A stretch of 64,000 nucleotides of DNA, taken from assembly GCA_015066045.1 (NCBI GenBank), contig SVPD01000001.1:62001-126000 (forward strand), read 5' to 3'. The DNA is from Oscillospiraceae bacterium (GTDB lineage: Bacteria; Bacillota; Clostridia; Oscillospirales; Acutalibacteraceae). The position numbers were made by a program, and so were the translations under genes. Below the pieces are notes generated by a model that made no database searches, was not told where the DNA came from, and saw only the letters and a list, made by a program, of their open reading frames with translations. Positions 1 through 64,000 of the stretch are shown here, one piece after another (positions within the stretch are counted from its first letter, which is position 1; the number at the start of each line of letters is the position of its first letter).

Positions 1-84
1 TGCGGCCCGAATACGCTTAAGCAGTACAGAGTATATCTTAAGGATGAGCTTGAGTTTGAGTTTTATATGAAACCGGCAGAATAA
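1..84 (+). CDS. C-terminal end of a GH2 beta-galactosidase (partial)
   Basis: The first 27 codons are open and end at TAA (82-84); the rest of the gene lies upstream of the window. The visible end contains CGPNTLKQYR and ends FEFYMKPAE. This resembles the conserved tail of LacZ-type GH2 beta-galactosidases (small-chain domain, typically SCGP.LL.KYR followed by FxFxLKP). That domain forms a beta-sandwich near the active site. The call rests only on this tail, so the enzyme's substrate cannot be judged. It is probably not co-transcribed with iolG, because a hairpin and a good promoter lie in between. Confidence 0.6.
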   Translation, partial: CGPNTLKQYRVYLKDELEFEFYMKPAE

Positions 85-97
85 TTGAAAAAAATTT

Positions 98-138
98 AAA
101 GAACATCTGTATTTTTTATTGAAATATGGATGTTCTTT
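98..138. repeat. inverted repeat overlapping the iolG promoter
   Basis: AAAGAACATC (98-107) is repeated perfectly as GATGTTCTTT (129-138). The pairing can extend inward past a 2x2 mismatch through TATTT/AAATA. The right arm lies between the -35 and -10 boxes of the iolG promoter. It could be an operator for a sugar-responsive repressor or the terminator of the upstream gene; it lacks a clear T-run, which favours the operator reading. Confidence 0.5.
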
Positions 139-148
139 GTGTTATACT
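119..148 (+). promoter_or_regulatory. sigma-A promoter of the iol operon
   Basis: TTGAAA (119-124), an 18-bp spacer, then TATACT (143-148). This leaves about 50 nt of leader before the iolG Shine-Dalgarno GGAGGA. The -35 box lies inside the loop of the 98-138 inverted repeat. Confidence 0.65.
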
Positions 149-208
149 ATCGACGAATGGTGCCGAAAGCACAAAATTCTATTTCCACATTAACGGAGGA
201 TGAAAAAT

Positions 209-1222
209 ATGAAACAGTTAAACATCGGTATTATCGGTGCCGGCCGTATCGGTAAGGTACATATTCAGTCCATTACATATAATGTGCCTACTGCAAAGGT
301 TCTCGGCATAACAGACGTATTTAAAAACGGCTTGCAGGAGCTTGCCGATAAATACGGCATCGAAAAGGTTTATGCCGACTACAAAGAAATGCTCGCTGAC
401 AAGGATATCGACGCAGTTCTCGTATGCTCTTCTACAGACACCCATGCTGACATTTCCATCGAAGCAGCCAAGGCAGGCAAGCATGTATTCTGCGAAAAGC
501 CCGTTGACCTTACCCCCGAAAAGGTTAAGGCAGTTATCGATGCCGTGGCAGAGGCAGGCGTTAAGCTTCAGGTAGGCTTTAACAGACGCTTTGATCATAA
601 TTTTGCACACGTACGCTCTCTTATCAATGAGGGTAAGGTAGGTAACCTCGAGCTTATCAAGATTACCTCCCGTGATCCCGAGCCTCCTCCGGCAGAGTAT
701 GCTGCAGTATCGGGTGGTATGTTCCTCGATATGACCATCCACGATTTCGATATGGCCCGCTTCCTTGCAGGCAGCGATGTTACAGAGGTTTATGCCAGTG
801 CCACCTGTCTCGTGGATCCCGCTATCGGTGAAGCAGGCGACGTAGATACTGCCATCATTAACCTTAAGTTTGAAAACGGTGCTCTCGGTGTTATCGATAA
901 CAGCCGCCGTGCTGCTTACGGCTATGACCAGAGAATCGAAGTATTCGGTTCTCTCGGTGCCGCTATGGCTTCCAACGACACACCGACAAACGTAACCGTT
1001 ATGAACTCTGACGGTGTAACCACCGATAAGCCTCTTTATTTCTTCCTCGAAAGATATATGCAGTCATTCCGTGACGAGATGGTTCAGTTTGTCGATGCAG
1101 TTCTTAACGACAAGCCCACACCCACTACCGGACTTGACGGTCTTAATTCTATTCTTGTCGCTCTCGCAGCTAAAAAATCTGTCAAGGAAGGCAGACCTGT
1201 TAAAATTTCCGAAATTATGTAA
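209..1222 (+). CDS. iolG: myo-inositol 2-dehydrogenase (IolG)
   Basis: Gfo/Idh/MocA-family NAD-dependent dehydrogenase that oxidises myo-inositol to 2-keto-myo-inositol (scyllo-inosose), the first step of inositol catabolism. It is cytoplasmic. The N-terminal Rossmann motif is IGIIGAGRIG. The family lysine motif CEKP is near residue 95, and the catalytic Asp/His pair is in DMTIHDFD near 170-177. The length of 337 aa matches the family. The track start at 200 is rejected because that ATG overlaps the GGAGGA ribosome site; the ATG at 209 (MKQLNIG) is spaced correctly. iolD and iolE follow in the same direction, which makes the inositol assignment stronger than for a stand-alone paralogue. Confidence 0.9.
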   Translation: MKQLNIGIIGAGRIGKVHIQSITYNVPTAKVLGITDVFKNGLQELADKYGIEKVYADYKEMLADKDIDAVLVCSSTDTHADISIEAAKAGKHVFCEKPVDLTPEKVKAVIDAVAEAGVKLQVGFNRRFDHNFAHVRSLINEGKVGNLELIKITSRDPEPPPAEYAAVSGGMFLDMTIHDFDMARFLAGSDVTEVYASATCLVDPAIGEAGDVDTAIINLKFENGALGVIDNSRRAAYGYDQRIEVFGSLGAAMASNDTPTNVTVMNSDGVTTDKPLYFFLERYMQSFRDEMVQFVDAVLNDKPTPTTGLDGLNSILVALAAKKSVKEGRPVKISEIM

Positions 1223-1233
1223 TTTTTGCTTTG

Positions 1234-1255
1234 GGAGTGCAGTAAAATGCACTCC
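1234..1255 (+). other. intra-operon hairpin between iolG and iolD
   Basis: GGAGTGCA (1234-1241) and TGCACTCC (1248-1255) form a perfect 8-bp stem with a 6-nt loop. No T-run follows, so it is more likely an mRNA processing or 3'-end-stabilising stem than a full terminator. Confidence 0.5.
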
Positions 1256-1301
1256 TTGAAGTGTTTAATAAGAGATTAATTATCAGAAAGGATTGATTAT
1301 T

Positions 1302-3149
1302 ATGCGTCTTACAATGGCTCAGGCTCTTGTAAAATTTCTCGATAATCAGTATGTCAGCTTTGACGGAAAAGAAACCAAATTCGTTGACGGAATATTCGGT
1401 ATTTTCGGTCACGGCTGCGTAGTAGGTATAGGTCAGGCTCTCGAGCAGGGCGGACACAGTCTTACCTATTATCAGGGACATAACGAGCAGGGTATGGCTC
1501 ACGCCGCCATTGCCTTTGCTAAGCAGAATAACAGACGTAAAATTATTCCCTGCACCTCCTCTATCGGCCCCGGAGCTCTAAATATGGTTACTGCCTGCGG
1601 TACTGCCACTGCAAACAGAATTCCTCTTCTTGTGCTTCCCGGTGACACCTTTGCCTGCCGTCAGCCCGATCCGGTTCTCCAGCAGGTAGAGCAGCCGCAT
1701 TCCTATTCCACTACCTCAAACGATGCATTCCGTGCCGTTTGTAAATATTGGGACAGAATAGAACGTCCCGAGCAGCTTATGACTGCCTGCATCAATGCTA
1801 TGCGTGTGCTTACGGATGCCGCAGATACGGGTGCCGTTTGTATTGCTATGCCGCAGGATGTAGAGGCCGAAGCTTTCGATTATCCCGACTATTTCTTACA
1901 GAAGAGAGTCTGGTATATGGACAGAAGAGTGCCTACTGACAGAGAAATCGAGGCTGCAGTCGAAATGATTAAAGGCTCCGAAAAGCCTATGATAATCGTC
2001 GGTGGCGGTGTTACCTATTCCGAAAGCTATGAGTCGGTTCTTGCTTTCGCCGAAAAGTATAACATTCCCATCGGTGAAACTCAGGCAGGTAAGGGACAGA
2101 TTCCCTATGCACATCCTCTTAATCTGGGCGGATGCGGTGTTACCGGCGGTGCAGCTGCGAACGCCATAGCTAAAAAGGCTGACCTTGTTATCGCTATCGG
2201 CACCAGACTTACCGACTTTACTACCTGCTCCAAATGGGGCTTCCAGAATCCCGATGTAAAGATGCTTTCCATAAATGTCTGCTCCTTTGATGCGTTCAAG
2301 ATGGATTCTACTGCAGTTATTGCCGATGCGGGCAAATCCGCAGAAGCTATTATGGCTAAGCTTGACGGCTACAGATCCGGCTGGACCACTGAGATTGCGG
2401 AAGCCAAAAACGCTTTTGATGCTGAAATCACACGCTGCTACAATGCTCCCGCATCAGACGGTGTGCTTTCACAGATGAGAGCTTTAGGCGTTATCAACGA
2501 GGTTATAGCTGACGATTCTATCGTTATCGGCTCATCCGGCTCACTTCCCGGCTGTCTTCAGAGAATCTGGAAGTCAAAGGCTCCCTACACCTATCACGTA
2601 GAGTACGGCTTCTCCTGTATGGGCTACGAAATCTGCGGTGCATTAGGTGCTAAGCTGGCCTGCCCCGATAAGGAAGTATATTCTATGGTCGGTGACGGTT
2701 CCTTCCTTATGCTTCACAGTGAGCTTTACACTGCAGTTCAGGAAAACAAAAAAATCAACATAATGCTCTTTGACAATAGCGGCTGGGGCTGTATCGAAAA
2801 CCTCCAGAACGGTCAGGGTACAGACACCTTCGGTACCAGATTTACCAGAAGAACCGATAGCGGACTTCTCGACGGTGAGGTAATCTTTACCGACTATGCT
2901 AAAATCGCCGAGGGCTACGGCTGCAAGGCTTACAGAATCACTACGGACGAAGAGCTTTATGCAGCTCTCAAGGATGCTGAAAAGCAGACCGTACCTACAC
3001 TTTTTGACATCAAGGTAGCACACAAGTCAATGACAGACGGCTATGATTCATGGTGGAGAGTAGGCGTTGCTGAGGTTTCCGAAAGCGAAAGAGTTCACGA
3101 ATGCTACGAGGATATGAAGGCCAATATAGAAAAGGCTCGTTTATATTAA
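1302..3149 (+). CDS. iolD: 3D-(3,5/4)-trihydroxycyclohexane-1,2-dione hydrolase (IolD)
   Basis: Thiamine-diphosphate-dependent hydrolase that opens the ring of trihydroxycyclohexanedione to 5-deoxy-glucuronate, the third step of inositol catabolism. The 615-aa protein has the three-domain layout of ThDP enzymes. The N-terminus [13 protein letters not shown] followed by [13 protein letters not shown] matches Iol[15 protein letters not shown] carries the catalytic-type glutamate region. The C-terminal ThDP motif begins GDGS (MVGDGSFLM) and continues to the NSGWG region. The track start at 1293 is a TTG; the ATG at 1302 lies behind AGAAAGGA. Its substrate would come from IolE, encoded next. Confidence 0.93.
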
Positions 3150-3167
3150 TCAAAAGGAGAAATAATT

Positions 3168-4061
3168 ATGCTTAATAAAGAAAAAGTAAATCTTGCCATA
3201 GCACCTATCGCCTGGACAAACGATGATATGCCCGACCTCGGTGCGGAAAATACCTTTGAGCAGTGCGTAAGTGAAATGGCACTCGCAGGCTTTACCGGAA
3301 GTGAAATCGGTAACAAATATCCCAAGGACGTAGAAACTCTTAAGCATAAGCTGGATGTACGAGGTATGAGAATCTGTAACGCATGGTTCTCCTCACTCCT
3401 TCTTTCCGAAGGCTATGAGGCTACTATTGAGGCTTTTATAAAGCATAGAGATTTCCTTCACGCTCTCGGAGCAAAGGTTATCGGTGCTTCCGAGCAGGGA
3501 AACAGTATTCAGGGTAAGGATGTAAGCATCTTCGGTGAAAAGCCTGTTTACACTGATGAGCAGTGGGAGCTTATAGCCAAGGGCTTCAATGAAATGGGCA
3601 GACTTGCCAAAGAAAAGGGTATGTATTTCACCGTTCATCATCATATGGGAACCGGTGTTCAGACTGCTGAAGAAATCGACAAGCTTATGGAAATCACTGA
3701 TCCGGATCTTGTTTACCTTCTCTTCGACACAGGTCATCTTTCATTCAGCGGTGAGGATGTAATCGGTGTGCTTAAAAAATATGTGCACAGAGTAAAGCAC
3801 GTTCACCTTAAGAGCATCCGTAAAAATGTTATTGAGGATGCCAAGACAAAGGGCTACAGCTTCCTCGACTCTGTACGTGCAGGCTCCTTCACTGTTCCCG
3901 GTGACGGCGACTTCGACTTCACACCTGTTTTCGATGTTCTCGATGAAGCAGGCTACGAAGGCTGGGTTGTGGTAGAAGCAGAGCAGGATCCCGCTATTGC
4001 CAATCCTTATGAATATGCGGTTTTAGCCAGAAACTATATCAGAGAAAAGACAGGACTTTAA
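3168..4061 (+). CDS. iolE: myo-inosose-2 dehydratase (IolE)
   Basis: Sugar-phosphate-isomerase-fold (AP endonuclease 2 family TIM barrel), metal-dependent dehydratase converting 2-keto-myo-inositol to trihydroxycyclohexanedione. The 297-aa protein begins [19 protein letters not shown], typical of IolE. Metal-ligand candidates lie in [22 protein letters not shown] and VVVEAEQDP. It has an AAAGGAG ribosome site and starts 18 nt after iolD. With iolG and iolD it forms the first half of the pathway; iolB, iolC, iolJ and a transporter are not in the window. A strong terminator follows. Confidence 0.93.
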
Positions 4062-4069
4062 TTCTGAAT

Positions 4070-4114
4070 AAATCAATCCCTCGGCAGTGATGCCGAGGGA
4101 TTGATTTATGTTTT
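4070..4114 (+). terminator. rho-independent terminator after iolE
   Basis: A 17-bp perfect stem (arms 4070-4086 and 4091-4107, loop GTGA) with core CCCTCGGCA/TGCCGAGGG. ATGTTTTTT follows. It sits between the converging iol and tar genes. Confidence 0.88.
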
Positions 4115-5140
4115 TTACTTTTCCCATTTCATTACGGTTTTACCGAATGATTTGTTAATATCCAGGTCGAAGGCCTCCATCATATCCTTGATGCTTCTGA
4201 CGGGCTTTACATAGCCTACCATATGACTGAGATATTCCACTATGTCGGGATGCTCTCTGTACATTTCTACTGTCTTTACAAAATCGTCACGGCCGCTTCT
4301 GCTGCTGCCGAAGATACGAAGACCTTTTTCGAGAACCATTCTGGTATTGATGGGAACGGGATATTCGCTTACACCTAAAATCGAAATGGTGCCTTCTGGC
4401 TTAATGTAGTCGATAATCTGATTGATGGCTACCTGTGAACCGTTTCCGCCTACACATTCGAAAGCGTGGTCGAATTTCATATCTGCAGGAATTTCCGTGG
4501 TGAGATAGGTTTCGTCTACGAAAGTGAAATCAGCGAGCTTTTTGGGTACGACACCGAAAACATAAATTTTAGCATCGGGAAAGAATTTTCTCAGGAAAAC
4601 ACAGGTGATATAGCTGAGATTTCCGTCACCCCAAACACCGATGGTTTCTCTTCTTTCGTGAGAAAATCTCATAAAGCGTCTGATAGCGTGAACACTTACA
4701 GAAACGATTTCCGTAAATGAAGCCACGGCAGGGTTGATGTCAGCGGGCAGCTTTACGAGTCTGTCTGCGCTGATTGAAACATATTCCTGCATAAAGCCGT
4801 CGAAGCCGCTTGCTCTGAATTTGCTGGAACGGAGATAGTTTTCAGCGATAATTTCATCTGTTTCCACGGGTGTGTTCGGAATCATTACCACAAAATCACC
4901 GGGCTTGAAATTTTCATCGGGGGAGTAAACCACTTCACCCACTGCCTCGTGAATGAGAGCCATAGGCAGCTTTTCTGCCAAGGCTTTGGGATCACGGGTG
5001 CCCTGAAAATATCTCTGGTCTGCATTACAGATAGAAAGATAGGTAGGCCTTACTATTATATTACCGCTGAAAATATCTATTTCGCTGAATGCGATTTCGA
5101 TTTTTCTCGGCTGAGTTAATCTGAATACTGTGTTAAGCAT
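4115..5140 (-). CDS. tarJ: ribulose-5-phosphate reductase, TarJ-like
   Basis: Zinc-type alcohol dehydrogenase superfamily protein (341 aa) predicted to reduce ribulose 5-phosphate to ribitol 5-phosphate with NADPH. This supplies TarI for CDP-ribitol synthesis. Visible features: the N-terminal GroES-like fold with TYLSICNADQRY, HEAVGEVV near residue 65, and the nucleotide-binding GVWGDGNLSYI near 170. It starts 18 nt after tarI behind AAAGGA and is translated in the same operon. The assignment leans on the tarI neighbour and on overall similarity to TarJ; a generic polyol dehydrogenase is the alternative. Confidence 0.85.
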   Translation of the reverse strand: MLNTVFRLTQPRKIEIAFSEIDIFSGNIIVRPTYLSICNADQRYFQGTRDPKALAEKLPMALIHEAVGEVVYSPDENFKPGDFVVMIPNTPVETDEIIAENYLRSSKFRASGFDGFMQEYVSISADRLVKLPADINPAVASFTEIVSVSVHAIRRFMRFSHERRETIGVWGDGNLSYITCVFLRKFFPDAKIYVFGVVPKKLADFTFVDETYLTTEIPADMKFDHAFECVGGNGSQVAINQIIDYIKPEGTISILGVSEYPVPINTRMVLEKGLRIFGSSRSGRDDFVKTVEMYREHPDIVEYLSHMVGYVKPVRSIKDMMEAFDLDINKSFGKTVMKWEK

Positions 5141-5158
5141 TTATTTATCCTTTCAGAA

Positions 5159-5869
5159 TTACTTGATTTCTTCGTCTAAAAGAGCTTTTGCTACTCTCAG
5201 ATCGTACGGATAGGTGATTTTGATGTTGTGAACCTCACCGTCGATAAGATGCACATCATAGCCCTTCATGCTGAAAATCTTACAGGCATCGGTGAGAATG
5301 TCTTTTTCTTCCTCCGTAAGACTGTAATATAAATCCTTGAGAAGCTTTGCCTTGAAGGCCTGAGGAGTCTGTCCCTGATAAAGCTTGCTTCTGTCGGGGA
5401 TATTGCTGATTACGGTACCGTTCTGACTTTCTACTATAGTATCTGTAGCGGGAACGACAGTATCCGTAGCGCCGTACTTAAGAGCAGCTTCGATGTTTTC
5501 AGTAATGATTCTGGCAGAAACGAAAGGTCTGACTGCATCGTGTGTAACGATGATGGTTTCATCGTCGAGACCGTCGGCTTCCTCGATGTATCTGACAGCG
5601 TTCATAATGGTTTCGTTTCTGGTGCTTCCGCCCTGCAGAACTATTACACGGTCATCCTCGGGAAGATGCTTTTTGAGGATAGATTTGGTGTGATTTACCC
5701 ACTGCTCGGGGCAGAGAATAATTATCTTTTTGAAACAGTCGTTCACATAAAATTTTTCTACAGTATGTGCGATGATGGGCTTGTCCTTGAGAGTAATATA
5801 CTGCTTCGGCTTTTCTACGTTGCCCATTCTGCTTCCGATACCGCCTGCGGCGATGACTGCATATATCAT
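5159..5869 (-). CDS. tarI: D-ribitol-5-phosphate cytidylyltransferase (TarI/IspD family)
   Basis: Nucleotidyltransferase of 236 aa making CDP-ribitol from CTP and ribitol 5-phosphate. The signature AAGGIGSRMG at residues 8-17 and KPKQY near 21 form the CTP-binding loop. THDAVRPFV near 108 and a TDTIVES region follow, as in IspD/TarI. IspD (isoprenoid synthesis) has the same fold; adjacency to a TarJ-like reductase and two phosphopolyol transferases favours TarI. The start follows GAGGTG by 7 nt. A consensus promoter lies directly upstream. Confidence 0.87.
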   Translation of the reverse strand: MIYAVIAAGGIGSRMGNVEKPKQYITLKDKPIIAHTVEKFYVNDCFKKIIILCPEQWVNHTKSILKKHLPEDDRVIVLQGGSTRNETIMNAVRYIEEADGLDDETIIVTHDAVRPFVSARIITENIEAALKYGATDTVVPATDTIVESQNGTVISNIPDRSKLYQGQTPQAFKAKLLKDLYYSLTEEEKDILTDACKIFSMKGYDVHLIDGEVHNIKITYPYDLRVAKALLDEEIK

Positions 5870-5893
5870 TTTGTTTCACCTCTGTAATATTTT

Positions 5894-5917
5894 AAGACAG
5901 AAAAAATAAACTGTCTT
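5894..5917 (-). other. 5'-end hairpin in the tarI leader
   Basis: AAGACAG (5894-5900) and CTGTCTT (5911-5917) form a perfect 7-bp stem with a 10-nt A/T loop. It falls at about the predicted transcription start of the tarI promoter, so it could stabilise the mRNA 5' end or be an operator. Confidence 0.45.
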
Positions 5918-5925
5918 TCCGATTA

Positions 5926-5954
5926 ATTATATAGGAAACAGTCTGAATTGTCAA
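5926..5954 (-). promoter_or_regulatory. consensus sigma-A promoter of tarI-tarJ
   Basis: On the minus strand: TTGACA (5954-5949), a 17-bp spacer, TATAAT (5931-5926). Both boxes are perfect consensus, giving the tarIJ pair strong transcription independent of the upstream transferase genes. Confidence 0.85.
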
Positions 5955-5973
5955 TGTTTAAAGGAATAAAAAA

Positions 5974-6040
5974 GCAGACCTATGCAAAACGCCGACGTCA
6001 CATAAAGAAATATTTCCTTATGTGATATCGGCGAAGTTCT
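5974..6040. repeat. short hairpin repeat, small member of the MITE-like family
   Basis: Arms CGCCGA (5990-5995)/TCGGCG (6028-6033) and TCACATAA (5998-6005)/TTATGTGA (6018-6025) form a long hairpin around GAAATATTTC. The two arms match, separately and in inverted orientation, the two ends of the 293-bp element at 40421-40713: TGCAAAACGCCGAC-type and TTCGCCGAT..C.CATAAGG-type. On the minus strand, the hairpin plus later T-run could also terminate transcription after the upstream transferase gene. Confidence 0.7.
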
Positions 6041-6047
6041 GTTTATT

Positions 6048-7445
6048 TTATATCTTTTTCAAAAGCTCCTCGAAATCGTCAGCACTGGGGATGAGATGGT
6101 AATCGTCCTTGGGAAGGGGAGTGGCTTTTCTGAATCTGCAGTAGTCATCACCCATCGCCGTGTCGATAATTCTCTGTGTGGCATTTCCGTCGCAGGCACT
6201 CATAAATTTGTTTCTGAAATCTATAACCTCCTGCTTATCGAAGTTGTTTTCGATGTTTTTGATATAATCGATTATTTCTTCGTTGGTTGAGACTATCGGA
6301 CCGGGAGTAAGCTCGTCATAATCATAGTAGAAGCCTCTCCAGTCAAAGAAATTTTCCAGATCGTGTGCGAGGAAAATCATCGGTCTTTCGAAAAGGGAGT
6401 ATTCGAAAATCAGAGAGGAATAGTCTGAAATGCAGATATCACTTACACAGAGAAGTGATTCGATGCTCATATCATCCGTGAAGTCTACCGCAAAAGAGCC
6501 GACAAGCTCTTCGGGTATCTGAGGTCTTTTTCTTACCAGAGGATGATGCTTCATTATAACCACATATTCATCTCCCAGTGCCTCGTAAAGCATATTGAGG
6601 TCCAGAACATTGGGCGATTTAGCCTTGGCCACTCTGCCACGGAAGGTGGGGGCGTAAAGGATTACCTTTTTACCCTTTGCAGACGGGAAGCGCTCATAAA
6701 GAATATCAAAGGATTTACTGATGAATTCCTTATCGTAGAAAATGTCTGTACGGCTGCTGCCGAGAGCCTTAACCACACCGCTTTCGTGAGAATACTGCAT
6801 AGCCTCCTCATAGGCCCAGATAACCTCGGGGCTGCTGACGGTAACGTGGGTGTAGTTTCTGTTAAAGGGATATCTTTCCATATCCTTTCTTGATGCACCG
6901 AAAATAGCGTCGGCGGTGCTGAAGCCGAACTTTTTAAACGCACCGCAGCCGTGCCAAAGCTGAGTTATGACGGTCTCAGGTCTCGTAACGAATCTGCCGG
7001 TGACGTTTGTGGCTTCATCGAAGAAGACATACTTTGCCGTAGCGATGTCACGAATCATAGCCTTACATCTTTCGCGGTACTCTTTTCTGGTTACGAAGGT
7101 GTTTCTGAGGAAATGACAGTGAATATCGAAGTCTGTATTGGCATAAAGATTGTCGTACATAAGCTGGAAGCTGTTTGTAAGCTTCGGAAGTCTTATTTCT
7201 ACGAAAACTACCTTTTTTTCATCTACCGGAAGCTTAGAATACTTTTTATAAATCGAGGGATAGAGGTGAGCTATAACGTATTCTGTATAAATTCTGTTAT
7301 ATTTGCCTCTGAAAAATTTCCTTATTCTCTTTATGAAGCTTTTGGTTTTCTTTTTGATCAGCCTCTTTGTCTTCCTTATGTATTTAACAAAGAAAAGATA
7401 GACGGTATAAAGAAAAGTTTTCTGAAGGGCACTTTTAATTCCCAT
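6048..7445 (-). CDS. CDP-glycerol/CDP-ribitol phosphotransferase family protein (TagF/TarL-like), copy 1
   Basis: Predicted membrane-associated glycosyltransferase-like enzyme (465 aa) that transfers polyol phosphate from a CDP-polyol to a growing teichoic-acid-type chain. Family motifs: QLWHGCGAFKKFG near residue 165, MKHHPLVRKRP near 305, and ISDYSSLIFEY near 345. The N-terminus is very basic (KRLIKKKTKSF), which fits peripheral membrane binding. The track start is replaced by the ATG at 7445, because the upstream ATG touches the AAAGG site. It is a clear paralogue of the next gene. With tarI and tarJ nearby, ribitol phosphate is the more likely substrate, but glycerol phosphate cannot be excluded. 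Confidence 0.82.
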   Translation of the reverse strand: MGIKSALQKTFLYTVYLFFVKYIRKTKRLIKKKTKSFIKRIRKFFRGKYNRIYTEYVIAHLYPSIYKKYSKLPVDEKKVVFVEIRLPKLTNSFQLMYDNLYANTDFDIHCHFLRNTFVTRKEYRERCKAMIRDIATAKYVFFDEATNVTGRFVTRPETVITQLWHGCGAFKKFGFSTADAIFGASRKDMERYPFNRNYTHVTVSSPEVIWAYEEAMQYSHESGVVKALGSSRTDIFYDKEFISKSFDILYERFPSAKGKKVILYAPTFRGRVAKAKSPNVLDLNMLYEALGDEYVVIMKHHPLVRKRPQIPEELVGSFAVDFTDDMSIESLLCVSDICISDYSSLIFEYSLFERPMIFLAHDLENFFDWRGFYYDYDELTPGPIVSTNEEIIDYIKNIENNFDKQEVIDFRNKFMSACDGNATQRIIDTAMGDDYCRFRKATPLPKDDYHLIPSADDFEELLKKI

Positions 7446-7525
7446 ATAGAACATCCTTTCATATTAGGTTATGCGAAATACTCAGTATATTGTACATAAA
7501 AACCGCATTTTGTCAAGATTTAAAA

Positions 7526-8746
7526 TCAACGTCGGAGGTGTTTCCCGTATTCTTCGCCGAAAACCTTGTCTATGATGCGGTCGGTGGCTTTGCCGTCGCA
7601 GGCACTCATAAACTTCTCACGGAAGCTTTTTACGGTATTTACATCAAAATTATTTTCTATATTGTCGATATAGTCTGTAATTTCCTTGGTTGATTTGAAA
7701 ACAGGACCGGGTGTAAGCTCATCGTAATCATAGTAAAAGCCTCTGCTATCGAAATATTCCTTAAGGTCATAAGCGAAAAATATCATAGGCCTTTCGAAAA
7801 GCGAATATTCGAATATGAGTGAGGAATAGTCTGAAATGCAGATATCACTCACACACAGAAGCTCCTCCACAGACATCGCATCCGAAAAGTCGAAAGCAAA
7901 GCTACTACCCTTGACCTCGGGACGCCTTCTTACGAGGGGGTGATGCTTGATGAGAAGAATATATCTGTCACCGAGAGCCTTTTCCATCGCTTCCGTATCC
8001 AATCTGTCGGGGGCGGCAGCCGCTTCTACATTTCCTCTGAATGTAGGTGCATAAAGTATTATTTTTTTGTTTTCAGCCTCGGGAAGAGCCGAATAAAGCT
8101 TTCTGAAGGCAGCGGCGATAAATTCTTCATCGTAAAATATATCGGTTCTGCTTACACCGGTGGCTTGTACCGTTCCCTTACCCTGTGAATTCATAGCGTT
8201 TTCGAAGTGGGGGATTACCTCCTTACTGCTGACAGTAGCGAGGGTGTAGTTGGTGTGCACTGGGTATCTTTCTTTAGCTCTGCGGGAGGCACCGAATTTT
8301 CCGTCTGCTGCACTGTATCCGAATTTTTTGAAAGCACCGCAGCCGTGCCATAGCTGAACGAGCTCTGTTTCGTTTCTTAACTGTATTCTGCCCAGAATAT
8401 GCGTGGCCTCATCCATAAAAACATATTTAGCAGTGGCCATATCTCTGATAAGCTCTTTACAGTTATTTATATACTCTCTGTTTGAGACGAAGGTTTTTCT
8501 TAAAAAATGAATTTTCAGCTTGTAGTCTGTTTCTTTTCCGAGCCTTTGATAAAGCACCTGAAAGCTGTTTGAAAGCTTATCGAGGCGGGACTCTATAAAT
8601 ATAACCTTGTCGGCATCTAAAGCTTTTTCAGAGTATTTTCTGTATATTGAGGGGTAAAGATACATAATCGTATATTCTGTGATAAGCCTGCTTCGTATGC
8701 GTAAAAGTAATTTTTTTACCTTACTGAATAAAGAGCTGATATTCAT
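7526..8746 (-). CDS. CDP-glycerol/CDP-ribitol phosphotransferase family protein (TagF/TarL-like), copy 2
   Basis: First gene of the minus-strand surface-polymer cluster (406 aa). It shares with copy 1 the motifs QLWHGCGAFKKFG, KHHPLVRRRP and CISDYSSLIFEYS, and the ending FDSRGFYYDYDELTPGP. It is shorter because it lacks much of the basic N-terminal extension and the C-terminal tail. The ribosome site AAGGAAG lies 7 nt before the ATG, and a sigma-A-like promoter lies upstream. A primase/polymerase pair, as in TarK/TarL or TagB/TagF systems, is a reasonable inference from two adjacent paralogues. Export genes (TagGH) are not visible. Confidence 0.82.
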   Translation of the reverse strand: MNISSLFSKVKKLLLRIRSRLITEYTIMYLYPSIYRKYSEKALDADKVIFIESRLDKLSNSFQVLYQRLGKETDYKLKIHFLRKTFVSNREYINNCKELIRDMATAKYVFMDEATHILGRIQLRNETELVQLWHGCGAFKKFGYSAADGKFGASRRAKERYPVHTNYTLATVSSKEVIPHFENAMNSQGKGTVQATGVSRTDIFYDEEFIAAAFRKLYSALPEAENKKIILYAPTFRGNVEAAAAPDRLDTEAMEKALGDRYILLIKHHPLVRRRPEVKGSSFAFDFSDAMSVEELLCVSDICISDYSSLIFEYSLFERPMIFFAYDLKEYFDSRGFYYDYDELTPGPVFKSTKEITDYIDNIENNFDVNTVKSFREKFMSACDGKATDRIIDKVFGEEYGKHLRR

Positions 8747-8777
8747 GTGAAAACTTCCTTTCGAAACAGTTTCCTTT

Positions 8778-8807
8778 ATTTTACTTTTTTTTGATAGGGT
8801 TTGTCAA
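8778..8807 (-). promoter_or_regulatory. promoter of the minus-strand surface-polymer cluster
   Basis: On the minus strand: TTGACA (8807-8802), 18-bp spacer, TAAAAT (8783-8778). It fires away from the rnj promoter in the same 240-bp intergenic region. Confidence 0.7.
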
Positions 8808-8859
8808 GATGCTTATTTTATGCTTTCTAAGATAATCGGCGCAAAAAGTCGTTATTTCC

Positions 8860-8888
8860 TTGACATAGAAAAGAAAAAATAGTATTAT
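8860..8888 (+). promoter_or_regulatory. sigma-A promoter of the rnj-gdpP-rplI-dnaB run
   Basis: TTGACA (8860-8865), 17-bp spacer, TATTAT (8883-8888). It leaves a leader of about 90 nt with AAAGGAGTG before the rnj start. Confidence 0.82.
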
Positions 8889-8987
8889 AACTTATAATGC
8901 ATTACTATGGGTTGTTATAGTCAAATTCGAAAATATTTGAACGGAAATAAATTTTAATTACTTTACAAAGGAGTGAACCAAGTTTAG

Positions 8988-10835
8988 ATGAGCGAAAAAA
9001 ATCAAAAGACAAACAGTAACCAGAAAACCAAGCAGACTCAGAAGCAGCATAACACCGCTAAAAATACGGCAGTAAAAAATAAATCAAACAAGCCTTTAAA
9101 CTTCAAAAAGAAAAAAACGCAGCAGGAGGCTCCGTCCAGACGCAAAAATGCAGGACAGAATAAAAACAAAAAGAAGGCAAGCCCCGTCAGAATTGCCTTT
9201 CTCGGCGGCCTTAATGAGGTAGGCAAAAACATTACTCTTTTTGAATATAAAAACGATATAATCCTCGTCGATTGCGGCCTTGCCTTCCCCGATGAGGATA
9301 TGCCGGGCATCGACCTCGTAATCCCTGATTTCACTTATATCGAAAAAAACGCAGACAAGGTCAGAGGTATTTTCATCACTCACGGACACGAGGACCATAT
9401 CGGCTCTCTTGCCTATCTGCTCAGAAATGTAAATGTACCCGTTTACAGTACCAGACTTACTAACGGACTCATCGAATGTAAGCTTAAGGAGCACGGACTT
9501 TTCGGCTCTGCGAAGCTTAATGTGGTCAAAGCAGGCGAGACTGTTAAGGTCGGCGGCTTTACCGTGGAGTTTATACACGTTAACCATTCCATACCCGATG
9601 CGGTAGGCTTCGCCATAAAATGTGAGGGCGGCACCGTGGTACACACGGGCGACTTTAAAATCGACTCTACTCCCATCGACGGCGGTATGATAGATATTTC
9701 ACGCTTTTCCGAGCTCGGTAAAGAGGGTGTTCTGTGTATGATGGCAGACTCTACCAATGCGGAAAGACCGGGCTATACCGAAAGCGAAAGAAAGGTAGGC
9801 GACTCCTTTGAGCTTCTTTTCAGAAAGGCTCAGAAGAGGAGAATTATCGTCGCTACCTTCGCCTCAAACATCCACCGTGTGCAGCAGATTATCAATGTGG
9901 CTGAACGCTTCGGCAGAAAGGTCGCACTTTCGGGCAGAAGTCTGGAAAACGTAGTGGCCATAAGTGCTGAGCTCGGCTATCTTAAGGTGCCTGACGGCAT
10001 CCTTATAAAGCTCGATATGATAAACCGCTACAGTGACGAGCAGGTGGTTCTTATCACCACGGGCAGTCAGGGTGAGCCTATGTCAGCTCTGACCAGAATG
10101 GCTCTTTCCGACCACAGAAAGGTCGCTATCGGACCTAATGATTATGTTATCATTTCCGCCACACCCATTCCGGGCAACGAAAAGACTGTGGGCAGAGTAG
10201 TAAACGAGCTTATGAAGCTTGGTGCTGAGGTGGTTTACGAAAAAATGTACGACGTGCACGTTTCGGGACACGCCTGCCGTGAAGAGCTTAAGCTTATGCT
10301 GAGCATCGTAAAGCCGAAATATTTTATTCCCGTACACGGTGAGCAGAAGCATATTCAGAAGCACGCTGAGCTCGCTATGTCCATAGGTATCGATAAAAAC
10401 AATATTATTCTTGCCGATAACGGTACTCAGGTGGAAATCTGCGAAGATTATATAAAGGCTGTGGCTAATGTGCCGGCAGGCAAGGTATTCGTGGACGGCT
10501 CGGGCGTAGGTGACGTAGGCTCTGTGGTTCTGCGTGACCGTAAGCATCTGGCCGAGGACGGCATAATTATCGTTGTTGCCACTCTTGACGGTGTTACGGG
10601 TGAGCTCGTTTCGGGCCCCGAGGTAGTATCCAGAGGCTTTGTATTCGTGAAAGAATCAGAGGAGCTTATCTGCGATGCCAGAGATACCGCATATGAAACG
10701 ATTATGCGTTGCTTTGATAAAAATATAAGAGACTGGGGTGCCATAAAAGGCAGAATCAGGGACGACATTTCCAGACTTATGTATGAGAGAACCAAAAGAA
10801 GTCCTATGATTTTACCCATTCTTATGGAGATTTAA
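8988..10835 (+). CDS. rnj: ribonuclease J
   Basis: Metallo-beta-lactamase/beta-CASP ribonuclease with endo- and 5'-3' exonuclease activity, central to mRNA decay and rRNA/sRNA maturation in Firmicutes. Motif HGHEDHIG (near residue 130) binds the two zinc ions. Further ligand motifs include HTGDFKID and MADSTNAERPG; the beta-CASP part includes ATFASNIHRVQQ and TTGSQGEP, followed by VSGHA and PVHGEQKH. The 615 aa include an unusual 65-residue N-terminal extension rich in Lys, Gln and Asn before VRIAFLGGLNEVG, likely disordered and RNA-binding. gdpP starts 3 nt after the stop. Confidence 0.93.
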   Translation: MSEKNQKTNSNQKTKQTQKQHNTAKNTAVKNKSNKPLNFKKKKTQQEAPSRRKNAGQNKNKKKASPVRIAFLGGLNEVGKNITLFEYKNDIILVDCGLAFPDEDMPGIDLVIPDFTYIEKNADKVRGIFITHGHEDHIGSLAYLLRNVNVPVYSTRLTNGLIECKLKEHGLFGSAKLNVVKAGETVKVGGFTVEFIHVNHSIPDAVGFAIKCEGGTVVHTGDFKIDSTPIDGGMIDISRFSELGKEGVLCMMADSTNAERPGYTESERKVGDSFELLFRKAQKRRIIVATFASNIHRVQQIINVAERFGRKVALSGRSLENVVAISAELGYLKVPDGILIKLDMINRYSDEQVVLITTGSQGEPMSALTRMALSDHRKVAIGPNDYVIISATPIPGNEKTVGRVVNELMKLGAEVVYEKMYDVHVSGHACREELKLMLSIVKPKYFIPVHGEQKHIQKHAELAMSIGIDKNNIILADNGTQVEICEDYIKAVANVPAGKVFVDGSGVGDVGSVVLRDRKHLAEDGIIIVVATLDGVTGELVSGPEVVSRGFVFVKESEELICDARDTAYETIMRCFDKNIRDWGAIKGRIRDDISRLMYERTKRSPMILPILMEI

Positions 10836-10838
10836 AAT

Positions 10839-12800
10839 ATGAAAAGATTATGGAAAGCCTATGATGTGTCTATAATATCCTTTGTGGCCGGTATTGCTTT
10901 TTTTGCTGCGGTGCTGCTGTATAACAGAAATGCGGGTATTATAGGTCTCGTAGCAGTCTGTGCCCTTATGGCAGGCAAAATAAGCTACCATAACCGTCGT
11001 AAATCCAAATTGCTCAGTAAAATCAGCACGGTTTACGACGAGCTTAATTTCGGCCCGGGCAAAGCCTTTGACAAGCTGACAGTGCCCTGTGTCGTCGTGG
11101 AGAGTGACGGCACTGTTATCTGGTTTAACAGTAGCTTCGCTTCCGATTTCAAAATTACCAAGGAAACCAGAAATGTCAAAATACAAACTCTTCTTAAAAA
11201 GGAAAATATTTCTGATATGCTGGAGGGGCGTGGCTATTCCGTTTATTCCCACGGAAATTACTTCTCTGTTTTTACTAATGAAATCGACATCGGTGAGGGC
11301 GAGATAATTTATCTGATTTATTTTTTCAATCAGACCGATCTGAAGGAAACGGAAAAGAAATATTACGACTCCCGACCGTCCGTTATGCTTACTGTCATCG
11401 ATAATGCAGATGAGGTTTACCAGAATTTCAAAGAGAGCGATTGCACCTCCATTTTCAGCTATACGGAGCAGATGATTGACGACTGGGCCTCGTCCTACGG
11501 TTGTCTGTGCAGAAAATTTTCCAATGCCCGAATGCTGATTTTCGCTGAGGAAAAAAATCTTCAGAATATGATAAAGGATAAATTTTCTGTTCTGCAGGAT
11601 GTGCGCAGCTTTACTTACGAGGGCAAAAGCACAGATATTTCACTTTCCATAGGTGTAGGTAAAAGTGACGATATCATCGAAGCGAATAAATTTGCCAGAC
11701 AGGCACTGGATATGGCTCAGAGCCGTGGCGGTGATCAGGTGGCCATTAAAAAGGATACCGAGTATGTTTTTTACGGCGGTGTTTCCGAAGGCTTTGAAAA
11801 GAGAAACAAGGTCAGAACAAGACTTATCGCTAAAACTATGGCTGAGATTATTTCGGACTGTGACAATGTGCTCATTATGGGACATCGCTTCTCCGATTTC
11901 GACTCACTCGGCTCCTCCATCGGTATGATGAGCATAGCAGAGCATTTTTCGAAGCCTGTTCATATAGTTATAAATGAAAAAAATACACTGGCAGGCCCTC
12001 TTCTCGAGCTTTTTAAAGAGGAAAAGGGCACCTCGGGCTTGCTTCATCCGTCCGAGGCTGACGGAGAGGTTACTGAAAATACCCTTCTTATAATTACCGA
12101 TACACATAAGCAGAGCTTCACTGAATGTCCCGAGCTCGCAGACAAGGTAAAAAAGGTAATGGTAATAGACCACCACAGAAAATCCGTGGGATTTATGGAA
12201 GATACTGTTATGTTTTATCACCTTCCCGGCTCATCCTCAGCCTCTGAGATGGTAGCTGAAATAGCCCAGTATGTGGATAACGAGCCGGTAATAAAACGCT
12301 TTGAGGCTACGGCTCTTCTGTCAGGAATAATGCTTGACACACGTAATTTTATTCTCAGAGCGGGTGTCCGTACCTTTGAGGCTGCGGCATATCTTCGCTC
12401 CCGAGGTGCCAATACAGTCGAGTGTAAAAAGCTGTTTTCTAACGATATGGGGCTTTTCAGAAACAGAAACTCCATTATCGATATGGCTCAGGAATATAAA
12501 AACTGCGCGATATCATTTGTGGAAGATGAGTTTGACGGCATCAGACTCGTTACCTCTCAGGCGGCTGATGAAATGCTGAATATCGACGGAATAAAAGCTT
12601 CCTTTGTAGTTTTCAGCCAGAACGGCGGAGTCAATATTTCAGCCAGATCCTACGGAGAGATAAATGTTCAGCTGATTATGGAAAGTCTCGGCGGGGGAGG
12701 ACATCAGACTATGTCTGCCTGTCAGCTCGGTCGGATTACTATGGAAGTGGCTGAGAAAACGCTTAAAAGAGCAATAGACGATTATTATGACAATTTATAA
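10839..12800 (+). CDS. gdpP: cyclic-di-AMP phosphodiesterase GdpP (YybT family)
   Basis: Membrane-anchored enzyme of 653 aa hydrolysing c-di-AMP to pApA. Order of parts: two hydrophobic helices at about residues 12-50, a PAS-like region (about 80-150), a degenerate GGDEF domain (about 180-310), then DHH (MGHRFSDFDSLGSS near 345 and VIDHHRK near 440) and DHHA1 ending GGGGHQTMSACQ. In YybT proteins the GGDEF is degenerate and the DHH/DHHA1 part is catalytic. Neighbours gdpP-rplI-dnaB are a conserved Firmicutes order. The start overlaps the rnj ribosome context (GGAG within the rnj end), suggesting translational coupling. Confidence 0.92.
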   Translation: MKRLWKAYDVSIISFVAGIAFFAAVLLYNRNAGIIGLVAVCALMAGKISYHNRRKSKLLSKISTVYDELNFGPGKAFDKLTVPCVVVESDGTVIWFNSSFASDFKITKETRNVKIQTLLKKENISDMLEGRGYSVYSHGNYFSVFTNEIDIGEGEIIYLIYFFNQTDLKETEKKYYDSRPSVMLTVIDNADEVYQNFKESDCTSIFSYTEQMIDDWASSYGCLCRKFSNARMLIFAEEKNLQNMIKDKFSVLQDVRSFTYEGKSTDISLSIGVGKSDDIIEANKFARQALDMAQSRGGDQVAIKKDTEYVFYGGVSEGFEKRNKVRTRLIAKTMAEIISDCDNVLIMGHRFSDFDSLGSSIGMMSIAEHFSKPVHIVINEKNTLAGPLLELFKEEKGTSGLLHPSEADGEVTENTLLIITDTHKQSFTECPELADKVKKVMVIDHHRKSVGFMEDTVMFYHLPGSSSASEMVAEIAQYVDNEPVIKRFEATALLSGIMLDTRNFILRAGVRTFEAAAYLRSRGANTVECKKLFSNDMGLFRNRNSIIDMAQEYKNCAISFVEDEFDGIRLVTSQAADEMLNIDGIKASFVVFSQNGGVNISARSYGEINVQLIMESLGGGGHQTMSACQLGRITMEVAEKTLKRAIDDYYDNL

Positions 12801-12815
12801 CGGAGGTAAAATATA

Positions 12816-13256
12816 ATGAAAGTTGTATTAAAACAGGATGTTAAAGGCTTAGGCAAAAAAGGTCAGCTGGTAAACGCTTCTGACGGTTATGCCAGAAATT
12901 TCCTTTTCCCTAAAAATCTAGCAGTAGAGGCCAATGCCCAGAATATGTCTGAGCTTAAAAACCGTGAGCAGGCCGAAAAGTACAGAATTGCTACCGAAAC
13001 CGCTGCAGCCAAAAAGAACGCAGAGGAAATTTCGGGTAAAACTCTCCGTCTTACTGCCAAGGCAGGTCAGAACGGAAAGCTGTTCGGTTCCGTAACCAGC
13101 AAGGAAATCGCAGAAAAGCTTGCTGCGGATTTCGGAATCAAGGTTGACAAAAGAAAGATTGTCGTTGATGACATAAAGCAGTTCGGTACTTATGAGTTTG
13201 AAGTAAAGCTTTATCAGGGCATTTCCGCCAAACTCTTTGTAATGGTCGGCGAATAA
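12816..13256 (+). CDS. rplI: 50S ribosomal protein L9
   Basis: L9 of 146 aa, bridging the L1 stalk region of the large subunit. The N-terminal signature MKVVLKQDVKGLGKKG and GYARNFLFPKNLA is diagnostic. A connecting helix and the C-terminal domain (GKLFGSVTSKEIA) follow. The ribosome site CGGAGGT is strong. It lies 15 nt after gdpP. Confidence 0.97.
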   Translation: MKVVLKQDVKGLGKKGQLVNASDGYARNFLFPKNLAVEANAQNMSELKNREQAEKYRIATETAAAKKNAEEISGKTLRLTAKAGQNGKLFGSVTSKEIAEKLAADFGIKVDKRKIVVDDIKQFGTYEFEVKLYQGISAKLFVMVGE

Positions 13257-13291
13257 TCCGGAATCAGTAAAAAGTAAATGAGGTGAAAATA

Positions 13292-14683
13292 ATGGCTGCG
13301 GAACAGTATAGTTCATATTCATCCTTTGATGATATAAATATGCCTTATTCCCTTGAAGCCGAACAGGCAGTATTAGGCTCCATCCTGATTGATCCTGCCT
13401 GCATCACACAGGTTCTTATTATAGTAAAACCGGATTATTTCTACCTGCCTCAGCATAGAGCTATTTTTACTGTTATGCAGGAGATAGATGCTCTCGGAGG
13501 AAAAATTGATCCGCTCATCGTTCTCGAAAAGCTTAAAAAAGAAAAGGTCTATGACGATGCAGGCGGAAAGCAGTATCTTTTGCAGCTTACACAGGTGGTT
13601 CCTTCTACGGAAAACGTGGAGGAATATTCCGTAATAATCCGTGAAAAATATCATATCCGCTCACTTATAAATGTTTCAAAGCGAATTATCGATGAGGCCG
13701 CCTCGTCCACTGAGCCTGCCGATACTCTGCTCGAATCTGCTGAGCAGCAGATTTACGACATCAGACAGGGCAGAGTTTCCAAAGGCCCCACCAAAATCGG
13801 TGATATCATCGTTAATGAGGTTTACGATAAGCTTCAGAAGCTGAGCTCGGCAGACAGAGACAAATATAAGGGCTATACCACAGGCTTTACTGACCTTGAT
13901 AAGGCGATTACAGGTCTTAACCGCTCTGACCTGCTGATTATCGGCGCCCGTCCCGCTATGGGTAAAACAAGTCTCGCTCTTAATCTTGCGCGAAATACTG
14001 CCATGATGGGCAAAAAGAAGGTTCTGTTCTTCTCTCTGGAAATGACGAAGGAGCAGCTCGCTCAGAGAGTTCTCTCTACCGAAGCCAGAGTAGAAAGCAC
14101 TAAAATGAGAACGGGCAACATTTCCGGTGACGAATGGGCTAAGCTTGCCACTGCCACGGCTCTGCTGAGTAACTGTGAGCTTTATTTCGACGATACATCA
14201 AATATGACCGTGTCGGAAATGAAGTCAAGAATAAGAAGATTGCGAGATGTAGATGCGGTTTTCGTCGATTATCTTCAGCTTATGAAAAGCGGTACGAGGG
14301 TAGAAAGCCGTGTTCAGGAGGTTTCGGAAATCACACGAAATCTTAAGCTTATGGCTAAAGATCTGAATATTCCTGTCGTTGTTCTGGCTCAGCTGGCACG
14401 TACCACAGAGGGCAGAGGTAAATCGCATAAGCCTCAGCTTTCTGACCTTCGTGAATCGGGCTCTATTGAGCAGGATGCCGACATTGTTATAATGCTTTAC
14501 AGAGATGAATATTATGCTACGGAAAAAGATGACGGCCCCACCGAAATGGAAAGTCCTGCCGTAAATGAAGCGGAATTCATCATCGCTAAAAACCGTCACG
14601 GCCCCACTACTACCGTTAAGGTGGCATGGAACGGTGACTACACATTGTTCTCAAATCTGGAGACTATCAGAAATGATATGTAA
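13292..14683 (+). CDS. dnaB: replicative DNA helicase DnaB
   Basis: Hexameric 5'-3' replicative helicase of 463 aa (called DnaC in Bacillus). The N-terminal domain begins PYSLEAEQAVLGSILIDP, typical of DnaB. The RecA-like domain has Walker A ARPAMGKTS near 225 and Walker B VFVDYLQLM near 325. LAQLARTTEGR and LRESGSIEQDADIV follow. The track start at 13283 is a GTG within the GAGGTG ribosome site; the ATG at 13292 is used. Its last 11 nt overlap tilS. Confidence 0.96.
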   Translation: MAAEQYSSYSSFDDINMPYSLEAEQAVLGSILIDPACITQVLIIVKPDYFYLPQHRAIFTVMQEIDALGGKIDPLIVLEKLKKEKVYDDAGGKQYLLQLTQVVPSTENVEEYSVIIREKYHIRSLINVSKRIIDEAASSTEPADTLLESAEQQIYDIRQGRVSKGPTKIGDIIVNEVYDKLQKLSSADRDKYKGYTTGFTDLDKAITGLNRSDLLIIGARPAMGKTSLALNLARNTAMMGKKKVLFFSLEMTKEQLAQRVLSTEARVESTKMRTGNISGDEWAKLATATALLSNCELYFDDTSNMTVSEMKSRIRRLRDVDAVFVDYLQLMKSGTRVESRVQEVSEITRNLKLMAKDLNIPVVVLAQLARTTEGRGKSHKPQLSDLRESGSIEQDADIVIMLYRDEYYATEKDDGPTEMESPAVNEAEFIIAKNRHGPTTTVKVAWNGDYTLFSNLETIRNDM

Positions 14684-15983
14684 GGTTATTGATACGATTG
14701 AAAAACATCGTTTGCTCGAAGGTGTCAGCTCTGTTGCGGTCGGTGCTTCCGGCGGTGCAGATTCTATGTGCCTTCTGCATATTTTAAGTTCATTAAAGGA
14801 TAAATACGGTATAATCCTTAAAGCAGTGCATATTAATCATAATCTGCGAGGCGAAGAAGCTCTCAGAGACGAAGCCCTCGTCAGAGATTATTGCCGTGAA
14901 AAGGGGATTGAGCTTACGGTTCATTCCGTAAATGTCGCCTCTCTGTCGGCTGAGCTCGGTATCGGCACCGAGGAATGCGGAAGACGTGTCCGCTACAAAT
15001 GCTTCGGCGAGTCCGGCTGCGATGCGGTAGCGGTGGCACATTCTCTTTCGGACAGTGTCGAAACGACGGTTTATAATCTTCTTCGGGGAACTGGAATAAA
15101 AGGTCTGTGCGGCATTCCGGTAAAAAGGGAGCCCGATATAATCAGACCGCTTATTGACTGCACACGTGAGGAAATAGAGGCCTACTGTAAAAAAGAGGGT
15201 ATACCTTACGTTACCGACAGTACCAATCTCACGGATGATTATACCCGTAATTATATAAGACATAACATAATCCCGTCCTTCAGCAGGGTAAACGCCTCCT
15301 GTGTTAAAAACATATCACGTGCCTGCTCTGTTCTCAGTGAGGAAAATGACTTTATCGAAAGCTCTGCCCTTCAGCTGATAGCGGCTGCGGCCACAGACGG
15401 AGGATATGATGCACAGACCTTGGCTTCGGCTCATCCCGCTCTCAGAAAGAGAGCCATTCTTACTCTGCTGAACGAAAAAATGAGCAAGCAACCTGAATAT
15501 GTACATACCGACCTTGTAAATTCTATCATAGAAAACAGAGGCGGTAAGGTGGAAATATCTGCCGGTATGTATGCGACGGTAAAGAACGGTCTGCTCTCTT
15601 TTTCCGAAAACAAAAAAAGCGGTGGCTTTTGGTGCGTTCCCTTTGACGGCGGTAAAGCCGATAGTCCCTACGGATGCTACAGAGTTTTCAGCACCGTAAA
15701 AGATGGCGGAAATGCCGATGCTTTTGACGGGGACAAGGTTACGGGAGAGCTTATCCTTTCGTCCAGAAAAGAAGGAGACAGGTTTTTCTTCGGAAAAAGG
15801 GGGATAAGTAAAACCCTTAAAAAGCTTTTCAACGAAATGAAGATACCAGCAGACGAAAGAGATAAAATTGCCGTGCTTCGTGACGGTGAAAATATAATTT
15901 GGGTTGAGGGTGTGGGTGTAAATTTACACTATCTGCCCACAGAAAGCAGTAAAAATTTTACAGCAATAAAAAAGGAAGGATAG
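14673..15983 (+). CDS. tilS: tRNA(Ile)-lysidine synthase
   Basis: ATP-dependent N-type PP-loop enzyme (436 aa) converting C34 of tRNA-Ile(CAU) to lysidine. The PP-loop motif is GASGGADSMCLLH near residue 25. The HINHNLRGEEA block and a C-terminal TilS substrate-recognition region (KEGDRFFFGKRG, KKLFNEMKIPADERD) follow. The track ORF begins at 14565 inside dnaB; the ATG at 14673, with GGAGA upstream and an 11-nt overlap with dnaB, is the coupled start. The order tilS-hpt-ftsH is conserved in Firmicutes. Confidence 0.94.
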   Translation: MICKVIDTIEKHRLLEGVSSVAVGASGGADSMCLLHILSSLKDKYGIILKAVHINHNLRGEEALRDEALVRDYCREKGIELTVHSVNVASLSAELGIGTEECGRRVRYKCFGESGCDAVAVAHSLSDSVETTVYNLLRGTGIKGLCGIPVKREPDIIRPLIDCTREEIEAYCKKEGIPYVTDSTNLTDDYTRNYIRHNIIPSFSRVNASCVKNISRACSVLSEENDFIESSALQLIAAAATDGGYDAQTLASAHPALRKRAILTLLNEKMSKQPEYVHTDLVNSIIENRGGKVEISAGMYATVKNGLLSFSENKKSGGFWCVPFDGGKADSPYGCYRVFSTVKDGGNADAFDGDKVTGELILSSRKEGDRFFFGKRGISKTLKKLFNEMKIPADERDKIAVLRDGENIIWVEGVGVNLHYLPTESSKNFTAIKKEG

Positions 15984-15986
15984 ATT

Positions 15987-16535
15987 ATGCTTAAGGACAT
16001 TCAGGAAATTCTTGTTCCCGAACAGGAGATAAAGGAAATCGTAAAGAGGATTGCAGCACAGATAAATGAGGATTACAAGGGAAAAAATCTTCTTCTTATT
16101 TGCGTTCTCAAAGGCTCTGTCTGCTTTATGTCCGACCTTATGAAGGAAATCACCATTCCCTGCAAAATTGACTTTATGTCAGCTAAAAGCTATTACGGCT
16201 CAAGCACCTCCACTGCGGGCGTGGTAAATATCACCAAGGACATAACCTATGACATTTCGGAGTATGATATTCTTGTAATCGAGGATATATTTGACAGCGG
16301 TAAAACTCTCGAAAAGCTTATGATGGTTCTCGAGGGAAGAAATCCCAGAAGTGTAGCCTGCTGCTCTCTTCTCGATAAGCCCGAAAGAAGAGATCCTAAT
16401 GTTAAGCTTAAGCTCAAATATACCGGTAAATGCGTGCCCGATGCTTTCGTGGTGGGCTACGGTCTCGATTATAATGAGTTTTACAGAAACCTACCCTTTG
16501 TCGGCATTCTTAAGCCGGAAGTGTACACGAAATAA
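15987..16535 (+). CDS. hpt: hypoxanthine phosphoribosyltransferase
   Basis: Purine salvage enzyme of 182 aa making IMP or GMP from hypoxanthine or guanine plus PRPP. The PRPP-binding motif is [14 protein letters not shown] near residue 95. [11 protein letters not shown] near 40 and the C-terminal [16 protein letters not shown] complete the type I PRTase pattern. It starts 3 nt after tilS and is followed 14 nt later by ftsH. Confidence 0.96.
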
Positions 16536-16549
16536 GGAGTGATTATATA

Positions 16550-18478
16550 TTGGAAACAAATAATAATAAGCCGGTGAAGGCGGGAAATCAGAAATGGGGG
16601 AACCTGCTCTATATCATTATCCCCGTATTTCTGGTGATTTCCCTCGCTTATTTTACCGGAGAAGGCAATAAAACAGAAAAACCTCAGTACTATCAGATAG
16701 TTCAGCTTTTCCGCACGGGTGAAGTAGATGAGTTCGCTCTGAATCTTTCCAGCGGTGCGCTCAAATACTCTCTTAAAAGCAGTGAAGAGTATGTAAACTA
16801 CACCGTACCTAATGTAGACATCTTCCTTAAGGACGTACACGATTATGTTACGGAGTACAATCTCAGCTCTGAGACTCCCATAAAATATGACTATATAAGA
16901 GGCTCGGGTAATTCCTGGTGGGCAAGCATGCTCCCGATGACTCTTCTCAGTATAGCTCTGGTAGCGGTTATGCTTTATTTCTACCGTAAAATGGGACAGA
17001 ATATAATGAACGAGAATAACCGTACCCTTTCCTTCGGTAAGGCAAGAGTAAAGCTGGGCAAGGATGAAAAGAGAAAGACAACCTTCAAGGATGTGGCAGG
17101 TGCTGACGAAGAGAAGGCAGAGCTCGAGGAAATAGTCGAATTTCTCCGCTCGCCCGAGAAATTTAATCAGCTGGGCGCCAGAATCCCCAAGGGTGTGCTT
17201 CTCGTAGGCCCTCCGGGTACAGGTAAAACCCTTCTGGCACGTGCAGTGGCAGGTGAAGCCGGAGTACCATTCTTCTCTATTTCGGGCTCCGATTTCGTCG
17301 AAATGTATGTCGGTGTAGGTGCTTCCCGAGTCAGAGACCTTTTTGACCAGGCTAAAAAGAACTCTCCGTCTATACTTTTCATCGACGAAATCGATGCCGT
17401 AGGTCGCCACAGAGGTGCAGGTATGGGCGGCGGACACGATGAAAGAGAGCAGACGCTTAATCAGCTTCTTATCGAAATGGACGGCTTCGGTGCCAATGAG
17501 GGTGTTATCATTATCGCCGCCACAAACAGACCTGACATTCTCGATCCCGCTCTTCTCAGACCGGGCAGATTTGACCGTCAGCTGACAGTTGGTGTTCCCG
17601 ATGTAAAGGGCAGAGAAGAAATTCTTAAGGTTCACGCCAAAAACAAGCCTCTCGCACCTGATGTTGACCTTAAGGTTATCGCTCAGTCCACTGCGGGCTT
17701 TACGGGTGCAGACCTCGAAAATCTTCTTAACGAGGCCGCTCTTCTCGCTGCCAAAAGAAACAAAAAGGCTATCACTATGGTTGAAATTGAAGAGGCAACC
17801 ATCAAATGTGTGGTCGGTACCGAAAAGAAATCCCGTAAGATGAGCGACAAGGAAAAAAGACTCACCGCTTATCACGAGGCAGGTCACGCTCTGGCTACTT
17901 ATTTTACTCCCGGACAGGATCCCGTTCATCAGATTTCTATCGTTCCCACTGGTATGGCAGGCGGCTTTACCATGAGTCTTCCCTCAGAGGACAGAAGCTA
18001 CCGTTCAAAGACGGATATGCTTGACGATATAGTAGTTCTTCTCGGCGGACGTGTAGCTGAAAAGGTGGTTATCGGTGACATTTCCACCGGTGCTTCAAAC
18101 GATATCGAAAGAGCGACAGACATAGCAAGGGGTATGGTTACCCGCTACGGAATGAGCGATGAGCTCGGCCCCATTATGTACGGCTCATCAAATCACGAGG
18201 TATTCCTCGGTAAGGATTACAGTAATGTCAGAAACTATTCAGAGCAGATAGCCTCCGATATTGATGCAGAGGTTAAGAAAATCATTCTTGACTCCTATAA
18301 AAAATGCCATAGCATCATCGAAGGAAATCTTGATAAGCTTACTGTTGTGGCTGAGTATCTTATCGTTCACGAAAAGGTGGACGGTGAAACCTTCATCAGA
18401 CTTATGGAGGGCGAAGCTCTCCCCGAAGCTGCTGCAGCCGATGAAGAAGCAGCCTGTGAAAATGAAAACAATGACTGA
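16550..18478 (+). CDS. ftsH: ATP-dependent zinc metalloprotease FtsH
   Basis: Hexameric membrane-bound AAA+ protease (642 aa) that degrades membrane and regulatory proteins. Two transmembrane helices (about residues 17-35 and 120-145) flank an extracytoplasmic domain. Walker A GPPGTGKT is near 220, Walker [11 protein letters not shown] near 280, then the [12 protein letters not shown], and the zinc site HEAGH near 440. The start is a TTG at 16550 behind AAGGAG; no nearby ATG fits better. It closes the housekeeping operon and a terminator follows. Confidence 0.96.
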
Positions 18479-18481
18479 TTT

Positions 18482-18520
18482 ATATGCCTCATCCCGAGTC
18501 GGATGAGGTATATTTTTATA
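18482..18520 (+). terminator. terminator after ftsH
   Basis: CCTCATCC/GGATGAGG stem (extendable with ATAT/ATAT), loop CGAGTC, followed by a T-run (ATTTTTATAATTTTTT). Confidence 0.85.
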
Positions 18521-18549
18521 ATTTTTTAAAAAATAAATTTATTAAATTG

Positions 18550-18578
18550 TTGAAAATGTATTGCTCTTATGGTAAAAT
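18550..18578 (+). promoter_or_regulatory. promoter of the 18617 membrane protein
   Basis: TTGAAA (18550-18555), 17-bp spacer, TAAAAT (18573-18578). Confidence 0.6.
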
Positions 18579-18616
18579 AAACAAATAATAGGAGAATTAT
18601 GTAAAGAGGTGAAAAT

Positions 18617-19084
18617 ATGAGCAGCGTTTCAAAGGAACATGTTAAGCAAAATTGCGGTGCGGCATATATGGTGACGGCTATTCTCGGTCTTGTACTGCTT
18701 GCAGTGAGTGTTTTTATGTATAAGTTTGTTCCCGTTTCCGACATCGCAAACAGTATCGAGCATTCAGGCAAGGATGCCTTGTATCTTCTTGCCCTTTCTC
18801 CCGTGTGTGCTCTTGTTGCGGCTGTCGCATACATTGTCGGCGGTCTGACCGATAAGGCACTCGTTAAAAATTCCGTAGTTCAGCTTGTTATCTTTATCGT
18901 TTCGGCCGTTCTTTCGGTTTTCGTGTGTGCCACATCGGCAGCTATGTTTTTTGACCAACTTTCTCTGGGCTTTGTCGCCCCTCTCGGTGACACTGTCTGG
19001 AATACTCTCGGCAATGTAAATATAATTGCAGCGGTATTGTATGCAGCGGGTAATATCTACATTTTTGCCACGGCGAGAAAATAA
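18617..19084 (+). CDS. small four-helix membrane protein, function unknown
   Basis: 155-aa protein with an AGAGGTG ribosome site and its own promoter. Four hydrophobic segments are visible at about residues 13-38, 53-75, 83-108 and 130-152, with a short charged N-terminus. No catalytic motif was recognised. A weak GCGTT/AACGC hairpin at about 19097-19110 follows, before the alpha-mannosidase gene. It is real by promoter, ribosome site and codon use; no function is proposed. Confidence 0.75.
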   Translation: MSSVSKEHVKQNCGAAYMVTAILGLVLLAVSVFMYKFVPVSDIANSIEHSGKDALYLLALSPVCALVAAVAYIVGGLTDKALVKNSVVQLVIFIVSAVLSVFVCATSAAMFFDQLSLGFVAPLGDTVWNTLGNVNIIAAVLYAAGNIYIFATARK

Positions 19085-19142
19085 TTATGTAATCCGGCGT
19101 TATTTAACGCATAAATAAAAAAACTCTTATATGAGGTGCATT

Positions 19143-22100
19143 ATGAACAAGGACAAAAAAATCTATACCATTGCTACGGCACATCTCGACACAGTGTGGA
19201 ACTGGGATTTTGAGCATGTAATCAAAGTGTGCATCCCTGCCACTCTTGACGAAAATTTCAAACATTTCGAGCAGTATCCCGAGTATCAGTTTAACTTTGA
19301 GGGCTCCTACAGGTATGAGCTTATGGAGGAATACTATCCCGAAAAATTCGAGCAGCTCAGAAAATACATCGACGAGGGCAGATGGAATGTCACCGGCAGC
19401 AGCTTTGAAAACGGTGATGTTAACGTACCCTCACCGGAGGCTCTTTTCAGAAACATTCTCTACGGTAACAAATATTTCGAAAAGAAGTTCGGTAAAAAGA
19501 GCAATGATATTTTCCTGCCTGACTGCTTCGGCTTCGGTTGGGCTCTTCCCTCCATTATCGAGCACGCAGGCATCAAGGGCTTTTCTACCCAGAAGCTTTC
19601 ATGGGGCAGTGCCTACGGTATTCCCTTTGACATCGGCCGTTGGTACGGTGTAAACGGTAAATATGCTCTCGCTTCTCTTAATGCCAAATCATACTGCACT
19701 ACATTTAAAAAGGTACGCTCAAACGCCGGCCTTACCAAAAAGCTCGACAAAAACATCAAAGAATATGACCTTCCCGTTACCTTTGCCTATCACGGTGTAG
19801 GTGATGTGGGCGGCGCTCCGAAGGAGCGTTCAGTAAAAACTGTTTGCGAGGAAATCAGAAGCAACGATTCGTCGGATATCAAGGTTCTTTCTTCCTCTCC
19901 CTCACAGTTCTTTGACGACATTTCTTCTCTTTCACAGGCTGAAATCGAAAAGCTTCCCAAATGGGAAAACGAGCTTCTTATGACCGACCACGGTGTAGGC
20001 TCCTATGTTTCCCGTTCCTTCGGTAAAAGATTTAACCGCCGCAACGAGGAAATTGCAGATATGGCAGAGCGTATGGCCGTCGCTGCAGAGGCTCTCGTAG
20101 GTGCCGAATATCCCAGAACTGAAATCGACAAGGGCTGGAAAAGAACTCTCGCTCACACCTTCCACGACGATATCACGGGCACATCCGTAGAGAGAGTATA
20201 TCAGCGCTCATGGAACGATTATGTTCTCAGTGCAAATCAGCTTACAAACGCTTACGAGGGTGCTGCATCCGAAATAATCAAAAAAATGGACACCTCATGG
20301 ACAAAGGGCACTGCCATCGTCATAAACAATACGATTGAGCACGGCAGAATGGGCGATGTTGACATTATAATCGATGCGGGCGAAAAGGAATATGTCCGTG
20401 TATTCGATAAAAACGGTAAAGAGATTCCCTCTCAGGTAAATTACATCAAGGACGGCAAAATGTCCGTCAGTGTGGCAGATTACATTCCCGCTCTCGGCTT
20501 TAAGGTGCTTGATATCGTAGAAAGCGATGTACCCTGTAAAATCAATACGGGACTTCGCTGCTCAGGCCGTTCAATCGAAAACTTCAAATATATCGTAACG
20601 GTTAATTCCGACGGTGACATTTCTTCCATCATTGACAAGACACTCGATGACACTGAAATCCTCAAAAAGCCCATCAGATTTGAGCTTAATAAATATGACG
20701 GTGCCGGTGAGTATGCTGCTTGGGAGTTAAGATATAAAGAGGTTTGCAAATATCCGTGGGAGTTTGCAGGCAAGGGCAAATGCACTCTTATCGAAAAAGG
20801 TCCCGTAAGAGTAACTCTTAAGGTGGAGCAGAAGGTAAACAGATCATTCTTTACATATTATGTTTCTCTTGTAGCAGGCTGTCCTTACGTGACAGTACGT
20901 AATGAGGTGGAATGGAGAGAATTCAGAAGAACACTTCATAACGGCTTCTACTTCAATGTATCAAATAAAAAGGCTACCTTTGACCTCGGCCTCGGTGCCA
21001 TCAAAAGAGAAAAGGCAAACAAAAAGCTTTATGAGGTGCCTGCACAGAAATGGGCAGATATTACCGACAAGTCAGGCGTTTACGGTGTTTCCGTATTCAG
21101 TGACTCGAAATACGGCTGGATAATGAAGGATGAAAAGAGCCTTCGTCTGACAGTTCTTCACACACCCAAGCAGTATTACAGACACGACAGTGTTCAGGGT
21201 ATGATGGACTTCGGTCTGAACAGATACGGCTATGCTATTTATTCTCACAAGGGTGAATATGACAACGGCACTCAGCTTAATGCCCGCTTCTTCAATCAGC
21301 CCCTTACTGTTTTCGTGACCAATAACCACACCGGTGCTATTGCCGGCGAATATTCCTTCGGTGCTATCAATGATAAGGATGTTATCCTCCGTGCTATTAA
21401 AAAATCAGAGGCTGACGACTGCATCATCGTAAGATTTAACGAGGGCGCTAACAAGAGAGTAAGAGGCGTAGAGTTTACTCTCGGTAAGGGTATCGCCACC
21501 GCTAAGGCAGTTAACGGTATGGAAGAAGATATCGGTCCTGCTACCGTCGTGGACGGAAAGCTCGTATTCGACCTTGATCCCTATGAGGTAAAGAGCTTTG
21601 CTATTACTCTTAAGAGCTGCAAGGTTGCAGATAAGAAGGCCGCTTCAAAGATTGAGCTTCCCTATAATATTGATGTAGTGACCTTTAACCATAACAGAGA
21701 TACTACCGCCATTCCCACAGTCAATGTTTCAATTCCCGGTGAGCTTGTTCCCAAAACAATCGAGTGCGCCGGTGTTAAATTCGAAACAGGAGACATCTGG
21801 GGCGAGGGTAATAACGCTCTTATCTGCGCAGGTCAGCAGATTAATGTCTACGGCAAAAAGCTTTATTTCGTAGGTGCTTCACTTTACGGAGACAAGGTTT
21901 ACGAATTCAAGGTTGACGATGCGACGGTTCCCGTGAAGGTTCAGTCAATCAATGAAAGAATCGGTAAATGGGACCTCTATAACCTTGCAGAGGTTGCGAA
22001 TATAAAAACTGACAGACTTGCCATAGAGTATACCCACACTCATTCTCCGCAGGGTGATAATGTAGCTGCTCAGATTTACTTCTTTATGTATGAAATCGAT

Positions 22101-22313
22101 ACTGCAGGTGCATCCGTAGTGACTCTTCCTGAGGATAACGGACTCATTATTCTCGCTGCTTCACAGAGCAATGAGGAGGATTATGCTAAGCTTGAAACTG
22201 CTCTTTACGACAGAGTAAGCGGCAGAAAATTCGACTATCAGATGACTCGCAGGGAAAAGAAGCATCATAAAAAGCAGATGAAAAAATGGAATAAGACTGC
22301 TAACAAATCATAA
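19143..22313 (+). CDS. glycoside hydrolase family 38 alpha-mannosidase
   Basis: Large 1056-aa retaining glycosidase predicted to cleave alpha-linked mannose. The zinc-binding N-terminal motif TAHLDTVWNWDFE is at residues 10-22. The catalytic nucleophile region is FLPDCFGFGW near 125, and a TFHDDITGTSV zinc/loop motif is near 338. The rest is the beta-sandwich C-terminal region typical of GH38. No signal peptide is visible, so cytoplasmic action on imported oligosaccharide is likely. The track ATG at 19131 overlaps the GAGGTG ribosome site; MNKDKK at 19143 is used. The terminal RREKKHHKKQMKK tail is strongly basic. Confidence 0.9.
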   Translation: MNKDKKIYTIATAHLDTVWNWDFEHVIKVCIPATLDENFKHFEQYPEYQFNFEGSYRYELMEEYYPEKFEQLRKYIDEGRWNVTGSSFENGDVNVPSPEALFRNILYGNKYFEKKFGKKSNDIFLPDCFGFGWALPSIIEHAGIKGFSTQKLSWGSAYGIPFDIGRWYGVNGKYALASLNAKSYCTTFKKVRSNAGLTKKLDKNIKEYDLPVTFAYHGVGDVGGAPKERSVKTVCEEIRSNDSSDIKVLSSSPSQFFDDISSLSQAEIEKLPKWENELLMTDHGVGSYVSRSFGKRFNRRNEEIADMAERMAVAAEALVGAEYPRTEIDKGWKRTLAHTFHDDITGTSVERVYQRSWNDYVLSANQLTNAYEGAASEIIKKMDTSWTKGTAIVINNTIEHGRMGDVDIIIDAGEKEYVRVFDKNGKEIPSQVNYIKDGKMSVSVADYIPALGFKVLDIVESDVPCKINTGLRCSGRSIENFKYIVTVNSDGDISSIIDKTLDDTEILKKPIRFELNKYDGAGEYAAWELRYKEVCKYPWEFAGKGKCTLIEKGPVRVTLKVEQKVNRSFFTYYVSLVAGCPYVTVRNEVEWREFRRTLHNGFYFNVSNKKATFDLGLGAIKREKANKKLYEVPAQKWADITDKSGVYGVSVFSDSKYGWIMKDEKSLRLTVLHTPKQYYRHDSVQGMMDFGLNRYGYAIYSHKGEYDNGTQLNARFFNQPLTVFVTNNHTGAIAGEYSFGAINDKDVILRAIKKSEADDCIIVRFNEGANKRVRGVEFTLGKGIATAKAVNGMEEDIGPATVVDGKLVFDLDPYEVKSFAITLKSCKVADKKAASKIELPYNIDVVTFNHNRDTTAIPTVNVSIPGELVPKTIECAGVKFETGDIWGEGNNALICAGQQINVYGKKLYFVGASLYGDKVYEFKVDDATVPVKVQSINERIGKWDLYNLAEVANIKTDRLAIEYTHTHSPQGDNVAAQIYFFMYEIDTAGASVVTLPEDNGLIILAASQSNEEDYAKLETALYDRVSGRKFDYQMTRREKKHHKKQMKKWNKTANKS

Positions 22314-22319
22314 AAATTT

Positions 22320-22345
22320 CAATCCCTGCTTATCGGCAGGGATTG
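22320..22345 (+). terminator. terminator after the alpha-mannosidase gene
   Basis: CAATCCCTGC (22320-22329) pairs perfectly with GCAGGGATTG (22336-22345). The downstream T-run is weak (TTGGTTG), so read-through into the PHP gene is possible. Confidence 0.7.
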
Positions 22346-22366
22346 TTGGTTGAAAAGGTTGATTGT

Positions 22367-23194
22367 ATGGGTATTTTAAAAACAAACTGTCATACTCACA
22401 CTGATTACTGCGACGGCAAAAATACTGCCCGTGAAATGATAGAGGCAGCCATCGGAAAGGGTTTTACCACACTCGGCTTTTCGGGGCATATTCCTATGAA
22501 TTTTGTCAGTGGATGGGCTATGACACAGGATAATCTTGATAAATATTATGCTGAAATCAGAGCACTTAAGGATGAATATGCAGACAGAATAGAAATTCTC
22601 TGCGGAATAGAGCTTGATTCGGATTATGAGCTGAATAAGGACTACGGTTTCGACTATGTTCTTTCCTCGGTACATCAGATACACGGCAAAGATAGAATTT
22701 ATGCCATTGACTATACTGCCGAAGAGCTTACCGAGGCAGTCAACACTGTATATAACGGTGATTGGAACGAAATGGCAGAGGAGTATTTCAGAACTCTTGC
22801 CAACTTGGTTGTTTCAGAGAAAACAGATGTGGTAGGTCATTATGATCTTATAACGAAATTCAATAAGAACTTCCTGCTTTTCGACGAGAATAACCCTGAT
22901 TATCAGAAAAGTGCCCTCAGATGGGTGGATTACATTATTGATAATAAGCCCGACATAGTTTTTGAGGTTAACACGGGAGCTATGTTCCGCTGCGGTAATG
23001 AGACTCCTTATCCGGCCGCCTTTATCCTTAAAAGAATAGGGGAGAGAGGGGTAAGAGTTACGGTGTCGAGTGATGCACACTGTACGCAGGCTCTTGATTA
23101 TATGTTTGATGAAGCTAAAAAATACTGTAAGGAATGCGGCATTGACAGTGTGTGGCATCTTACTAAAAACGGCTTTACCGAAGAAAAAATATAG
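22367..23194 (+). CDS. PHP-domain histidinol-phosphatase-like phosphoesterase
   Basis: 275-aa metal-dependent phosphoesterase of the PHP superfamily. The metal-binding motifs NCHTHTDYCDG (residues 7-17), GFSGHIPM near 40, SVHQIHG near 105 and SSDAHC near 245 are all in place. This architecture matches HisK/HisJ-type histidinol phosphatases. No histidine-biosynthesis genes are near, so the substrate remains open. The track start (TTG at 22343) lies in the terminator stem; the ATG at 22367 behind AAAAGG is chosen. Confidence 0.82.
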   Translation: MGILKTNCHTHTDYCDGKNTAREMIEAAIGKGFTTLGFSGHIPMNFVSGWAMTQDNLDKYYAEIRALKDEYADRIEILCGIELDSDYELNKDYGFDYVLSSVHQIHGKDRIYAIDYTAEELTEAVNTVYNGDWNEMAEEYFRTLANLVVSEKTDVVGHYDLITKFNKNFLLFDENNPDYQKSALRWVDYIIDNKPDIVFEVNTGAMFRCGNETPYPAAFILKRIGERGVRVTVSSDAHCTQALDYMFDEAKKYCKECGIDSVWHLTKNGFTEEKI

Positions 23195-23211
23195 AAAATT
23201 CCCTTTGAATA

Positions 23212-23240
23212 TTGACATTGACCGAGTAAAATATTAAAAT
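23212..23240 (+). promoter_or_regulatory. promoter of the DUF1292 gene
   Basis: TTGACA (23212-23217), 17-bp spacer, TAAAAT (23235-23240). Confidence 0.7.
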
Positions 23241-23270
23241 ATAGACAGTTAATTCAGTGAGGTGTTTTTT

Positions 23271-23585
23271 ATGAATAAAGACGAAGAGCTTTATATGGAA
23301 GATATTGTAACCGTTATTGACGATGACGGTGTAGAGCATCTGTTTGAGGAAATCGACAGAGTCGAAACTGAGGATGGCAACCGCTATGTTGCTCTTCTTC
23401 CCGTATATGACGATGAGACGGAAATACTTGATGATGACGGCGAGGTGCTTATCCTTAAGGTAATCGAAGAGGACGGAGAAACCTATCTCGTTCAGATCGA
23501 GGATGAAAAGGAATTTAACGAAATCGGTAACATCATCGAGGACAGACTCATCGAAAAATACGAAGCAGAGGATACTGCTGAATAA
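23271..23585 (+). CDS. DUF1292 acidic protein (YrzB family)
   Basis: 104-aa, very acidic protein made mostly of Asp/Glu. It has the repeated pattern DIVTVIDDDGVEH and VALLPV-type strands that define DUF1292. These proteins are widespread in Firmicutes, often beside ruvX; in this window ruvX is 17 kb away. The function is unknown. GAGGTG precedes the ATG at 23271; the track GTG at 23262 is within the ribosome site. Confidence 0.85.
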   Translation: MNKDEELYMEDIVTVIDDDGVEHLFEEIDRVETEDGNRYVALLPVYDDETEILDDDGEVLILKVIEEDGETYLVQIEDEKEFNEIGNIIEDRLIEKYEAEDTAE

Positions 23586-23654
23586 ATCCGGATAAACTGA
23601 ATAGAATAATAATATCCTGCTTTGTTCGATAATTATGATAGTTATAACCCAACA

Positions 23655-23815
23655 CGTAACTAAACGGAGAGATGCTTTGTCAGCGGATTGCAGACCTCCC
23701 GCTTTCGGGCGGACGAAGGGAGCGTGAACCTGACTCGCTATCACCACCCTGCTTTTGAGCAGGTTATACACATCATTTCCGGCAGAGCGGGATATGTTAT
23801 GGCTCTTTTTGAGTC
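23655..23815 (+). ncRNA. candidate structured RNA upstream of tRNA-Leu (6S-like layout)
   Basis: No convincing ORF. A long-range helix pairs GCTTTGTC (23674-23681) with GGCAGAGC (23781-23788), 8 bp with two G-U and one extra wobble. GAGAG (23667-23671) can pair with CTCTT (23803-23807). Inside lie open purine/pyrimidine strands and a strong hairpin CCTGCT/AGCAGG (23748-23763). A closing stem, a central bubble and a small hairpin on the 3' strand resemble 6S RNA. A weak promoter (TTTGTT, TATAAC at 23643-23648) lies upstream. The 6S identity is a guess; a tRNA leader is the alternative. Confidence 0.35.
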
Positions 23816-23826
23816 TACATATTTTT

Positions 23827-23911
23827 GCGGGTATGGTGAAATTGGCATACACGCAAGATTTAGGTTCTTGTGTCGCAAGACGTGCAGGTTCGACCCCTGT
23901 TACCCGCACCA
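23827..23911 (+). tRNA. tRNA-Leu (UAG anticodon)
   Basis: 85-nt cloverleaf: acceptor GCGGGTA/TACCCGC, D-stem GTG/CAC, anticodon stem CAAGA/TCTTG with loop TTTAGGT (anticodon TAG), long class II variable arm TGTC-GCAA-GACG, T-arm with GGTTCGACC, and encoded CCA. It decodes CUA/CUG-type leucine codons. A terminator follows. Confidence 0.97.
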
Positions 23912-23945
23912 AAGGATTCCTGTTCGAAAGAACGGGAATCTTTTT
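23912..23945 (+). terminator. terminator after tRNA-Leu
   Basis: GATTCCTGTTC and GAACGGGAATC pair around a GAAA loop and are followed by TTTTT. Confidence 0.85.
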
Positions 23946-24126
23946 ATCTGAGCCGTCAGTCTGCATATTATCAACTCAAGCTTGCTGCCCTTCGATAAAA
24001 GCGAAACCGTATCATTGCGTTTTTACGGCAGATGTGATACTATTATTCAGCATCAGTTTATATTTATAAAATATCTTTTTCCGTTTCTGTATCAAACGGT
24101 ACACTTTATCTGATTTGGAGGTACTT

Positions 24127-24483
24127 ATGAAAGGAAAAAGAGTTTTTTACAGTGAGTCAGCATATTTTATCGGAATTGCGGTTCTGGCTTTGGGAACTGC
24201 ATTTATGGAAAAAGCGAACTTTGGTATGTCTATGGTTGTGGCTCCGGTCTATCTCGTACATCTGAAAGTGTCGGAATATATGCCGTAACGGTATATGATT
24301 GCTGCAACTATGTGCTCGCCGTTGCCTTATCGCTATGCTTTTTCGGTTCTTTTGTGGGAGTGAAATGGGGTACGATTGCCTGTGCGGCTATCAATGGCCG
24401 GCTGATAGGAAAAATCTGTGATTTTTTAGAAAAGAAATTCAATTTTAAAGATGCTCTTTCTTTGAGAGAAAAAATAATGTAAT
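24127..24483 (+). pseudogene. YczE/DUF6198-family membrane protein, internally deleted pseudogene
   Basis: From the ATG at 24127, behind a good GGAGG site, 53 codons read MKGKRVFYSESAYF through FMEKANFGMSMVVAPVYL and then stop at TAA (about 24286). From about 24281 a different frame continues with VTVYDCCNYVLAVAL to FLEKKFNFKDALSLREKIM and stops at 24481-24483. The two pieces match the beginning and end of DUF6198/YczE-type membrane proteins (about 210-220 aa). The middle, roughly 100 codons, is missing and the frame is broken at the junction. Neither half is long enough for the ORF track. The family assignment is from memory of conserved blocks. Confidence 0.75.
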
Positions 24484-24598
24484 TCCGATTGACAGAGCTA
24501 TTGACATTTTTAACAGTAAACTTAAGGGGGTATAAAAAGCAAAGTTTTTTATAGCTCCTTTCTTTAATTTTACGAGTAATAGCGCTATATTTGTTTTC

Positions 24599-24627
24599 TT
24601 GACTTTTTTATAAAAATGTTATAAAAT
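24599..24627 (+). promoter_or_regulatory. promoter of the pseudokinase gene
   Basis: TTGACT (24599-24604), 17-bp spacer, TAAAAT (24622-24627). The preceding intergenic stretch (24484-24598) holds only an A/T-rich TATAAAAA/TTTTTATA inverted repeat. Confidence 0.65.
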
Positions 24628-24664
24628 ATCATAACGTTAAAAAACAAGCTCGGAGGAAAATCCA

Positions 24665-26482
24665 ATGACTGAAAATAAAAAATACTGTATGGGCTGCATG
24701 AAGGAAATCGATATTGATGCTTCTGTCTGCCCCCATTGCTACTATAACGAGGAGTCAGTTCAGCATTATCCCTGTCTGCCGAAGGGTACACTTATCGCTG
24801 AGCGTTATATTTCAGGCAGAGCCATTTCTATGACAAATGACTCCATAACCTATATCGGAATCGATACTCAGACAGAGGAGACCGTTTCCGTACACGAGTT
24901 TTTCCCTGCCAAAATAGCTGAGAGAGCAGCAGACGGATGTGAAGTCAATGTAAAGCTCGGCTATGACGATATTTTCGGCTCGTGTGTACAGAGCTTTATT
25001 TCTATGTGGAAGGCTATCGGCTCCGTCAAGGGCGAGATTTCGCTTCCTACGGTCCGTAATATTCTCGATTTTAACGGTACTGTTTATGCTATCTGCAAAT
25101 ATTCAGACAGTATTACCCTTAAATCCTATTTCGAGGAGACCAGAAAGCCTTTGCCCTGGCAGAAGGCTCATTCTGCATTCAAGAGCATCTTTTCAGCTCT
25201 CGATAAGCTTCACGGCGCCGGTGTTATACACGGCAGCATTTCACCCTCCAGTGTTCACGTCGGTTCAGACGGCAAGCTTCATCTTACTGCTTTCTCCATT
25301 CCCGAATGCCGTTCGCAGAATGAGTATCTCGCTGCGGCTCCCATAAACGGTTTTTCTGCGCTCGAGCTTTACGGCGAAAACAGAGTGGCGGAAACGGGAA
25401 GTGATGTTTATTCGCTGATGGCACTTATTTATTACTGCGTAACGGGTATGGTGCCTCCCAAGGCAACCGACAGAGCCGTAAAGGACGATATGGTGATTCC
25501 CTCCTCGGTTGCTGCTTCACTGCCTAAAAAGGTGGTTACGGCCTTTATCAGAGGTCTTGCCGTAGCTCCGGAAAACAGAGTAAGATCGGTAGCCGAGCTC
25601 AGCTCTGTGGTTTATGCTTCCGATGCACCCGTCGGTGCAGCACGTAACAGGCAGACTGCGACTCCGGCTAAAAGAAATGCTCAGCCTGTAAAGACAAATA
25701 CTTCGGCAGCCAATAAGTCTGCTGCGGATAAAAAGAAGAAAAAGAGTAAGGACTCATCTCTTGCAGTTCTTGCTTTGGGTACATTTACGGCAGTGGTCGT
25801 TATATGTATGATTGTTTTCTGCGTTCTTTACACTACTGTCCTTTATAAAAACTACGATGTGCCTGTTTTGAACGATGCTTTTGCCTCCTTTGATTTTCTT
25901 CCTATGAATCAGGGAAGCAGCGGTGACGATACCACTCTTCCCGCTGAAACCACACAGGCTCCCGTAGCCGAAAACAGATATGTTACCGTGCCGGATTTCA
26001 CGGCCCATACATATGACAGTATCACCACAAACTCTACCTTCACTCAGAATTTCAAAATGGAGTTCACCTTTGAATATAATGATAAGGTGGCCAAAAATGC
26101 CGTTATAAGTCAGGATCTTGTCAAGGGTGAAAGTGTACTTGCAGGCACTACGGTAAAGCTTGTTATCAGCCGAGGGGCCGAAAAAATAGAGCTTCCCGAG
26201 GTAATCGGTCTGCAGTATTCGGATGCTGAATCCGAGCTTAAGGATAAGGGCTTCAAGGTTAAAAAGGTTCTGCTCGAAAATGACGGTACTCACACAGAGG
26301 GTATAGTCGAAATGACTGACCTTGTGGCAGGTCTCGAGTTTGATAAGGGGACTGAGATTATTCTTTCCGTATGGGATGAATATGAGGAGGAAACCACCGA
26401 GGAGACCACGAAGAAGGAAAAGAAGAATAAGGATAAGAAAAGCGATAAGAAAACGACAGAAAAGAAAAATGACAGTGAATAA
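24665..26482 (+). CDS. zinc-ribbon / pseudokinase / PASTA membrane protein
   Basis: 605-aa protein. Residues 8-25 form a CxxC...CxxC zinc ribbon (CMGC, CPHC). Residues about 45-315 have a Ser/Thr kinase fold, but the key residues are gone: the VAIK lysine position reads VSVHEFFP (H77), the HRD loop reads HGSISPSS (about 189), and DFG is replaced by AFS (about 209). A low-complexity Ala/Lys linker leads to one transmembrane helix (about 362-388). Two PASTA-like domains (VPDFTAHTYDS and LPEVIGLQYSDAE) lie outside. The tail is Glu/Thr then Lys rich. PASTA kinases sense cell-wall fragments, so this may be a non-catalytic wall sensor or scaffold. GGAGG precedes the ATG. Confidence 0.82.
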   Translation: MTENKKYCMGCMKEIDIDASVCPHCYYNEESVQHYPCLPKGTLIAERYISGRAISMTNDSITYIGIDTQTEETVSVHEFFPAKIAERAADGCEVNVKLGYDDIFGSCVQSFISMWKAIGSVKGEISLPTVRNILDFNGTVYAICKYSDSITLKSYFEETRKPLPWQKAHSAFKSIFSALDKLHGAGVIHGSISPSSVHVGSDGKLHLTAFSIPECRSQNEYLAAAPINGFSALELYGENRVAETGSDVYSLMALIYYCVTGMVPPKATDRAVKDDMVIPSSVAASLPKKVVTAFIRGLAVAPENRVRSVAELSSVVYASDAPVGAARNRQTATPAKRNAQPVKTNTSAANKSAADKKKKKSKDSSLAVLALGTFTAVVVICMIVFCVLYTTVLYKNYDVPVLNDAFASFDFLPMNQGSSGDDTTLPAETTQAPVAENRYVTVPDFTAHTYDSITTNSTFTQNFKMEFTFEYNDKVAKNAVISQDLVKGESVLAGTTVKLVISRGAEKIELPEVIGLQYSDAESELKDKGFKVKKVLLENDGTHTEGIVEMTDLVAGLEFDKGTEIILSVWDEYEEETTEETTKKEKKNKDKKSDKKTTEKKNDSE

Positions 26483-26549
26483 TCCGTTATTTGTCTGCAT
26501 ATAATATTTTTAGAAGTAAAGAAAAATACAAAAAAATTTAAAAAAGGTA

Positions 26550-26578
26550 TTGACTTTCTCGGGTATATAGGTTATAAT
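26550..26578 (+). promoter_or_regulatory. promoter of tRNA-fMet
   Basis: TTGACT (26550-26555), 17-bp spacer, TATAAT (26573-26578), starting about 28 nt before the tRNA. Confidence 0.85.
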
Positions 26579-26605
26579 GACTGAGCACTTGAGAGAGTGA
26601 TATAT

Positions 26606-26682
26606 CGCGGAGTGGAGCAACCCGGTAGCTCGTCGGGCTCATAACCCGGAGGTTGCAGGTTCAAATCCTGTCTCCGCAACCA
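26606..26682 (+). tRNA. initiator tRNA-fMet (CAU anticodon)
   Basis: 77-nt cloverleaf CGCGGAG...CTCCGCA with encoded CCA. The unpaired C1-A72 end and the three G-C pairs of the anticodon stem (GGG CTCATAA CCC) are the initiator hallmarks. The T-loop is TTCAAAT. Confidence 0.97.
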
Positions 26683-26714
26683 AAAATCCCTTGGACTTTA
26701 GTTCGAGGGATTTT
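26683..26714 (+). terminator. terminator after tRNA-fMet
   Basis: AAAATCCCTTGGAC pairs with GTTCGAGGGATTTT (14 bp including wobbles) around TTTA, ending in a T-run. Confidence 0.85.
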
Positions 26715-26757
26715 CTTATAAGAAGCATTATTTTTTACATAAAAGGAGAAAAAGGCT

Positions 26758-27357
26758 ATGTCGTTTGAAAAAATGCATTCGGGTGAAATCTATGATCCCA
26801 ATGACAGTGATATTATGAGTGAGCAGGCTAAATGTCTCGAAAAGCTTTACGATTTCAATGCCACACGTCCGTGCGAGGGCGAAAAAAGACAAAAGCTTTT
26901 GAAAGAAATGTTTGCCGAGATTGGGGAGGACTGCTACATCGAACCGCCTCTCCATGCCAACTGGGCAGGAAAGCATGTCCATTTCGGTAATGGTGTTTAT
27001 GCGAACTTTAATCTCACCTGTGTGGACGATACTCATATTTATGTAGGCGACTGCACGATGTTTGCTCCTAATGTGGTTCTGGCCACTGCGGGGCATCCCA
27101 TTCTTCCCGAGCTTCGTGAAAAGGCCTATCAGTTCAATATGCCCATCCGTATCGGCAGAAACTGCTGGCTCGGTGCAGGCGTAATCGTAATGCCCGGTGT
27201 CACCATCGGTGATAACACTGTAATCGGTGCGGGAAGCGTGGTTACCAGAGATATACCTGCGAATGTGGTGGCAGTGGGTAACCCCTGTAAGGTGCTTCGT
27301 CCCATCGGTGAGAGAGACAAGGAATATTATTTCAAGGACAGAAAAATCAATCTTTAA
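26758..27357 (+). CDS. sugar O-acetyltransferase (maltose/galactoside acetyltransferase family)
   Basis: 199-aa left-handed beta-helix acetyltransferase using acetyl-CoA. It has the N-terminal Mac domain (MHSGEIYDPNDSDI near residue 6) and hexapeptide repeats ending IGRNCWLGAGVIVMPGVTIG. The catalytic histidine lies in LATAGHP near 115. These enzymes acetylate sugars such as maltose or galactosides, thought to detoxify non-metabolisable sugars. It has an AAAGGAG ribosome site and is followed 14 nt later by the CDF transporter. Confidence 0.9.
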   Translation: MSFEKMHSGEIYDPNDSDIMSEQAKCLEKLYDFNATRPCEGEKRQKLLKEMFAEIGEDCYIEPPLHANWAGKHVHFGNGVYANFNLTCVDDTHIYVGDCTMFAPNVVLATAGHPILPELREKAYQFNMPIRIGRNCWLGAGVIVMPGVTIGDNTVIGAGSVVTRDIPANVVAVGNPCKVLRPIGERDKEYYFKDRKINL

Positions 27358-27371
27358 TTTGGGTGAATTGT

Positions 27372-28556
27372 ATGACAGATTTACTTCTTAAGGTTTTCGT
27401 AAAGGATACTGCCGATATGAAAAACGCTTCGGCAAGAGCATCTGTAGGTATGCTTTCCGGAGCGGTAGGTATAGTATGTAATATTTTACTTTTCGCACTT
27501 AAGCTTTTCATCGGTACGGTGGCAGGCTCGGTTTCGGTAACTGCCGACGCTATGAATAACCTTTCCGATGCTACGAGCTCGATAGTGACACTGATTGGCT
27601 TCCGTCTGGCGAAAATGCCTGCAGACGAGGACCACCCCTACGGTCACGCCCGCTACGAGTATCTTTCAGGTCTTGCCGTAGCGGCTATGATAATAGTTAT
27701 CGGCTTCGAGTTAGCTAAAACCTCTGTAGGAAAAATCATAGAGCCTTCCGCCGTAGAGCTTTCCGTACCCGCATGCATAGCTCTTGTCGGCTCGGTAGCC
27801 GTTAAGCTTTGGTTATGTATTTTTAACCGTAAGCTCGGTAAAACCATCAGCTCCTCTGCCTTGCTTGCGACCTCTGCTGACAGTCGTAACGATGCAGTAG
27901 CCACTACCGCCGTTCTTTTGGCCGGCATTACAGAGCTGGTATTTCATATTCAGATAGACGGCTTTATGGGACTTTTAGTCGCTCTGTTTATTCTTTACAG
28001 CGGCGTTACTCTTGCCAAGGATACAATCAGCCCTCTTCTGGGTGAAAATGCGAGTCCTGAGCTTAAGGAGCTTATAATAGGTGTAATGCGAACCTGTCCC
28101 GAGGTTCTGGGCTATCACGACCTTATGGTGCACGATTACGGCCCCGGTCAGCGCTTTGCCAGCATACACGTGGAGATGGACCATAAGGCAGATCCTCTTT
28201 ATTGTCATGAGCTTATAGACACTCTGGAGAGGAACTGTCTGGAGGAGCATAATATTCATCTGGTAATTCACTATGATCCGGTGGTAACGGGTGACGAGGA
28301 GCTCGACAGATTACGTCACATCGTTACTGAGCTTCTGCGGGCACAGGATGACAGAATTTCTATCCACGATTTCCGTATGGTAAAGGGCGAAAAGCAGACA
28401 AATCTTATTTTTGATATTGCACTTCCATCTGACCTGATGCCTAAAAGAAAAGAGGTTAAATCAAAGCTCGACAGTTGTCTGGCCGTTATCGATGATATGA
28501 CCTATTACACAGTAGTTGATTTCGATATGGTCACCTTCAATGAGGATTTACACTGA
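27372..28556 (+). CDS. cation diffusion facilitator transporter
   Basis: 394-aa CDF-family divalent-metal efflux protein with six predicted transmembrane helices and a cytoplasmic C-terminal domain. Metal-site signatures: DAMNNLSDATSS (helix 2), DEDHPYGHARYEY (loop), and a helix-5 counterpart, SADSRNDAVATT. The C-terminal part is longer than in FieF (about 170 residues) and contains HVEMDHKADPLYCHELID. The metal is probably Zn, Fe or Mn and cannot be told from the sequence. The track GTG at 27363 is replaced by the ATG at 27372. Confidence 0.9.
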   Translation: MTDLLLKVFVKDTADMKNASARASVGMLSGAVGIVCNILLFALKLFIGTVAGSVSVTADAMNNLSDATSSIVTLIGFRLAKMPADEDHPYGHARYEYLSGLAVAAMIIVIGFELAKTSVGKIIEPSAVELSVPACIALVGSVAVKLWLCIFNRKLGKTISSSALLATSADSRNDAVATTAVLLAGITELVFHIQIDGFMGLLVALFILYSGVTLAKDTISPLLGENASPELKELIIGVMRTCPEVLGYHDLMVHDYGPGQRFASIHVEMDHKADPLYCHELIDTLERNCLEEHNIHLVIHYDPVVTGDEELDRLRHIVTELLRAQDDRISIHDFRMVKGEKQTNLIFDIALPSDLMPKRKEVKSKLDSCLAVIDDMTYYTVVDFDMVTFNEDLH

Positions 28557-28562
28557 GCATAA

Positions 28563-28609
28563 AAGAAAAAGACTGCATAAAGTGCGACACTTTATGCAGT
28601 CTTTTTCTT
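28563..28609. terminator. bidirectional terminator between CDF gene and SOS-type small gene
   Basis: Arms 28563-28584 and 28588-28609 are perfectly complementary over 22 bp around CGA, with the core GACTGCATAAAGTG. A-run and T-run flanks allow use on both strands, serving the converging genes. Confidence 0.92.
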
Positions 28610-28650
28610 AAGAGTTATATTGGAGTGAGAGAAAGGAAAAACAAATTTGC

Positions 28651-28899
28651 TCAGGCAGCATTGTCGGGTATTCTGCGTACGGATGCGACTCTGCTATGAG
28701 TATATGCTGCGTTTTTCTGCACGTTTTTATGTGTGCTTTTTGTGTATGATGCAGCTTTTACGCTTTTACCTGTTCTGCTTCTTTTAGCCTTAAGCTTTTC
28801 CTCGAGACGGATAAAATGCTTCTCGAAAAGTATCAGAATGAAAAGCACTGCTGCGAGTGTGAAATATACTGCTGAAAAATTACCTAATGTATTGAACAT
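28651..28899 (-). CDS. small LexA-boxed membrane protein (82 aa), candidate SOS cell-division regulator
   Basis: 82-aa protein with one N-terminal transmembrane helix (about residues 9-26, AVYFTLAAVLFILILF). A strongly basic, Ser/Thr-rich tail follows (about residues 33-75). AGGAGG precedes the ATG. The promoter TTGACA-16-TATAAT and a near-perfect LexA box lie upstream. In Firmicutes, small LexA-controlled membrane proteins such as YneA block division during the SOS response. This protein has the same topology class but no LysM domain, so the role is inference by context only. No close family was recognised. Confidence 0.7.
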   Translation of the reverse strand: MFNTLGNFSAVYFTLAAVLFILILFEKHFIRLEEKLKAKRSRTGKSVKAASYTKSTHKNVQKNAAYTHSRVASVRRIPDNAA

Positions 28900-28918
28900 A
28901 ATTAATATCCTCCTTAAA

Positions 28919-28932
28919 CGAACATTCGTTCT
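28919..28932. promoter_or_regulatory. LexA box upstream of the 82-aa gene
   Basis: CGAACATTCGTTCT; read on the minus strand it is AGAACGAATGTTCG, matching the Firmicutes consensus CGAACRNRYGTTCG at 13 of 14 positions. It lies just downstream of the predicted transcription start, a blocking position. Confidence 0.75.
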
Positions 28933-28946
28933 TTTGTTACAAGTAA

Positions 28947-28986
28947 ATTATAGCAGATTTTATCGAAATGTCAATACAAATGTTCG
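28947..28986 (-). promoter_or_regulatory. promoter of the 82-aa gene with a second half LexA site
   Basis: On the minus strand: TTGACA (28974-28969), 16-bp spacer, TATAAT (28952-28947). Overlapping the -35, CGAACATTTGTATT (28986-28973) has one perfect LexA half site (CGAAC). Confidence 0.75.
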
Positions 28987-29171
28987 ATAAATTTGTTTTT
29001 TGAGTACATATAATCGGACTTTGAACTAAAAATTTTCGGAGATTTTGCTTTTGTCAAAAAAAACTCTGTTTTTTTGTTTGTTTTGCCATCTTAAATCTTT
29101 AATAAAACAAATGAAAAATAACAAATCTTATGATATACTTAATTAAATAATATATTAACGGAGGAGATATT

Positions 29172-30104
29172 ATGATTAAAAACGAATTTACTTTCCCGTC
29201 TGTTTCGAAACTCGCTGATATACATGCAGCTTCCTATAAACCGGAAAACGGAGAAATCAAGGCAGTGATACAGGTAGCACACGGTATGGCAGAGCATCTC
29301 GAAAGATATGAAAAATTTGCTGAAGCATTATGTGAAAGCGGATATGCTCTTTACATCAATGACCATCTCGGACACGGTTCGAGCATAAAGGATAAAGCTG
29401 AGCTCGGATATTTCGGCGAAAAGGACGGATGGAAAAATTTTGTAGAGGACTGTCATCAGCTGACAGGGATTATTAAACAGGAAAATCCGTCAGCTCCCGT
29501 CGTTTTCTTCGGTCACTCTATGGGCTCCTTTGTTGCTCGAGCCTACAGTATCAAATATGCTGACGAAATAGCCGGTGCTGTTTACTGCGGTACTGCCGGA
29601 CCTAATCCTGCTGCCGGTGCAGGCATTCTTCTTACGAACATTATCGCTAAGCTTAAGGGCACACATTACAGAAGCAAGCTTATTGATAAGATAGGCTTCG
29701 GTACATATAACAGTAAATTTGAGGGCAGAACAGCCTTTGACTGGCTCTCAAGAGATAATGAGCAGGTTGACAGGTATGTAGCAGACGAGCTTTGCGGTTA
29801 TCTTTTCACTGCTTACGGTTACCGTGACCTTTTTTCCCTGCTCAGTTACGTTTCTTCTGCCGAGTGGTTTACTTCTTTGCCTGAAAGGCTTCCCGTGCTT
29901 CTTATTGCGGGAGCTATGGACCCTGTAGGTGAATACGGAAAGGGTGTAGAAAAGGTTTATAAGTCCATCTGCGACACCGGCAAAACAAACGTAAAGAAAA
30001 TTCTTTATCCTGATGCACGCCATGAAATTCTTAATGAAAAAGCCTGCTTTGACGATGTGTGCAAGGATGTCATCGGATGGATAGAGGAAATTTTAGGACA
30101 GTGA
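29172..30104 (+). CDS. alpha/beta hydrolase, monoacylglycerol-lipase-like
   Basis: 310-aa cytoplasmic alpha/beta hydrolase. The nucleophile elbow is FFGHSMGSFVAR near residue 117. The oxyanion/HG region is QVAHGMAEHLERY near 33. The catalytic aspartate is probably in GAMDPVGEYG near 258, and the histidine in DARHEILNE near 286. This matches Hydrolase_4 (monoacylglycerol lipase/lysophospholipase). It is 19 nt ahead of the GH36 gene and likely co-transcribed. The 28990-29171 leader is A/T-rich, with no convincing -35. Confidence 0.85.
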   Translation: MIKNEFTFPSVSKLADIHAASYKPENGEIKAVIQVAHGMAEHLERYEKFAEALCESGYALYINDHLGHGSSIKDKAELGYFGEKDGWKNFVEDCHQLTGIIKQENPSAPVVFFGHSMGSFVARAYSIKYADEIAGAVYCGTAGPNPAAGAGILLTNIIAKLKGTHYRSKLIDKIGFGTYNSKFEGRTAFDWLSRDNEQVDRYVADELCGYLFTAYGYRDLFSLLSYVSSAEWFTSLPERLPVLLIAGAMDPVGEYGKGVEKVYKSICDTGKTNVKKILYPDARHEILNEKACFDDVCKDVIGWIEEILGQ

Positions 30105-30123
30105 AGGAAAAAAGGTGTTGATG

Positions 30124-32739
30124 ATGAATAACATAGCAATCGGTAATTTGCTTATCAGAAAAGAGCTTATAATCAAATCCGACAGAATAATCGGTTTTAA
30201 AATAATCAATCCTGTGACCGGCAGAGCGGTTGAAGGTCTTGACACTACCGAAGAGTTTATTTTTACTTTTAAAAGAGGCTTACGTAAATATACAGTAAAA
30301 GCCTCTGAGCTGAAGATAAAGGATTTTCGTTCGGACGTAGAGGGTGAAGTCAGTAAGCACACAATTACCTTCAGTCCATTTGGATTAAAGGACAACAGAA
30401 TTGAGGCCACTCTCGTTTATTTGCTTAATGATTTCAGAGGATATATCAGAAAATATATAGAACTACGTTATGTTAAAAGAGGAAAGAAAGATGTGCTTCT
30501 CGACAGTATTTCCTTCGAAAATTTTACTTTTGACAGAGGATGCAAATACTGGACCTTACCTAAGCAGAAGGACTCGGTAATTTCAGGCTTTGCTCTTTCT
30601 ATGGGACAGCCGGTTTACGTAGACAGCTTCTATCTTGGGTGTGAATTTCCCACTGCAATAAACAGAATAGAAAAGTTTGCTGCAAAAAGCATATATTACA
30701 GCGGCAAAAAGCTAAGCAGTCTTATCGGCTCAGGTTGCTACACCTCACATAAAAGCGTTATCGGCAGTGCGCCGAGCGATATATTCGAGGATGTGCAGAA
30801 AGCCTTTTATGAATACATAAAGGACATATCAAAGCCGGTTTATCTTCGCAGACAGTATAATTCCTGGTACGATAATATGCTCAATATAACCCGTGAGAAT
30901 ATTACCTCGTCCTTTTTGGAAATAGAAAAGCAGATGTCGGCCACCGGAGAACCGCCCCTGGATTCCTATGTGGCTGATGACGGCTGGAATGATTACGGAG
31001 CTGGCTTCTGGTCCTTTAACAGTAAGTTCCCTGATGAGCTTTACCCTTTCAAAAATTTGGCAGAAAGTCTGGGCTCAAAGTTTGGTCTTTGGCTTGGCCC
31101 ACGTGGCGGTTACACAAACGACACGATTAAATTTGCCCGAAAGATTCAGGCGGCAGGCAACGGTTATGTGAATAAGCAGGCTATGGATATCTGTGTAGGC
31201 AGTAAGAAATATACCGAGAAGACTACAGAGCTGCTTCTGGATTTTGAAAAGCGCTTCGGTATTAATTATTTCAAGCTTGACGGCTTTGCTCAGAGACCTT
31301 GCAAATCAAAAAAGCATGACCATCTGACAGGTGGACCTGATAATATTTATTTTTATACCGACATCTGGGAAAGATGGATAAAATCCTTTGAGAAATTAGC
31401 TTTGGCGGGCGGAAGTGATTTCTGGATTAATCTGACCTGCTATGCGTGGCCGTCTCCGTGGTTTTTACAGTGGGTTAACAGCCTCTGGATGCAGATAAGC
31501 CTCGACCATGGCTTCACGGGTAAAAAGGGTGTGGTTTCGGATAAGGATAGGATGCTGAGCTACCGTGACGATGTTTATTATGATTTCAACCGTATCCGCC
31601 AGTTTCAGTTTCCTCAGAGAGCCCTCTATAACCATGATCCTGTTTACGGCAAGGAAGTAAAGGTTTCTATGACTGACGGTGAATTCAGAGAGTATCTTTT
31701 CACTATGGCTACCAGAGGCACTCAGTTCTGGGAGCTTTATTACAGTCATTCTATTATGAACGATGCCAAATGGAGGATAAACTATTCCTGTATGCGTTTC
31801 ATAGAAGAAAATATGGATATTCTCGCAAATTCGGTGGTTATCGGCGGAAGACCGTCGAAATCAGAGGTTTACGGCTTCAGTTGCTTCGGTGACCACGAGG
31901 GTATAGTTTCTCTCAGAAACAGCAGTGCAGAAGAAAGAAGCTATACACTCAGGCTTGATGAACGTATCGGCGTGAAAAAATCTTTTGCCTTCGGTGAAAT
32001 GTATACGGTTCTGCCTTACTGCACAGACGGTGCCTGCGGTGCCTACTCTTACGGTGACGAGATAAGCTTTACCTTGTCGCCTTATCAGACTAAAATCGTT
32101 CATTTCGGCAAAAAAAACAGAGCACTTAATATTACCTATTGCAGAGCTCTGTCTGAAAACAGTCTGCTTGTAACCTTTAATCAGTTCGTAAATATCAATG
32201 ATGTACACTGTGAGGCTAATGAAATAGTCGGTAAAGAGCTGCTTGAGGACTATATGTCTGTAATATTAACCTTCAGAGACAGCTTTGCGGAAAATAACAG
32301 CTTTGAGCTTTCCTCTCTTAAGAATATAACCGGCAGCGAGTATAACTTAAGCACTGATTTCAGCTATTATCCGAATTATCAGATAACCTCCGGTGCAGTC
32401 AGAGGAAAGAGAGATTTCAGCATAGAGCTGAATCTTACCGAAAATAAGAACGGCACTCTTTATAAGCAGGCAGATGAGCTTGAAATTTCTGTAGGTGCAG
32501 ACGGATTTGTCCGCTTTAAAGTCGGTGCTTCTGTGCTTAAGTCACGTACACCCGTTAACGATGTCGTGCAGATTACTGCCGTAAGAGAGCGTAACAATGT
32601 TATGAAGCTTTATCTTAATAAAAATCTTGATGCGGGTATGCCCGGCTCCGGTTTCGCACTTTCGGGTGCTTCGGGCGTAGCTGCAGACGGTGTGAATGTT
32701 AAGCTTTACGATAAAGCACTTGCCTATGATGAAGTGTGA
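30124..32739 (+). CDS. GH36-like alpha-galactosidase with C-terminal LamG-like domain
   Basis: 871-aa protein. The (beta/alpha)8 part carries SYVADDGWNDYGAGFWSFN near residue 280 and the nucleophile motif NYFKLDGFAQRP near 385. WINLTCYAWPSPWFLQWV near 440 is a substrate-binding stretch, as in GH36/raffinose-synthase-type enzymes. After about residue 690 there is a beta-rich tail that looks like a laminin-G/concanavalin-type module. No signal peptide is visible. The ATG at 30124 is preferred because AAAGGTG is best spaced there. The neighbouring GPH symporter could import its substrate. Confidence 0.82.
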   Translation: MNNIAIGNLLIRKELIIKSDRIIGFKIINPVTGRAVEGLDTTEEFIFTFKRGLRKYTVKASELKIKDFRSDVEGEVSKHTITFSPFGLKDNRIEATLVYLLNDFRGYIRKYIELRYVKRGKKDVLLDSISFENFTFDRGCKYWTLPKQKDSVISGFALSMGQPVYVDSFYLGCEFPTAINRIEKFAAKSIYYSGKKLSSLIGSGCYTSHKSVIGSAPSDIFEDVQKAFYEYIKDISKPVYLRRQYNSWYDNMLNITRENITSSFLEIEKQMSATGEPPLDSYVADDGWNDYGAGFWSFNSKFPDELYPFKNLAESLGSKFGLWLGPRGGYTNDTIKFARKIQAAGNGYVNKQAMDICVGSKKYTEKTTELLLDFEKRFGINYFKLDGFAQRPCKSKKHDHLTGGPDNIYFYTDIWERWIKSFEKLALAGGSDFWINLTCYAWPSPWFLQWVNSLWMQISLDHGFTGKKGVVSDKDRMLSYRDDVYYDFNRIRQFQFPQRALYNHDPVYGKEVKVSMTDGEFREYLFTMATRGTQFWELYYSHSIMNDAKWRINYSCMRFIEENMDILANSVVIGGRPSKSEVYGFSCFGDHEGIVSLRNSSAEERSYTLRLDERIGVKKSFAFGEMYTVLPYCTDGACGAYSYGDEISFTLSPYQTKIVHFGKKNRALNITYCRALSENSLLVTFNQFVNINDVHCEANEIVGKELLEDYMSVILTFRDSFAENNSFELSSLKNITGSEYNLSTDFSYYPNYQITSGAVRGKRDFSIELNLTENKNGTLYKQADELEISVGADGFVRFKVGASVLKSRTPVNDVVQITAVRERNNVMKLYLNKNLDAGMPGSGFALSGASGVAADGVNVKLYDKALAYDEV

Positions 32740-32757
32740 TTGATTTTAATTTTTCAC

Positions 32758-32787
32758 TTGACTTTCACTGCCGGAATATATTAAAAT
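32758..32787 (+). promoter_or_regulatory. promoter of the zinc-ribbon membrane gene
   Basis: TTGACT (32758-32763), 18-bp spacer, TAAAAT (32782-32787). Confidence 0.6.
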
Positions 32788-32824
32788 AAATTAAATTTGA
32801 CAAAAAAGGATAAGAGGTGTTCAG

Positions 32825-33736
32825 ATGTCAGCAAAATGTCCTAATTGCGGCAGACCGCTTAAATGGTACAATATCAAGGCGGACTGTCCCGACTGTAAAA
32901 TCAGTATTCCAAACTATAACTGGGAGGAGCGTCTGGAGCAGGATAACATTTTAGCGGAGGCTAAATTTGCGAAGCTCTATAATACGCTTAACAAATTAGG
33001 CTATTCGGTATACGGTACGAAGCTCAGAATAGCCAGAATCATTATGTCCTTTATACCCATTATCGGTATAATTTTGCCCTGGGCCTCGGTTAAGGGTGAT
33101 GATACTGCTCTGAACTTTGATTTGCTGGGTATTTTCACCGACGGTACAAATACGATAAAGTTTTTCGGACCGCTTTTCAAAAACATCGGCTCGGTAATCG
33201 AAACTATGAGCGCCGAAGGCTTCTCAGGCCCCGTCTCCTTTACTGTTATCGGACTTTTGTGTGTGCTTTTAAGCATAGTCGTTCTGGTTATTGCCTTCTT
33301 CCTGATTTTTATAACCTTCAGAAGACCGAAAACAAACATCATATGGATTTTCGATTTTATCGGTATTGCTCTTATGGGCACAGGTGCAGGACTTTTCTGC
33401 TCCGTAAGCAGTAAAATAGGCGCTGAGCCTTTTACTGTAGCTGACCTTACCTTCGTAAACGCACAGGCATCTGTCGGCTGGGGCATCTTCGTTTTTCTTG
33501 CTCTTGACTTAGTGGCCTTTACAGGCAATCTCCTCGTTTCCCGTGCGGATGTTAAATCTGACGAGCAGCTCGAGGCTGAAAGACTCGAAAGAGTGAGAAT
33601 AAAAGAGGAAAAAGAAGAGCAGGAAAGAATTAAAAAAGAAGCCGCACGTGCAGAGGCTCTTGAAAGAGAAAAGCAGGAGCAGGCCGAGAAGGTAAGAAAA
33701 GCCCGTGAAGCTCTTGCCAAAGAAAACAAAAATTGA
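32825..33736 (+). CDS. zinc-ribbon membrane protein with charged C-terminal coiled coil
   Basis: 303-aa protein of unknown function. Residues 5-20 hold two CxxC knuckles (CPNC, CPDC). Four hydrophobic segments follow (about 70-88, 135-165, 172-192 and 218-238). The last 60 residues are a continuous Glu/Lys/Arg/Ala helix (EEKEEQERIKKEAARAEA), probably a cytoplasmic coiled coil. It starts from its own promoter, just upstream of the GPH symporter. The role is not known. Confidence 0.78.
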   Translation: MSAKCPNCGRPLKWYNIKADCPDCKISIPNYNWEERLEQDNILAEAKFAKLYNTLNKLGYSVYGTKLRIARIIMSFIPIIGIILPWASVKGDDTALNFDLLGIFTDGTNTIKFFGPLFKNIGSVIETMSAEGFSGPVSFTVIGLLCVLLSIVVLVIAFFLIFITFRRPKTNIIWIFDFIGIALMGTGAGLFCSVSSKIGAEPFTVADLTFVNAQASVGWGIFVFLALDLVAFTGNLLVSRADVKSDEQLEAERLERVRIKEEKEEQERIKKEAARAEALEREKQEQAEKVRKAREALAKENKN

Positions 33737-33767
33737 GAAAAAATTACATATTTGAAAGAGTGATAAA

Positions 33768-35285
33768 ATGTCAGATACAGTAAACACGAGCTCTCTTCAG
33801 GAAAATGAAAAATCCGAAGAAGAGGTGCTTGATAAATTAGCCTACACTAAAAAGCGCTATCTAACGCCCAAAGAGATTGCTGCTTTCGTGCTTGTTAACT
33901 TCGGTCAGAAAAACCTTTCTCAGTTTATCGGAAGTGAAAAGCAGTTCTTCCTTATTCAGTATGCGGGACTCAGCGATAAGCATTATGCAAACATAGAGCT
34001 TTTTGCTACTATTTACGATGCTCTCGATGACACCATTTCAGGTCTCATTATTGACCGTACCAGAACACGCTGGGGCAGAGTAAGACCTTTCTTTATTCTT
34101 CCTCTTCCGCTCTGGATTCTCGGCGGTATGATGCTTTTCTCTACTCCGGGCATCACGGGTGTCGCTCAGGCTATCTATGTCGCCGTAGCTACCGTTATTT
34201 ACGGTCTCGGTATGAGCTATTTCGGCGCATGGAACCTTATGACCTATAACATTACGCCGAACATAAACGAAAGAAACAATCTTATTACCACTACGAAGTT
34301 TGTGGAGCTTTTCGGCACCTTTATTCCTTCTCTTCTTCCGGTGCTTGTTAAGTTTATTCCTACCCTTAACCCTTCCGTTACAAACTCGGACGTTTATAAG
34401 GCGTTTGCAGTGTTTATGCTTATTTTTTCCGCTTCGTTTGCCGTTTACGGATTTTTCAATATGCGTGAGAGGATTCCTCTCCAGAGCCGAGAAGAAATGA
34501 ATAAGACCTCTGTATGGGGCTCCTTAAAGAATATTTTCACTAACAGGCCTCTTATTGTTATTATTCTCGCTGAATTTTTCAATAACTTCAAAGCAGTCGG
34601 CGGCTCTTCGGAAAGCTTTTTCTGGCTTAATAACTCGGGCAACTATGCATATCGCAGCATCTGCGGTCTCTTTACCGGCATTCCGAATTACTTTATGGTT
34701 CCCTTTGCGGCTAAGCTGGTAAGACGCTTTGGTGCCAGAACCACCGCAATCGGTGCAGGTCTTTTCGGCCTCGGTGCCTATATGCTTATGTTTGTGCTCG
34801 GTTATCCTAACGGTGCCATATTAAGTGATAATTTCGAGGATAAGAGCATACTTAACTTTATTCTTGTTGTTGTCTTACTTACCGTAGCAGGTCTGCCGAA
34901 TAAGGTTATTAATGTTTGCAATCCTATTCTAACGGCTGATACTCTCGACTATATGGAGTGGAAGCACGGACTTCGTAACGAAGCTCTCGTTACCACTGTA
35001 CAGGGATACTTCATCAAGCTCGCAACTGCCGTCACAGGCTGGCTTTCAGGTATGGTTCTTCATTGGATTAATTATGTTCCCATGAAGGATGAGCTCGGTC
35101 ACGATATCGCTAACAAGGACCCCGGTGTTCTCAGAGGTATCTGGATAGTATTCTGTATCCTTCCCGCTCTGGCAAGAGGTCTTTACGGCATATCCTTTAT
35201 ATTTTATCCTATCCACGGTAAGCTTCAGGATAAAATGATAGTAGAGCTCGCCGATAAAAGAGCACAGACACTTAACGAAAAATAA
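33768..35285 (+). CDS. GPH family sugar:cation symporter (MelB-like)
   Basis: 505-aa, 12-helix MFS transporter of the glycoside-pentoside-hexuronide:cation symporter family. The loop between helices 2 and 3, GLIIDRTRTRWGRVRPFF, is the family signature (D-R-T..WG..RP). A 40-residue acidic cytoplasmic N-terminus precedes the first helix. The substrate is not evident; the nearby alpha-galactosidase and alpha-mannosidase suggest an oligosaccharide or glycoside. A strong terminator follows. Confidence 0.87.
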   Translation: MSDTVNTSSLQENEKSEEEVLDKLAYTKKRYLTPKEIAAFVLVNFGQKNLSQFIGSEKQFFLIQYAGLSDKHYANIELFATIYDALDDTISGLIIDRTRTRWGRVRPFFILPLPLWILGGMMLFSTPGITGVAQAIYVAVATVIYGLGMSYFGAWNLMTYNITPNINERNNLITTTKFVELFGTFIPSLLPVLVKFIPTLNPSVTNSDVYKAFAVFMLIFSASFAVYGFFNMRERIPLQSREEMNKTSVWGSLKNIFTNRPLIVIILAEFFNNFKAVGGSSESFFWLNNSGNYAYRSICGLFTGIPNYFMVPFAAKLVRRFGARTTAIGAGLFGLGAYMLMFVLGYPNGAILSDNFEDKSILNFILVVVLLTVAGLPNKVINVCNPILTADTLDYMEWKHGLRNEALVTTVQGYFIKLATAVTGWLSGMVLHWINYVPMKDELGHDIANKDPGVLRGIWIVFCILPALARGLYGISFIFYPIHGKLQDKMIVELADKRAQTLNEK

Positions 35286-35291
35286 ATATCT

Positions 35292-35320
35292 GAGCCTGCA
35301 TTCATCGTGCAGGCTCTTTT
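35292..35320 (+). terminator. terminator after the GPH symporter
   Basis: GAGCCTGCA (35292-35300) pairs with TGCAGGCTC (35308-35316), followed by TTTTATATTTTT. Confidence 0.9.
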
Positions 35321-35364
35321 ATATTTTTATAAAGTTAAGATAAGATTAAAAATAATTCTTTCCG

Positions 35365-35393
35365 TTGACATCAAAAAGATTAAAATATATAAT
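35365..35393 (+). promoter_or_regulatory. consensus promoter of the E2-like gene
   Basis: TTGACA (35365-35370), 17-bp spacer, TATAAT (35388-35393). It lies inside the over-extended track ORF, which confirms the later start at 35425. Confidence 0.85.
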
Positions 35394-35424
35394 TATTACA
35401 GAGAAAAGTGAAAGGAAGAGCAAA

Positions 35425-36372
35425 ATGAAATTAAAGCAGTATATGAGGTTGGCATTTAATTCTCCCGCAGAGGGCGATGAGATAGAGTATTTTAATCTGA
35501 AAAAAAGATGTGCGGGCTACATTTTCACCAAAACACAGAATGACACGGTCGGAGCATCGTGCTTTTATGAGGTCGATGTAACTGAGCTTTGGAATGAATA
35601 CAAGGCATATAAGCAGGAGGCTGATTTTGATTTATCCTTTAATGTAGTAATGATGAAGGCTCTTATCGAAGGCCTTAAGGCTGCCCCCAGACTTAATGCT
35701 CATCTTGACTTTAATAAAAAATCGACCACAGGAAGGCTGATTATTAAAAAGCATATCGATATCTCTATGCCTGTCAGACTCGAAAACGGTGAGACCTTCA
35801 CCGTAAAGGTGCGTGAGACTGAAAACAAAAGCCTTAAGGCTCTTCAGGCACAGGTCGATTTTCTTCTTAAAGCAACCAAAAATTCCGATATTGACAGACT
35901 GCTTCTGGATAATCTTTCCTACAGACTGACCGGCTTTGCTCTTAAGGGTAAGCTTATTACCAGCTTAATGCAGTTATTTACAGGCTTTTTCGGCAAAAAC
36001 AAGGTTATGAGTGTATCTGATTTGTTTAAAAAGAAAAAGCTTCCCAAAAAGGCCACTCTTGTTCCTCAGGATGTCAACGAGGGTACAGTTTGCTTTACAA
36101 ACTGGGGGATGCTCAACGAAAAGTTTACTCCTGCCAATGTAGGATATGCCCCTCTGCTTTATCCGCAGGTTTTTCTTTACGGCATCGGAACGGTAAGCGA
36201 CAGAGAATATGCTTTCAGAAATGAAAGGGGAGAAGTGGACATAGGTGTAAAAAAGATTATGCCTGTTCACTTTACCTTTGACCACAGAATAGGTGCTCTT
36301 GACGATGTGATGCCTCTGCTGAGAAAAATCGAAGAGGTGTTTGAAAACCCTGAAATTATCAGAGAGTGGTAA
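35425..36372 (+). CDS. stand-alone 2-oxoacid-dehydrogenase E2-fold acyltransferase
   Basis: 315-aa protein with the catalytic fold of dihydrolipoamide acyltransferases, but no lipoyl or E1/E3-binding domains. The histidine motif is HFTFDHRIGALDD near residue 290, a variant of DHRxxDGxxA. An ETENKSLKALQAQVDF helix lies in the middle. It resembles lone CAT-like/E2-like proteins of Clostridia, whose acyl acceptor is unknown. The track start overlaps the promoter; the ATG at 35425 with AAAGGAAG is used. The secreted protein gene follows 15 nt later. Confidence 0.75.
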   Translation: MKLKQYMRLAFNSPAEGDEIEYFNLKKRCAGYIFTKTQNDTVGASCFYEVDVTELWNEYKAYKQEADFDLSFNVVMMKALIEGLKAAPRLNAHLDFNKKSTTGRLIIKKHIDISMPVRLENGETFTVKVRETENKSLKALQAQVDFLLKATKNSDIDRLLLDNLSYRLTGFALKGKLITSLMQLFTGFFGKNKVMSVSDLFKKKKLPKKATLVPQDVNEGTVCFTNWGMLNEKFTPANVGYAPLLYPQVFLYGIGTVSDREYAFRNERGEVDIGVKKIMPVHFTFDHRIGALDDVMPLLRKIEEVFENPEIIREW

Positions 36373-36387
36373 CGGACCGGTGATATA

Positions 36388-37596
36388 ATGAAAGCAAAAA
36401 AATATATTTTCTGTTTAATTACAGTAATAATACTTCTGCTCGCAGCAGAGGTTGCCGCCTACGGTGCGGATCATCAGCACGTGTTTTCGGCACTTTATAC
36501 TGCCGTGCCCACCTGCACGGAAAAAGGCTACACGGTTTTCAGCTGTGATTGCGGCTATTCCTTTAAGGGCGATATGACAGACTCTCTCGGTCATAATTAC
36601 TCAAAGGAAACGGTTTGCTTTAAGCAGTCAAGCTGCACGGAAAAAGGTGAGGGAGGCAGATATTGCCTCAGATGTTACGCTAAAACCGACACTGTTTTTT
36701 ACGGTAAGACCGCTCACACACCTGTGTATGTAACCGAAAAGGCTACACTGAAAAAAGACGGTGAAAAGAGAAAAGAGTGCAGCGTCTGTAAAAAGCTTTA
36801 TAGCAGCAAAGCTATAAGCAAAGCTTCATCGGTTAAGCTTGAAAGGAAAACCTATACATATGACGGCAAGGTCAAAACGCCTGACGTAACCGTAAAAGAC
36901 TCTAAGGGTAATCTGCTTAAAAAGGGAACCGACTACACCCTGAAATATCAGAAGGGGAGAAAAAAGACAGGCTCTTACAGTGTAAGGGTTACCCTTAAAG
37001 GCAATTATGAGGGCACCAAAACATTATATTTTAAGATAAGACCTGCCGCAGTCAAGAGTATCTCTGCCGTACCTTCACTTACTTCGGTTCTTTTGTCATG
37101 GAGCAAGGCAAAGGGTTCAGACGGGTATGAGATTTATCTTAAAGGGAAAAAGAATACACTGATAAAGGATACCGAAAAGCTTTCATATACCGTAAAAAAG
37201 CTTGACGGTAAAAAGCTTGAAAGCGGTAAAGAATATACCTTTATTATCAAAGGCTACAAAAAATCGGGAGATGAAAGGATTTATTCAGCCTCAAAGAAAA
37301 TCAAGGTAGTAACCAAGCCGCAGAAAGCGAAAATCAGAAAGCTTACTGCCTCGTCGGGCAAAATAACCGTTAAATCGGTTAAGCAGAGCTGCCGTGGCTA
37401 CGAAATCCTTATCAGCACAAATAAGAGCTTCAGCAATGCGAAATCCGTAAGCGTAAAGTCCGGAGCGAGTCTGTCGTATACCTTTAAAAATCTGATAAAG
37501 GGTAAGAAATATTATGTTAAAATCAGAGCGTATGTGGTTTCGGGCGGTGAAAAGTACTGCGGATATTACAGTGATGTGAAAACAGTAAAGGCTTAG
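36388..37596 (+). CDS. secreted Cys-rich and fibronectin-type III repeat protein
   Basis: 402-aa extracellular protein. The signal peptide is residues 1-27 (KKYIFCLITVIILLLAAEVAA, cleavage near YGA). Two to three Cys-rich repeats follow (TCTEKGYTVFSCDCG; SCTEKGEGGRYCLRC; CSVCKKLY), a pattern common in clostridial surface proteins. Next is a beta module with YDGKVKTPDVTVKD and GTDYTLKY, and then two FN3-like domains to the C-terminus. There is no sortase motif or dockerin, so it is probably released or loosely wall-bound. The overall charge is very basic. An adhesin or matrix role is possible. Confidence 0.8.
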   Translation: MKAKKYIFCLITVIILLLAAEVAAYGADHQHVFSALYTAVPTCTEKGYTVFSCDCGYSFKGDMTDSLGHNYSKETVCFKQSSCTEKGEGGRYCLRCYAKTDTVFYGKTAHTPVYVTEKATLKKDGEKRKECSVCKKLYSSKAISKASSVKLERKTYTYDGKVKTPDVTVKDSKGNLLKKGTDYTLKYQKGRKKTGSYSVRVTLKGNYEGTKTLYFKIRPAAVKSISAVPSLTSVLLSWSKAKGSDGYEIYLKGKKNTLIKDTEKLSYTVKKLDGKKLESGKEYTFIIKGYKKSGDERIYSASKKIKVVTKPQKAKIRKLTASSGKITVKSVKQSCRGYEILISTNKSFSNAKSVSVKSGASLSYTFKNLIKGKKYYVKIRAYVVSGGEKYCGYYSDVKTVKA

Positions 37597-37650
37597 ATGA
37601 GGGTAGGAAACAGATTTAACTGAGCAGTATTCAGATATAGAAAAGAGATT

Positions 37651-37692
37651 AAGGGGATGTAAAAAATCGTAAGTTTTTACATCCCCTTTTTA
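37651..37692 (+). terminator. terminator after the FN3 protein
   Basis: A 15-bp stem with core AGGGGATGTAAAAA/TTTTTACATCCCCT and an 8-nt loop, followed by TTTTT. The rest of 37697-37786 is A/T-rich with nothing recognisable. Confidence 0.9.
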
Positions 37693-37786
37693 CTGCTTAA
37701 AGCTCATAATTTTTCAAGGGTAAGGGGTTTATATTTATGTTTAGGCTAAAAAAGGTAAAACAATAATAAAAAAGAGAGAAAAAATA

Positions 37787-37835
37787 ATTAATTTTATAAA
37801 TTAATGTTGATTTAATTATCAGGATTTATTATAAT
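37787..37835 (+). promoter_or_regulatory. promoter of the class A PBP gene with an upstream palindrome
   Basis: TTGATT (37807-37812), 17-bp spacer, TATAAT (37830-37835). Directly upstream is the palindrome ATTAATTT-TAT-AAATTAAT (37787-37805), which could be an operator or an A/T-rich UP element. Confidence 0.7.
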
Positions 37836-37900
37836 GTTACTTATGTATGGAATATTTTAATCAGCTTCATATAAATTCCCTGAACGGAGGATTATCTGTA

Positions 37901-39997
37901 ATGGAAAACAGTAATGAAAGAAGAACCGCACCGAAAAAAAACGGTGCCGTTAAGGCTTCTCCTCAGAAAACTAAAAAAGCAAAAAAGAAAAAGAGAAAGC
38001 ATCCGGTGCTTTACACTATCTTTTTATTCTGCTTCTGCCTTTTCACGGCGGGAATGCTTACTGCTATGATCGTCGGCGGCTCGGTTGCGGCTTATATGAG
38101 TAATTATGTAAACGGTGATATAGCGGTTAATCTGGAAAACTATAAGGATTCGCAGAATCAGACCTCCATAATGTATGCCTACGATGAGGATGATAAGCTT
38201 ATCGAGCTTACACGTCTTCACGGTGAGGAAAACCGTATTTGGGTGGATTATGAGGATATGCCCGAAAATCTTCTGTGGGCTTTTATATGTCTGGAGGATT
38301 TCCGCTTCTATAATCATAACGGTGTGGACTGGATAAGAACCATAGCAGTTATTATCAAGCCCGAATATGAGGGACAGGGTGCGTCCACCATAACTCAGCA
38401 GTTAATCAAAAACCTTACTGACGAAAACTCCGCTACCTATTTCAGAAAGTTCCACGAAATCACCAGAGCCTTGAATCTGGAAAAAAATTACTCGAAAAAG
38501 GATATTATAGAGGCCTATCTTAACACTGTTGCCTTGGGTGCAGGCTGCTACGGCGTAAAAACGGCAGCCGAAACCTATTTCGGAAAAGAAGTCGATGAGC
38601 TTAATCTGGCTGAATGTGCTATGCTCGCAGGCATTACAAAGGCTCCTTACACTACTAATCCTTATGTAAATATGGAAAAATGTAAGGAAAGACAGAAACG
38701 TTGTCTTAAGGCTATGGTTGAAGAGGAAAAGATTACTCAGGAGCAGGCTGATAAGGCATATGCAAAAAAAGTGAAAATCAAAAGCAAAAGCACCTCAGAT
38801 AAAGATAGCGAAACTGTAGACCGGTCAGAGATTTTATCTTGGTATGAGGAATATGTGGTTGACCAGGTAATTGCTGATCTTCAGAAGGAGTATGACTACG
38901 ACTATACCGAAGCTCAGAGAATGATTTATTACGGAGGACTTAAGATTTATTCCGCAGTAGATCTGAGAGTTCAGGAGATATTGGAGGATGCCTATGAAAA
39001 CCGTACCGGCTTCCCTCGTTCCCACTATGACTCCAGAGGTGAGCTTCCTGAGTCGTCTATGACGGTAATGGACTATGAGGGCAGAATAGTAGCTCTCGTG
39101 GGCGGCACAGGCAAAAAGACTGCTAACCGTGCCTATAACAGAGCCACTGACAGTCGTGCCAAAAGGCAGCCCGGCTCATCCATAAAGCCCCTTTCCGTGT
39201 ATGCGCCTGCAGTAGATATGGGACGTGTTACTTCTCAGTCTGTTATTCTTGAAGAGGCTATTGTATTAAAGGGTGAAAAATGGCCCAGAAATTTTAACGG
39301 TGACCACGGCTCCGGTGAATATGTTACCGTAGAAAACGCTCTTGCCCGCTCGCTGAATACCGTGCCCGTCCGTATCCTCAATGAGATGATCGGTCTGGAA
39401 AACAGTATCAGATACTGCAACGAGAGATTCCATCTCGGTCTCGTCGATGCTGCTCCCCCTGCAGGTGACAAGGACCTCAGCCCCCTCGGCGTAGGCGGTA
39501 CACGTACCGGTGTTACCACTCTCGAAATGGCTGCAGCGTTTGCCACCTTCGGTAACGGCGGCAGATATTATGAGCCCTATAGCTATTATAAGGTTACTGA
39601 CAGAAACGGTAACGTCCTTCTCGATAATACCGATAATAAGCCCGAACAGGCTATAGCCAGAAACACCGCTTCCGAGCTGCTTTCTATGCTTACGAAGGCA
39701 GTTACCGAAAGCTACGGTACTGCTTACGGCTCGAAAATCAGCGGCTTCCAGACCTTCGCTAAAACGGGTACTACCTCTGATAACTGCGATAAATGGTACT
39801 GTGGCGGCACACCGCATTATGTAACGGCAGTATGGTACGGCTTTGACTACAGAGCGGACCTTCGTACCGGCTCATCCAACCCTGCTAAAACTATTTACAG
39901 GTCTGTGCTGAGCAAGGTTCATAGCGGACTTTCCTCAAAAACCTTCACTCAGGTCAGAGAGAACATCGATAATAAGCTTGTGGATGTGCAGCAGTAA
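37901..39997 (+). CDS. class A penicillin-binding protein (transglycosylase/transpeptidase)
   Basis: 698-aa bifunctional peptidoglycan synthase (PBP1A/PonA family), anchored by one helix (about residues 38-65) after a Lys-rich cytoplasmic tail. The GT51 domain has ICLEDFRFYNHNG near 130 and GASTITQQLIKNL near 160. The transpeptidase domain has the SxxK active site GSSIKPL near 430, SLN (ARSLNTVP) near 485, and KTGTT near 625. The track start is moved to the ATG at 37901, which follows GGAGG by 10 nt. ruvX follows 9 nt after. Confidence 0.94.
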   Translation: MENSNERRTAPKKNGAVKASPQKTKKAKKKKRKHPVLYTIFLFCFCLFTAGMLTAMIVGGSVAAYMSNYVNGDIAVNLENYKDSQNQTSIMYAYDEDDKLIELTRLHGEENRIWVDYEDMPENLLWAFICLEDFRFYNHNGVDWIRTIAVIIKPEYEGQGASTITQQLIKNLTDENSATYFRKFHEITRALNLEKNYSKKDIIEAYLNTVALGAGCYGVKTAAETYFGKEVDELNLAECAMLAGITKAPYTTNPYVNMEKCKERQKRCLKAMVEEEKITQEQADKAYAKKVKIKSKSTSDKDSETVDRSEILSWYEEYVVDQVIADLQKEYDYDYTEAQRMIYYGGLKIYSAVDLRVQEILEDAYENRTGFPRSHYDSRGELPESSMTVMDYEGRIVALVGGTGKKTANRAYNRATDSRAKRQPGSSIKPLSVYAPAVDMGRVTSQSVILEEAIVLKGEKWPRNFNGDHGSGEYVTVENALARSLNTVPVRILNEMIGLENSIRYCNERFHLGLVDAAPPAGDKDLSPLGVGGTRTGVTTLEMAAAFATFGNGGRYYEPYSYYKVTDRNGNVLLDNTDNKPEQAIARNTASELLSMLTKAVTESYGTAYGSKISGFQTFAKTGTTSDNCDKWYCGGTPHYVTAVWYGFDYRADLRTGSSNPAKTIYRSVLSKVHSGLSSKTFTQVRENIDNKLVDVQQ

Positions 39998-40006
39998 GGA
40001 GAAATA

Positions 40007-40414
40007 ATGGTAATTCTTTCAGTAGATTACGGTGATGTGAGGACAGGCATTGCCGTCTGTGACAAGATGGAAATTTTAGCTTCTCCCGTGACTGTTATCA
40101 CGCAGTCCTATGAGCCTAAGCTGATTGCCGAAATAGAAAAAATTATCGGTCAGTATAAGCCCAAGCTTATAGTAGTCGGTCTTCCGAAAAATATGGACGG
40201 CTCGTGCGGAGAAAGAGCTGAAAAATGCAAAAGGTTTGCTTTAGCCTTGTCAGATAAAACCGGCATCAGAACACAGATGGTGGATGAAAGGCTGACTACC
40301 GTGTCGGCTCACAGAGCTCTTAATGTCACCAATGTAAGAGGAAGCAAAAGGAAAGAGGTAGTAGATGCCGTTTCAGCCGTTATGATACTGGAAAGCTATC
40401 TTGCCTCTAAATAA
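40007..40414 (+). CDS. ruvX: RuvX/YqgF putative Holliday junction resolvase
   Basis: 135-aa RNase H-fold nuclease. Motifs: SVDYGDVRTGIAV (first catalytic Asp), VVGLPKNMDGS near 65, DERLTT near 100, and VVDAVSAVMILE near 120. Family members take part in pre-16S rRNA processing and possibly Holliday-junction resolution. AAGGAG precedes the ATG. The MITE-like repeat begins 6 nt after the stop. Confidence 0.94.
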   Translation: MVILSVDYGDVRTGIAVCDKMEILASPVTVITQSYEPKLIAEIEKIIGQYKPKLIVVGLPKNMDGSCGERAEKCKRFALALSDKTGIRTQMVDERLTTVSAHRALNVTNVRGSKRKEVVDAVSAVMILESYLASK

Positions 40415-40420
40415 AGCTTT

Positions 40421-40713
40421 AAGGGACTGAAATTCGCCGATGCCCCATAAGGCAGTATTTGTTTCTCAAACAAAATTCCCTGTATTTTTGCGGGGAAGCC
40501 TCGCAAGGCGACAGCCTTGCTGCGTTTTGTGAAAGAAATTTTCACTTCTTACGAAACTGCGAAGCACTTTAAACTGCGAAATAGCTTTGCAAGAAAAGGC
40601 AGAAATCACCGATAATGCTGACGCATATCGGTGATTTTTAACGCATTATTGTGAAGTTATTTCACTGTTTAAAGAAATACTTCCTTATGAGGTGTCGGCG
40701 TTTGCAGTCCCTT
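40421..40713. mobile_element. MITE-like element, 293 bp with about 40-bp terminal inverted repeats
   Basis: The left end AAGGGACTGAAATTCGCCGA...CATAAGGCAGTATTT matches the reverse complement of the right end, AAGGGACTGCAAACGCCGAC...CATAAGGAAGTATTT, over about 40 bp. No ORF of note lies inside. Several internal hairpins are visible: GCAAGGC/GCCTTGC, GTGAAA/TTTCAC, and a 12-bp AAATCACCGATA/TATCGGTGATTT at about 40606-40640. The right end abuts the stop codon of the minus-strand TauE-half gene. A short relative lies at 5974-6040. No target-site duplication is obvious. Confidence 0.75.
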
Positions 40714-41067
40714 TTATTTTTTTGAAAGTAAATCACGTACTCCCATAAGAATGAGAAAACCGCCAAAGGTTTTTCTTAGGAGATTTCCGGGTATAAAATT
40801 AATAATTATATAGCCCGCCACAACCCCTATAAGACCGCATATAACAAAGGTCGTGGCTAATTTTTTATCAATAAGCTTTTCTTTTCTGTACCTCAGCACA
40901 GAGTAAAGGGCGCACGGAATAAAAAAGAACAGATTGATGCCCTGTGCTTCCTTTTGGCTGATATTCATAAACGAAGTAAGAAATATAATAAGGACCGAGC
41001 CTCCGCCGAAGCCCATAGAGCATAGCAGACCTGAAATAAAAGAGGCAAGCACCGTAAACAAATTCAT
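40714..41067 (-). CDS. half-size TauE/SafE-family membrane protein, second of a pair
   Basis: 117-aa protein with four hydrophobic helices. The motif SGLLCSMGFGGGSVLIIFLT near residue 13 is the repeat signature of TauE/SafE (DUF81) anion permeases. Full-length members are about 250 aa and carry two such repeats. This gene encodes one repeat only and follows its partner by 4 nt, so the two may form a heterodimeric permease for a sulfur-containing or organic anion. Its stop codon TAA touches the end of the 293-bp repeat, so the element may have replaced its 3' flank. Confidence 0.8.
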   Translation of the reverse strand: MNLFTVLASFISGLLCSMGFGGGSVLIIFLTSFMNISQKEAQGINLFFFIPCALYSVLRYRKEKLIDKKLATTFVICGLIGVVAGYIIINFIPGNLLRKTFGGFLILMGVRDLLSKK

Positions 41068-41071
41068 AAAA

Positions 41072-41419
41072 TCACCCGAAAATCATCCTTGCTCCCGCCC
41101 AGAGCATAAACAGGGCAAAAAGCTTTTTCAGCATTTTGTTATTAAGCTTTTCCGTCAGCCTTACCCCGATAACGGCGCCGACCAATCCGAAGGGAACGTA
41201 TTTCAGTGCATCGAGAGGGGAGTAGTCACCGTTGACGGCATATATTGCCGCACTGATTAAGGTCAGGGGTAAAATTACCGCCAGAGTTGTCGCCTGTGCA
41301 TTTTTTTGGTCAAGACCTGATTTTTTCATTACAGGCACACTTATCATCCCTCCTCCCGAGCCGATGGCGGAATTAATAATTCCCGTGAGAAAAGCATAAA
41401 AATAGACAGATAGTTTCAT
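41072..41419 (-). CDS. half-size TauE/SafE-family membrane protein, first of a pair
   Basis: 115-aa four-helix protein with the repeat signature GIINSAIGSGGGMISVPVM near residue 13 and the PFGLVGAVIGVRL glycine-rich helix near 75. It is complementary to the following gene. The track start is GTG at 41428, but GAGTG there works better as the ribosome site for the ATG at 41419 (MKLSVYFY). Confidence 0.8.
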   Translation of the reverse strand: MKLSVYFYAFLTGIINSAIGSGGGMISVPVMKKSGLDQKNAQATTLAVILPLTLISAAIYAVNGDYSPLDALKYVPFGLVGAVIGVRLTEKLNNKMLKKLFALFMLWAGARMIFG

Positions 41420-41521
41420 TGTGATCACTCTGTAAAATGATATTTTGTAGTATTTTTCCGAAAAATGACTAAAAATATGTATAAACGGGAGACTTTTTGA
41501 TGATTTTGTTTCATTAAACTA

Positions 41522-41550
41522 TTGTAAATATTATTTTTTAGTGATATAAT
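41522..41550 (+). promoter_or_regulatory. promoter of the zinc-ribbon repeat protein
   Basis: TTGTAA (41522-41527), 17-bp spacer, TATAAT (41545-41550). Confidence 0.7.
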
Positions 41551-41578
41551 CACTGTATAAATCTTAGGAGGATTAGTT

Positions 41579-42133
41579 ATGATTTGTAAATTTTGTGGCA
41601 ATGTAATTGATGATAATTCAGATTTCTGTTTCATCTGCGGTCAGAAAAATCCCGCCGAAGAAACCGCAGCTCCCGCAGCTGAAGAAAATAACGATGTTTT
41701 TTCACAGGCTCCCGTAGCTGAACCCGCTGCTCCTCAGGCTCCTGCATTCGTAGTAGGCCAGACTGCTCCCGCAGCTCCCGAAACTGCAGTATACGATGAC
41801 GCTGCAGCACCCATTTATGCACAGTCCGCTCCCATCTATGCACAGTCTGCTCCCGTATATGCTCAGCAGGCTATTATTCAGCAGGTTGCTCCCGCACAGA
41901 TCGTTAAAACGAAGACTGCTGATGAGAGCGTTGCTTCAAAGGGTATGAAGTTCTTTGCAGTTCTTCTTTCTGCACTGTTTATTTTACAGTTTATTCCTTG
42001 GATGTGGTACAGCAAGGCTAAAAAGGCCGGCTACGAGCAGAAATCCATCGATCTTCTTAATTCAATTATGATCGGCCTTTGCATTTTTATGGCTGCTCTC
42101 GGTCTGTTCTTTGTAAAGAGCTTTATGCTTTAA
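41579..42133 (+). CDS. zinc-ribbon, Ala/Pro-rich repeat, two-helix membrane protein
   Basis: 184-aa protein starting with a zinc ribbon (CKFCGN at 3-8, CFICGQ at 17-22). A 90-residue Ala/Pro/Gln-rich linker follows, with three tandem copies of the heptad AP(I/V)YAQ(S/Q). Two transmembrane helices near residues 122-142 and 158-180 end the protein. AGGAGG precedes the ATG. This zinc-ribbon plus membrane layout recurs in the window (24665 and 32825). The function is not known. Confidence 0.8.
   Translation: MICKFCGNVIDDNSDFCFICGQKNPAEETAAPAAEENNDVFSQAPVAEPAAPQAPAFVVGQTAPAAPETAVYDDAAAPIYAQSAPIYAQSAPVYAQQAIIQQVAPAQIVKTKTADESVASKGMKFFAVLLSALFILQFIPWMWYSKAKKAGYEQKSIDLLNSIMIGLCIFMAALGLFFVKSFML
41807..41869 (+). 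repeat. three 21-nt tandem repeats inside the zinc-ribbon gene
   Basis: Units encode AP(I/V)YAQ(S/Q) three times. The second and third differ from the first at only a few positions, indicating recent slippage or duplication. Confidence 0.85.
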
Positions 42134-42145
42134 TCCGAATTTCTT

Positions 42146-42172
42146 CCCTCCTCTCGCAGGAGGGATTTTTTT
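42146..42172 (+). terminator. terminator after the zinc-ribbon repeat protein
   Basis: CCCTCCT/AGGAGGG stem with loop CTCGC, followed by ATTTTTTTT. Confidence 0.9.
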
Positions 42173-42195
42173 TATTTCCTCTCTGTGTCTGACAG

Positions 42196-42224
42196 TCATA
42201 TACCGTAAGCCATCTGCATAATAT
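42196..42224 (+). promoter_or_regulatory. sigma-E-type sporulation promoter of spoIVA
   Basis: TCATATA (42196-42202), 14-bp spacer, CATAATAT (42217-42224). This closely fits the mother-cell sigma-E pattern (-35 xATATT, -10 CATACAAT, 14-bp spacing), as expected for spoIVA. Confidence 0.65.
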
Positions 42225-42257
42225 TTCAATGAAGAATTTTTGAAAAGAGGATTACAG

Positions 42258-43736
42258 ATGACGAACACGAGTATATATGAGTCTATAGCCAAGCGTACGG
42301 ACGGAGATGTTTACATAGGTGTGGTAGGCCCTGTCCGCACGGGAAAATCAACCTTTATCAAAGGATTTATGGAGAAATTTGTGCTGCCGAATATAGAAGA
42401 TAAATCCAGAAGGGAGCGTGCGGTAGACGAGCTTCCTCAGTCATCCTCGGGCAGGATGATTATGACCACCGAGCCTAAATTTATACCGGAAGAAGCGGTG
42501 GAAATCAGAATAGGTGAGTCGATGTCACTTAATGTAAGGATGATAGACTGTGTAGGCTATGTGGTGCCATCATCCTTGGGATATATCGAAAACGAGATGC
42601 CCAGAATGGTCAAAACTCCATGGTTTGAAGAGTCTGTACCTTTTAATATGGCGGCAGAGGTCGGCACGAATAAGGTCATAACCGAGCACTCTACGGTAGG
42701 TCTTGTCGTAACCACTGACGGAAGCATAGGGGATATCCCCAGAGAGGAATACTCTCAGGCGGAGGAGAGGGTTATAGCTGAGCTGAAAAGCATAGACAAA
42801 CCTTTTATCGTGGTGCTTAATTCACGTAATCCCTATTCTGCTGAGTGTAAAAAGATCGCTGAGGAGCTTAAAGAAAAATATGCCGCAAGCGTGGTACCGG
42901 TCAACTGTCTGGAAATGAGCGGCGAGGAAATAGAAAAGATTTTTGCAGAGCTTCTTTATGAGTTTCCCGTAAAGGAAATCCTGATTGATTTTCCGAGATG
43001 GATTACGGGGCTGGAAAAAGAGCACGAAATAAGAAAGAAGCTTTATTCCGCTATATCTGCTTCGGCAGCTTCTATGAAAAAAGTAAAGGACTCTGACGGC
43101 TTTGAAAAGGCAATGCTTAAATCGGACTCTGTCGTGAACTGCAGTGTCAGCTCCATAGAGCTCTCTGCAGGCTCGGTAAAGATTAAGATAGATATATCTC
43201 CGGATTTGTTTTATAAGGTTGTAAGCGAAAAAACAGGCTTGGATATAAAAAATGAGCAGCAGCTTATGAACTGTCTTTCAGAGCTTTCCTCTGTAAAAAA
43301 GGACTGGGAAAGATTCCGTACTGCACTCGATGAGGTCGAGGCTACCGGCTACGGTATAGTAATGCCTACCATGAACGAGCTTTCTCTCGAGGAGCCCGAA
43401 ATTATGAAGCAGGGCGGCAGATACGGTGTAAGGCTGAAGGCCTCGGCTCCGTCCATTCATATGCTTAAGGCAAACATAAACACGGAGGTAGCCCCCATAG
43501 TGGGAACGGAAAGCCAATCCGAAGAGCTTATAATGTATCTGCTTAAAGAATTTGAAGAGGATCCTTCCAAAATCTGGCAGTCAAATATTTTCGGTAAAAC
43601 CCTCGACAGTCTGGTTAATGAAGGTCTTCATAACAAGCTTTACAGAATGCCTGCCGATGCGAGAATGAAGCTGCAGGAAACTTTGGAAAGAGTGATAAAC
43701 GAAGGCTGCAGCGGCCTTATCTGTATAATACTTTAA
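42258..43736 (+). CDS. spoIVA: stage IV sporulation protein A, spore-coat morphogenetic ATPase
   Basis: 492-aa ATPase that polymerises on the forespore surface to form the coat basement layer. The N-terminus TNTSIYESIAKRTDGDVYIG and Walker A VGPVRTGKSTF near residue 25 are diagnostic, as is the C-terminal end GCSGLICIIL. Residues 50-90 contain the PQSSSGRMIMTTEPKF switch region. The track start is moved to the ATG at 42258 behind AGAGGA. The gene is monocistronic with a terminator after it. It shows that the organism belongs to a spore-forming lineage. Confidence 0.96.
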   Translation: MTNTSIYESIAKRTDGDVYIGVVGPVRTGKSTFIKGFMEKFVLPNIEDKSRRERAVDELPQSSSGRMIMTTEPKFIPEEAVEIRIGESMSLNVRMIDCVGYVVPSSLGYIENEMPRMVKTPWFEESVPFNMAAEVGTNKVITEHSTVGLVVTTDGSIGDIPREEYSQAEERVIAELKSIDKPFIVVLNSRNPYSAECKKIAEELKEKYAASVVPVNCLEMSGEEIEKIFAELLYEFPVKEILIDFPRWITGLEKEHEIRKKLYSAISASAASMKKVKDSDGFEKAMLKSDSVVNCSVSSIELSAGSVKIKIDISPDLFYKVVSEKTGLDIKNEQQLMNCLSELSSVKKDWERFRTALDEVEATGYGIVMPTMNELSLEEPEIMKQGGRYGVRLKASAPSIHMLKANINTEVAPIVGTESQSEELIMYLLKEFEEDPSKIWQSNIFGKTLDSLVNEGLHNKLYRMPADARMKLQETLERVINEGCSGLICIIL

Positions 43737-43743
43737 TATTAAG

Positions 43744-43767
43744 CCCGTCAGTTTTTGGCGGGTTTTT
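43744..43767 (+). terminator. terminator after spoIVA
   Basis: CCCGTCA/TGGCGGG stem with loop GTTTT, followed by TTTTT. Confidence 0.88.
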
Positions 43768-43770
43768 CTA

Positions 43771-43799
43771 TTGACAAAAGCAAAGTAATACTATATAAT
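43771..43799 (+). promoter_or_regulatory. consensus promoter of dinB
   Basis: TTGACA (43771-43776), 17-bp spacer, TATAAT (43794-43799), both perfect. Confidence 0.9.
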
Positions 43800-43805
43800 T
43801 ATAAC

Positions 43806-43819
43806 CGAACAAATGTTCT
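43806..43819 (+). promoter_or_regulatory. LexA box of dinB
   Basis: CGAACAAATGTTCT fits CGAACRNRYGTTCG at 13 of 14 positions and overlaps the transcription start, so LexA would block initiation. Confidence 0.85.
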
Positions 43820-43835
43820 TTTGTGAGGCTTTAAA

Positions 43836-45074
43836 ATGGAGAGAGTTATAATACATTCTGATATGAATTCCTGTTATGCATCCATTGAATGCAGTCTTAA
43901 TCCGGAGCTGAAGGGAAAGCCGGTGGCGGTAGGCGGAAGCGTGGAGGACAGACACGGAATAATTTTAGCTAAAACCGAACAGGCTAAAAAATGCGGTGTA
44001 AAAACGGGTGAACCGATTTATCAGGCGAAAAACAAATGTCCTGACCTTATAATCGTCAGACCTCATTTCGAAAGCTATCTGAAATATTTTTCCTTGGCTC
44101 ACGAAATATATGCCCGTTATACGGATAAAATAGAGCCGATGGGACTTGACGAGGCGTGGTGCGACCTTACGGGAAGCATTGCTCTTTTCGGTTCTGCCGA
44201 AGGTATAGCTGACGAAATAAGAGAAAGCTTTAAAAAAGAGCTGGGAATTACTGTTTCGGTGGGTATTTCTTATAATAAAATCTTCGCAAAGCTCGGAAGT
44301 GATATCGCCGCCAACGACTCCGTTTACAGAATCACGAGAGAGGATTACAAAGAAAAGGTTTGGCCTTTACCGGCGGGAGCTATGATGGGTGTAGGCAGAA
44401 GAACTGCGGTGAAGCTTGCCTCCTACGGAATAAGGACAATAGGTGATATAGCCTCCACGTCTCCCGAATGGCTTGTAAAGGTTTTCGGCGTAGCGGGCAG
44501 GGAAATGTGGATATTTGCCAACGGTACGGATACCTCGAGAGTGATGCCTGACGGCTACTGCCCACCCGTAAAAAGTATAGGTCACGGCATAACCTGTACG
44601 GCTGATCTGGTAAACACGGACGAGGTGTGGAAGGTTTTTCTTTCTCTCAGTCAGGATGTGTCGAAAAGGCTGCGTAGCGCTGCTTTGTCTGCTTCGGCGA
44701 TACAGATCGCCGTAAAGGATAACAGACTCGTTACTAGGCAGTTTCAGTGCGATTTGCCCTATCTTACCCAGTCGGCCACAGAGATAGCGGAGGCTGCGGT
44801 AAGGCTTTTTTCTGATAATTATAACTGGAATTACGATGTCAGAGCAGTGAGCGTACGTGCTATTAATCTTAAGGATGAAAATGCGCCGGAGCAGCTGAGC
44901 CTTTACACGGATTACAAAAAGCACGAAAAGCGGCAAAAAATCGATAAGACTGTTATGGAGCTGAGGCGAAGATTCGGTGATAATTCCGTTTTCAACTGCT
45001 GCCTTTTAACGGAAAATAAAATTCCGGGGCATAATAAGGATAAAATACCTCTGCCTAAAAAGATGTACAGATAA
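43836..45074 (+). CDS. dinB: Y-family DNA polymerase IV (DinB)
   Basis: 412-aa translesion polymerase. Catalytic acidic residues lie in HSDMNSCYASIE (residues 7-18) and GLDEAWCDLTG near 105. The helix-hairpin-helix region GVGRRTAVKLASYGIRTIGDIA near 185 and the little-finger domain follow. Tyr at the steric-gate position is normal for the family. Expression is predicted to be SOS-controlled (LexA box at 43806). The 45087 gene follows 12 nt later and is probably in the same transcript. Confidence 0.93.
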   Translation: MERVIIHSDMNSCYASIECSLNPELKGKPVAVGGSVEDRHGIILAKTEQAKKCGVKTGEPIYQAKNKCPDLIIVRPHFESYLKYFSLAHEIYARYTDKIEPMGLDEAWCDLTGSIALFGSAEGIADEIRESFKKELGITVSVGISYNKIFAKLGSDIAANDSVYRITREDYKEKVWPLPAGAMMGVGRRTAVKLASYGIRTIGDIASTSPEWLVKVFGVAGREMWIFANGTDTSRVMPDGYCPPVKSIGHGITCTADLVNTDEVWKVFLSLSQDVSKRLRSAALSASAIQIAVKDNRLVTRQFQCDLPYLTQSATEIAEAAVRLFSDNYNWNYDVRAVSVRAINLKDENAPEQLSLYTDYKKHEKRQKIDKTVMELRRRFGDNSVFNCCLLTENKIPGHNKDKIPLPKKMYR

Positions 45075-45086
45075 GAAGGGAATTTT

Positions 45087-45329
45087 ATGTATAGTAAAAA
45101 GATTTATGTAGATGTAGTCGCACACATAGACAGTGACGGCAGAGTTACGCCGCTTACTGTTATATGGGAAAACGGTAAACGGTTTGAAATAGACAGGGTT
45201 TACAGTGTGCAGAGAGCCTATGCTACCAAGGTCGGCGGCACAGGTATCAGGTATGAAATTTCCGTTTCGGGTAAAAGAACTTATCTTTTTGAGGATGAGG
45301 GCAAATGGTTTGTTGAGGCTAAAAGCTGA
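45087..45329 (+). CDS. small beta-rich partner of dinB (DUF6504-like)
   Basis: 80-aa protein predicted as all-beta (KIYVDVVAHIDSDGR, PLTVIWENGKRFEIDRV, YLFEDEGKWFVEA). Its pattern, a P-x-x-(V/F)-x-W strand followed by a W-x-x-E/R end, resembles DUF6504, which in actinobacteria sits beside translesion-polymerase genes. That parallel is from memory and needs a profile search. AGAAGG precedes the ATG. Being co-transcribed with dinB, it would be SOS-induced. Confidence 0.72.
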   Translation: MYSKKIYVDVVAHIDSDGRVTPLTVIWENGKRFEIDRVYSVQRAYATKVGGTGIRYEISVSGKRTYLFEDEGKWFVEAKS

Positions 45330-45371
45330 TAAGACTTGATTTTTTTGGAAAAATAGTGTAAATTATAACTG

Positions 45372-45400
45372 TTGTGTTAATTTATATAAAGTTATACAAT
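45372..45400 (+). promoter_or_regulatory. candidate promoter of the topoisomerase pair
   Basis: TTGTGT (45372-45377), 17-bp spacer, TACAAT (45395-45400). A second TATAAT at 45409-45414 lacks a good -35. Confidence 0.55.
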
Positions 45401-45447
45401 ATTTGGTGTATAATTCTTAGCTTCTGATGAAAGGATTAAGATAAATA

Positions 45448-47427
45448 ATGGCTAAAAAATCCGATTATTCAAACGACGATATTTTAATGCTGGAGGGTGC
45501 CGACAGGGTAAGAAAAAGACCTGCGGTTATCTTCGGCTCAAACGGTATTGCCGGCTGCGAGCATTCCATTTTTGAAATTCTCTCAAACTCCATAGATGAG
45601 GCCAGAGAAGGTCACGGTGATAAAATCATCGTGACGAAGTTTTCTGACGGCTCTGTGGAGGTGCAGGACTTCGGACGAGGTATCCCCGTCGGCTATAACG
45701 AAAAATATGACCGCTATAACTGGGAGCTCGTTTTCTGCGAGCTTTATGCCGGCGGTAAATACAAGACGAACTCGGGCGGCAGCTACGAATATTCTCTCGG
45801 TCTTAACGGTCTCGGTCTTTGCGCCACTCAGTTCGCCAGCGAATATATGGATGCGGAAATAAAAAGCGGCGGTGAAAGACACACTCTTCATTTCGAAAAG
45901 GGTAATAACATCGGCGGACTTGTCAGTGAGCCCTATGCTAAAAAGGATACGGGTACCCGCATAAAATGGAAGCCCGACACAGAGGTTTTCACGGACATAG
46001 ATGTTTCTCTGGAATATTTCCAGCAGGTGATGCAGAGACAGGCTATAGTAAACCCGAAGGTCAGATTCGAGCTTAAAAATCAGATCAAGGGTGGCTTTGA
46101 AACCTTCTCCTATTACTATGAAAACGGCATAAGCGATTATGTAAAGGAGATAGCAGGGGAGGATACTATTTCCTCTGTTCAGTTCTGGCAGGCTGACAGA
46201 CAGGGTAAGGACAGAGAGGATTTACCCGAATACAAGGTTAAGCTCAATGTGGCTCTTACCTTCTCAAACAAAAAGCAGCTTATTGAGTATTACCATAACT
46301 CCAGCTTCCTCGAGTTCGGCGGCTCGCCCGATAAGGCGGTAACCAATGCTCTCGTGGCACAGATAGACGCCTATCTTAAGCAGACGGGCAAATATTCAAA
46401 GAGCGACAGTAAGATTAAATTTCAGGATATAGCGGACTGTCTCATCCTCGTTTCCTCCTCCTTCTCTACGGAAACATCTTATCTGAATCAGACAAAGAAG
46501 GCTATCACCAATAAGTTTATTCAGGAGGCTATGACCGAGTTTCTCCGCCATCAGATGGAGGTTTACTTCATCGAAAATAAGATGGAGGCTGACAAGATAG
46601 CCGATCAGGTGCTCATAAATATGAGAAGCCGTGTAAAGGCTGAAGCAGCGAGAATAAACATAAAGAAAACTCTTGCCTCATCTAACGATATGGCAAACCG
46701 TGTGCAGAAATTCGTTGACTGCCGAAGCAAGGATATAGACAAAAGAGAGCTCTTTATAGTGGAGGGTGACTCTGCTCTCGGTGCCTGTAAGCAGGCCAGA
46801 GATTCGGAGTTTCAGGCTATTATTCCCGTAAGAGGTAAAATCCTTAACTGTCTGAAGTCTGAATATGATAAGATTTTCAAAAGTGAAATCATCACCGACC
46901 TTCTTAAGGTTTTGGGCTGCGGTGTCGAGGTGCATTCGAAGGCGATGAAAAATATGTCTACCTTCAGCCTGGATAATCTCCGCTGGAGTAAAATCATCAT
47001 CTGTACCGACGCCGACGTGGACGGCTATCAGATAAGAACACTTATTCTTACGATGATTTACCGTCTTGTCCCCACTCTCATTAAAGAAGGTAAGGTATTT
47101 ATCGCCGAATCGCCCCTTTATGAAATCACCTGCGGTAATGAAACCTGGTTTGCTTACACGGAAAAGGAAAAATCCGATGCCATCGAGGAAATCGGAAGCC
47201 GTAAGTACACCATTCAGCGCTCAAAAGGTCTCGGTGAAAACGATGCGGATATGATGAATCTTACGACAATGAATCCCGCAACGAGAAGACTTATCAAAAT
47301 TGATCCCACAGATGCGGCTCTTACCGCTGAAAAGTTTGACCTTCTTTTAGGTGATAACCTTACGGGAAGAAAAGACTATATTGCAAATTACGGACATCTT
47401 TACATCGATATGACAGATGTCAGCTGA
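45448..47427 (+). CDS. divergent type II topoisomerase subunit B (GyrB/ParE-like)
   Basis: 659-aa ATPase subunit of a type IIA topoisomerase. The GHKL ATP site has EILSNSIDEAREG near residue 45, QDFGRGIPVG near 72 and GLNGLGLCATQ near 115 (GyrB has GLHGVGAS at this place). The Toprim part has VEGDSALGACKQARD near 430 (canonical EGDSAGGSAKQGRD), then PVRGKILN and TDADVDG. All catalytic acids are kept, but conserved glycines differ. It is one of a pair with 47446 and probably not the main gyrase. It is likely a second topoisomerase IV-type enzyme; its decatenation role is inference. Confidence 0.88.
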   Translation: MAKKSDYSNDDILMLEGADRVRKRPAVIFGSNGIAGCEHSIFEILSNSIDEAREGHGDKIIVTKFSDGSVEVQDFGRGIPVGYNEKYDRYNWELVFCELYAGGKYKTNSGGSYEYSLGLNGLGLCATQFASEYMDAEIKSGGERHTLHFEKGNNIGGLVSEPYAKKDTGTRIKWKPDTEVFTDIDVSLEYFQQVMQRQAIVNPKVRFELKNQIKGGFETFSYYYENGISDYVKEIAGEDTISSVQFWQADRQGKDREDLPEYKVKLNVALTFSNKKQLIEYYHNSSFLEFGGSPDKAVTNALVAQIDAYLKQTGKYSKSDSKIKFQDIADCLILVSSSFSTETSYLNQTKKAITNKFIQEAMTEFLRHQMEVYFIENKMEADKIADQVLINMRSRVKAEAARINIKKTLASSNDMANRVQKFVDCRSKDIDKRELFIVEGDSALGACKQARDSEFQAIIPVRGKILNCLKSEYDKIFKSEIITDLLKVLGCGVEVHSKAMKNMSTFSLDNLRWSKIIICTDADVDGYQIRTLILTMIYRLVPTLIKEGKVFIAESPLYEITCGNETWFAYTEKEKSDAIEEIGSRKYTIQRSKGLGENDADMMNLTTMNPATRRLIKIDPTDAALTAEKFDLLLGDNLTGRKDYIANYGHLYIDMTDVS

Positions 47428-47445
47428 TTATAGCGAGGTAAAAAA

Positions 47446-49701
47446 ATGGCACGAAAAAAGATAACAAAAAAACAGGATGACGGTGATCTTCTCAAAAACA
47501 CTCACATAGCTAATGCGGGTGAAATGATAGAGCAGCATATCACCGACACGCTTGAAATAAACTATATGCCCTACGCTATGAGTGTTATTCTTTCCCGAGC
47601 GATTCCTGAAATCGACGGCTTTAAGCCTTCTCACAGAAAGCTTTTATACACCATGTATAAAATGGGGCTTCTCACAGGCGGCAGAACAAAGTCTGCAAAT
47701 ATCGTCGGTCAGACTATGAGACTTAATCCTCACGGTGATGCTGCTATTTACGAAACTATGGTACGTCTTTCGAGAGGTAACGAAGCGCTTCTTAATCCCT
47801 TCGTAGACTCTAAAGGCAACTTCGGTAAGGCGTATTCCCGTGATATGCATTATGCTGCTGCCCGTTACACAGAGGCGAAGCTCGACGGAATATGTAACGA
47901 GCTTTTCCGTGAAATAGATAAGGACACCATAGATTTCGTCGATAACTATGACAGTACCATGAAGGAGCCTACGCTTCTTCCCGTAACCTTCCCGTCGATT
48001 TTAGCCAATACCAATCTCGGTATTGCCGTAGGTATGGCCTCATCCATCTGCTCCTTTAACCTTAAGGAGCTCTGCGAAACTACTATAGAGCTTATTAAAA
48101 ATCTCGACCATAACTGCATCGAGACTATGCCTGCTCCCGATTTCGTCGGTGGCGGTACCATCGTTTATAGCCGTGACGAGATGGAAGAGATTTACCGTAC
48201 GGGACGTGGCGGCATAAAGGTGCGTGCGAAGTATGTCTATGACAAAGAGTTCAACTGCATCGACATCAAGGAAATTCCTCCCACGACCACCGCAGAGGCT
48301 ATCATCGATAAAATCATCGAAAGAGTAAAGGCGGGCTCAGTAAAGGAAATCACCGATGTCCGTGATGAAACAGACAAAAACGGCCTCAAGATTACCATCG
48401 ACCTTAAGCGCGGAACCGATGCCGACAAGCTTATGCAGAAGCTTTATAAGCTCACTCCCTTGGAGGACTCCTTCTCCTGTAACTTCAATGTGCTTGTTGA
48501 CGGCTATCCGAGAGTTATGGGCGTCAAGGATATACTTATCGAATGGATACGCTTCAGAGGCAGATGCGTCAGAAGAAGGGTTATGTTTGACCTTAATAAG
48601 GCTGAAGCAAGATTGCATCTTCTCAGAGGCCTGGAAAAAATTCTCCTTGATATTGACAAGGCTATCGCCATCATCAGAAAAACCGAGGAAGAGGCCGAGG
48701 TCGTTCCGAATCTTATGATAGGCTTCGGAATCGATGAAATTCAGGCTGAATATGTAGCGGAAATCAAGCTTCGTCACCTTAACAGAGAGTATATTCTTAA
48801 GCGATTAAAGGATATCGAAAATCTCGAAGGCACCATAAAGGAAATGAAGGAGATTCTTGACTCCAAGGCAAAAATCAAAAAAATCATTATCGGTGAGCTT
48901 ACCGATGTAATCAAAAAATACAGTCAGGAAAGAAAGACAGACCTTTATTATGTGACCGATGAGGACAGCACGGAATATGTGGAGGAAATACCCGACTATG
49001 CCGTAAATCTTTTCCTTACCAGAGGCGGGTACTTCAAAAAAATTACTCCGCTTTCACTTCGTATGGGCGGTGAGCACAAATTCAAAGAAAACGATGAAAT
49101 TTTCCAGAGCTTTGAAACCACTAATAATAACGATCTGCTCTTCTTCACCGATAAGTGTCAGGTTTATAAGGCTAAGGTTTCCGATTTCGCCGACTCGAAG
49201 GCAAGCGTTCTGGGTGAGTATATTCCCTCGAAACTTGAAATGGAAGAGGGCGAAAATGTAATCTATATGGTTATTACCAATGACTATAAAGGCTATATGA
49301 TGTTCTTTTTCGATAACGGTAAAGCCGCAAAGGTTACTCTTTCATCCTATGCCACCAAAACAAACAGAAAGAAGCTTATTAAAGCCTACAGTGATAAATC
49401 ATCGCTGGCTGCTCTTATGTATCTTTCCGAGGATAAGGAGATAGTCCTCGAAACCACGGGCGGCAGATGTCTTCTTATCGATACCTCTGTCATTTCACCC
49501 AAGGCTATGAAGGATACACAGGGTGTAGGCTGCATTACACTCAAAAAAAATCAGAAGCTTTCACTTGTGCGTGACTATGTGCAGGGAGAGTTTGTGAAGC
49601 CTTCGAGATATAAGGCTAAAAATCTTCCCTCGGCAGGTGCCGTTATCAGTAACGAGGATGTTATGAAAAAGAACAATATGACATTTGAGGGATTTGAATA
49701 A
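47446..49701 (+). CDS. divergent type II topoisomerase subunit A (GyrA/ParC-like)
   Basis: 751-aa DNA-breaking subunit. SVILSRAIPEIDGFKPSHRKLLY near residue 45 is the family start. NPHGDAAIYETMVRLS near 88 is the quinolone-resistance region, with Ala where gyrase usually has Ser. The catalytic Tyr is in AAARYTEAK near 145, but the preceding block is GNFGKAYSRDMHY rather than GNFGSIDGD. A C-terminal beta-propeller part (about 510-740) shows degenerate blades and no clear GyrA box, which suggests no negative supercoiling. It starts 18 nt after the B subunit. Confidence 0.88.
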   Translation: MARKKITKKQDDGDLLKNTHIANAGEMIEQHITDTLEINYMPYAMSVILSRAIPEIDGFKPSHRKLLYTMYKMGLLTGGRTKSANIVGQTMRLNPHGDAAIYETMVRLSRGNEALLNPFVDSKGNFGKAYSRDMHYAAARYTEAKLDGICNELFREIDKDTIDFVDNYDSTMKEPTLLPVTFPSILANTNLGIAVGMASSICSFNLKELCETTIELIKNLDHNCIETMPAPDFVGGGTIVYSRDEMEEIYRTGRGGIKVRAKYVYDKEFNCIDIKEIPPTTTAEAIIDKIIERVKAGSVKEITDVRDETDKNGLKITIDLKRGTDADKLMQKLYKLTPLEDSFSCNFNVLVDGYPRVMGVKDILIEWIRFRGRCVRRRVMFDLNKAEARLHLLRGLEKILLDIDKAIAIIRKTEEEAEVVPNLMIGFGIDEIQAEYVAEIKLRHLNREYILKRLKDIENLEGTIKEMKEILDSKAKIKKIIIGELTDVIKKYSQERKTDLYYVTDEDSTEYVEEIPDYAVNLFLTRGGYFKKITPLSLRMGGEHKFKENDEIFQSFETTNNNDLLFFTDKCQVYKAKVSDFADSKASVLGEYIPSKLEMEEGENVIYMVITNDYKGYMMFFFDNGKAAKVTLSSYATKTNRKKLIKAYSDKSSLAALMYLSEDKEIVLETTGGRCLLIDTSVISPKAMKDTQGVGCITLKKNQKLSLVRDYVQGEFVKPSRYKAKNLPSAGAVISNEDVMKKNNMTFEGFE

Positions 49702-49724
49702 TAAAAAGCTTAAAAGGGGCTTCC

Positions 49725-49862
49725 GCAGTAAGCGCAGGCCAAAAAGCAAAACAAAAACAGATGTGTTTAAGTTGCTTACGACTTATAAAACACATCTGTT
49801 TTAATTATTGTTATATGGTGTTGCATATAATAAATATTTGCTTTTTTGTCTGCGCTTACTGC
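49725..49862. repeat. palindromic element with 26-bp inverted repeats (MITE-like or long terminator)
   Basis: GCAGTAAGCGCAG (49725-49737) recurs inverted as CTGCGCTTACTGC (49850-49862). Next inward, AAAAAGCAAA (49741-49750) pairs with TTTGCTTTTT (49837-49846). Nested within is a 15-bp stem, AAAACAGATGTGTTT/AAACACATCTGTTTT (49754-49802), that can terminate transcription. No coding capacity is visible. It lies between converging operons. Confidence 0.7.
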
Positions 49863-49895
49863 AACAACACCTTGTTAACATCTCTTTTTCTTTGT

Positions 49896-51371
49896 TTATT
49901 TAAGCGTTATGTCTATTATGTCATAATCGCTGAGCCTCGTGTTATAGCCCGAAGCGTAGGATCCGTCATAGCCTGCCGAGAGACTCGTGTAGTAGTTTCC
50001 GTAATATTGCAGTCCGTCTTTGTTATAAACACACAGTCGGAAGCCGGATTTCTCGATGGGCGCAGTGAAGTTTGATTCATCGAAATCATTGGTCACATAA
50101 AGATTTTCTCCGTCCCATTCCGCATCTACTACGGAGTTTTCGTAAATCTCCGTACCGATATAGCTTGTGTAATCCCTTCCTTCGGCTTTTATCTCAGCAT
50201 ATACAGGGGAAGTGAATTCCTTTTTCAATAATCCGTTTTTATCTGCGGTGAAAAGAGTAAAATATGCGTCTGCGTGCTCGTGATAAAGATTTACGACCAC
50301 CAAATCCTTAGCGACATAATTTAAACCGGCAAACTGATTTTCGAAGATGGAGACATTAATTCTCTGCATAACCTCATAATTTTCCGCATCTAAAACTGTC
50401 AGAAAGCAGTCCTTGCCTTCATCGGTAATCATATATATCTGCTTTCCGCTTTCACTTAGTTTAAGATGACTGATTTCGTGTTCATTATCTACAGGGAAAA
50501 TATTTGCGAGCTTATCACCGTGAAAAATTACCTTGTCACCGTTTTCCGAGTAAGAATAGGGGAGACAGTATATTCCGTAGCCGCCGGGGATTTCATCGGT
50601 GTCGATGCTTTTCCCGTTATAGGTTTTATTGCTGAAATATATAAGGCATCTGTCGTCGGTAATTACGCTTTCTCCGTATAAACTGTATTCATCATAGATA
50701 GGGCTTTCAGCTGACGAAGCGACAGAAGAGGAGCCTGACTGAAAAATGTCTCCGCTTTCGTTTACCGTAGCACTGATGGTTACCAGATGATTTTTCAGTA
50801 CGGGTATTCTCAGAAAGTCCTGAATCTGAGCGGCAAGCTGCTCTTCGGCGGTATTATTATAGCCTAAAGAGGAGTGCAGCCTGTATTTGTCACCGAAGTC
50901 TATTTCTAATGTTATGGGATAATAGTCGATGTAGTCAGATACATTAACAACCTTTTTTACCTCTTCATAGGGGGTAGCATCTGCGACCAGCCCTTTGAAG
51001 GCTTCTGCTAAATAGCCGTAATATTCCACTGTGCCGTCAGTGCCGCCACTCACAGTAAAATCACAGGAATAGCCGTATAGCTCGAAGCGGTTTGTCTGTT
51101 TGAAGCTGCGCTGAAATCCCTGTCTGCAGATATCGAAACCGGCCTCTACTTTATTTGCTGCTATGTCATAGCTTATATCCCATAGCAGATGTGAGTAATA
51201 ATTCACTTTAAAATTTATGTCAGCTTTGTCTGCGTATTTTCTGTCACCGTGAATGTAGCTTTCAGTTATTACTACTTTTTCCTTTTCACTGTTTACCGTA
51301 GCGAAAACACAGATATAAAGAGACAGAAAGAGAATGAAAACCGACATAAAAAACGCTAAGGTTTTTCGCAT
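49896..51371 (-). CDS. membrane-anchored/secreted protein of the ABC operon, function unknown
   Basis: 491-aa protein with an N-terminal hydrophobic signal/anchor (residues 6-26, AFFMSVFILFLSLYICVFA). It has a long Tyr/Asp/Ser-rich extracellular part. The second half shows repeating beta segments (ISHLKLSESGKQIYMITDEG, LVVVNLYHEHADAYFTLFT, GENLYVTND), which suggest beta-propeller blades. It begins 3 nt after the ATPase gene and is the last gene of the GntR-ABC operon. It could be a sensor or substrate-binding accessory of the transporter. No family was recognised. Confidence 0.75.
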   Translation of the reverse strand: MRKTLAFFMSVFILFLSLYICVFATVNSEKEKVVITESYIHGDRKYADKADINFKVNYYSHLLWDISYDIAANKVEAGFDICRQGFQRSFKQTNRFELYGYSCDFTVSGGTDGTVEYYGYLAEAFKGLVADATPYEEVKKVVNVSDYIDYYPITLEIDFGDKYRLHSSLGYNNTAEEQLAAQIQDFLRIPVLKNHLVTISATVNESGDIFQSGSSSVASSAESPIYDEYSLYGESVITDDRCLIYFSNKTYNGKSIDTDEIPGGYGIYCLPYSYSENGDKVIFHGDKLANIFPVDNEHEISHLKLSESGKQIYMITDEGKDCFLTVLDAENYEVMQRINVSIFENQFAGLNYVAKDLVVVNLYHEHADAYFTLFTADKNGLLKKEFTSPVYAEIKAEGRDYTSYIGTEIYENSVVDAEWDGENLYVTNDFDESNFTAPIEKSGFRLCVYNKDGLQYYGNYYTSLSAGYDGSYASGYNTRLSDYDIIDITLK

Positions 51372-51373
51372 AC

Positions 51374-52108
51374 TTATTCCTCCTCACCGCTCAGCTTTTC
51401 TATTGCCTTGCTGACACGGTCACTGTGATAGTTGTATGTTGCTTTGATGTATTCTACGAGATTGCTTCCCTCATCCTGCAGCTCGATAGTGTTTTTGTCA
51501 CCGATAATCCTGCCTCTGTGAATGAGCACTGCTCTGCCGATGAAATCGGAAACCTCTTCGATAAGATGAGTGGAAAGAATGACGGTCTCATCGGGCTCGA
51601 GAATACCTGAAAGCACCTTATAGAAATCCTCACGGTTGAAAATATCGTTTCCCGCAAAGGGCTCATCCATAAGAATATAGTCTGCACCCTGAGACAGCGC
51701 CAGAATTACCTCGAACTGATTTTTCTGACCTGTGGAAAAATTTTTGGTTTTTTTGTTTTTATCGAGCTCGAAAAAGTCCATCAGAGCATCAAATCTTTTT
51801 TCCTTGAAGCTATCGAAGTGTGCTTTATAAAATTCCTTGTGGCCTTTAGCGTTCAGCTCGCAGAAAAATGAATGCTCACCGGTGGCAAAGGAGATGGCGG
51901 CGATATTTTTATTAGTTATCTTCTCTCCGTCCAGAGTAATTTCGCCACTGTATTTTATGAAGCCCAATATTGATTTCATAAGTGTGGTTTTACCTGCTCC
52001 GTTTTCACCGAAAAGGCCGACTATTTCACCTCTCGGAAAGGCTATGCTCACATCGTCGAGTGCGGCTTTTCCTGAGTATTTTTTAGTTAGATTTTTAATT
52101 TCAAGCAT
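51374..52108 (-). CDS. ABC transporter ATP-binding protein (YtrB-like)
   Basis: 244-aa ATPase. Walker A GLFGENGAGKTTLM near residue 35, signature KNFSTGQKNQFEV near 130 (a variant of LSGGQ), and Walker B ILMDEPFAGND near 155, followed by STHLIEEV. It pairs with the two permeases encoded upstream. The track start is a TTG; the ATG at 52108 behind GGAGG is used. Its 5' end overlaps the permease gene by 8 nt. Confidence 0.9.
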   Translation of the reverse strand: MLEIKNLTKKYSGKAALDDVSIAFPRGEIVGLFGENGAGKTTLMKSILGFIKYSGEITLDGEKITNKNIAAISFATGEHSFFCELNAKGHKEFYKAHFDSFKEKRFDALMDFFELDKNKKTKNFSTGQKNQFEVILALSQGADYILMDEPFAGNDIFNREDFYKVLSGILEPDETVILSTHLIEEVSDFIGRAVLIHRGRIIGDKNTIELQDEGSNLVEYIKATYNYHSDRVSKAIEKLSGEEE

Positions 52109-52625
52109 ATATTTTTCCTCCGTAAACAAGGTAATCCCAAAGCTTTTCCCACTGTGCAGGCAAAATCAAACCGTCGGGTGTTACCGTCATATAGTGTGCA
52201 TAAAAAAGCATAAGAAGTATGAATGATAAAAATATACAGGTTGTTATGGCTATAGCCGGTAAAGCTATGCACCTTACGTGCAGCTCGTATTTGTCGGGCA
52301 GCCTTTTCATCGTGTAAATACTTTTACTGTCTCTGTAGTGATAGCTGTAATTCATACCTATCATAGCCAGAAAGATAAAAATTGCTATCTTGAAAACATC
52401 AAATGTACCGTCAGCTATTATGCTGCAGAAATCAGGCATTGCGGCGCCCTCTAAAAGTATTTTTTTCCCGCCGTAGTCATGGAACAAATTATTGTAGGCG
52501 GTGTAGTAGGAAAGAAAATATAAAAGAGCGCGTACAACTGCTATGGAAATTACACTTGCTGAAATCCAGAGCTCTTTTTCGGGCTTGTAGCCGACAGGTA
52601 TGATTTTTCTGATTTTATCTGTCAT
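52101..52625 (-). CDS. ABC operon membrane protein, 174 aa
   Basis: Three clear hydrophobic helices (about residues 25-48, 82-102 and 125-150) with a basic N-terminus MTDKIRKIIPVGYKPEKE. It is too short for a standard six-helix permease. It overlaps both neighbours (ATPase gene and larger permease gene), so coupled translation is likely. It is probably one half of the transporter membrane part. The track start is replaced by the ATG at 52625 behind AAAGGAGG. Confidence 0.75.
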   Translation of the reverse strand: MTDKIRKIIPVGYKPEKELWISASVISIAVVRALLYFLSYYTAYNNLFHDYGGKKILLEGAAMPDFCSIIADGTFDVFKIAIFIFLAMIGMNYSYHYRDSKSIYTMKRLPDKYELHVRCIALPAIAITTCIFLSFILLMLFYAHYMTVTPDGLILPAQWEKLWDYLVYGGKIYA

Positions 52626-53394
52626 AGGCCTGTTCCTCCTTTGAAACACGGACTGTCAGCACACCGAGTATAAAGCAGCTCGCTCCGACTATGAAAACAT
52701 CTGAGCTGAAGCCGGAAGTCCATGCTGCGGTAAAATTCAGTAAAATCAAGGGAAGAAGGATAAACGCCTCCAGAAAGAGTCTTTTTCTTCTGACGAAGTA
52801 GGGGATAAAGGCAGTAGAAAAGCTCATACCCAGTATAGCGAAAAATGTGCTGATATATTTGAAATAATCCTCTAAGGGAAGCACTGAATGAATAAGATCG
52901 CTTCTGTAGTGAGCGAGAAATATTATCTGATTGCTCACCGAGCCTTCGAAAGCATACGGATGATTCTCTGCAAAGGACGAATATATGCAGCACAGTGCAA
53001 ACATTATCAGTGCTTCTGAAATGAAGAAAAGAGAATAAGCAAAAACTCCGTAAGTGCCTTTGACAAGCATAGCCTTCTTTTCCGTGATATTGAGCCGTCT
53101 GAGCGTATAGTCCTCACGTGAAGCATATTTGCATCCGTTCAGAGACAGTATCACGGTTACGAGAATAAAGCATATAGCGAAAACTATCGTGATGCTATAA
53201 TTATTCTGCAGGATTTTTTCTATACCCGACAGAAAGGTCTCATCGGTAAACCAAGAGGGAATCAGTATATCACCCGAATTAAGTATATGAATAAACAAAG
53301 TGGTCTGCACTGCGCTCATAAGTAATATTACTGACATAATTCTGACGAAAGTGCTTTTGATCTGAAGGTAAAACACAGATAAATAATTTTTCAT
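52615..53394 (-). CDS. ABC operon permease, 259 aa
   Basis: Six predicted transmembrane helices (about residues 17-38, 65-88, 112-140, 172-195, 205-222 and 228-250). This layout is like the permeases of YtrA-type ABC-2 operons. It starts 2 nt after the GntR gene behind GAGGAGG. The track start is moved from 53409 to the ATG at 53394. The substrate is unknown; related operons in Firmicutes respond to cell-wall antibiotics. Confidence 0.8.
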   Translation of the reverse strand: MKNYLSVFYLQIKSTFVRIMSVILLMSAVQTTLFIHILNSGDILIPSWFTDETFLSGIEKILQNNYSITIVFAICFILVTVILSLNGCKYASREDYTLRRLNITEKKAMLVKGTYGVFAYSLFFISEALIMFALCCIYSSFAENHPYAFEGSVSNQIIFLAHYRSDLIHSVLPLEDYFKYISTFFAILGMSFSTAFIPYFVRRKRLFLEAFILLPLILLNFTAAWTSGFSSDVFIVGASCFILGVLTVRVSKEEQAYDR

Positions 53395-53395
53395 T

Positions 53396-53773
53396 TTAAT
53401 CCTCCTCATTCCAGAATTTTTCGATTAGTGCGAAGGCCTCATCCTTGCTGATGCCCATTTGCTTAAGTGTGGTGACTACGCTTTTAGCATCGGTCTCCGT
53501 AAGCTCTGTTCTGATTTTTTCTCTCATTTTTTCATCGGCTACTATGAGGCTTTTAGCGCCGGAATGGGACTGTATGATTTTTTCATCCTCTAATATTTTG
53601 TAAGCCTTTTGTACAGTGTTAGGATTTACACCCAAAAGAGCAGAAAGCACTCTTCTGGAGGGTATTTCATCGTCGGTTACGGCCGTTCCTGCAGAAATTT
53701 CACGCTTTATGTACAGAACTATCTGCTGATAAATCGGTCCGTCTCCGGGTGTGAATCTTTCGAATGAAAGCAA
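53396..53773 (-). CDS. GntR-family regulator, YtrA type
   Basis: 125-aa repressor with an N-terminal winged helix (PIYQQIVLYIKREISAGTA at 13-31; LPS-type start DEIPSRRVLSALLGVNPNTVQKAYKILE). Its short C-terminal tail of about 50 residues is typical of the YtrA subfamily. It begins with TTG behind a GGCGGTGG-type site; no ATG is available. It probably represses its own ABC operon by binding the palindromes in its promoter region. Confidence 0.88.
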   Translation of the reverse strand: MLSFERFTPGDGPIYQQIVLYIKREISAGTAVTDDEIPSRRVLSALLGVNPNTVQKAYKILEDEKIIQSHSGAKSLIVADEKMREKIRTELTETDAKSVVTTLKQMGISKDEAFALIEKFWNEED

Positions 53774-53801
53774 AAGTAACCACCGCCTTTCTGAAAAAAG
53801 T

Positions 53802-53819
53802 GTATTAATCGATTAATAC
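53802..53819. promoter_or_regulatory. 18-bp perfect palindrome, candidate operator of the GntR regulator
   Basis: GTATTAATCGATTAATAC, a perfect palindrome between the promoter and the regulator start codon, downstream of the transcription start. Its position fits autorepression. Confidence 0.65.
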
Positions 53820-53827
53820 GGTTTACA

Positions 53828-53861
53828 ACTGTATTATATACGTAGTACAGTTTCTTGTCAA
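53828..53861 (-). promoter_or_regulatory. consensus promoter of the GntR-ABC operon with nested inverted repeat
   Basis: On the minus strand: TTGACA (53861-53856), 17-bp spacer, TATAAT (53838-53833). ACTGTA (53828-53833) and TACAGT (53846-53851) form an inverted repeat that straddles the -10, a second operator candidate. Confidence 0.82.
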
Positions 53862-53884
53862 TAGCTTTTTTATAAAAAAATAAA

Positions 53885-53914
53885 ACCTCTTTGTCTCTGC
53901 TGAAACAAAGAGGT
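53885..53914 (-). terminator. terminator downstream of murC / candidate RNA
   Basis: ACCTCTTTGT/ACAAAGAGGT stem with a 10-nt loop. On the minus strand it is followed by TTTTATTTTTTTA. Confidence 0.88.
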
Positions 53915-53922
53915 GAATCTAT

Positions 53923-53974
53923 GATTGCGCAGGACTTTCTCCGCACAACCGACGGAGAAGCCACAAACGCAATC
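53923..53974 (-). ncRNA. candidate structured RNA element between murC and the GntR operon
   Basis: On either strand GATTGCG (53923-53929) pairs with CGCAATC (53968-53974). Inside, TTCTCCG (53937-53943) pairs with CGGAGAA (53953-53959), leaving an asymmetric internal loop. On the minus strand it is followed after 8 nt by a strong terminator, so a small RNA or a structured murC 3' UTR ends there. No known riboswitch class was recognised. Confidence 0.4.
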
Positions 53975-54033
53975 GACTTATCCGCTGATTATATTATGTG
54001 AAATGTCCTTTGGATTATATATGGAAAAATATG

Positions 54034-55404
54034 TTATTTGAGTCTTTTGACCATCATCTGAGCCGCCTTATAAATGTCACCGCAGCCGAGAGTGATGATG
54101 ATATCTCCGCTTTTAGCGTTGGCTAAAACATGGTCGCAAACCTCCTCGAAGGTATCGAACCACACACTGCCGGGGATTTTTTCTGCCAGATCTTTGGTGT
54201 AAATGCCTATGGTATTAACCTCTCTTGAACCCATAATTTCCGTCATAACGCATTTGTCTGGTATTTGCAGCACTCTGACGAAATCGTCGAAAAGGATAGA
54301 TGTTCTCGAGTAGGTGAAGGGCTGGAACACTGCCCAGACGGTGTTATAGCCCATTTTCATCACTGCCTCAAGAGTAACCTTAAGCTCGTTCGGATGGTGT
54401 GCATAGTCGTCGGCTACGGTTATGCCGTCTATTACGCCCAGAATTTCAAAGCGTCTTCCTGCGCCTGAAAATGCGGCTATTCCTTTTTCGCATTCCTCGG
54501 GAGTGCAGCCGGCATTAGCGGCAGCAGCGAAGGCAGCCAAAGAATTAAGTATATTATGCTCACCGGGGATATTCAGAATGAGATGAGCTATCTTACTGCC
54601 CTTGCTCATAACATCGAACTCGGCAAATGAGCCTCTGTTATATGTGATATTTGCAGGGTAGTAGTCGCTTTCGTCCGTTTTACCGAAGGTGATTTTCTTT
54701 CTGTCTACATTTTTTACTGCCTTAACGGTTTCGGGATCACTGTTATTATAAATAAGTGTCGTAGATGTAAGGGTAGCGAACTTTTCGAAGGATTTTATGA
54801 TGTTATCAAGATTTTTAAAATACTCGAGATGGTCCTCATCTACGTTCAAAATTACCGAAACGTCGGGAGACAGGTCGTGATAATGGTCGCAGTATTCGCA
54901 GGCCTCGCACACGAAGGTTTCGTTTTTACCTACTCTGGCGTGACTGTCGATAAGAGGAAGCCTTCCTCCGATAAGTGCCGACGGATCCTTGTCGGCCATG
55001 GTGAGAATCTGAGTAAGCATAGCGGTGACGGTGGTCTTTCCGTGAGTACCGCAAACGCTGATGCAGTTACTGTATTTACGTGTAATGGCACCGAAGATTT
55101 TACTTCTTTCAAAGCAGGGGATGCCGCTTTCCTTGGCAGCTACGAGCTCGGGGTTATCCTTGAGAATGGCGGCAGTGTAAATTATCATTTCGGCACCGAC
55201 TATGTTCTCTGCCTTCTGACCTAAAACCACATCGATGCCCATAGAACGCAGCTTTATAATGTTATCACCGGTATTATTGTCTGAGCCGGTAACGGTGTAG
55301 CCCCAGCTATGAAGTATTTCGGCTATGGGACACATACCCGAGCCGCCGATACCGATGAAATGTATTCTTTTTACTTCACTTAATAATTTATCTATTTCGT
55401 ACAT
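54034..55404 (-). CDS. murC: UDP-N-acetylmuramate--L-alanine ligase
   Basis: 456-aa cytoplasmic Mur ligase adding L-Ala to UDP-MurNAc. The N-terminal Rossmann motif is IHFIGIGGSGM near residue 14, the ATP-binding motif is CGTHGKTTVTAML near 108, and VADDYAHHPNELK near 330 lies at the start of the C-terminal region. The track start at 55413 (GTG) is moved to the ATG at 55404 behind AGAGGTG. It is divergent from dpaA and has its own promoter. It stands apart from a mur cluster, as in many Firmicutes. Confidence 0.96.
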   Translation of the reverse strand: MYEIDKLLSEVKRIHFIGIGGSGMCPIAEILHSWGYTVTGSDNNTGDNIIKLRSMGIDVVLGQKAENIVGAEMIIYTAAILKDNPELVAAKESGIPCFERSKIFGAITRKYSNCISVCGTHGKTTVTAMLTQILTMADKDPSALIGGRLPLIDSHARVGKNETFVCEACEYCDHYHDLSPDVSVILNVDEDHLEYFKNLDNIIKSFEKFATLTSTTLIYNNSDPETVKAVKNVDRKKITFGKTDESDYYPANITYNRGSFAEFDVMSKGSKIAHLILNIPGEHNILNSLAAFAAAANAGCTPEECEKGIAAFSGAGRRFEILGVIDGITVADDYAHHPNELKVTLEAVMKMGYNTVWAVFQPFTYSRTSILFDDFVRVLQIPDKCVMTEIMGSREVNTIGIYTKDLAEKIPGSVWFDTFEEVCDHVLANAKSGDIIITLGCGDIYKAAQMMVKRLK

Positions 55405-55436
55405 TTTAAGCACCTCTTGTCATTATATCACCATAT

Positions 55437-55465
55437 ATTATATTGCATCAGTGAAAAATAGTAAA
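55437..55465 (-). promoter_or_regulatory. promoter of murC
   Basis: On the minus strand: TTTACT (55465-55460), 17-bp spacer, TATAAT (55442-55437). Confidence 0.75.
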
Positions 55466-55482
55466 CACTTTTAAGTAAATTA

Positions 55483-55508
55483 ACACTAAAAAATTTTTTT
55501 CATATTAT
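55483..55508 (+). promoter_or_regulatory. sigma-K-type sporulation promoter of dpaA-dpaB
   Basis: AC (55483-55484), 16 nt, then CATATTAT (55501-55508), matching the sigma-K pattern AC-N16-CATAnnnT. In Bacillus, spoVF (dpaAB) is transcribed by sigma-K in the mother cell. Confidence 0.55.
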
Positions 55509-55537
55509 GGTGTATAAAAGTTATTTCGGAGGCAGCT

Positions 55538-56377
55538 ATGAATAATATCGTGATTATAGGCGGAGACAAACGGCAGAAAGAGCTTAAAAAGATATTATCG
55601 GATAAAGGCTACACCTGCAGATATATCGGTTCGGGCTACGATATAAAGGGAGAGTCTGTCGTAAGAAGCGGCGACACCGTGATTTTACCCGTGCCCGTAA
55701 GCAAGGACGGGGAAAGCATTTATAGCTCAGAGCGTAATTTGCTTTTAAGCATCAAAGAGACAGTAGATAATGCAGACTGCTCGAACCTTATTTTCGGGGG
55801 TAACATACCGAAGGTGCTTAAGGCTTATTTCGATGAAAAAAATATTCCTTATCTTGATTATCTCGGTTGTGAAGAATTGACTCTTTATAATGCTTATCTG
55901 ACGGGCTTAGGTGCAGTCAGATTACTGTATGAGAACACGGAAAGCGACATAAAAGGCAAAAAAACTCTCGTCACGGGCTTCGGCAGAGTGGCACGCTTCA
56001 CGGCACAGGCACTGCTGAAAGAGGACTGCGATGTTTATGTCTCAGCACGGAATTCTCTGCAGCTGACCGAAGCCGAATGCTACGGATTTAAAACTATTAA
56101 GCTTCGGGAAATCAGCTCGTTTCTGTATCTTTTCGATTATGTCTTCAATACTGTTCCGGAAAATATCTTTTCTTTTGAGGATATATGCCATATCAAGGGA
56201 AAATACTTCGAGCTGGCCTCATCGCCGTTCGGAGTAAAAAAGGAATATTTTACCGACAGAGAAGAAAGCTATGTTTCCGGCGGCTCCTTGCCCGGTAGAT
56301 ATCTTCCGTATTCGGCTGCTGAAAAATTAGCTCAAATAACTGTTGAACATATAAATATGAGAAATGGGGGAGATTGA
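55538..56377 (+). CDS. dpaA: dipicolinate synthase subunit A (SpoVFA)
   Basis: 279-aa NAD(P)-binding subunit of the enzyme making dipicolinic acid, the spore-core Ca-DPA ligand. A DpaA-type N-terminal domain (VIIGGDKRQKELKKIL) is followed by a Rossmann domain with LVTGFGRVARFTAQAL near residue 150. LASSPFGV near 230 and SLPGRYLPYSAAEKLA at the end are typical. CGGAGG precedes the ATG, and the stop overlaps the dpaB start. Substrate comes from the lysine pathway. Confidence 0.93.
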   Translation: MNNIVIIGGDKRQKELKKILSDKGYTCRYIGSGYDIKGESVVRSGDTVILPVPVSKDGESIYSSERNLLLSIKETVDNADCSNLIFGGNIPKVLKAYFDEKNIPYLDYLGCEELTLYNAYLTGLGAVRLLYENTESDIKGKKTLVTGFGRVARFTAQALLKEDCDVYVSARNSLQLTEAECYGFKTIKLREISSFLYLFDYVFNTVPENIFSFEDICHIKGKYFELASSPFGVKKEYFTDREESYVSGGSLPGRYLPYSAAEKLAQITVEHINMRNGGD

Positions 56378-56949
56378 TGAAAAAACTAACTTTCGGTTAT
56401 GCACTAACCGGTTCATTCTGTACCTTTGAAAGGTCTCTTACACAGATGGAATATATTCTGTCTGAGGGAATAGATATTCTGCCTGTTATGTCCTTTAATG
56501 CTGCAGGTCTTGACACACGCTTCGGCAAAGCAAAGGATTTCATTGAAACCATAGAAGCGATGACGGGTAAAAGGGTGATACGTACTCTCGAGGAGGCAGA
56601 GCCGATAGGACCTAAAAAAATGACCGATCTGATGATAGTTCTGCCCTGCACGGGTAACACTCTTGCCAAATTAGCTTCGGGTATATATGACACGCCCGTT
56701 ACTTTGGCAGTGAAGTCTCATCTGCGTAATCAGAAGCCTGTGCTTATCGGTGTTTCGACGAACGATGCACTTTCTTCATCCGCCAAAAACATCGGCACTC
56801 TGATGAATTACAGAAATTACTATTTTATACCTATGCGTCAGGATGACGTGATAAATAAGCCTTACTCCATAGTCTGCGATTTCGAAAGAGTGCTCGAGGC
56901 GGCTCTTTATGCACTGGACGGAAAGCAGATAGAGCCGATGATATTTTAG
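56377..56949 (+). CDS. dpaB: dipicolinate synthase subunit B (SpoVFB)
   Basis: 190-aa flavoprotein-fold subunit. The start FGYALTGSFCTFERSL, LPCTGNTLAKLASGIYDTPV near residue 85 and the C-terminal FVPMRQDDVINKP-like block (YFIPMRQDDVINKP here) are diagnostic. The ATG shares its A with the dpaA stop (TGATG), so translation is coupled. The track TTG at 56374 is rejected in favour of this ATG behind GGGGGAG. Confidence 0.94.
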   Translation: MKKLTFGYALTGSFCTFERSLTQMEYILSEGIDILPVMSFNAAGLDTRFGKAKDFIETIEAMTGKRVIRTLEEAEPIGPKKMTDLMIVLPCTGNTLAKLASGIYDTPVTLAVKSHLRNQKPVLIGVSTNDALSSSAKNIGTLMNYRNYYFIPMRQDDVINKPYSIVCDFERVLEAALYALDGKQIEPMIF

Positions 56950-56957
56950 TGTTTTGC

Positions 56958-56987
56958 TTGACAGTGGAAAGGTTAAAATGCTAAAAT
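56958..56987 (+). promoter_or_regulatory. promoter of the LURP-one-like gene
   Basis: TTGACA (56958-56963), 18-bp spacer, TAAAAT (56982-56987). Confidence 0.65.
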
Positions 56988-57012
56988 ATATGCAGAAAAA
57001 GGAGGAATGAAA

Positions 57013-57498
57013 ATGAAACTTTATATCAGACAGAAGGTATTTTCGTGGAAAGATAAATTTAAGGTTTTTGATAGCAGCGGTGAAGAAAAATACAGCATAG
57101 AGGGTGAATTTATTTCTTTGGGTAAAAAGCTTCATATCTATGATTTGCAGGGCAGAGAGGTCGCCTTTATAGCACAGAAGCTTTTCAGCCTTTTACCCAG
57201 ATATTTCGTATATATAAACGGCACAGAGGTGGCAGAGATAGTTAAAGAGTTTTCACTGTTCAGACCTAAATATTCCATAGAAGGTCTCGGATGGGAGATT
57301 AACGGTGACTTTTTTGCTCATAACTACGACATTACAAAAAACGGAAGAAGGATAGTTTCCATAGATAAACAGTGGATGACATGGGGTGATTGCTACGAGC
57401 TGGATATAGAAAATGGAAATGATGAAATCGTGGCTCTTTCCGTTGTACTCGCCATCGACTGTGTTATGGCATCGCAGGCAGCTGCAGCCTCGGTATAA
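57013..57498 (+). CDS. LURP-one-related (YxjI/tubby-fold) protein
   Basis: 161-aa beta-rich protein with the start KLYIRQKVFSWKDKFKVFD, then GEFISLGKKLHIYDLQGREVAFI. This matches LURP-one-related/YxjI proteins, which have a tubby-like 12-strand barrel around one central helix; that helix would be near VLAIDCVMASQAA. The function is unknown in bacteria. GGAGG at 57001 is spaced for the ATG at 57013; the ATG at 57007 is too close. Confidence 0.82.
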   Translation: MKLYIRQKVFSWKDKFKVFDSSGEEKYSIEGEFISLGKKLHIYDLQGREVAFIAQKLFSLLPRYFVYINGTEVAEIVKEFSLFRPKYSIEGLGWEINGDFFAHNYDITKNGRRIVSIDKQWMTWGDCYELDIENGNDEIVALSVVLAIDCVMASQAAAASV

Positions 57499-57540
57499 AA
57501 TCAGCGACTCGGTACTTTTCGGTACCGAGTCGCTGATTTT
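57497..57540. terminator. bidirectional terminator between LURP-one-like gene and thyX
   Basis: 19-bp perfect stem (arms 57497-57515 and 57522-57540) with core GCGACTCGGTAC/GTACCGAGTCGC, flanked by A-run and T-run, so usable for both converging genes. The stop codons of both genes lie at its edges. Confidence 0.93.
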
Positions 57541-58910
57541 TATAAGGCTTTGAATTTTTCTTTTATTTCAGCGGCTTTTCCGCAGGACATTCTGCCCTCG
57601 GGGCAGGCGTCTGCAGCATAGCAGCTCGGTCCGTAAAAGGAGAATAAAACAGGCGAGATTTTACGGAGCTTTTTAAGAAAGTCCACTGCATATTCCTGTA
57701 TTTCCCACTGAGCTCTGGTGCAGCTTCTGAGCTTGAAAAAGAGCATCATTTCTCTGGCGTTCATTGTGGTGACGAAATCGAGGGTGTTACCGCTTAGAAC
57801 GAGGTAAACGAGCTCTGAAACGTCATAACCCTTTTCTGTGAAATCAAGATAGAGATTTTTCATTTTTTCGAAGCATTCACAGTAAATTCTCAGTGCCTCG
57901 TCGTCTCTTTTCACCGTGTCGGGAATGACATAGGAGGCTCTGTCGGCCTGAATAAGCGACGGAATGGAGATGCTCTGTATTCTGTGTCTGGCGAAATGAG
58001 TGAGACAGGCGAGAGAAACTCCGTTGAATCTGACGGTGCAGTTGAAATGCTCGAGAGCTCTCGGTCTGGATGATTTGGTCACGGCTGAGAGGATTTTCTC
58101 TACATTATCCTCGCTGCTGATAATTTTTTCTATCTGAGCGCAGGAGTAATTGTATTTTTCGATAAGAGCAGCTCTAGCGATATTCCTTTCTCCGTCAGGG
58201 GTGCAGGAAAGAATTTCGCAAAGCTCGGGATTTTCGTCTGTTTCTTTGGCTTCGGCGAAGTCAAGATTAATCTCATCCCTGTATTTTTCACCTCTTATTT
58301 CGAAGTCGGAGAAAATACCGGGAGCCTTTTCTTTGCACTGAGCGTAAAGTGAAAGGCCTAACTCGTAGATTTCCTTAATGCTTCTTCCTCTGCCGTAAAG
58401 CATGGCATTGAGCAGATTTATGAGCTCTCTGCCGCCGAGTGAACAGAGGAAATTACTGTAGAAGCAGTAGGGGAGAACGAAGCGTGCATCCTCCTTCGGT
58501 ATTTCTTTTTCGGTGAGAGCTATGTATGCGCCGAAAAGACTGTCTACAGTGTCTGTGTAAAGCTTTTTGTCTTCCTCACTTCTGAAATCGGGCATATAGT
58601 AGCCTGCCGTGCCGAAATCGACATAGCGGCGTGATTTAACCGTGAAGGAAGCGAGTCTGAATTCGATCAGAAACTGCTCCACTACGACGGAAACGTTTTC
58701 AAATGCCAGATTAAAAAATACGTGCTCTATTGTCGAGGTGTGACCTGATTTTGTAACCTTGCCGATGAGCTTTTCGTTTCGCTCCTTATCCTGAGATTTG
58801 GCGAAAATTTCCAGAGCCGTGCCTTCCTGTGTGGAAATTCGGCCTGCAGCGGCACAGACCTTTTCGTCACAGTCGGATAAACCGATCAGATAAACTCCTG
58901 ATTTTGACAT
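57540..58910 (-). CDS. thyX: tandem-domain ThyX-like FAD-dependent thymidylate synthase
   Basis: 456-aa protein built of two ThyX-like halves (usual ThyX is about 220-250 aa). Half 1: GHTSTIEHVFFNLAF near 60, then FRLASFTVKSRRY near 90. This keeps the SxRY end of the signature RHRxxSxNExSxRY but has EFR in place of RHR. Half 2: RALEHFNCTVRF near 293, then FARHRIQSISIPSL near 315, which keeps RHR..S but lacks SxRY. NAREMMLFFKLRSC and AQWEI near 390 are canonical. It ends with a Cys-rich tail (SCYAADACPEGRMSCG). The start is moved to the ATG at 58910. Confidence 0.82.
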   Translation of the reverse strand: MSKSGVYLIGLSDCDEKVCAAAGRISTQEGTALEIFAKSQDKERNEKLIGKVTKSGHTSTIEHVFFNLAFENVSVVVEQFLIEFRLASFTVKSRRYVDFGTAGYYMPDFRSEEDKKLYTDTVDSLFGAYIALTEKEIPKEDARFVLPYCFYSNFLCSLGGRELINLLNAMLYGRGRSIKEIYELGLSLYAQCKEKAPGIFSDFEIRGEKYRDEINLDFAEAKETDENPELCEILSCTPDGERNIARAALIEKYNYSCAQIEKIISSEDNVEKILSAVTKSSRPRALEHFNCTVRFNGVSLACLTHFARHRIQSISIPSLIQADRASYVIPDTVKRDDEALRIYCECFEKMKNLYLDFTEKGYDVSELVYLVLSGNTLDFVTTMNAREMMLFFKLRSCTRAQWEIQEYAVDFLKKLRKISPVLFSFYGPSCYAADACPEGRMSCGKAAEIKEKFKAL

Positions 58911-58944
58911 ATTATCACTTCCGTTTCTCATACTTTCTCTTTCT

Positions 58945-58973
58945 ATTTTAAGTTATTGAGCCGATTTTGTCAA
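58945..58973 (-). promoter_or_regulatory. promoter of the thyX-like gene
   Basis: On the minus strand: TTGACA (58973-58968), 17-bp spacer, TAAAAT (58950-58945). Confidence 0.75.
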
Positions 58974-59032
58974 TTGTTTTTAATGTTAAATAAAATTAAT
59001 GAGAAATGAAATAAAAAATTAATGAAAAATCA

Positions 59033-59061
59033 TTGATTAAAATGCAAATACTTGCTATAAT
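59033..59061 (+). promoter_or_regulatory. promoter of the cupin-to-mltG operon
   Basis: TTGATT (59033-59038), 17-bp spacer, TATAAT (59056-59061). Confidence 0.78.
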
Positions 59062-59102
59062 CATATGGAATATCAAAATTTAAAATAGGGGTAGTGCGAA
59101 TT

Positions 59103-59453
59103 ATGATTAAAAGAAATAATAATATGACTACAGATATCAAGGTTCAGATGCGCGGAGGTAACGGTCAGGCCGTTATAAAAAATGTTCTGGACAAGGGTGA
59201 ATATAAAGGTGCATCCAGACTGGTTGCCACCATTACTCTCGAGCCCGGCTGCTCTATCGGCGCTCATATCCACGAAAACGAAGAGGAAATTTTTTACATA
59301 ATTAAGGGCACTGCCACATATAACGATAACGGTAAAACAGAGACACTCCACGCCGGTGACAGCTGTGTCTGCCTTTCAGGTCAGGAGCATTCTATCTCCA
59401 ATGAAACCGAAAATGAAACCCTCGAGGTTTTTGCCGTAATTCTTACTTACTGA
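59103..59453 (+). CDS. small cupin-domain protein
   Basis: 116-aa single-domain cupin. Motif 1 GAHIHENEEEIFYIIKG is near residue 60, and motif 2 LHAGDSCVCLSGQEHSI is near 85; together they supply His/Glu metal ligands. The function is not defined; such proteins include sugar isomerases and small-molecule sensors. The track GTG at 59094 is replaced by the ATG at 59103. The kinase-like gene follows 10 nt later. Confidence 0.87.
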   Translation: MIKRNNNMTTDIKVQMRGGNGQAVIKNVLDKGEYKGASRLVATITLEPGCSIGAHIHENEEEIFYIIKGTATYNDNGKTETLHAGDSCVCLSGQEHSISNETENETLEVFAVILTY

Positions 59454-59463
59454 GAGGTGTCTC

Positions 59464-60138
59464 ATGGGAAGGATGTTTGTAATTGAAGGTCTCGACGGAA
59501 GCGGTAAGGCCACACAGGCTGAGCTTTTGTCTGCTTATCTCAGAGAAAAGGGCTACGGAGTTTATAATCTTGACCTGCCCTATTACTCGGATAGCTCGAG
59601 CACTCTCGTAAAAATGTATCTCGGCGGTGAGTTCGGTGACAAGCCGACGGACGTTAACGCTTATGCCGCATCTACCTTTTATGCCGTTGACCGGTACGGC
59701 AGCTTCAAAAAGCATTGGCAGAAGGAATACGAATCCGAAAAAATCATTGTTGCCAACAGATATACTACCTCCAACGCTGCTCACCAGATGACCAAGCTGC
59801 CCGAAAAGGAATGGGATGCATATCTTGACTGGCTTTTTGATTTCGAATACGGAAAGGTCGGTGTTCCCGAGCCTGACTGTGTTATTTATCTGGATATGCC
59901 TGTAGATATTTCACAGAGGCTTTTACTTAAAAGATATTCCGGTGATGAACAGAAAAAGGATGTCCACGAAAGAGATGTGGAATATCTCGTTTCCTGTCAT
60001 AAGGCTGCGGTGTATGCGGCAGAAAAATTAGGCTGGGAAGTAATAAAGTGCGGAGAAAATGGCGAACCTTTTACTGTCGGAAAAATATCTGAAATGGTTC
60101 GTACCGTTGTTGAAAGGAAGCTTTTAGGTAATGATTGA
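59464..60138 (+). CDS. thymidylate-kinase-like deoxynucleotide kinase
   Basis: 224-aa P-loop kinase of the dTMP kinase superfamily. The P-loop reads EGLDGSGKATQ (residues 8-18), with Ala instead of the usual Ser/Thr after the lysine. VDRYGSF near 75, NRYTTSNAAHQ near 100 (DR(Y/H)-type motif replaced by NRY) and YLDMPVD near 140 follow. The lid region has RYSGDEQKKDVHE near 158. It likely phosphorylates dTMP, matching the thyX-like gene 0.5 kb away on the other strand. Its end overlaps the DUF2156 start by 8 nt. Confidence 0.82.
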   Translation: MGRMFVIEGLDGSGKATQAELLSAYLREKGYGVYNLDLPYYSDSSSTLVKMYLGGEFGDKPTDVNAYAASTFYAVDRYGSFKKHWQKEYESEKIIVANRYTTSNAAHQMTKLPEKEWDAYLDWLFDFEYGKVGVPEPDCVIYLDMPVDISQRLLLKRYSGDEQKKDVHERDVEYLVSCHKAAVYAAEKLGWEVIKCGENGEPFTVGKISEMVRTVVERKLLGND

Positions 60139-61027
60139 TTTTCATAAACCTGAAATCAGTGATAAAAAATGGGTTAAGGAGCGGCTTTCCTGCCGCGATA
60201 ACCTGACATGTGAATATTCTTTTTCAAACATTTTTTCCTATACGGCGAAAATGAGGCTCGAAATAGCCGATGTAGAGGGCTTTCTGGTAACACGGTGCTT
60301 TACTGACGATACCATAGGATATTGCTATCCTGTGGGCAAGGGTGACATCAGAGGTGCTATCTCCCGCATAATCGGTGATATGAAGCTTCAGAATAAGCAG
60401 TGCTATCTTTTCGGTATGGGTGCAGATGAGGCCGAGGAGCTGGGTAAGCTTTTCGGAAGTGAATTTGACATAAGGCTCGACAGAGACGGCGCAGATTACA
60501 TTTATAAAAGTGAAGATCTGATAAGCCTCACTGGAAAAAAGTATCAGCCGAAAAGAAATCATATTTCCTTTTTCAGAAAAAACTATAATTGGACATATGA
60601 AAAAATGTCTGAGGAAAACCTCGAGGACTGCTACAATATGAATGTAGACTGGATTAACACCAGCGGAAGTCTTTACAGTGAGGATCTGGAAAGGGAGCTT
60701 CAGATAATAAGACGTGTATTCGAAAATTTTTCCGAGCTCGACTGCAAGGGTGCGGTTTTACGCATCGACGGCAAGGTTGTCGCTTTTGCTTTGGGTGCTC
60801 AGATAAGAAGCGATACCTTCTGTGTTCATTTCGAAAAGGCTTATTCACATATCAGAGGAGCTTATCCTATGATTAATCAGCAGTTTGTCGAAAATGAGCT
60901 TTCTGACTATAAATACATTGACAGGGAAGATGATCTTGGCCTCGAAAATCTCAGAAAAGCCAAGCTTTCCTACTATCCCGAAATGATACCTGACAAATAT
61001 GAGGCTTGGTTTATAAATGCTGATTGA
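60131..61027 (+). CDS. DUF2156 (GNAT-like) protein
   Basis: 298-aa protein of the DUF2156 family, related to the C-terminal acyltransferase domain of lysyl-phosphatidylglycerol synthase (double GNAT fold). Typical blocks: CEYSFSNIFSYTAKM near residue 30, KYQPKRNHISFFRKNY near 150, HFEKAYSHIRGAYPMINQQF near 235, and DREDDLGLENLRKAKLSYYP near 265. No transmembrane part is present, so it is the soluble form. The substrate is unknown. It overlaps both neighbours, indicating coupled translation. Confidence 0.87.
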   Translation: MIDFHKPEISDKKWVKERLSCRDNLTCEYSFSNIFSYTAKMRLEIADVEGFLVTRCFTDDTIGYCYPVGKGDIRGAISRIIGDMKLQNKQCYLFGMGADEAEELGKLFGSEFDIRLDRDGADYIYKSEDLISLTGKKYQPKRNHISFFRKNYNWTYEKMSEENLEDCYNMNVDWINTSGSLYSEDLERELQIIRRVFENFSELDCKGAVLRIDGKVVAFALGAQIRSDTFCVHFEKAYSHIRGAYPMINQQFVENELSDYKYIDREDDLGLENLRKAKLSYYPEMIPDKYEAWFINAD

Positions 61028-61835
61028 TGTAAAAAAATACAGCCCGTCGCTGAGAAGACTCTGGGCGGAGGTTTTCGGCGATGACGAAGAGTATGCAGGG
61101 CTTCTCTTCAATGAAGATAATCTGCCCTGTGAATGCTTCGCAGAAATAGCGGACGGACAGGTAGTGTCTGTTTTATACCTGCTGGAAAGCGAAATCAGAT
61201 TAAAGGGAAAAGTGTTTTACGGCAGATATCTGTATGCCGCTGCCACTGCCGACAGTTACCGCAAAAAAGGTCTTATGGCAGGGCTGATAAGACAGGCGCA
61301 GGAATACGTCAGAGAAAAAGGCCTTTCATTCATTTCTCTCGTTCCTGCTGACGAAGGCTTGTACGGCTATTATTCAAGATTCGGCTTCGAAGCGGTTATG
61401 AGTAATTACCGTGCGGCTGCTGATGATTTACCGTGGCGTGAAAAAGGTGAGGAAATGTCGCCCGAGGCTTATTTCGCCTTCAGGGACAAGCTTGACCTTT
61501 CGGGCTTTTCCTTTTCAGGCAGTGCGCTTAGGTATGCCTTGTCCTGTCTCGTTTATTCCGATTATGAGTTTTTGTCAAATTCTGACGATAGCTGTTATAT
61601 TCTCAGTGCCGACGGCGGTGATGTATTGGAATATATCAGCTCCGAAGAAAACTTTGCCGTAAATACGCATACCTTTCTCAGCAGACTCGGCAAGGATACC
61701 GACATAGTCTCACCTTATGATTTAAGTGATTTTTGTCAGTGCTCTAAAAATAAATTCGGTATGGCTTATATCACTGACGATGAAATGAAAAATATTTTAA
61801 ACGATAAAATCTATATGAATATAGCATTGGATTAA
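61017..61835 (+). CDS. GNAT family N-acetyltransferase
   Basis: 272-aa protein. The acetyl-CoA-binding block is YLYAAATADSYRKKGLMAGLIRQA near residue 65 (R-x-x-G-x-M/A). LVPADEGLYGYYSRFGF near 105 ends the GNAT core. The extra C-terminal 130 residues resemble the SCP2-like half of Eis-type proteins, but this is uncertain. It overlaps the DUF2156 gene by 11 nt. Confidence 0.85.
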   Translation: MLIDVKKYSPSLRRLWAEVFGDDEEYAGLLFNEDNLPCECFAEIADGQVVSVLYLLESEIRLKGKVFYGRYLYAAATADSYRKKGLMAGLIRQAQEYVREKGLSFISLVPADEGLYGYYSRFGFEAVMSNYRAAADDLPWREKGEEMSPEAYFAFRDKLDLSGFSFSGSALRYALSCLVYSDYEFLSNSDDSCYILSADGGDVLEYISSEENFAVNTHTFLSRLGKDTDIVSPYDLSDFCQCSKNKFGMAYITDDEMKNILNDKIYMNIALD

Positions 61836-61846
61836 GGAGTGTAAAA

Positions 61847-62389
61847 ATGATTTACTGTTTTCTGGCTGAAGGATTTGAAGAGGTAGAGGCTCTCGCCGCA
61901 GTGGATATGATACGCAGGGCCGGTATTTCTCTTAAAACCGTGGGCGTTGGCGAAAAGCTTATATGCGGTGCTCACGGCATAAAGGTCGAGTGTGACTGTG
62001 TTTGCGGTGAAATCGTGCTTGACGACTCACTGCAGGCCGTTATTCTTCCGGGTGGTATGCCCGGCACTGTTAATTTGGAAAACGATGCTACAGTACAGAA
62101 GGCGATCGACTTCGCTGCTGCTGACGGCAGACTTATCTGCGCTATCTGTGCCGCACCTTCTGTTTTAGGCCATAAAGGTCTGCTGAGGGGTAAAGAAGCC
62201 ATAGCATATCCCGGCTTTGAAAAGGAGCTGGAGGGTGCCAAAATCAGTGAGAAATACGTAGTGCGTGACGGTAACATTATTACTGCCAAGGGTGCCGGAG
62301 TTGCTATCGATTTCGGTCTCGAAATCGTTTCGGCAGTCTGCGGTCAGGATAAGGCCGATGAGATTCGAAAGGCTATCCAATGCAGATAA
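61847..62389 (+). CDS. DJ-1/PfpI family protein
   Basis: 180-aa DJ-1-superfamily protein. AEGFEEVEALAAVDMIRRAG at the start supplies the conserved Glu, and the nucleophile Cys is in ICAICAAPSVLG near residue 102. VILPGGMPGTVNL near 65 is the family block. Closest in layout to YajL/ThiJ-type proteins, which act on glyoxal-type damage or as chaperones. Its last 10 nt overlap the cyclo-ligase gene. Confidence 0.91.
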   Translation: MIYCFLAEGFEEVEALAAVDMIRRAGISLKTVGVGEKLICGAHGIKVECDCVCGEIVLDDSLQAVILPGGMPGTVNLENDATVQKAIDFAAADGRLICAICAAPSVLGHKGLLRGKEAIAYPGFEKELEGAKISEKYVVRDGNIITAKGAGVAIDFGLEIVSAVCGQDKADEIRKAIQCR

Positions 62390-62949
62390 GTAACGATAAG
62401 GCTTTTCTCAGAGAAAAATTCAGACAAATCCGTTCTTCCGTAAAAGCTCAGGAAAAGGACGAAAATATACGCTCTCTTTTTTGTGCAAGTGAAATATACA
62501 GAAATGCAGAGACGCTTTTTATATATTATTCCGTTAAAAATGAGGTCGATACCTTAAAGATAATAGACCTCGCTCTTAAGCAAGGGAAAAAGGTAGCTTT
62601 ACCCAAATGTACTGACCGTAACGGAAATATGGACTTTTATTTTATCGAAAGCACGGATAGCTCACTTACGGACGGTTACTTTTCACTTAAAGAGCCGAAT
62701 GTTTCCGTGTGTAAAAAAGCCGCATATTCAAGCAAAGATGTTTGTGTTTTGCCTGCGTTGGCCTGTGACAAAAAAGGCTTTCGTCTCGGCTACGGCGGCG
62801 GATATTATGACCGCTTTTTAAGTAGATTTGAAGGAAAAACAGTAGCATTCTGCTATGATGAATGCCTCTGTGATGAGCTTCCGACTGACAGATTTGATAA
62901 AAAGGTTGATATGATAATTACCGATCTTAAAATATATGATTTAAAGTAA
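62380..62949 (+). CDS. 5-formyltetrahydrofolate cyclo-ligase
   Basis: 189-aa ATP-dependent enzyme converting 5-formyl-THF to 5,10-methenyl-THF, returning stored folate to the one-carbon pool. The C-terminal signature RLGYGGGYYDRFL near residue 142 and the N-terminal KAFLREKFRQIRSSV are diagnostic. It supplies folate used by thymidylate synthesis, in keeping with the nearby thyX-like and kinase genes. The overlap with the DJ-1 gene indicates one transcript. Confidence 0.94.
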   Translation: MQISNDKAFLREKFRQIRSSVKAQEKDENIRSLFCASEIYRNAETLFIYYSVKNEVDTLKIIDLALKQGKKVALPKCTDRNGNMDFYFIESTDSSLTDGYFSLKEPNVSVCKKAAYSSKDVCVLPALACDKKGFRLGYGGGYYDRFLSRFEGKTVAFCYDECLCDELPTDRFDKKVDMIITDLKIYDLK

Positions 62950-62962
62950 AGGAGGATTTAAT

Positions 62963-64000
62963 ATGGACGACCGCTTCCGCAGTGAAGATACAGTTTCAGG
63001 TGTCGGAAAAACCGGCTCTGTGCCGCCGCATATTACAAAACCAAATTCTTTAGGTGATTTCAGTGAAAATGTACAGTCCACACGAGGTCGTGTTTCACCT
63101 GTGTCCGCCTCTTCTGTTAACCCCCGAGTGGGCAAATTTCAGGTTCATTTACCCGAGGAGGCTTCCTCTATTCCCGATATTGTACCTTCGGCACCCCAAA
63201 AGGCTGAGCCTACGGTCAAAGAGGTGACAGGTAAGGAGTATCTGGAATCAATTCAGAGAAGGAACGCTTCCGTTCAGAATACCAGAGTCGTAAATCCGCC
63301 TTTAACCGAACGTCCTGCCGTACACACGGGCAGCAAAGCGCCCACGGGTGCACCGAAGGCCTCCGCATCGGGAGCTGCTGCCGACAGAGGTGCTCCCGTC
63401 GTTAAAAAGGCTACGGTTAACAGACCTGCCAAAGCAGCACCCGTTCGCAAGAACGTAAAGTCAGCCGCAAAGAAAAAATACGATTTCATAAATTCTGTCC
63501 TCGTGGCATGCGTATGCGTTATCTTTATTTCTATTCTTACGATAACTGCTTCAACTGTTGCCATGAGCACCATCAACGATATTCTCGTCATTGACAAGGG
63601 TGATGATAACGGCAACTACATTTCCGTTTACATTCCTCCCGAAGCTACGGAATATGAGCAGGTATTTGAAATAGTAAAAAATGCAGGTCTTATAAAGCAG
63701 CCTCTGATAACTGATTTTTTCTGCAAATTCCGCCATTACGATGAAGTCAAGGTCAAAAACTCCGAAACGGGCGAGTACGAAAATGTCAGAATCAAATATT
63801 CTCCCGGAACCTATTTCCTTAATTCCGAAATGGGCATAGAAAGCATTCTCGAGGAGATTATGGTTTCGAGCAGCGGTTATAAGGATACCGTACGTCTTAC
63901 CTTCCCCGAGGGCTGGACTATAGCACAGATTTTCCAGAAGCTGGAAAAATATGAGGTTTGTACTGCAGAAAAGCTTTATGCTAATCTTGACATAATCGGT
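62963..64000 (+). CDS. mltG: MltG/YceG endolytic transglycosylase, N-terminal part (runs off the window)
   Basis: Open for 346 codons to the window end, so absent from the ORF track. AGGAGG precedes the ATG. A 170-residue Pro/Ala/Lys-rich cytoplasmic region is followed by one transmembrane helix (about 178-202, SVLVACVCVIFISILTI). The beginning of a YceG domain follows (VYIPPEATEYEQVFEIVKNAG, then RLTFPEGWTIAQIFQKLEKY). MltG cuts nascent glycan strands and sets their length. The long N-terminal cytoplasmic part is unusual compared with the short tail of E. coli MltG. Confidence 0.85.
   Translation, partial: MDDRFRSEDTVSGVGKTGSVPPHITKPNSLGDFSENVQSTRGRVSPVSASSVNPRVGKFQVHLPEEASSIPDIVPSAPQKAEPTVKEVTGKEYLESIQRRNASVQNTRVVNPPLTERPAVHTGSKAPTGAPKASASGAAADRGAPVVKKATVNRPAKAAPVRKNVKSAAKKKYDFINSVLVACVCVIFISILTITASTVAMSTINDILVIDKGDDNGNYISVYIPPEATEYEQVFEIVKNAGLIKQPLITDFFCKFRHYDEVKVKNSETGEYENVRIKYSPGTYFLNSEMGIESILEEIMVSSSGYKDTVRLTFPEGWTIAQIFQKLEKYEVCTAEKLYANLDIIG

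Follow-up and report, generated by a model that had tools for sequence, protein, structure and literature searches.

The window, the whole 64,000-nucleotide stretch that was analysed (Oscillospiraceae bacterium, contig SVPD01000001.1, positions 62,001 to 126,000), contains a long and a short copy of a non-coding repeat, both of which lie directly 3´ of stop codons, as an earlier reading of the sequence alone had stated. The long copy follows yqgF/ruvX (40007–40414), whose terminator is formed by AAGGGACTG and CAGTCCCTT, and a convergent gene on the opposite strand ends at 40714. This copy is located within the loop of the yqgF/ruvX terminator hairpin, with TT/TT on either side. The terminator that holds the short copy belongs to a minus-strand gene (6048–7454), and the copy is bracketed by AA/AA (5988–5989 and 6034–6035). 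Elsewhere, the window carries a 6S RNA (Rfam; 23611–23797) and tRNAs at 23827–23908 and 26606–26679. The features of the two copies are summarized in Table 1.

Table 1. Positions of the repeat copies, their parts and their host terminators in the window.
Feature	Position	Strand	Remark
Long copy of the putative mobile repeat, left-type end first	40435–40700	+	266 bp
Left arm of the host (yqgF/ruvX) terminator, outside the element	40421–40429	+	AAGGGACTG; sequence differs from site to site
Right arm of the host terminator, followed by a T tract	40705–40713	+	CAGTCCCTT; outside the element
Left-hand TT of the 2-bp direct repeat	40433–40434		
Right-hand TT of the 2-bp direct repeat	40701–40702		
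Left end, forming the 5´ strand in the closing helix	40435–40460	+	
Right end, forming the 3´ strand in the closing helix	40675–40700	+	
Second arm, GTTTC...GAAAC, with a GCAAGGC/GCCTTGC hairpin	40461–40557	+	
Third arm, mini-hairpin	40558–40566	+	TGCGAAGCA
Fourth arm, CTTTAAA...TTTAAAG	40567–40674	+	
Bidirectional terminator-like hairpin at the tip of the fourth arm, with an A tract and a T tract	40603–40637		AAATCACCGATA...TATCGGTGATTT
Minimal copy, two ends overlapping	5990–6033		44 bp; flanks AA/AA
First host terminator arm at the short copy	5966–5978		
Second host terminator arm at the short copy	6037–6049		

The sequence-only reading had described a 293-bp element with inverted ends at 40421–40713. 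The inverted ends are present, but the extent has to be corrected: the unit is 266 bp long in the window, compared with 273–276 bp as usual in the family, and the outer 14 bp are part of the host terminator, whose arms differ from site to site and which is free of the element at the orthologous position in two relatives. Homology among the aligned copies starts at CGCCGAY and stops at RTCGGCG; the true ends of the element are CGCCGAY...AAGGMAGYATTT. Beyond these ends each copy has its own sequence, yet the two flanks of most copies complement each other and carry A and T tracts, which identifies them as arms of intrinsic terminators that differ from copy to copy. The hairpin near 5974–6040 does carry the two ends of the long copy, as had been proposed. 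Its description as an ends-only derivative is right in that the copy is reduced to its ends, but the span was drawn too wide, since the outer arms of this hairpin are again those of the host terminator.

The genome of the window (2.24 Mb in 68 contigs) was searched with the long copy, which revealed about 20 long relatives at 83–95% identity. Many of them are cut at contig ends, as is expected of repeats, which break assemblies. A search of the same genome with the end pattern yielded additional short and solo forms. The subfamily regarded as youngest has GAGTGG ends in this genome. Within the genus, 14 of 34 genomes contain matches. In a family-wide sample of 398 genomes from 135 genera, the strict end pattern was found in 10 genomes of 7 genera, one of which is a chance match in a coding region, and a divergent lineage was matched in 34 genomes of 16 genera. 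The named GTDB carriers are metagenome assemblies of gut Clostridia/Oscillospiraceae, largely from ruminant or deer hindgut. A lineage from human stool has an identical layout with quite different ends (GGCTGAGCGTTCATAAGG), and its copy in L321 resides inside a terminator with AA/AA flanks. Four human-gut 'phage' records also match the repeat; a glutamate dehydrogenase gene lies beside the copy in one of them, and all four were therefore taken for bacterial contamination. The terminator of the glutamate dehydrogenase gene holds a solo end in the genome of the window (L073, C8:22670) and a full divergent copy in L321 (human-gut record MT835515.1). Searches of viral contigs gave 0, 0, 1 and 0 matches, the single one being unrelated, and no plasmid matched the repeat. 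We found no paper in the open-licence literature that describes this repeat family.

The terminator setting was quantified on 46 distinct insertion sites from many species. The mean flank pairing is 25.2, which none of 10,000 shuffles reached, and exchanging left and right flanks among sites lowers it to 14.4, although several of the 46 sites come from related species and are thus not fully independent. Pairing exceeds the 95% control level at 32 of these sites. When the flanks are rejoined with one dinucleotide removed, their median folding energy is -15.4 kcal/mol, compared with -5.0 kcal/mol for mismatched flanks, and 35 of the 46 pass the 5% control limit. A 2-bp direct repeat, nearly always TT/TT or AA/AA, brackets the element at 35 of 46 sites (16.9 expected; 0 of 10,000 shuffles); matches drop to 10 sites at 3 bp and to none at 4 bp. 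Eleven sites are without the 2-bp repeat, and about a quarter are without a clear host hairpin. The 2-bp A/T repeat is likely a target duplication on the evidence of these counts, which fall short of proof, since many terminator loops consist of A or T runs, which could mimic one. A reading frame of 80 codons or more runs towards the element and stops within 250 bp of it at 43 of the 46 sites. Where orientation is unambiguous, 10 elements are co-oriented with the host gene and 13 are opposed; the absence of a bias suggests that selection acts on the element and not on its use by the host. The genes beside the copies, judged by eye, are ordinary housekeeping genes with no recurrent transposase.

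To view the insertion locus of the window in relatives, yqgF orthologues were collected across the genus. In G009 and G005, which are about 80% identical and share the neighbouring genes, a plain hairpin with a T tract occupies the position of the long copy and the element is absent; the empty sites for which the sequence-only reading had suggested looking thus exist, as orthologues in other species rather than within the same species. An apparently decayed right end is located in the loop of the orthologous terminator of G014. The intact hairpins at the orthologous site indicate that the element was gained in, or lost from, a pre-existing terminator. At the terminator of a gene ending in RAVDYAK, probably rny, the repeat is present in opposite orientations in G009 (L125) and G015 (L126).

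Structural alignments of 24 and then 31 diverse copies revealed that the element folds into a closed four-way junction, built from one helix that joins the two ends and from three further arms, with zero unpaired bases at the junction (borders at alignment columns 26/27, 136/137, 145/146 and 266/267). Paired cells amount to 97.1%, compared with 42.6–49.3% after the partners are slid. Two-sided changes occur in 222 cells, compared with 59.5 after shuffling, and are seen in 35 of 78 pairs; close copies are included in the alignment, and these shuffle counts are therefore not strict probabilities. Hairpin-templated repair can be an alternative source of covariation in inverted repeats. Within the closing helix, variation is greatest in the outer 13–14 bases of the ends, yet these remain paired in each copy, with an end match of 12.4 of 14 within a copy and 9.3 between copies. 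Such variable tips are the opposite of ordinary transposase ends, whose tips are fixed. Because the ends covary, the 'two distinguishable ends' of the earlier reading are better described as the two arms of a single helix, whereas its suggestion of a structured RNA agrees with the conserved, covarying fold of the whole element. On the + strand G-U pairs outnumber A-C by 164 to 35, and by 21 to 1 in the terminator arm alone, which indicates that the left-to-right strand is the structured one. The 12-bp internal stem that had been pointed out (ATCACCGATA) was found at the tip of the fourth arm; together with the placement of copies in host terminators, this bidirectional terminator-like hairpin is consistent with the terminator role that had been considered. 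The third arm reads GCGAAGC, or a close variant of it, in nearly all aligned copies. As DNA, GCGAAGC is known to form a mini-hairpin of extraordinary stability, and its presence would fit a stage as single-stranded DNA.

Reduced forms are found alongside the full unit. End-to-end forms of 44–63 bp, in which the three arms are missing, reside in terminators with a 2-bp repeat (the short copy of the window, L032, L106 and L269). Solo ends are present at L073 and L108 and are explained by deletion between short homologies. The internal hairpin AAAAATCACCGATAATGCTGACGCATATCGGTGATTTTT is also found alone 3´ of genes (L021, L022, L087 and L099), where its isolation suggests that hosts have perhaps adopted it as a terminator. 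At L112 (G016, from position 1501), an IS3-like element with an ORF starting MPKGIPNKRYTGEFKQKVIETM is apparently inserted in the loop of the internal terminator hairpin, and thus appears to be a hairpin-targeting IS within a hairpin-targeting repeat.

Since the structure is strongly conserved, the repeat might be regarded as an ordinary UTR or regulatory RNA that stays in place. However, the upstream genes are unrelated, the site is empty in G009 and G005, a genome holds about 20 similar copies and no Rfam 15 family matches the repeat above the gathering score. The probability of this account is close to nil, and it was rejected as a whole on the dispersed copies and the empty orthologous sites. 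The sequence-only reading had itself named two outcomes that would speak against a mobile family, namely matches at only the two loci and in-place conservation like that of a UTR; instead, genomic matches are many and copies occupy unrelated sites. The repeat shares with MITEs that it is short, non-coding and dispersed and has terminal inverted repeats. The proposal of a MITE-like family with long and short copies is thus borne out as regards dispersal and the roughly 20 long copies, but a transposase with matching ends, for which that reading had suggested a search, was not found in the families and loci searched. End-pattern searches of the genome, the genus, the family and GTDB contigs for autonomous copies returned only non-coding copies or chance matches in genes, and the fetched loci with matching ends contained no parent element or transposase. 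An origin as a MITE of an IS1182-family (IS1272-like) element, a type known to insert at terminator stem-loops, is very unlikely. IS1272 and TnSha1 do target hairpins, several of them confirmed terminators, with no sequence preference, but IS1272 removes the stem-loop wholly or partly and leaves no target duplication (PMC4923244, PMC5678879), whereas the present sites retain the host stem and loop and show a 2-bp repeat. PF13751 (IS1182-type) has no match in the genome of the window or in the strong carriers of the genus; of the 34 genus genomes, 8 have such transposases, almost all of these 8 are repeat-free, and the transposase ends do not match. Membership in the IS1182/IS1272 group, in which the stem-loop is replaced without duplication, was rejected on the kept host stems, the 2-bp repeats and the empty orthologues.

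An IS30-like or other DDE transposase that makes a 2-bp duplication at a palindromic target would account for the 2-bp repeats at hairpin centres, as IS30 has 2-bp direct repeats and a nearly palindromic hot spot (PMC9333248). We consider such a mover improbable. In 18 carriers, HTH_38 revealed no recognisable IS30 transposase: all matches but one were below the family cut-off; the exception is a 209-codon frame, and the other matches are weak and in short frames. DDE_3 (IS630) was found in 0 of 13 genomes and DDE_Tnp_1 in 1 of 13, as a single ORF in G050 with ends that do not match. In addition, the tips of the ends vary freely, whereas a DDE end is expected to have fixed tips. In G000, G001, G002, G005, G009, G012, G015 and G016, DDE_Tnp_1 and DDE_3 are both at zero and the repeat is abundant. 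Membership in IS630/Tc1, for which a TA duplication and DDE_3 are the marks, was rejected, as AA or TT dominate and DDE_3 is absent from all 13 genomes. Alternatively, the folded + strand might move in the form of RNA or single-stranded DNA and enter, as a hairpin, another hairpin by reverse transcription or strand capture. The fold conserved on one strand with G-U over A-C, the freely covarying outer helix, the unbiased orientation to host genes and the hairpin nature of the targets all point that way, but the 44–63 bp copies are found in terminators with a 2-bp repeat even though they have lost three arms, and we regard this route as unlikely. Against a mover of the IS110/bridge-RNA type stands the finding that the target sites share no sequence.

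We conclude that this is very probably a non-autonomous mobile repeat, defined by shape, which inserts in the hairpin loops of intrinsic terminators and is flanked by the copies of a 2-bp A/T repeat. The best reading is a new family of such structure-defined repeats with terminators as their targets. The family itself, its sites, the empty orthologous site, the 2-bp repeats and the covarying fold are all established from the sequences. In the mechanism that we propose, an enzyme acting in trans would bind the hairpin-like ends, with their conserved inner AAGGAAGTATTT and paired but free outer 14 bp, and would join the element into looped or cruciform terminator DNA with a 2-bp stagger. The fold predicted for the window copy leaves the host hairpin intact, with its arms stacked outside the closing helix of the element. 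The internal terminator of the element would back up that of the host and preserve termination. Since the host stem is retained and the element brings a terminator of its own, insertion should barely disturb transcription termination.

Tentatively, we extend this reading to the possibility, itself somewhat doubtful, that nucleic-acid shape alone governs both the recognition of the element and the choice of its targets, so that a folded four-way-junction strand would be placed hairpin-into-hairpin by an undescribed class of enzyme. Harm would be self-limited, because the host terminator is kept and another is added. Intrinsic terminators are safe landing sites and are numerous in bacterial genomes, and a shape-guided repeat that spares its targets and carries a spare terminator would be a clear example of a genomic parasite evolved for little harm. 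The mobilising enzyme, if found, could serve as a structure-directed, sequence-independent integration tool. The repeat also accounts for puzzling hairpins at gene ends and for many contig breaks in genomes of gut Clostridia.

Several known systems share individual features with the repeat. IS1272 and TnSha1, of the IS1182 family in staphylococci, resemble it in targeting stem-loops, terminators included, regardless of sequence (PMC4923244, PMC5678879), but they encode a transposase, take out some or all of the stem-loop and make no duplication, whereas the repeat contains no gene, keeps the host stem and shows a 2-bp repeat. IS30 shares the 2-bp duplication and the near-palindromic type of target (PMC9333248); the ends of the present repeat are unrelated in kind and variable at their tips, and no IS30-type gene was recognised in the tested carriers. 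REP palindromes are likewise hairpin-forming repeats, and IS elements use them as insertion targets (PMC1525189). The present repeat differs from REP/RAYT systems in having no GTAG-type tags, a longer unit and terminators as targets. The bcr1–bcr18 repeats of the Bacillus cereus group are comparable orphans: they are 100–400 bp long, non-coding and dispersed, with features of mobile DNA, have no known mobilising gene and are thought to move in a recombination-like manner (PMC6542083). By their description in the portion of that paper available to us, rather than by sequence, they differ in carrying TTTAT motifs, and terminator-loop targeting is not described there. Among the small interspersed repeats of Firmicutes, the pneumococcal SPRITE, BOX and RUP belong to the same general kind; SPRITE is terminator-like, and SPRITE and BOX are the nearest pneumococcal analogues (PMC10969869). 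Set apart by the text of that account, the present repeat is distinguished by its insertion in host-terminator loops and its closed four-way fold, which are not described there.
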